Part shown: in pieces, positions 1 to 15,118 of the stretch
How the letters are laid out: every line of letters starts with the position of its first letter
Numbering within the stretch: the first letter of the stretch is position 1
Assembly: GCA_001483205.1 (NCBI GenBank)
Contig: JPPB01000189.1
Span: forward strand, 1 to 15,118
DNA from: an alpha proteobacterium 3107
GTDB taxonomy: Bacteria; Pseudomonadota; Alphaproteobacteria; Rhodobacterales; Rhodobacteraceae
Length of the DNA stretch: 15,118 bases
Reading direction: 5' to 3'
Made by a program: the position numbers and the translations under genes
The notes under the pieces: generated by a model
The model's input: only the letters and a program-made list of their open reading frames with translations
Database searches by the model: none
What the model was told of the DNA's origin: nothing

Positions 1-928
1 TCAGGCGGCCCTCATTCACAGGCAGGCCGTAGAACGCCGCGCCGTTCAGGGCAACAAAGGCCTCCAGCCGGTCAAGCGCGCCCTCTTCCCCGAACACCTG
101 CGCCAGAATCGGCATCGCGTTTGTCGCCGTGAAACACCCGGCGCAGCCACAGGCGGATTGCTTGGCGGCATCGGGATGCGGCGCGCTGTCAGTGCCGAGA
201 AAGAAGCGCGGATCGCCGGATGTGGCGGCGGCGCGCAGGGCCAGACGGTGCTCTTCACGCTTGGCGACCGGCAGGCAATAATAGTGCGGCCTGATCCCGC
301 CCGCCAGAATGTGATTGCGGTTGAGGATCAGGTGGTGAACGGTGATCGTCGCGGCCAGGTCATCATGGGCGCGGACATAGGCCACCGCTTGCCGGGTGGT
401 GACATGCTCCATCACCACGCGCAGGCCCGGCGTCCGGCGGCGGATCGGGTCAAGCACCCGGTCGATAAACACCGCCTCGCGGTCAAAGATGTCGATGTCG
501 GGGTCGGTAACCTCGCCGTGGACGCAGAGCGGCAGGCCGATTTCCGCCATGCGCTCCAGCACGCCGCGCACCTTGTCAAAGTTGCGCACCCCGGCGGCGG
601 AATGGGTTGTCGCCCCCGCCGGATAGAGCTTGACGGCGGTGATCAGGCCACGGGCACGGGCGGCGGCGACATCATCCGCGTCGGTGTCTTCGGTCAGATA
701 GAGGGTCATCAGCGGCTCGAACATCGCCCCGTCCGGCAGGGCGGCGAGGATGCGGCCCCGATAGGCGGCGGCCTTTGCGCCGGTTGTGACCGGGGGGGCG
801 AGGTTGGGCATGATGAGCGCGCGGGCGAAATGGCGGGTGGTTTCGGGCAGAACGGCGCGCAGCATCGCGCCGTCACGCAGGTGCAGGTGCCAGTCGTCAG
901 GGCGGCGAATGGTGATTTCCTGTCTCAT
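1..928 (-). CDS. pyrC: Dihydroorotase, PyrC (homodimeric class II), 3' end outside the window
   Basis: This enzyme cyclises N-carbamoyl-L-aspartate to L-dihydroorotate in cytosolic de novo pyrimidine synthesis. The reverse strand is open from the ATG at 926-928 to the window edge, giving 309 residues of the roughly 345 usual for the family. The N-terminus reads [14 protein letters not shown], with His14 and His16 as the expected metal ligands. [10 protein letters not shown] follows at about 40-49, and KLYPAGATT near 100 places Lys100 at the carboxylated bridging lysine. Further matches are [32 protein letters not shown] and CGCAGCF. The order and spacing match E. coli PyrC closely. No clear Shine-Dalgarno precedes the ATG; the leader is pyrimidine-rich. 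The gene is divergent from the iron-binding protein gene. Nothing looks broken apart from the window cut. The identification is family-level homology recognised by eye, and I am very confident of it. Confidence 0.97.
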
Positions 929-944
929 CGGAGAGGGGATTACA
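929..944 (-). promoter_or_regulatory. Possible -10 element and very short pyrimidine-rich leader of pyrC
   Basis: On the minus strand the sequence just before the pyrC ATG is TGTAATCCCCTCTCCG. TGTAAT (939-944) matches five of six bases of the sigma70 -10 consensus and is preceded by TG as in extended -10 promoters. Transcription would start only a few bases before the ATG, giving a nearly leaderless message. No good -35 sits 16-18 bp upstream and no AGGAG-like ribosome site is present. In enteric bacteria pyrC expression is tuned by start-site switching within a short pyrimidine run; whether that applies here is speculation. Confidence 0.25.
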
Positions 945-1013
945 CAATCGTCAGGGGCGGGGCCACAGGTTTCTGGGGTGTGGGGGGTTTGGGCCGGTCC
1001 GGGGTGCCGGGGT

Positions 1014-1195
1014 CCGGCCCTGATCCTGTCGGGGCGGGTAAGCCCCGCACCTTATCCGCGGGTAAGCCCCGCACCTTATCCGCGGGTAAGCCCCGCACCT
1101 TATCCGCGGGTAAGCCCCAACCCTTATCCGCGGGTAAGCCCCCACCCTTATCCGCGGGTAAGCCCCCACCCTTATCCGCGGGTAAGGGTGTGCTT
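1014..1195. repeat. Composite repeat element 1: six tandem 24-bp units with defined borders
   Basis: Six exact copies of the 16-bp core CTTATCCGCGGGTAAG begin at 1051, 1075, 1099, 1123, 1147 and 1171, an exact 24-bp period. The 8-bp linkers drift from CCCCGCAC (first copies) to CCCCAACC and CCCCCACC. A half core, GCGGGTAAG, lies at 1034-1042. The core is nearly self-complementary around CCGCGG, with two G-T wobbles. The element opens with CCGGCCCTGATCCTGTC (1014-1030) plus a G-rich run and closes with GGTGTGCTT (1187-1195). Both borders recur in the second element at 1432-1537. A degenerate extra core with the perfect palindrome ATCCGCGGAT (1197-1206) follows. The region is translatable but the coding pattern is simply the repeat. 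Its function is unknown. Confidence 0.9.
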
Positions 1196-1271
1196 GATCC
1201 GCGGATATAGCCTGACGCCCGAATTTTGAGTCCAAGCCCCGGCCCTGTTCCCGCCCGGCGGAACGCCGGGC

Positions 1272-1299
1272 AGCGCCTGCCTGCCCCCCGGCAGGCGCT
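1272..1299. other. GC-rich inverted repeat (stem-loop) between the two repeat elements
   Basis: AGCGCCTGCC (1272-1281) and GGCAGGCGCT (1290-1299) form a perfect 10-bp stem around an 8-base C-rich loop. Only three T residues follow on the plus strand, so it is not a convincing intrinsic terminator, although it could act as a terminator or stability element for an unseen transcript. A related string, AGGCAGGCGGCTGCC, occurs at 1382-1396, so the stem sequence may be a further repeated motif of this spacer. Confidence 0.5.
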
Positions 1300-1431
1300 T
1301 TGAACGCCTCAGCCTGTTGCAGTGTATAGGCTTTATGGCAATACCATCGCCAATTTGGACTATCGGGAAAAGCGCCCGCCCAGGCAGGCGGCTGCCCGGC
1401 CCGGACAATACGCAGAGGTTTTTCAGAGGCC

Positions 1432-1537
1432 CCGGCCCTGATCCTGTCAGGGCGGGACAGCACCTGCCCTTATCCGCGGGTAAGCCCGCACTTATCCGCG
1501 GGTAAGCCCGCACTTATCCGCGGGTAAGGGTGCGCTT
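1432..1537. repeat. Composite repeat element 2: three core copies at 22-bp period, same borders as element 1
   Basis: The core CTTATCCGCGGGTAAG recurs exactly at 1469, 1491 and 1513 with 6-bp linkers CCCGCA, hence a 22-bp rather than a 24-bp period. The left border at 1432-1456 matches 1014-1038 with a single G/A difference over 25 bp. The right border GGTGCGCTT (1529-1537) matches 1187-1195 with one difference. Elements 1 and 2 are therefore two copies of the same bounded element whose internal arrays have expanded independently. The space between them (1211-1431) holds the stem-loop at 1272-1299 and no gene I can support. Function is unknown. Confidence 0.88.
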
Positions 1538-1624
1538 TCGGTGGGCCGTTTCCGAGCCGGGCCTCACCCTTCAATGGGGCGGGGCCAGGCCCGCATAAAA
1601 TTTCCCGAGTTATTTGATCAACTA

Positions 1625-1653
1625 TTGACTTGAGTCATTTTGTCAGGTTTATC
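1625..1653 (+). promoter_or_regulatory. Candidate sigma70 promoter with overlapping palindrome upstream of the iron-binding protein gene
   Basis: TTGACT (1625-1630) is a five-of-six match to the -35 consensus. TTTATC (1648-1653) lies 17 bp downstream as a weak -10. The -35 overlaps the palindrome TGACT-TG-AGTCA (1626-1637), and the palindrome TTGATCAA lies just upstream at 1614-1621. The local AT-rich composition contrasts with the GC-rich repeats before it. Expression of FbpA-type genes is commonly iron-controlled, so an operator here is plausible. The palindrome does not match the Fur, Irr or RirA consensus well enough to name a regulator. Confidence 0.4.
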
Positions 1654-1686
1654 TCCCCCCACAACCCACAACCAATGGAATCACCC

Positions 1687-2709
1687 ATGTTCACCCGAAT
1701 ACCCCCCGCCCTTATCGCGACCGCTCTCCTGTCCGCCGCCACCACCCCGGCCCCGGCCCAAGAGGTCAACGTCTATTCCTATCGCCAGCCGGACCTGATT
1801 GCCCCGCTGACCGACGCCTTCACCGCCGAGACCGGCATCACCGTCAATGTCGTGCATCTGAGCAAGGGCATGGTCGAGCGGCTTCAGGCCGAGGGCGCGC
1901 GTTCCCCCGCTGATCTGGTGTTCACCGTCGATATTTCGCGCCTGAACGCGGTGGTCGGGGCGGGCCTGACCCAGCCGGTCAGCTCCGCAACCCTGACGGC
2001 CAACGTGCCTGCGCAATACCGCGACCCGGACAACCACTGGTATGGGCTGACCACCCGGGCGCGCATCGTCTATGCCTCGAAAGACCGGGTGGCGGATGGC
2101 GAAGTCACCACCTATGAAGACCTGGCCGACCCGAAATGGCAGGGGCGCATCTGCACCCGCTCGGGGCTGCACGCCTATATGGTCGCGCTGACCTCTGCGG
2201 TCATTCATCACCATGGCGAGGATGCGGCCCGCGACTGGCTGAATGGCCTGCGGGCCAACCTCGCACGCGCGCCGGAGGGCAATGACCGGGCGCAGGTCAA
2301 GGCGATCTGGGCCGGGGAGTGCGACATTTCGATCGGCAACACCTATTACATGGGCAAGATGCTGGAAAGTGATGAGCAACGCCAATGGGCCGACAGTGTG
2401 CGGATCGTGTTCCCGGCGTTTGAGGGCGGCGGCACCCATGTCAATATCTCTGGTGTGGCCATGACCGCCTCGGCCCCGAACCGGGACAATGCCCTGAAGC
2501 TGATGGAGTTTCTGAGTTCTCCGGCGGCGCAGGAAATCTATGCAGAGGCCAATTATGAGTATCCCGTCGCGCCGGGGACCGAACCTGTTGAGCTGGTCAG
2601 GGGCTGGGGCGCGTTCACCGCTGATGACGTGAACCTGATGGCTCTGGCGCGGTTGCGGCCTGTGGCGCTGAGGCTGACCGAAGAGGTCGATTACAACGCG
2701 GGGAACTGA
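1687..2709 (+). CDS. fbpA: Periplasmic Fe(3+)-binding protein of an ABC transporter (FbpA/AfuA/FutA family)
   Basis: This secreted protein captures ferric iron in the periplasm and hands it to an inner-membrane ABC permease. The first 24 residues form a Sec signal peptide with a probable cut after APA. The mature part begins EVNVYSYRQPDLIAPL, the family's N-terminal signature. It continues with ETGITVNV, the phrase LTTRARIVYASK, YEDLADPKWQGRICTRSG, NDRAQVKAIWAGECDISIGN, and the paired Tyr220-Tyr221 expected to ligate iron. HVNISG and EIYAEANYEYPV follow. At 340 residues it has the usual family length. I chose the ATG at 1687 because the signal peptide starts there and GGAA precedes it; in-frame alternatives are ATG at 1675 and TTG at 1630. 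A terminator follows directly and no permease or ATPase gene is adjacent, so it is an orphan component in this window. The family is certain; iron specificity is inferred from the family. Confidence 0.93.
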   Translation: MFTRIPPALIATALLSAATTPAPAQEVNVYSYRQPDLIAPLTDAFTAETGITVNVVHLSKGMVERLQAEGARSPADLVFTVDISRLNAVVGAGLTQPVSSATLTANVPAQYRDPDNHWYGLTTRARIVYASKDRVADGEVTTYEDLADPKWQGRICTRSGLHAYMVALTSAVIHHHGEDAARDWLNGLRANLARAPEGNDRAQVKAIWAGECDISIGNTYYMGKMLESDEQRQWADSVRIVFPAFEGGGTHVNISGVAMTASAPNRDNALKLMEFLSSPAAQEIYAEANYEYPVAPGTEPVELVRGWGAFTADDVNLMALARLRPVALRLTEEVDYNAGN

Positions 2710-2758
2710 TGGCTGGTCCCGCACGGGGGACGAACCCTGCCTGTGGAAAGGAAGGAAG

Positions 2759-2784
2759 GCCCCCGCCGGTGCGCGGGGGTTTTT
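2759..2784 (+). terminator. Intrinsic terminator after the iron-binding protein gene
   Basis: CCCCCGC (2760-2766) pairs with GCGGGGG (2773-2779) across a six-base loop, followed by TTTTT (2780-2784). The hairpin lies about 50 bp after the TGA of the iron-binding protein gene and should end that transcript, making the gene monocistronic. Confidence 0.88.
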
Positions 2785-3213
2785 CGGGGAGGAGGTGCAT
2801 AGTATTGAAAATACATTATATTTCTCTTTTTAAGGTCTTGATATTCTATCTTGAATTTTCCATATTCACCTTGCGACAGGTGAGACAGGCAACTCCAAGG
2901 ACCGAATGCCCTGAAAAGCCTTTGTATGATGGCCGTGCCGGGCGGGATGTGCGCAGACTCAGGTGTTGCCGGTCCTTGAGGCAGTTGAACCTGCGCCAAC
3001 CGGTGTAAGCACCAACCCGGCCTTGGCTGAATGAAAGTTCACTGGCAAGCCATCTGAAAAAAGACAACTTGACAGATTCGGATTTCTTTGTAACGAATGG
3101 GTAATATTTTGCGGGAGAGCCAATGATTTGAGGAAAATCCGCAAGATATGATGCCAGGCCATCCTTCGGGATGGTTCCAGCGGTGTGGGAATCGGGGGCA
3201 GGGAGGTAAAGCG
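2785..3213. other. AT-richer non-coding stretch between the terminator and the lipoprotein gene
   Basis: This 430-bp stretch has no ORF with recognisable protein features. Its first part (about 2800-2870) is strikingly AT-rich compared with all neighbours and contains the small palindrome GTATT-GAA-AATAC (2802-2814). A longer inverted relation follows. CAAGGACCG (2896-2904) pairs with CGGTCCTTG (2970-2978), and CAACT (2890-2894) pairs with AGTTG (2983-2987), enclosing about 65 bases. GGTG-TAAG-CACC forms a further small hairpin near 3002-3013. A TTGACA hexamer occurs at 3069-3074 but has no well-spaced -10. This may be a long 5' leader, a small RNA, or decayed mobile DNA; I cannot decide which. 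Confidence 0.5.
2838..2866 (+). promoter_or_regulatory. Candidate sigma70 promoter in the AT-rich stretch
   Basis: TTGATA (2838-2843, five of six) and CATATT (2861-2866, four of six) are separated by exactly 17 bp. It points toward the lipoprotein gene but would leave a leader of about 350 nt, which includes the inverted repeat at 2890-2987. It could alternatively drive a small RNA. No other well-spaced promoter was found nearer the gene. Confidence 0.35.
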
Positions 3214-3260
3214 ATGAACAGAATCAGGCAGGAAGGTAAACCGATGAACAGAATCAGGTA
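3201..3260 (+). repeat. 30-bp tandem duplication that copies the ribosome-binding site and start codon
   Basis: Positions 3201-3230 and 3231-3260 are near-identical 30-bp units, differing at three positions. Each contains a purine-rich ribosome-binding site (GGGAGG or GGAAGG), a 7-base spacer, ATG and the codons for MNRIR. Because 30 is a multiple of three, the two starts (3214 and 3244) are in the same frame and lead into the same lipoprotein. Confidence 0.92.
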
Positions 3261-4518
3261 TGATTATCCGGGGTTTGCCCTGGCCACTGCGGCAATGATC
3301 GCGTTGTCCGGTTGTGGTGGGGGGAGTTCCGACCCTGGTGGTGGGGGGAGTTCCGACCCTGAAGGGGCAAATTTGCCTCCAACCGACTTGACAGACCAAC
3401 GGATTGAAACCCTGTCACAAGCAAAGCTCCTTAAGGAGGCTGGCATTGAGCAGGACGACCTTGCGGCGGTATATTCAGCGTTGAAGGACAGAGTCGACAA
3501 CGCAGGCAACACCAATGACAAAACCGCAAATAAGATCCTTATCCGCTCTTCTTCGAAATTGGAAAACGTCACTCCGGCAGTCGTCGATCGGGATGGCAAC
3601 ATTATTACTCCGGAAGTCGTCACTCCGGGAGACGTCACAGTGACCGTCGAGGTGAAATATGATGCTAACGGTGATGGCCCCTTCTTTGTGGTGAAGCGCA
3701 CTGACGCATCTGACGAATGGATGGTCGACACAGAGACTGACACGCCCAAACATCTCGAAATCGACGGCACGAATGGTATTGTGCTGGCAAAGGCATTCGA
3801 CGGAACCAGCAGGGACGGAACGGTTCTGCTCTATGCCATGTCGGATAGGGAAGATGCGGCTGATGACGACTATCTTTCCGGCGGGGTCTGGTTGTTCGTT
3901 CCCGAAGACCTGACGAACGCCCAAAATTCAGATTACGTCGCAGAGGCGTTCGCGACGGGCGGTGTTCCTTACAGTAGTAGCAGCAACTTTGTGCCTTTGA
4001 CAGGCGAGGCCACCTATCAGGGACCGGCGATCGGGGTGTATGCGTATACTTATGCTACGACGTCGAATTTAGTCAGCGACGAAAAAGTCGAGACAGGCGG
4101 CTTTACAGCCATCGTCAGCATGACGGCCGACTTCGCCACCGACACCTCGGATGGGTTTCTAACAAGAGGCTCCATTGGCAGTTTCGTATTCGACAATGGC
4201 GAAAAGCTGTTGGGATCAGAAACAATAAGCCTTACCCAAAGCAAAGATTTTGAAGACGGTGGTAGTGGTGTCTTCAGTGGCATACTCTTTCCTCCTGATC
4301 CAGACGTATTACGTTTCGACGATAATAGTGGATGGTCCGCCCAGTTCTTCGGTGAGAATGTAGCGGGAGAGAAACCGGCATCAATCGCCGGAACATTCCA
4401 TGGGTCCATGGAATGGGATACCACGGTGGAATGGGATACCACGACGGACGACCCCCCCCTCGTTCGCAAACTTGACCTGCTGGGCGCTTTCAACCTCGGG
4501 AAACAGCCGGAGGAGTGA
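3244..4518 (+). CDS. Surface lipoprotein with TbpB-like C-terminal beta-barrel
   Basis: This is a 424-residue predicted outer-membrane lipoprotein. The N-terminus MNRIR is followed by a hydrophobic segment ending in the lipobox LSGC, with Cys24 as the lipidation site. A Gly/Ser linker (about 25-40) follows, then a polar middle region, and from about residue 254 a barrel-like C-terminus. Its marks, GEATYQGPAIGVYAY, GWSAQFFGE (about 363), AGTF (382-385) and terminal LLGAFNLGK, are those of the transferrin-binding-protein-B barrel domain found in many surface lipoproteins. The ligand cannot be read; iron or haem capture is possible given the neighbouring iron-binding protein. ATG 3244 gives a compact signal peptide; ATG 3214 is equally well supplied with a ribosome site and adds ten residues, and ATG 3148 lacks one. 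Base composition is clearly less GC-rich than its neighbours, hinting at acquisition. No partner receptor or Slam-type translocator is present in the window. Confidence 0.82.
   Translation: MNRIRYDYPGFALATAAMIALSGCGGGSSDPGGGGSSDPEGANLPPTDLTDQRIETLSQAKLLKEAGIEQDDLAAVYSALKDRVDNAGNTNDKTANKILIRSSSKLENVTPAVVDRDGNIITPEVVTPGDVTVTVEVKYDANGDGPFFVVKRTDASDEWMVDTETDTPKHLEIDGTNGIVLAKAFDGTSRDGTVLLYAMSDREDAADDDYLSGGVWLFVPEDLTNAQNSDYVAEAFATGGVPYSSSSNFVPLTGEATYQGPAIGVYAYTYATTSNLVSDEKVETGGFTAIVSMTADFATDTSDGFLTRGSIGSFVFDNGEKLLGSETISLTQSKDFEDGGSGVFSGILFPPDPDVLRFDDNSGWSAQFFGENVAGEKPASIAGTFHGSMEWDTTVEWDTTTDDPPLVRKLDLLGAFNLGKQPEE
3314..3360 (+). repeat. 24-bp tandem duplication encoding the lipoprotein linker
   Basis: Two identical copies of a 23-bp string (3314-3336 and 3338-3360, period 24 bp) encode Gly-rich GGGSSDP twice, directly after the lipidated cysteine. 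The repeat lengthens the flexible tether between the lipid anchor and the folded part without shifting the frame. Confidence 0.9.
4409..4443 (+). repeat. 18-bp tandem duplication encoding EWDTT twice
   Basis: The 17-bp string TGGAATGGGATACCACG occurs at 4409-4425 and 4427-4443 (period 18 bp), giving EWDTTVEWDTTT in the last loop of the barrel-like domain, between the AGTF and LLGAF motifs. It is in frame and probably extends a loop between two strands. Confidence 0.88.
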
Positions 4519-4838
4519 TTTGCGGCGGGACGGGTAAAACCACCGGATATGTTTGCGGCCCAGATGACTGATCGTCCGGGCAGCAGGCACTCCGGCGGTT
4601 CATCACTTCAGACCCTGAATCACAAACCGCCTACAGGTCTGCACCCGGACGCGCCGGAACTCTGCAATAGTCTTCAACAACCCGCAATAAATTGTATAAA
4701 AGCCTTAACGCCTGTGCTAAGCTCGCGGGGCGACTGAACGGAAACCTCTCCGGCAAACGCTGGTGCGGTTCAGCCAACTTACTCGCGTCCCTCTGCGGAC
4801 GCCCGGAACAGGGTCAATACAGGTAATCGGGAACAGAG
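4519..4838. other. Intergenic region upstream of the efflux/PKS gene set
   Basis: About 320 bp without a supportable gene. No strong terminator follows the lipoprotein stop codon. CTGAAC (4734-4739) and GTTCAG (4768-4773) form a short inverted repeat that could be an operator. The short open frames seen here have no protein-like features. The region most probably carries the promoter of the adaptor-permease-PKS unit. Confidence 0.5.
4673..4700 (+). promoter_or_regulatory. Weak promoter candidate for the adaptor-permease-PKS unit
   Basis: TATAAA (4695-4700) is a good -10 hexamer. Its best -35 partner, TTCAAC (4673-4678) at 16 bp, matches only three of six bases. It lies about 140 bp before the adaptor start. 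The segment around 4680-4705 is locally AT-rich against a GC-rich background. Confidence 0.3.
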
Positions 4839-6020
4839 ATGGCAGAGAAACCGAACGCCCCGCAAAGCCCGCCGGATCAGGCCCGATGGCTCGGTCTTGC
4901 TCAGGTGGTCCTGATCCTCGCGGTCATTGCCGTTGCCCTCTATTTCGCCCGCGCCCCTGACCGGGCACAGCGCGACACCGTTTCAGCCCTGTCACCGGAA
5001 GCCACCCGGCCCGTCGTCAGGGTCATCCAACCGGCAGAGGCCGACAAATCGCCGACCGTGGAGCTGACGGGCGCGGTCAGGCTGTCGGAACGGGCGAGGA
5101 TCAAACCCGAAGTCGCGGGCCGCGTAATCTGGGTTTCGCCGAAATTCAAAAGCGGGGGCACGCTGGCCGCAAACGAAACCTTCGTCAGGATCGACCCCGC
5201 CGAATACGCCCTTCAGGTAACCGCGGCTGAAATAGCAGTCAGGGCGGCAGAGGCGCATGTCGGGATCGAAAAAGCCGAGGACGCAGAAGCGGCAAGGGCC
5301 TTTGCCGAGGCCAATCCCGACGCCGAGGCCACCGCCCGGATTGACCGCGCACCGTTTATCGCCCGTGCAGAGGCCCGGCTGATGAAGGCCCGCACCGATC
5401 TGGACCTGGCAAAGCTGCGGCTTGAACGCACGAATATCTCGCTTCCCTATCCCAGCCGGGTCATCAACTCCCGGATCGAGGTTGGCGAATATGTCAGCCC
5501 TGACCTGGTTGGCCCCTCGCCGTTCCTGGGCGTCGTCTATCGCACGCAGGCAGTGCAGGTCAGTGCGCCTATCGCGCTGGAGGATATGCACTATCTTCAC
5601 CCGGTGATCGGCCGTTCCGCGCAAATCCGTGCGCAGGGCCGAACATACGAGGCCGAGGTGGTGCGCACCTCGTCCGTGGTCGCTCCGCAGACGCGGCTGG
5701 CGACGGTGTTCCTGCGGTTTGCCGGGGATCATGCGCCGGAGTCCCTGCCGCTGCCGGGTGCTTTTGCCGAAATCTCGATCGAAGGGCCGGAGCATGACGC
5801 GGCCTATGTGCTGCCCGAGGCGGTGTTGCAGGAACAGGGCCGTGTCTGGGTGGTGCGGGACGGTGCCCTGAGCGCGTTCACCCCCCGAACGCTCGGGCGC
5901 ACGGATGAGGGCTGGGTGGTTGATGTGTTCGACGCAGGCGAGGGCGTGGTTGTCGGCACGCTGCCGGGTGCCAGAGAAGGGCTGGCGGTGGCAGTGGCGG
6001 ACCCCGCATCGTCGGAATAA
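4839..6020 (+). CDS. RND efflux periplasmic adaptor (membrane fusion protein, HlyD/AcrA-like)
   Basis: This subunit links an RND inner-membrane pump to an outer-membrane channel across the periplasm. It has 393 residues. A single transmembrane anchor spans about residues 17-37 (WLGLAQVVLILAVIAVALYF), with no lipobox, so it is membrane-anchored rather than lipidated. The first lipoyl-like half follows (RIKPEVAGRVIWV, GGTLAANETFVRIDPAEY). An Ala/Glu-rich helical hairpin runs from about 125 to 205. The second lipoyl half (NISLPYPSRVINSRIEVGEYV) and beta-barrel and membrane-proximal regions (VLPEAVLQEQGRVWVV) complete it. It ends 12 nt before the permease start, so the two are almost certainly co-transcribed. 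The ribosome site before ATG 4839 is weak (GGGAACAG). No outer-membrane factor gene is in the window, so a TolC-like channel must be encoded elsewhere. The substrate is unknown from this protein alone. Confidence 0.92.
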   Translation: MAEKPNAPQSPPDQARWLGLAQVVLILAVIAVALYFARAPDRAQRDTVSALSPEATRPVVRVIQPAEADKSPTVELTGAVRLSERARIKPEVAGRVIWVSPKFKSGGTLAANETFVRIDPAEYALQVTAAEIAVRAAEAHVGIEKAEDAEAARAFAEANPDAEATARIDRAPFIARAEARLMKARTDLDLAKLRLERTNISLPYPSRVINSRIEVGEYVSPDLVGPSPFLGVVYRTQAVQVSAPIALEDMHYLHPVIGRSAQIRAQGRTYEAEVVRTSSVVAPQTRLATVFLRFAGDHAPESLPLPGAFAEISIEGPEHDAAYVLPEAVLQEQGRVWVVRDGALSAFTPRTLGRTDEGWVVDVFDAGEGVVVGTLPGAREGLAVAVADPASSE

Positions 6021-6032
6021 CGGAGGCTGATC

Positions 6033-9000
6033 ATGGCCACTACGGACACCGGGGCCACCGGACCGGCAACTCAGCCGGGGGCTGCCATGAAATCAGGGCC
6101 GATTGCATATTTCGCGGGCAACCCTGTCGCTGCCAATTTGCTTATGCTGTTTTTCATCATCGGCGGCATCATTTCCGGCACCCACCTGACCATCCAGCAT
6201 TCCCCTGAGATCGACCTTCGGACGGTTTCGGTCACGGTGCCCTTTCCGGGGGCGTCCCCCAGAGAAGTCGAGGAGGATGTCAACCGCCGTATCGAGGAGA
6301 GCGTCATCGGGCTTCCGGGGGTGGAGCGGGTTATCGGCACCGCGACTCAGGGCCGTGGCCACATCGACATCGAACTGTCCGCTTTTGCCGACGCCGCGAA
6401 TGTGCTCAATGACGTTCAAAATGCGGTGGACAGCATCGAAAACTTTCCGCCGCTCACCGCCGATCAGCCGGAAGTGAAACTCAAGAGCCTGGTGCTTGAG
6501 GTGATGACCCTGGCGGTGTCGTCCGCCACCGCCGACGAAAACACGATCCGCACCGCCGCCGAGAACCTGCGCAGTGATCTTCTGCAACTGCCGTCGGTTT
6601 CGCAGGTGCAGCTCAAGGGAACCCGCAACCGCGAAATTTCCATAGAGCTAAGCGAGGAGGAATTGCGCCGCCACAACCTTTCCTTCGGTCAGATTGCCAA
6701 TATCGTGCAGCGCACATCGCTCAACCTCACGTTCGGGGAACTGCGCACCGAAGCGGGCGGGTTTGTCCTTCACACCATGTCCAAACGGCGCGTCGGCGAG
6801 GAGTTTGCGGACATTCCGCTGCTCACACAGGTTGACGGCACCATCGTCACCCTTGGCGACGTTGCCGAGATTCGCGACGGATTCGTGGACAAGCCGGTCG
6901 TCGCACGGGTCAACGGCCAGCCGACCGTGCTGGTCCGCATCGATGCAACCCAACAGCAGTCGATTGTCCGCATGGCCCGTGAAATCAAGGGCTGGCTCGA
7001 AAGCTACACGCCACCACCGAACCTTGCCGTCACCATCTGGAACGACCGGGCGCAGCCCGCCGTGGACCGCCTGCGCGGGATCATCGGCAACGGGATCATC
7101 GGTGCAACTCTGGTCTTCTTGTCGCTGGTGCTTTTGTTCGACCTGCGTGTCGCGACCTGGATCACGGTTGGCATCCCGCTTTCGTTCATCGGCTCTCTGC
7201 TTTTCTTTGCGCCTGCGGGCCTTAGCCTGAACATAGGCACGATTTTCGCCTTCTTCCTGATGGTCGGCATCGTAGTGGATGACGCCGTGGTGGTCGGCGA
7301 AAGCATTGCCGCAGAGCGCGAGGGCGGCAAGGGTGCGCGGGAGGCGGCAATATCCGGCGCGCGGGCCGTGGCGGGGCCGATCACCATCGGCGTATTGACG
7401 ACCTTGCTGGCATTTCTGCCGTTTCTTTTCGTCACCACCACCAACTATCAGATTGTCAACGTGTTTCCCTATGTCGCGTTCTTCGTGCTTCTGGTCTCAC
7501 TTATCGAGGCATTCTTCATCCTGCCCGCCCACCTGTCGCATGAGGGGCGATGGAGCGCGTCTCCGCTCAGCGACATTCAGGACCGGCTGAGGGCGTGGCT
7601 GGAGGGCGTTCGTGATCGTGTTGTCGCCCCTGCGGTGTCCTGGGCCGTGCGCAATATCGCGCTGACACTGCTGGCCGCGGTTCTGGTGGTGGGGGTTGGG
7701 GTATTTCTTCTGGCCTCGGGGATGGTGCGAACCATCATTCTGGACAAAGACGCCAGCATTTCGGGGGATGTTCAGGCAAACATCCGGCTTCCTATCGGTG
7801 TGCCGTTCGAGCAAACGCTGGCAACGGCGGAGCGGTTCGTCGAGGCGGGGCACGCCGTCAATGAACATCTTGGCGGAACGGCGGTCCATTCGGTCAGCAT
7901 CATCGTCGGCAACACCGTGGCGGCGCAGTTGCGGGATGACGACACGGGCAATGCCAGCCATCTGGCCTCGGTAAAGCTGCATCTGCATAACCGGCCCGCC
8001 CGCACCGCGTCCCCGAGGGAAATCGAACGGTTGTGGCGAGAGTATGTCGGCGACATTTCCTATCTGGAACGGGTGGAGTATCAGACCACCCGCGTTCAGG
8101 ACAACCCGACCGTGGCCTATGCGCTCAAGCATGACGATGCGGACACGCTGGCGATGGCGGCGGCGCGGCTAAGGGCTTTCATGGCTGAGATACCGGGCAT
8201 CTATGAGCTTTGGGACAGCATGGCCCCCGGCAAGAGCCACTTTGAAATCCAACTGACACCGGCGGGACAGGCGGCGGGGCTGACCCCTGCCTCTGTCGGC
8301 AGACAGTTGCGGGCCAATTTCAACGGTGTGGAGGTTCAGCGGATTCAGCGCGGACATGACGAAATCAAGGTGATGCTGCGATACCCGCCTGAGCGGCGCG
8401 CAAGCCTTGATGAGCTGTCCAGAGAGCACATCCTGAGCCTCGCCGGAGAGCGAATCGGCGGTCGCTCAGCGGGTGGGGACGACCCGGCCTATACCGAGGT
8501 GCCGCTGTCCACGGTGGCGCGCCTGGTCGAAAAGCGCGAGATGGCGACCCTGATGCGGATTGACGGCAAACAGACCGCACTGGTCAGTGCGCAGGCCGAC
8601 ACGGCGGTGGTCACCCCGATCACGGCGCGGCGGCAGATCGAGGCGGACATCCTTCCCGCCCTGCTTGATGCCTATCCCGGCCTGAAGATCGAGCACCACG
8701 GAAGCGCACGGGATTCAGGGGCCATGCTGGAAACCCTGAGCCTGCTGGTGCCGCTGGTGCTCTTGGCCATGTATGCGCTCATGGCCACCTTCCTGCGCAG
8801 CTACTGGAAGCCGTTTGTCGCCGTGGCGGGTATTTTCATCGCCTTTGCGGGGGCGGTTCTGGGCCACTGGATACTGGGGTGGGACTTCACCGCCATGTCG
8901 CTGTTCGGGGTGATCGGGGTCTCCGGCGTTGTCGTGAACGATGCACTGGTTCTGCTGGACCGTTACAACACGATCCGGCGAGAGAACGGGGACATTCCGG

Positions 9001-9227
9001 CGATTGCAGCGGTGTCCGCCGCGACCCGACACCGGTTTCGCGCCGTGCTGCTGACCAGCCTGACCACGGTTCTGGGGCTGTCGCCCCTGCTCTACGAACG
9101 CAGCGATGAGCTGATGTTTCTGGTGCCGCTGGTCGTCAGTATGCTGAGCGGCCTCGTGCTGTCAGGGTTGTTCATCCTGCTCATTCTGCCAGCGCTGGTC
9201 ATGGTTGCAGAGGGCCGACACGAATAA
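6033..9227 (+). CDS. RND-family inner-membrane efflux permease (AcrB/HAE1-like)
   Basis: A 1064-residue proton-driven pump of the resistance-nodulation-division superfamily, of normal length and duplicated topology. TM1 lies at about 34-50, TM2-6 after residue 349, TM7 near 541-565 and TM8-12 after residue 900. The large periplasmic loops fall between. The N-terminal signature VPFPGASPREVEEDV is present. TM4 has GIVVDDAVVVGE with Asp416 and Asp417 as the proton-relay pair. In TM10 the sequence GVVVNDALVLLD puts Asn969 where AcrB has the relay lysine, a feature of a divergent subfamily. The start at 6033 has a strong GGAGG; an in-frame ATG at 6087 (MKSGPIAYF) would drop 18 polar residues. It follows the adaptor by 12 nt and precedes the PKS by 57 nt. 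Export of the PKS product is a reasonable inference; a general drug pump is the alternative. Confidence 0.95.
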   Translation: MATTDTGATGPATQPGAAMKSGPIAYFAGNPVAANLLMLFFIIGGIISGTHLTIQHSPEIDLRTVSVTVPFPGASPREVEEDVNRRIEESVIGLPGVERVIGTATQGRGHIDIELSAFADAANVLNDVQNAVDSIENFPPLTADQPEVKLKSLVLEVMTLAVSSATADENTIRTAAENLRSDLLQLPSVSQVQLKGTRNREISIELSEEELRRHNLSFGQIANIVQRTSLNLTFGELRTEAGGFVLHTMSKRRVGEEFADIPLLTQVDGTIVTLGDVAEIRDGFVDKPVVARVNGQPTVLVRIDATQQQSIVRMAREIKGWLESYTPPPNLAVTIWNDRAQPAVDRLRGIIGNGIIGATLVFLSLVLLFDLRVATWITVGIPLSFIGSLLFFAPAGLSLNIGTIFAFFLMVGIVVDDAVVVGESIAAEREGGKGAREAAISGARAVAGPITIGVLTTLLAFLPFLFVTTTNYQIVNVFPYVAFFVLLVSLIEAFFILPAHLSHEGRWSASPLSDIQDRLRAWLEGVRDRVVAPAVSWAVRNIALTLLAAVLVVGVGVFLLASGMVRTIILDKDASISGDVQANIRLPIGVPFEQTLATAERFVEAGHAVNEHLGGTAVHSVSIIVGNTVAAQLRDDDTGNASHLASVKLHLHNRPARTASPREIERLWREYVGDISYLERVEYQTTRVQDNPTVAYALKHDDADTLAMAAARLRAFMAEIPGIYELWDSMAPGKSHFEIQLTPAGQAAGLTPASVGRQLRANFNGVEVQRIQRGHDEIKVMLRYPPERRASLDELSREHILSLAGERIGGRSAGGDDPAYTEVPLSTVARLVEKREMATLMRIDGKQTALVSAQADTAVVTPITARRQIEADILPALLDAYPGLKIEHHGSARDSGAMLETLSLLVPLVLLAMYALMATFLRSYWKPFVAVAGIFIAFAGAVLGHWILGWDFTAMSLFGVIGVSGVVVNDALVLLDRYNTIRRENGDIPAIAAVSAATRHRFRAVLLTSLTTVLGLSPLLYERSDELMFLVPLVVSMLSGLVLSGLFILLILPALVMVAEGRHE

Positions 9228-9284
9228 TCGTCACGCCCCGAAAATCGCGAATGCCGCCACAGAATGCAGACAGGGGATTTGACC

Positions 9285-12200
9285 ATGGATATGACAGCCC
9301 GGACCAGACCGGACGCCACACCGTCAGACCTGCCCCCCCTGCACATGCCCGTCGCCATCGTCGGATACAGCTATCGCCTGCCCGGCGGGTTGCGCGACGA
9401 CGCGGCATTCTGGCAACTTCTGGCCGAGCGCGAGATTGTGCAGGAGCCGATCACCGAGCGCTATGGCAGGGGCTACCGGCCTGTTGGCGGGTTCTCCGGG
9501 CCGGGGCGGTTTGCCAGCCCCCATGAAGGGCTGATCCGGGACGATGTGGAAAAACTGTTCGACCGCGGCCTGTTTGGCCTGTCCCAGAACGAAATGACAT
9601 CGACGGACCCCCAGATGAGGATGCTGCTGACCTGCACCTGGGAGGTCTTTGAGCGCGCAGGCTGGGATCTGCATTCGCTGCACAACAGCCCCACCGGGGT
9701 TTTCATCGGCGCGCAGACTCCGCCGGTGGCAAACTGGCGGCCTATGCGCGGCGCGTCCCCGTTTGATGTGACAAGCATCAGTCTGGCCATGCTGGCCAAC
9801 CGCATTTCCTATCATTTCAACCTGATGGGGCCGTCCACCACCTATTGCACCGCCTGCTCTGCCAGCCTGACCGCCCTGCACACGGCGATAAACGCCCTGC
9901 AAAACGGCGATTGCGAGCAGGTTGTTGTCGGCTCTGTCAACTATCTGGGAACCGCCCGGCTAAGCGCCTCTTTCAATGCCCTTGGCGTCATCAGCCCGGA
10001 CGGTAAGTGCCATTCCTTCGATGCCGAGGCCAACGGTTACATGCGATCCGAGGGCGCGTTCGCCTATGCACTCAAACCGCTGGTCGCGGCAGAGCGGGAC
10101 GGCGACCGCATTCTGGCGGTGGTCGAGGCCACAGCGGTGAATGCAGCGGGGGCCGCTGATGAAGGCGTCGGCTTGTCCCAGGGGCGCTATATCACGGCAC
10201 CCACCCGTCATGCCCAGGTAGAGCTGATGCGGCAAGCCTGCGCCCGGGCGGGGCGCGATCCGGGGGATTTCGACTATATCGAGGCCCACGCGACCGGCAC
10301 GGTGGTCGGCGACCGGATCGAGGGCAACGCAATAGCAGAGGCATTCAGCGGCAGCACCCGCGACACCCCGTTGCGCCTGTCAAGCGTCAAGAGCAATCTC
10401 GGCCATATGGAAGCAGCGGCGTTCCACTGCGCCTTGCTCAAGGTGCTCCTGATGATTGAGCGGCGCATGTTTGCGCCGACTTCCAGAAATTTCCTGGTCC
10501 CGAACCCGGAGATCGACTTTGACAGATGCCCGATGCAGGTGCAGACCGTTTGCGAACCTTTCCCCGAACGCCCGGCGGTGATCGGGATCAATTCATTCGG
10601 CTTTGGCGGGGCCAACGGGCATTGCGTGGTGCGGGAGTATCGCCCGCCCCGGCCCGTCAGCCGCTCGGTGCCGACGGCCCCGAAAGCGGGCTATATGGTT
10701 CCGTTGTCGGCGCGCAGCTCCGGGGCGCTGACCCGAAGCGCGGAACGCTTGCGCGATACGTTGGGCGAGCAACAGGATTTGGACCTTTACACCATCGCAG
10801 GCAATCTTGGCCGCCGCCGCACCCATTTCGCCGCGCGCACATCCTTTGCGGTGAGGGACCGGCAGGGGCTGGTTGCGGCGCTGGAGGCGTTCATCCGCGA
10901 TCCGTCACCGGTCACGACCCTGGCCGGGGAAGACCGGCGGCGACTGGCGATGGTGTTTTCCGGTCAGGGCACCCAGTGGGCGGGGTGCGGGCGCGTGCTC
11001 TATGACGCTGACCCGGTTTTCCGCCGCGCCATTGACGCCATTGAGGCCCATTGGCGGGAACACTCTGACATCTCTTTGCGGGCGGCCTGCTTTTCCGCCG
11101 GGCAGGAAGAGCTGAACGAGGTTCGTCTGGCCCAGCCTGTCATCTTCATGGTTCAGTGCGCGCTGGTCGAGTTGCTCAAGACCTGGGGCGTCTACCCGAA
11201 TTGCGTGGTCGGGCACAGCTCCGGCGAGGTCGCCGCCGCCTATGCCGCCGGGCATCTGTCGCTGGCCGACGCAACCCGTCTGGTGTTCCACCGCGCCACC
11301 CTGCAACAACGCACCGCCGGATCAGGCCGGATGCTGGCCATCGGTCTCGACCGGCCGGGGGTGGAGGAACTGCTCACATCCATGGGCATGTCCTTCCGTT
11401 TCGGAGACGATGGCGAAACCGGGCCGGTTCAGGTGGAAATCGCCTGTGAGAACGCCCCCGCCAACACCGTCATCTGCGGCAGGGAAACCGCGTTGCGCCC
11501 GGTGATGGAGGCATTGGACCAGCGCGGCCTGCAAAACCTGCTGCTGCCTGGCAATATCGCCTTTCACTCCGCCGCCATGGACCCGATCAGAGGGGACGCG
11601 CTGGCCGCCCTGTCCTTTCTCGACACATGCGGGGCCGGGGCGGAAGCGCCTTTCGTCTCTTCCGTCACCGGCGCGGTCACGACCAGGCTGGACAGCGCCT
11701 ATTGGTGGTCGAACATCCGTCAGCCGGTGCGGTTCGCCGCCGCAATGGAGACCATTCAGCGCGAGCGCCGTGCCGATGTGGTGCTGGAGATTGCCCCGCA
11801 TTGCGCTCTGCAACCCACCATTGCGCAGTGTCTGGAAGGGAACACCCGGCCAGTGACCTGCCTGCCGACGCTGATGCGCGACAGCGATACCTGCCTCGGC
11901 TTTCAGGAAACTCTGGGGGGTCTGTTCCGGTCCGGCGTAACGCTCGACTTCGCTGCTCAATACCCGCGCCCCGAACCTGTTGCCCATCTGCTTCCCGGAC
12001 ATCCCAGGGACGAACAGGCCGCAATGGACATCATGTGCGACAACGAAATGTTTGTCCGGCAGGGGGAATATTCCCACGGGCCGCTGGTGGGGCATCGGGT
12101 TCCCTGCGCGCATATGCTGTTTGAGGCCCGGCTTTCGGATCAGGATTTTCCCTGGATGGCTGATCACCGGGTCCATCACGCGGCGATCATGCCTGCGGCG

Positions 12201-15118
12201 GGCTATATCGAGCTTGTCCTTGAGGCTCTGGGCGGCGTCCCGGTCTATTTCGAGGCGCTCGAATTTCTGCAACCCTGCCCGATCCCCAAAAAGGCAGTGC
12301 GGTTGCAGACGGCCTTGCAGCCGACCGACGACAACCGGGATGAATTCACCTTTACAATTTCCTCGCGCCCCTATGATGTGGATGCAGAGAGCGAACATCA
12401 TTGCCGGGGAAAGGTGCGTCTTGCGGGCGATGATCACCGGGTGGATGTGCCCCAAAACCTGACCGACATTGATACGACCCATTTCGCGCCCTCATCCCTT
12501 GCCGACGATCAGAACTTTTATGAGCGTCTGGAGGCGGTGCTGAGCGAAACCTTCCAGTATGGCCCGTATTTCCGCACCATCCGGCGGGTGCTGGTGGACA
12601 AGGTTTCACGGGCCTATCTGTTCGATGTGGAAATGGACGAAGGCTTGTGGACGGCGGGCCGGGACGAAGGCTATGTCTGTTGCCCGCCGTTGTTGGACGG
12701 CGGCCTTCAGATATTCCTCAACCACCTGCTGACCGCCGCCGATCTGTTCGCCATACCGCAGCGCGCCGAGGCGATGACCTTTCTGCGCCCGCCGACCGGG
12801 CCACGGATCACCTGTCATGTCACCCGGCCACGCGATGACTGGATGGATGCCAATGAACGGGGACAGTATTCGGTGCAGCGCGGTGAACGGTCCGGTGGCA
12901 GCATCAGCTTTTATGACACAGAGACCGGGCATCTTGTCGCCCATATCGGCGAATACACCTATTTCACGTCCAACCCGCGCTGGAATGATCTGGCCGAGAG
13001 CAAGCACCGGATTGTCTGGCAGCCCAAATTCATTTCCGACACCCCGGCGCTGATTGACCGCCTGCCGGTGGGCGAGATTGACCCCGGCGCGCTGATCGCG
13101 TCGTTTGAAGGGCCGGGCGAGGGCGTGCGCCGCACCTGCCGCGTCATTGAGTTTGCCGGGGGTCGTGCGCCGGATCAGGCATTCCTGAACGACCTCATCG
13201 ACGACCTGTCCGGCGGGGACAGCCATGGCGAATACTGGATTGTCGGGGACAGCGATGAAGAGGCGCGGGATTTCTATGATGCCTATCACCGCTACGATGC
13301 TGCCCTGCGTTTCACCGACATTGACCCGTCCGCGCGGCGAGCGCCGGAGACCGGCCTGCTGCGTCGGGCCGCCGCCGAGATCATCCTGCTGCACGCTGAC
13401 GACAGCCCCCCGACACCGGAGCGGTGGGCGCTGGCCCTGCGGCTGGCTGTGGCGGGCGGGCTGGCGCTGGTGCGCCATGGCGAGGGGCAGGTGATCGAAC
13501 CCGGCGGGGGCTGGACGACCCTGCGGGCGGGGCGGCGTTTGACCCTGATGAAAGCGCTTACAGAATATACTGATGCCCCTGACGATACGGATGATGATGC
13601 AGAGCTTCCCGGCCCGAGATGGGTGTTGGGGGAACCGGGCAGTGCGGCCTCTGACTGGGTGTCCGTGCTCGACCGCCCGGATGTGGTGCATCCGATTCCC
13701 GATGAGGATTGGGCCAGCCCCGCGCTGCACATGCTGGGTGACTGGCCCGATATGAAAGCGCTTACATCCATCGACTTTTTCTGCGGCAATGACCCCGACG
13801 ACCCGACGGGCGAACGCCTGACCGCAGGGTTCATCGCCTTTGTTCAGGCCCTAGTGTCCTGCCGGATCGAACAGGCGGATCGCTGGTGCCGCCTGACCGT
13901 GGTGACGCAAAGAGCCGCCCATGATGTCGAAAACCCGCGCGGCGCGGTGCTCTGGGGTGCGGTCCGCAGCATGGCGATGGAAAGCGGTGAGGAGGCAAAG
14001 ATTGATTTCCGCCTGGTTGATCTGGGTGATTCCGGTGATTTGCAGACTCTGGCCCGGCTTGCGCGGTGCGACCTGCGCGAGCGGGAGCTGGCGGTGCGCG
14101 AAAACCGCCTGTGGGTGCCGCGGATGACCCGCATTCGCAAGCGGTATGCACCGGTGTCCGCGGGCGAGTCCTGCACCTACAGGCTGGCCCTGGACAACGC
14201 GGGACAAATCGCCGGTCTTCAGATGAAGACCTGCGCGTTTCCGCCGCTCGGGGCGGAAGATGTGGAAATCGAGGTCACCGCGGCGGCGCTCAACTTCCGT
14301 GACATTATGGTCACGCTGGGGCTTTTGCCCGCGCTGGCCTATGAGCGTTCGGCACTCGGGCACATGATCGGCATGGAGGCAAGCGGCATTGTGCGCCGGG
14401 TGGGTGCAGATGTGACGCACTGCGGGACAGGCGACCGGGTGATGTTCATCGGCGGCGGCTGCATCGCCAATCGGGTGACGGTGAACCAGCATCTTGTCTT
14501 TGCCAAACCCGATAACCTCAGCATGGAAGAGGCCGCTTCGGTCTTGTCGGTTCATGTCACCGCGTATTATGCGCTCATCCATATGGCGCGCCTGCGCAAG
14601 GGCCAGCGGGTGCTGATCCACTCTGCCATGGGCGGGGTCGGTCAGGCCGCCATTGCCCTGGCCCGACATGCAGGGGCCGAGATTTATGCAACCGCCGGAA
14701 GCAAGAGCAAGCGCGAGCATCTGCGGGCGCTGGGCGTGCGCGCGGCCTTCGATTCCCACAGCTTTGACTGGTATGACGGACTGATGGCGGCCACCGGGGG
14801 CGAGGGCGTCGATGTGGTGCTCAATTCCCTTGCCGGGCGACATGTCAGGCTTTGCCTTCAGGCGCTGAGGCCGGGCGGCTGGCATTGCGAGATCGGCAAG
14901 GTGGATATTTACGCGGACAGAGAGCTTGGCCTGCGTATCTTTCGCAAGAACCTGCGCTTTGCAGCGATTGATATTGACCGCCTGATGCTCGACGACCCGG
15001 AAATGACGCGCGCGCTTTCACAGACCTGCCTTGACCTGATTGCAGGCGGGGCGCTGCCGCCGCCGCCCGTCACTGTTTTCCCCTTTGCGGATTACGCCGG
15101 GGCACTGCGACAGATGGC
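9285..15118 (+). CDS. Type I polyketide synthase, KS-AT-DH-psiKR-ER (C-terminus outside the window)
   Basis: A modular fatty-acid-synthase-like enzyme; 1944 codons are open to the edge. Domains in order are as follows. Ketosynthase (about 20-450) has active Cys191 in TACSAS, His335 in EAHATGT and His374 in KSNLGH. Acyltransferase (about 555-860) has FSGQGTQ, nucleophile Ser645 in GHSSGE and selectivity motif IAFH ending at His761, closer to malonyl-type HAFH than methylmalonyl-type YASH. Dehydratase (about 920-1230) has His961 and Asp1138 with Gln1142. A structural pseudo-ketoreductase half (about 1300-1620) contains LWGAVRSMAMES. Enoylreductase (about 1632-1940) has NFRDIM and the NADPH loop GGVG at 1783-1786. 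A catalytic KR and an ACP should follow beyond the edge. Such a set would fully reduce its chain. There is no room for a C-methyltransferase. AGGGG lies 8 bases before ATG 9285; ATG 9291 is an alternative. Co-transcription with the RND genes is likely. The product is unknown. Confidence 0.95.
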   Translation, partial: MDMTARTRPDATPSDLPPLHMPVAIVGYSYRLPGGLRDDAAFWQLLAEREIVQEPITERYGRGYRPVGGFSGPGRFASPHEGLIRDDVEKLFDRGLFGLSQNEMTSTDPQMRMLLTCTWEVFERAGWDLHSLHNSPTGVFIGAQTPPVANWRPMRGASPFDVTSISLAMLANRISYHFNLMGPSTTYCTACSASLTALHTAINALQNGDCEQVVVGSVNYLGTARLSASFNALGVISPDGKCHSFDAEANGYMRSEGAFAYALKPLVAAERDGDRILAVVEATAVNAAGAADEGVGLSQGRYITAPTRHAQVELMRQACARAGRDPGDFDYIEAHATGTVVGDRIEGNAIAEAFSGSTRDTPLRLSSVKSNLGHMEAAAFHCALLKVLLMIERRMFAPTSRNFLVPNPEIDFDRCPMQVQTVCEPFPERPAVIGINSFGFGGANGHCVVREYRPPRPVSRSVPTAPKAGYMVPLSARSSGALTRSAERLRDTLGEQQDLDLYTIAGNLGRRRTHFAARTSFAVRDRQGLVAALEAFIRDPSPVTTLAGEDRRRLAMVFSGQGTQWAGCGRVLYDADPVFRRAIDAIEAHWREHSDISLRAACFSAGQEELNEVRLAQPVIFMVQCALVELLKTWGVYPNCVVGHSSGEVAAAYAAGHLSLADATRLVFHRATLQQRTAGSGRMLAIGLDRPGVEELLTSMGMSFRFGDDGETGPVQVEIACENAPANTVICGRETALRPVMEALDQRGLQNLLLPGNIAFHSAAMDPIRGDALAALSFLDTCGAGAEAPFVSSVTGAVTTRLDSAYWWSNIRQPVRFAAAMETIQRERRADVVLEIAPHCALQPTIAQCLEGNTRPVTCLPTLMRDSDTCLGFQETLGGLFRSGVTLDFAAQYPRPEPVAHLLPGHPRDEQAAMDIMCDNEMFVRQGEYSHGPLVGHRVPCAHMLFEARLSDQDFPWMADHRVHHAAIMPAAGYIELVLEALGGVPVYFEALEFLQPCPIPKKAVRLQTALQPTDDNRDEFTFTISSRPYDVDAESEHHCRGKVRLAGDDHRVDVPQNLTDIDTTHFAPSSLADDQNFYERLEAVLSETFQYGPYFRTIRRVLVDKVSRAYLFDVEMDEGLWTAGRDEGYVCCPPLLDGGLQIFLNHLLTAADLFAIPQRAEAMTFLRPPTGPRITCHVTRPRDDWMDANERGQYSVQRGERSGGSISFYDTETGHLVAHIGEYTYFTSNPRWNDLAESKHRIVWQPKFISDTPALIDRLPVGEIDPGALIASFEGPGEGVRRTCRVIEFAGGRAPDQAFLNDLIDDLSGGDSHGEYWIVGDSDEEARDFYDAYHRYDAALRFTDIDPSARRAPETGLLRRAAAEIILLHADDSPPTPERWALALRLAVAGGLALVRHGEGQVIEPGGGWTTLRAGRRLTLMKALTEYTDAPDDTDDDAELPGPRWVLGEPGSAASDWVSVLDRPDVVHPIPDEDWASPALHMLGDWPDMKALTSIDFFCGNDPDDPTGERLTAGFIAFVQALVSCRIEQADRWCRLTVVTQRAAHDVENPRGAVLWGAVRSMAMESGEEAKIDFRLVDLGDSGDLQTLARLARCDLRERELAVRENRLWVPRMTRIRKRYAPVSAGESCTYRLALDNAGQIAGLQMKTCAFPPLGAEDVEIEVTAAALNFRDIMVTLGLLPALAYERSALGHMIGMEASGIVRRVGADVTHCGTGDRVMFIGGGCIANRVTVNQHLVFAKPDNLSMEEAASVLSVHVTAYYALIHMARLRKGQRVLIHSAMGGVGQAAIALARHAGAEIYATAGSKSKREHLRALGVRAAFDSHSFDWYDGLMAATGGEGVDVVLNSLAGRHVRLCLQALRPGGWHCEIGKVDIYADRELGLRIFRKNLRFAAIDIDRLMLDDPEMTRALSQTCLDLIAGGALPPPPVTVFPFADYAGALRQM

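Follow-up and report, generated by a model that had tools for sequence, protein, structure and literature searches.

An RND pump gene pair directly upstream of the polyketide synthase gene swfA: possible export of a sulfated lipid by a sponge symbiont

SwfA is one of two mono-modular polyketide synthase (PKS) families that have been reported to be widespread in sponge microbiomes (PMC3908369, PMC4245539). In the text of its original description (Della Sala et al. 2013, PMC3908369) it is a sponge-symbiont synthase with a single module and the domain order KS-AT-DH-ER-KR-ACP. Its partners are swfB, coding for a thioester reductase and a sulfotransferase, and swfC, coding for a B12 radical SAM protein, which is missing in one published swf cluster. 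The signatures given in that text are FSGQGTQW, GHSSGE, QCALVEL and IAFH in the AT domain, HATGT in the KS domain, and no DPQQ; IAFH points to malonyl-CoA (PMC3908369).

Different proposals have been made about the product. The idea of a primary sulfate comes from the 2013 authors, who expressed a swf cluster in E. coli with no new compound resulting and left the role of SwfA open (PMC3908369). A later statement, made in passing in 2022, is that SupA and SwfA make methyl-branched fatty acids; the passage leaves sulfate unmentioned (PMC9864124).

The window and its synthase

The window, that is, the whole stretch of DNA analysed, is contig C189 (15,118 bases) of a genome bin of 2.17 Mb in 337 contigs. 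Its features are collected in Table 1.

Table 1. Features of the window, in order along the contig, with the domains of the synthase after its gene
Feature	Position	Strand	Remarks
pyrC	2-928	-	TIGR00856
Solute-binding protein	1630-2709	+	
456-aa protein	3148-4518	+	without Pfam or NCBIfam match
RND periplasmic adaptor (membrane fusion protein), 393 aa	4839-6020	+	hydrophobic N-terminal stretch; RND_mfp match
12 nt gap	6021-6032	+	ribosome-binding-site-like GGAGG ahead of permease start 6033
RND inner-membrane permease, HAE-1/AcrB type, 1064 aa	6033-9227	+	ACR_tran match
57 nt gap (36 nt with in-frame ATG at 9264)	9228-9284	+	no terminator-like or + strand promoter-like site
swfA, type I PKS/FAS, open at contig end	9285-15116 (alternative start 9264)	+	KS-AT-DH-(spacer)-ER
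KS domain	9348-10631 (approximate limits)	+	active site CTACSAS; HATGT; DPQM in place of DPQQ
AT domain	10953-11939	+	FSGQGTQW, GHSSGE, QCALVEL, IAFH
DH domain	12081-12860 (approximate limits)	+	HRVHHAAIMP, LLDGGLQ
ER domain, cut by contig end	14190-15116	+	AMGGVGQAA

The earlier note on this DNA had described adaptor, permease and PKS as lying on one strand, separated by terminator-free gaps of 12 and 57 nt, and both the ORF coordinates and a scan for sites agree with it: neither gap holds a terminator-like or + strand promoter-like site in the sequence scan. Over positions 2600-15118, terminator-like sites number 9 versus 10.3 in shuffles. Judged by this layout, the three genes form an apparent operon.

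The genes at the other side of the window were considered as parts of the system and rejected, as the solute-binding protein, the 456-aa protein and pyrC have 0 homologues in 80 swf loci (tblastn, E 1e-5). Among the best 120 matches of pyrC, those following its own copy are 78-83% identical, and the named ones come from roseobacters and related bacteria (Roseovarius, Ruegeria, Marinovum and others), by which the host is most probably an alphaproteobacterium belonging there. The 456-aa protein gave no match in a PADLOC scan and sits in a region of lower GC content, about 53%. Tandem repeats with units of 24 and 22 bases (GCGGGTAAGCCC... and CTTATCCGCGGG...) are present at positions 1034-1186 and 1469-1528, one array within the frame after the pyrC start and the other in the gap preceding the solute-binding protein. 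Near-identical copies of swfA (P0008, on a 2.5 Mb contig) and pyrC (P0247, 100% identical, on a 308 kb contig) lie on different contigs, and the adjacency of pyrC and swfA is seen in the window contig only.

The domain order in the window is KS-AT-DH-ER, the contig end falling in the ER domain. The PKS carries every SwfA signature published in the excerpted text, with DPQM at the position where PMC3908369 gives I or V. These motifs were looked for in 81 rows (80 swf loci plus the window) and in 19 control genes, which are other PKS genes of the window's order. GHSSGE is present in 81/81 rows and IAFH in 80/81, the window included, FSGQGTQW in 77/81 and QCALVEL in 70/81 (both as relaxed patterns), and HATGT in 80/81, versus 0/19 controls for each of them; DPQQ is found in none of the 81 swf rows versus 2/19 controls. 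Since all published signatures are present and none of the order controls has any of the five, the window PKS is, by sequence, SwfA, a known family published in 2013 and without a proven product. Thus, the suggestion of the earlier note that this locus was the best candidate for an undescribed system is not sustained for the PKS (PMC3908369), and an undescribed PKS family is rejected on the motif match.

Relatives of the protein number 4030. The best 120 are 68-78% identical to it (P0008, 99%), cover 95-100% of the window protein and, apart from P0008, are about 2,270-2,390 aa long; the named ones include metagenome-assembled genomes of Gammaproteobacteria, Gemmatimonadales and Candidatus Palauibacter. 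P0008 (2,239 aa), 99% identical over the shared part, extends into KR; its frame stops after KR without ACP, about 100 aa short of the family. Further relatives add ACP after KR. The PKS had also been called fully reducing: KS, AT, DH and ER are indeed in the window, but KR and ACP lie outside it, so full reduction would follow from P0008 and the other relatives. The SwfA tail was not found in the window's bin, in a search run without a positive control whose query matched only the KR of another PKS. The bin also holds a second PKS with two KS domains and a methyltransferase domain (3,452 aa; contig C125, 2112-12470), which adjoins an alpha/beta hydrolase on the opposite strand.

The pump pair and its occurrence beside swfA

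The permease matches ACR_tran across nearly its full length (E 2e-121), and the adaptor matches RND_mfp with E 3e-25 and 88.8 bits, below the model cut-off of 94.9. A full-length AcrB-type permease with an adjoining adaptor, as in HAE-1 RND tripartite pumps, is found here. Against NCBIfam subfamily models the permease stays far below the cut-offs (332.7 versus 1250). The Asp-Asp pair of TM4 is retained, and in the alignment Asn stands in TM10 at the position of the MdtB Lys. This Lys is presumably part of the RND proton relay, and therefore proton coupling may differ in the window's pump; the residue may not be needed by all RND pumps, so that the Asn weakens no more than the assumption that the pump works in the standard AcrB manner. 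The window holds no gene for an outer-membrane channel. One frame of the OEP/TolC family is present elsewhere in the bin (contig C311), together with a few other RND permease stretches (C13, C295).

The swf loci used for comparison are the best 80 of 166 confirmed stretches from one scan of named genomes and, judging by the isolate names, presumably come from sponge sampling projects. Counts of RND, SwfB, SwfC and PAPS genes were made by tblastn, since the ORF caller chose antisense frames over RND genes in some loci (L023, L044, L066, L095). A homologous RND pair flanks swfA in 17/80 loci. Sixteen of these include the permease (L022, L023, L031, L033, L042, L044, L057, L058, L061, L066, L073, L075, L077, L092, L095 and L099), and the other, L021, has the adaptor alone (49% identical) at a contig end. 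These swfA-adjacent homologues are 44-64% (permease) and 41-57% (adaptor) identical to those of the window.

Eleven of the 17 pairs are co-directional with swfA and upstream of it, either with a gap of 7-252 nt to the first listed swfA start (L023, L057, L066, L073, L075, L092) or with 1.1-1.8 kb (L031, L042, L044, L077, L099). The other six are divergent (L021, L022, L033, L058, L061, L095); in L061 the distance to swfA is as much as about 3.8 kb, and the interval contains other frames. Two further swf copies have the pump as well: L149, in which SwfA, SwfC, SwfB, adaptor and permease follow each other on one strand, and L148, where it lies beside SwfB. The genome carrying L149 (G159) possesses another swf copy, L036. 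A short remnant of an RND permease (about 41% identical over 99 aa) is found between CysNC and swfA in L094 (7956-8297).

The remaining 63 loci show no pair in the flanking DNA available; 45 of them have at least 5.5 kb of upstream DNA and 18 have less, including L024, with about 0.5 kb. Among the 60 loci with at least 5.5 kb upstream, the pair is present in 15, distributed as 5/6 in Acidobacteriota, 10/23 in Pseudomonadota and 0/31 in the others. The condition under which the idea of a joint system had been proposed to fail, namely that homologous PKS genes mostly lack an adjacent RND pair, therefore applies to the set as a whole but not to Acidobacteriota, and Pseudomonadota come near half. 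A control with the PKS loci of the window's own order (L002-L020) was uninformative, each having about 1.5 kb of flank.

The permease was also searched for in 50 genomes, consisting of 48 of the 63 pair-less swf genomes (15 were left out) and two positive controls. Among the matches listed, identities fall into two groups, 54-66% and up to 42%; the swfA-adjacent permease of L095 is an outlier between them, at 44%. The high-identity group is represented in 13/48 swf genomes without an adjacent pair. In two of these the pair turned out to be linked to swf genes after all, on one strand behind the second swf operon in G159 (L149) and beside SwfB in G180 (L148). In four (G153, G154, G160, G189) the permease neighbourhood is cut by contig ends, and in seven (G157, G187, G178, G193, G174, G181, G184) the permease type lies away from visible swf genes, with a contig end within 1.5 kb on one side of the unlinked pair in G157 and G184. 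In four genomes (L137-L140) the neighbours of the same RND pair are pyrD, a gene for a HAD phosphatase and one for an NCS2-type permease; nine loci have relatives of this NCS2-type permease near swf genes too. Two Caldilineaceae (Chloroflexota) loci, L070 and L076, have swfA and the RND pair elsewhere in the genome (L147, L150), the permease frame of L147 containing a stop. Chloroflexota are usually described as being without an outer membrane, and an RND pair is odd there.

The permease type is well populated in the protein database, the best 120 matches all being at least 62% identical. Five contig sizes (477618, 38770, 1199951, 89630 and 1594530) appear in the best-120 lists of both the permease and SwfA, which is expected if the same contigs carry both genes. 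The permeases closest to that of the window form a group at 74-80% identity, and one member of it, P0146 (75%), comes from a contig of one of these sizes.

The pair could also be just an ordinary multidrug pump, carried along with swf islands or placed beside swfA by chance, the SwfA product staying inside the cell. The absence of the pair from 63/80 swf loci would suit such a pump, as would the seven genomes in which the permease type is unlinked, with four cases beside pyrD and the NCS2-type permease, and the fact that the family matches are multidrug pumps. However, 19 of the 30 swf genomes that have the pump type (17 plus 13) have it adjacent to swf genes, 4 being cut by contig ends and 7 having it elsewhere, whereas we estimate, with kinship uncorrected, that random placement in about 4 Mb would give such adjacency in less than 1%. 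Against it stand also the occurrence of the pair in both orientations and the absence of the permease type from the other genomes of two overlapping samples. Permease matches in the order sample are at most 37% identical among those listed (38/148 other genomes match at E 1e-100), and in the phylum sample, with 2 candidates scored per genome, 0/397 other genomes match at E 1e-200, the 1/398 being the window's own. On balance, we regard an ordinary pump as rather unlikely.

Partner genes and gene exchange

SwfB, a thioester reductase fused to a Sulfotransfer_3 domain, is present in 67/80 loci by tblastn: 66 have it downstream of swfA and on its strand, and L047 has it upstream. The 13 loci without SwfB end at most 2.8 kb past the matched part of swfA, and swfA itself should extend about 1.2 kb. 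The motifs TG.TGF.GRF, GY.W.K, R.GTT and THR.P followed by SW.S are kept in at least 90% of the 60 aligned copies, which are those from ORF clustering; on the basis of family knowledge we take them to be the NADPH, catalytic and PAPS sites. SwfC is found in 54/80 loci, 45 times downstream on the same strand (tblastn). In the window's bin, neither SwfB nor SwfC was found by searches that had no positive control.

Genes related to PAPS are also met near swfA. According to tblastn, with the families checked on examples, APS kinase is present in the flanks of 17/80 loci and CysD in 11/80, versus fewer than 1 expected by our estimate, which reckons with about 14 kb beyond swfA at each locus and with one or two genes of this kind in each genome; no APS kinase is seen in the flanks of the other 63. 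In L031 and L077 the APS kinase gene is located between the permease and swfA, on the opposite strand. In L057 a single strand carries, in this order, adaptor, permease, swfA, swfB, a partial CysD match and, after some other frames, CysNC. A PPTase-type gene is present in 5 loci.

Seven Gemmatimonadota loci have CysD and CysNC upstream of the swf genes, preceded by a second type of RND permease, which shares about 36% identity with that of the window. This second permease type is present in L026, L049, L062, L063, L071 and L100, as well as in L093, of which the last 44 codons remain at a contig edge. The second-type permeases are 95-100% identical to each other, though their swfA genes fall in separate groups. 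From these sequences, it looks as if swf operons had been exchanged at one place behind this permease.

The window's genes themselves appear to have travelled. In the order sample, PKS matches are at most 40% identical per listed segment (76/148 other genomes match at E 1e-50), and a quick tree built from 81 SwfA rows places four sequences of Acidobacteriota (Bryobacterales, Terriglobia) as the sister group of the window, with support 100. Both swfA and the permease look acquired from outside the order. Seven of the eight rows of the window's SwfA group are RND-linked, the eighth, L024, having too little upstream DNA to judge. When the RND label is placed on the SwfA tree, it changes 9 times versus 16.4 with shuffled labels (0/500 as low). 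Pump linkage is clustered on the SwfA tree, yet it was gained or lost several times.

With all 17 loci, a Mantel test of the SwfA tree against the permease tree gave r 0.37 (p 0.06); leaving out the two long branches, L077 and L095, raised this to r 0.53 (p 0.0002), and thinning to 11 loci gave r 0.34 (p 0.02). Given this incomplete agreement, we reject a strict co-evolution of synthase and pump and consider re-assortment likely. Taking together the absence of the pair from most loci and its sometimes being elsewhere, the few PAPS neighbours and the partial agreement of the trees, the pump is at most an optional partner of swf.

Proposed product and comparison with known systems

Our reading, held with moderate confidence, is that the window contains the pump and synthase genes of the swf locus of a sponge symbiont in which Swf enzymes make a reduced, sulfated, SDS-like lipid that the RND pair exports together with a TolC-type channel. 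From malonyl-CoA, SwfA would iteratively assemble a saturated acyl chain on its ACP. Where the locus is complete, as it usually is, the thioester reductase of SwfB would free the chain as an aldehyde or alcohol, and its sulfotransferase would then sulfate the chain end with PAPS; in loci that have SwfC, this enzyme probably methylates the chain. The expected product is an anionic, SDS-like alkyl sulfate, which adaptor, permease and a TolC-type channel encoded elsewhere may carry from the inner membrane or periplasm through the outer membrane. For the window's organism we infer the operon, the product, its export by the window's pump and also its sulfation, the latter because the window is without KR, ACP, swfB and swfC.

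That the pump recurs beside swfA in other bacteria suggests a sulfated lipid as the product and its export from the cell. To the primary-sulfate idea the present analysis adds the pump and the PAPS neighbourhood. RND pumps are listed, in the excerpted text of PMC8277102, as expelling SDS, bile salts and fatty acids, so an SDS-like lipid would be a fitting substrate. The earlier note had proposed a make-and-export unit with a tripartite RND pump replacing MmpL; such a unit for a reduced lipid is the best match both to the repeated finding of the pair next to homologous PKS genes and to the conservation of the partner with reductase and sulfotransferase, but the linkage is missing at 63/80 loci.

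Alternatively, the product might not be a sulfate ester, either because the SwfB sulfotransferase makes a leaving group only or because a plain methyl-branched fatty acid is formed. Sulfation with elimination of the curacin type is one possibility raised in the excerpted text of PMC3908369, and methyl-branched fatty acids are what the passing statement on SwfA gives (PMC9864124). However, curacin-type elimination follows a thioesterase step (PMC3908369), and SwfB has a thioester reductase instead of a thioesterase, which fits an alcohol end; we judge a product other than a sulfate ester unlikely. Still less probable to us is mere self-protection, in which the pump clears a detergent-like swf product from the periplasm with no delivery: it would suit both the compounds that RND pumps clear (PMC8277102) and a patchy linkage, as of an optional protection gene, but the sequence holds nothing that separates protection from delivery.

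If the sulfated lipid is indeed exported, an HAE-1 type pump would be linked to a lipid made by the cell itself, and a lipid trait would have spread across phyla within one animal habitat. Together, the recurring RND pump and the PAPS genes point towards a single class of product, an exported sulfated lipid, and the place to look for the swf product would be outside the cells, in the polar anionic fraction. More tentatively, and with some doubt on our side, swf loci could represent modular make-sulfate-export systems that sponge symbionts from at least nine phyla share through gene transfer. In them, SwfA, SwfB and SwfC, with the PAPS and PPTase genes, would produce a branched alkyl sulfate; this natural anionic surfactant would be released into the sponge by RND pumps from two or more distinct lineages, which joined the locus on more than one occasion.

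In the main texts of the open-licence swf literature considered, neither a link of swf to an RND pump nor one to PAPS genes was found; the term RND is absent from the excerpted text of PMC3908369, and both RND and transporter are absent from those of PMC4245539 and PMC9864124.

Several described systems resemble the locus in part. The capsule-lipid synthases WcbR/RkpA are also mono-modular type I PKSs, about one third identical to swfA pieces (PMC3908369); the window, however, has SwfA motifs and is without capsule genes, and membership is rejected because the motifs are unfitting. The sup cluster shares a mono-modular PKS widely found in sponges (PMC4245539), but supA was amplified with DPQQ primers, whereas the window has DPQM and the SwfA motifs.

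The mycobacterial Mas/Pks2 and MmpL systems likewise have a one-module reducing PKS beside an RND-superfamily transporter, and among NCBIfam models the window PKS matches best that for Pks2, whose name refers to sulfolipid-1 synthesis. The Mas-type likeness seen at first stands as regards domain order and not as regards the score, which is far below the curated cut-off (756.6 vs 2400 bits). Furthermore, the AT motif of the window is of malonyl type and its transporter is of the ACR_tran/HAE-1 type with an adaptor, not MmpL (HAE-2). Membership of Mas/Pks2 is rejected by score and motifs.

With HAE-1 RND pumps such as AcrB, MdtB and MexB the window shares the near full-length ACR_tran match, the adjoining adaptor and the Asp-Asp of TM4; it differs in the Asn for Lys in TM10, in subfamily scores far under the cut-offs and in having no adjoining channel gene. 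The published swf cluster agrees with the window in the PKS signatures and in the domain order within the window, and with its relatives in the partners swfB and swfC (PMC3908369). The published KS has I or V where the window has DPQM, and the gene tables in the excerpted text list neither an RND pair nor PAPS genes, whereas the window has the RND pair directly upstream of swfA.
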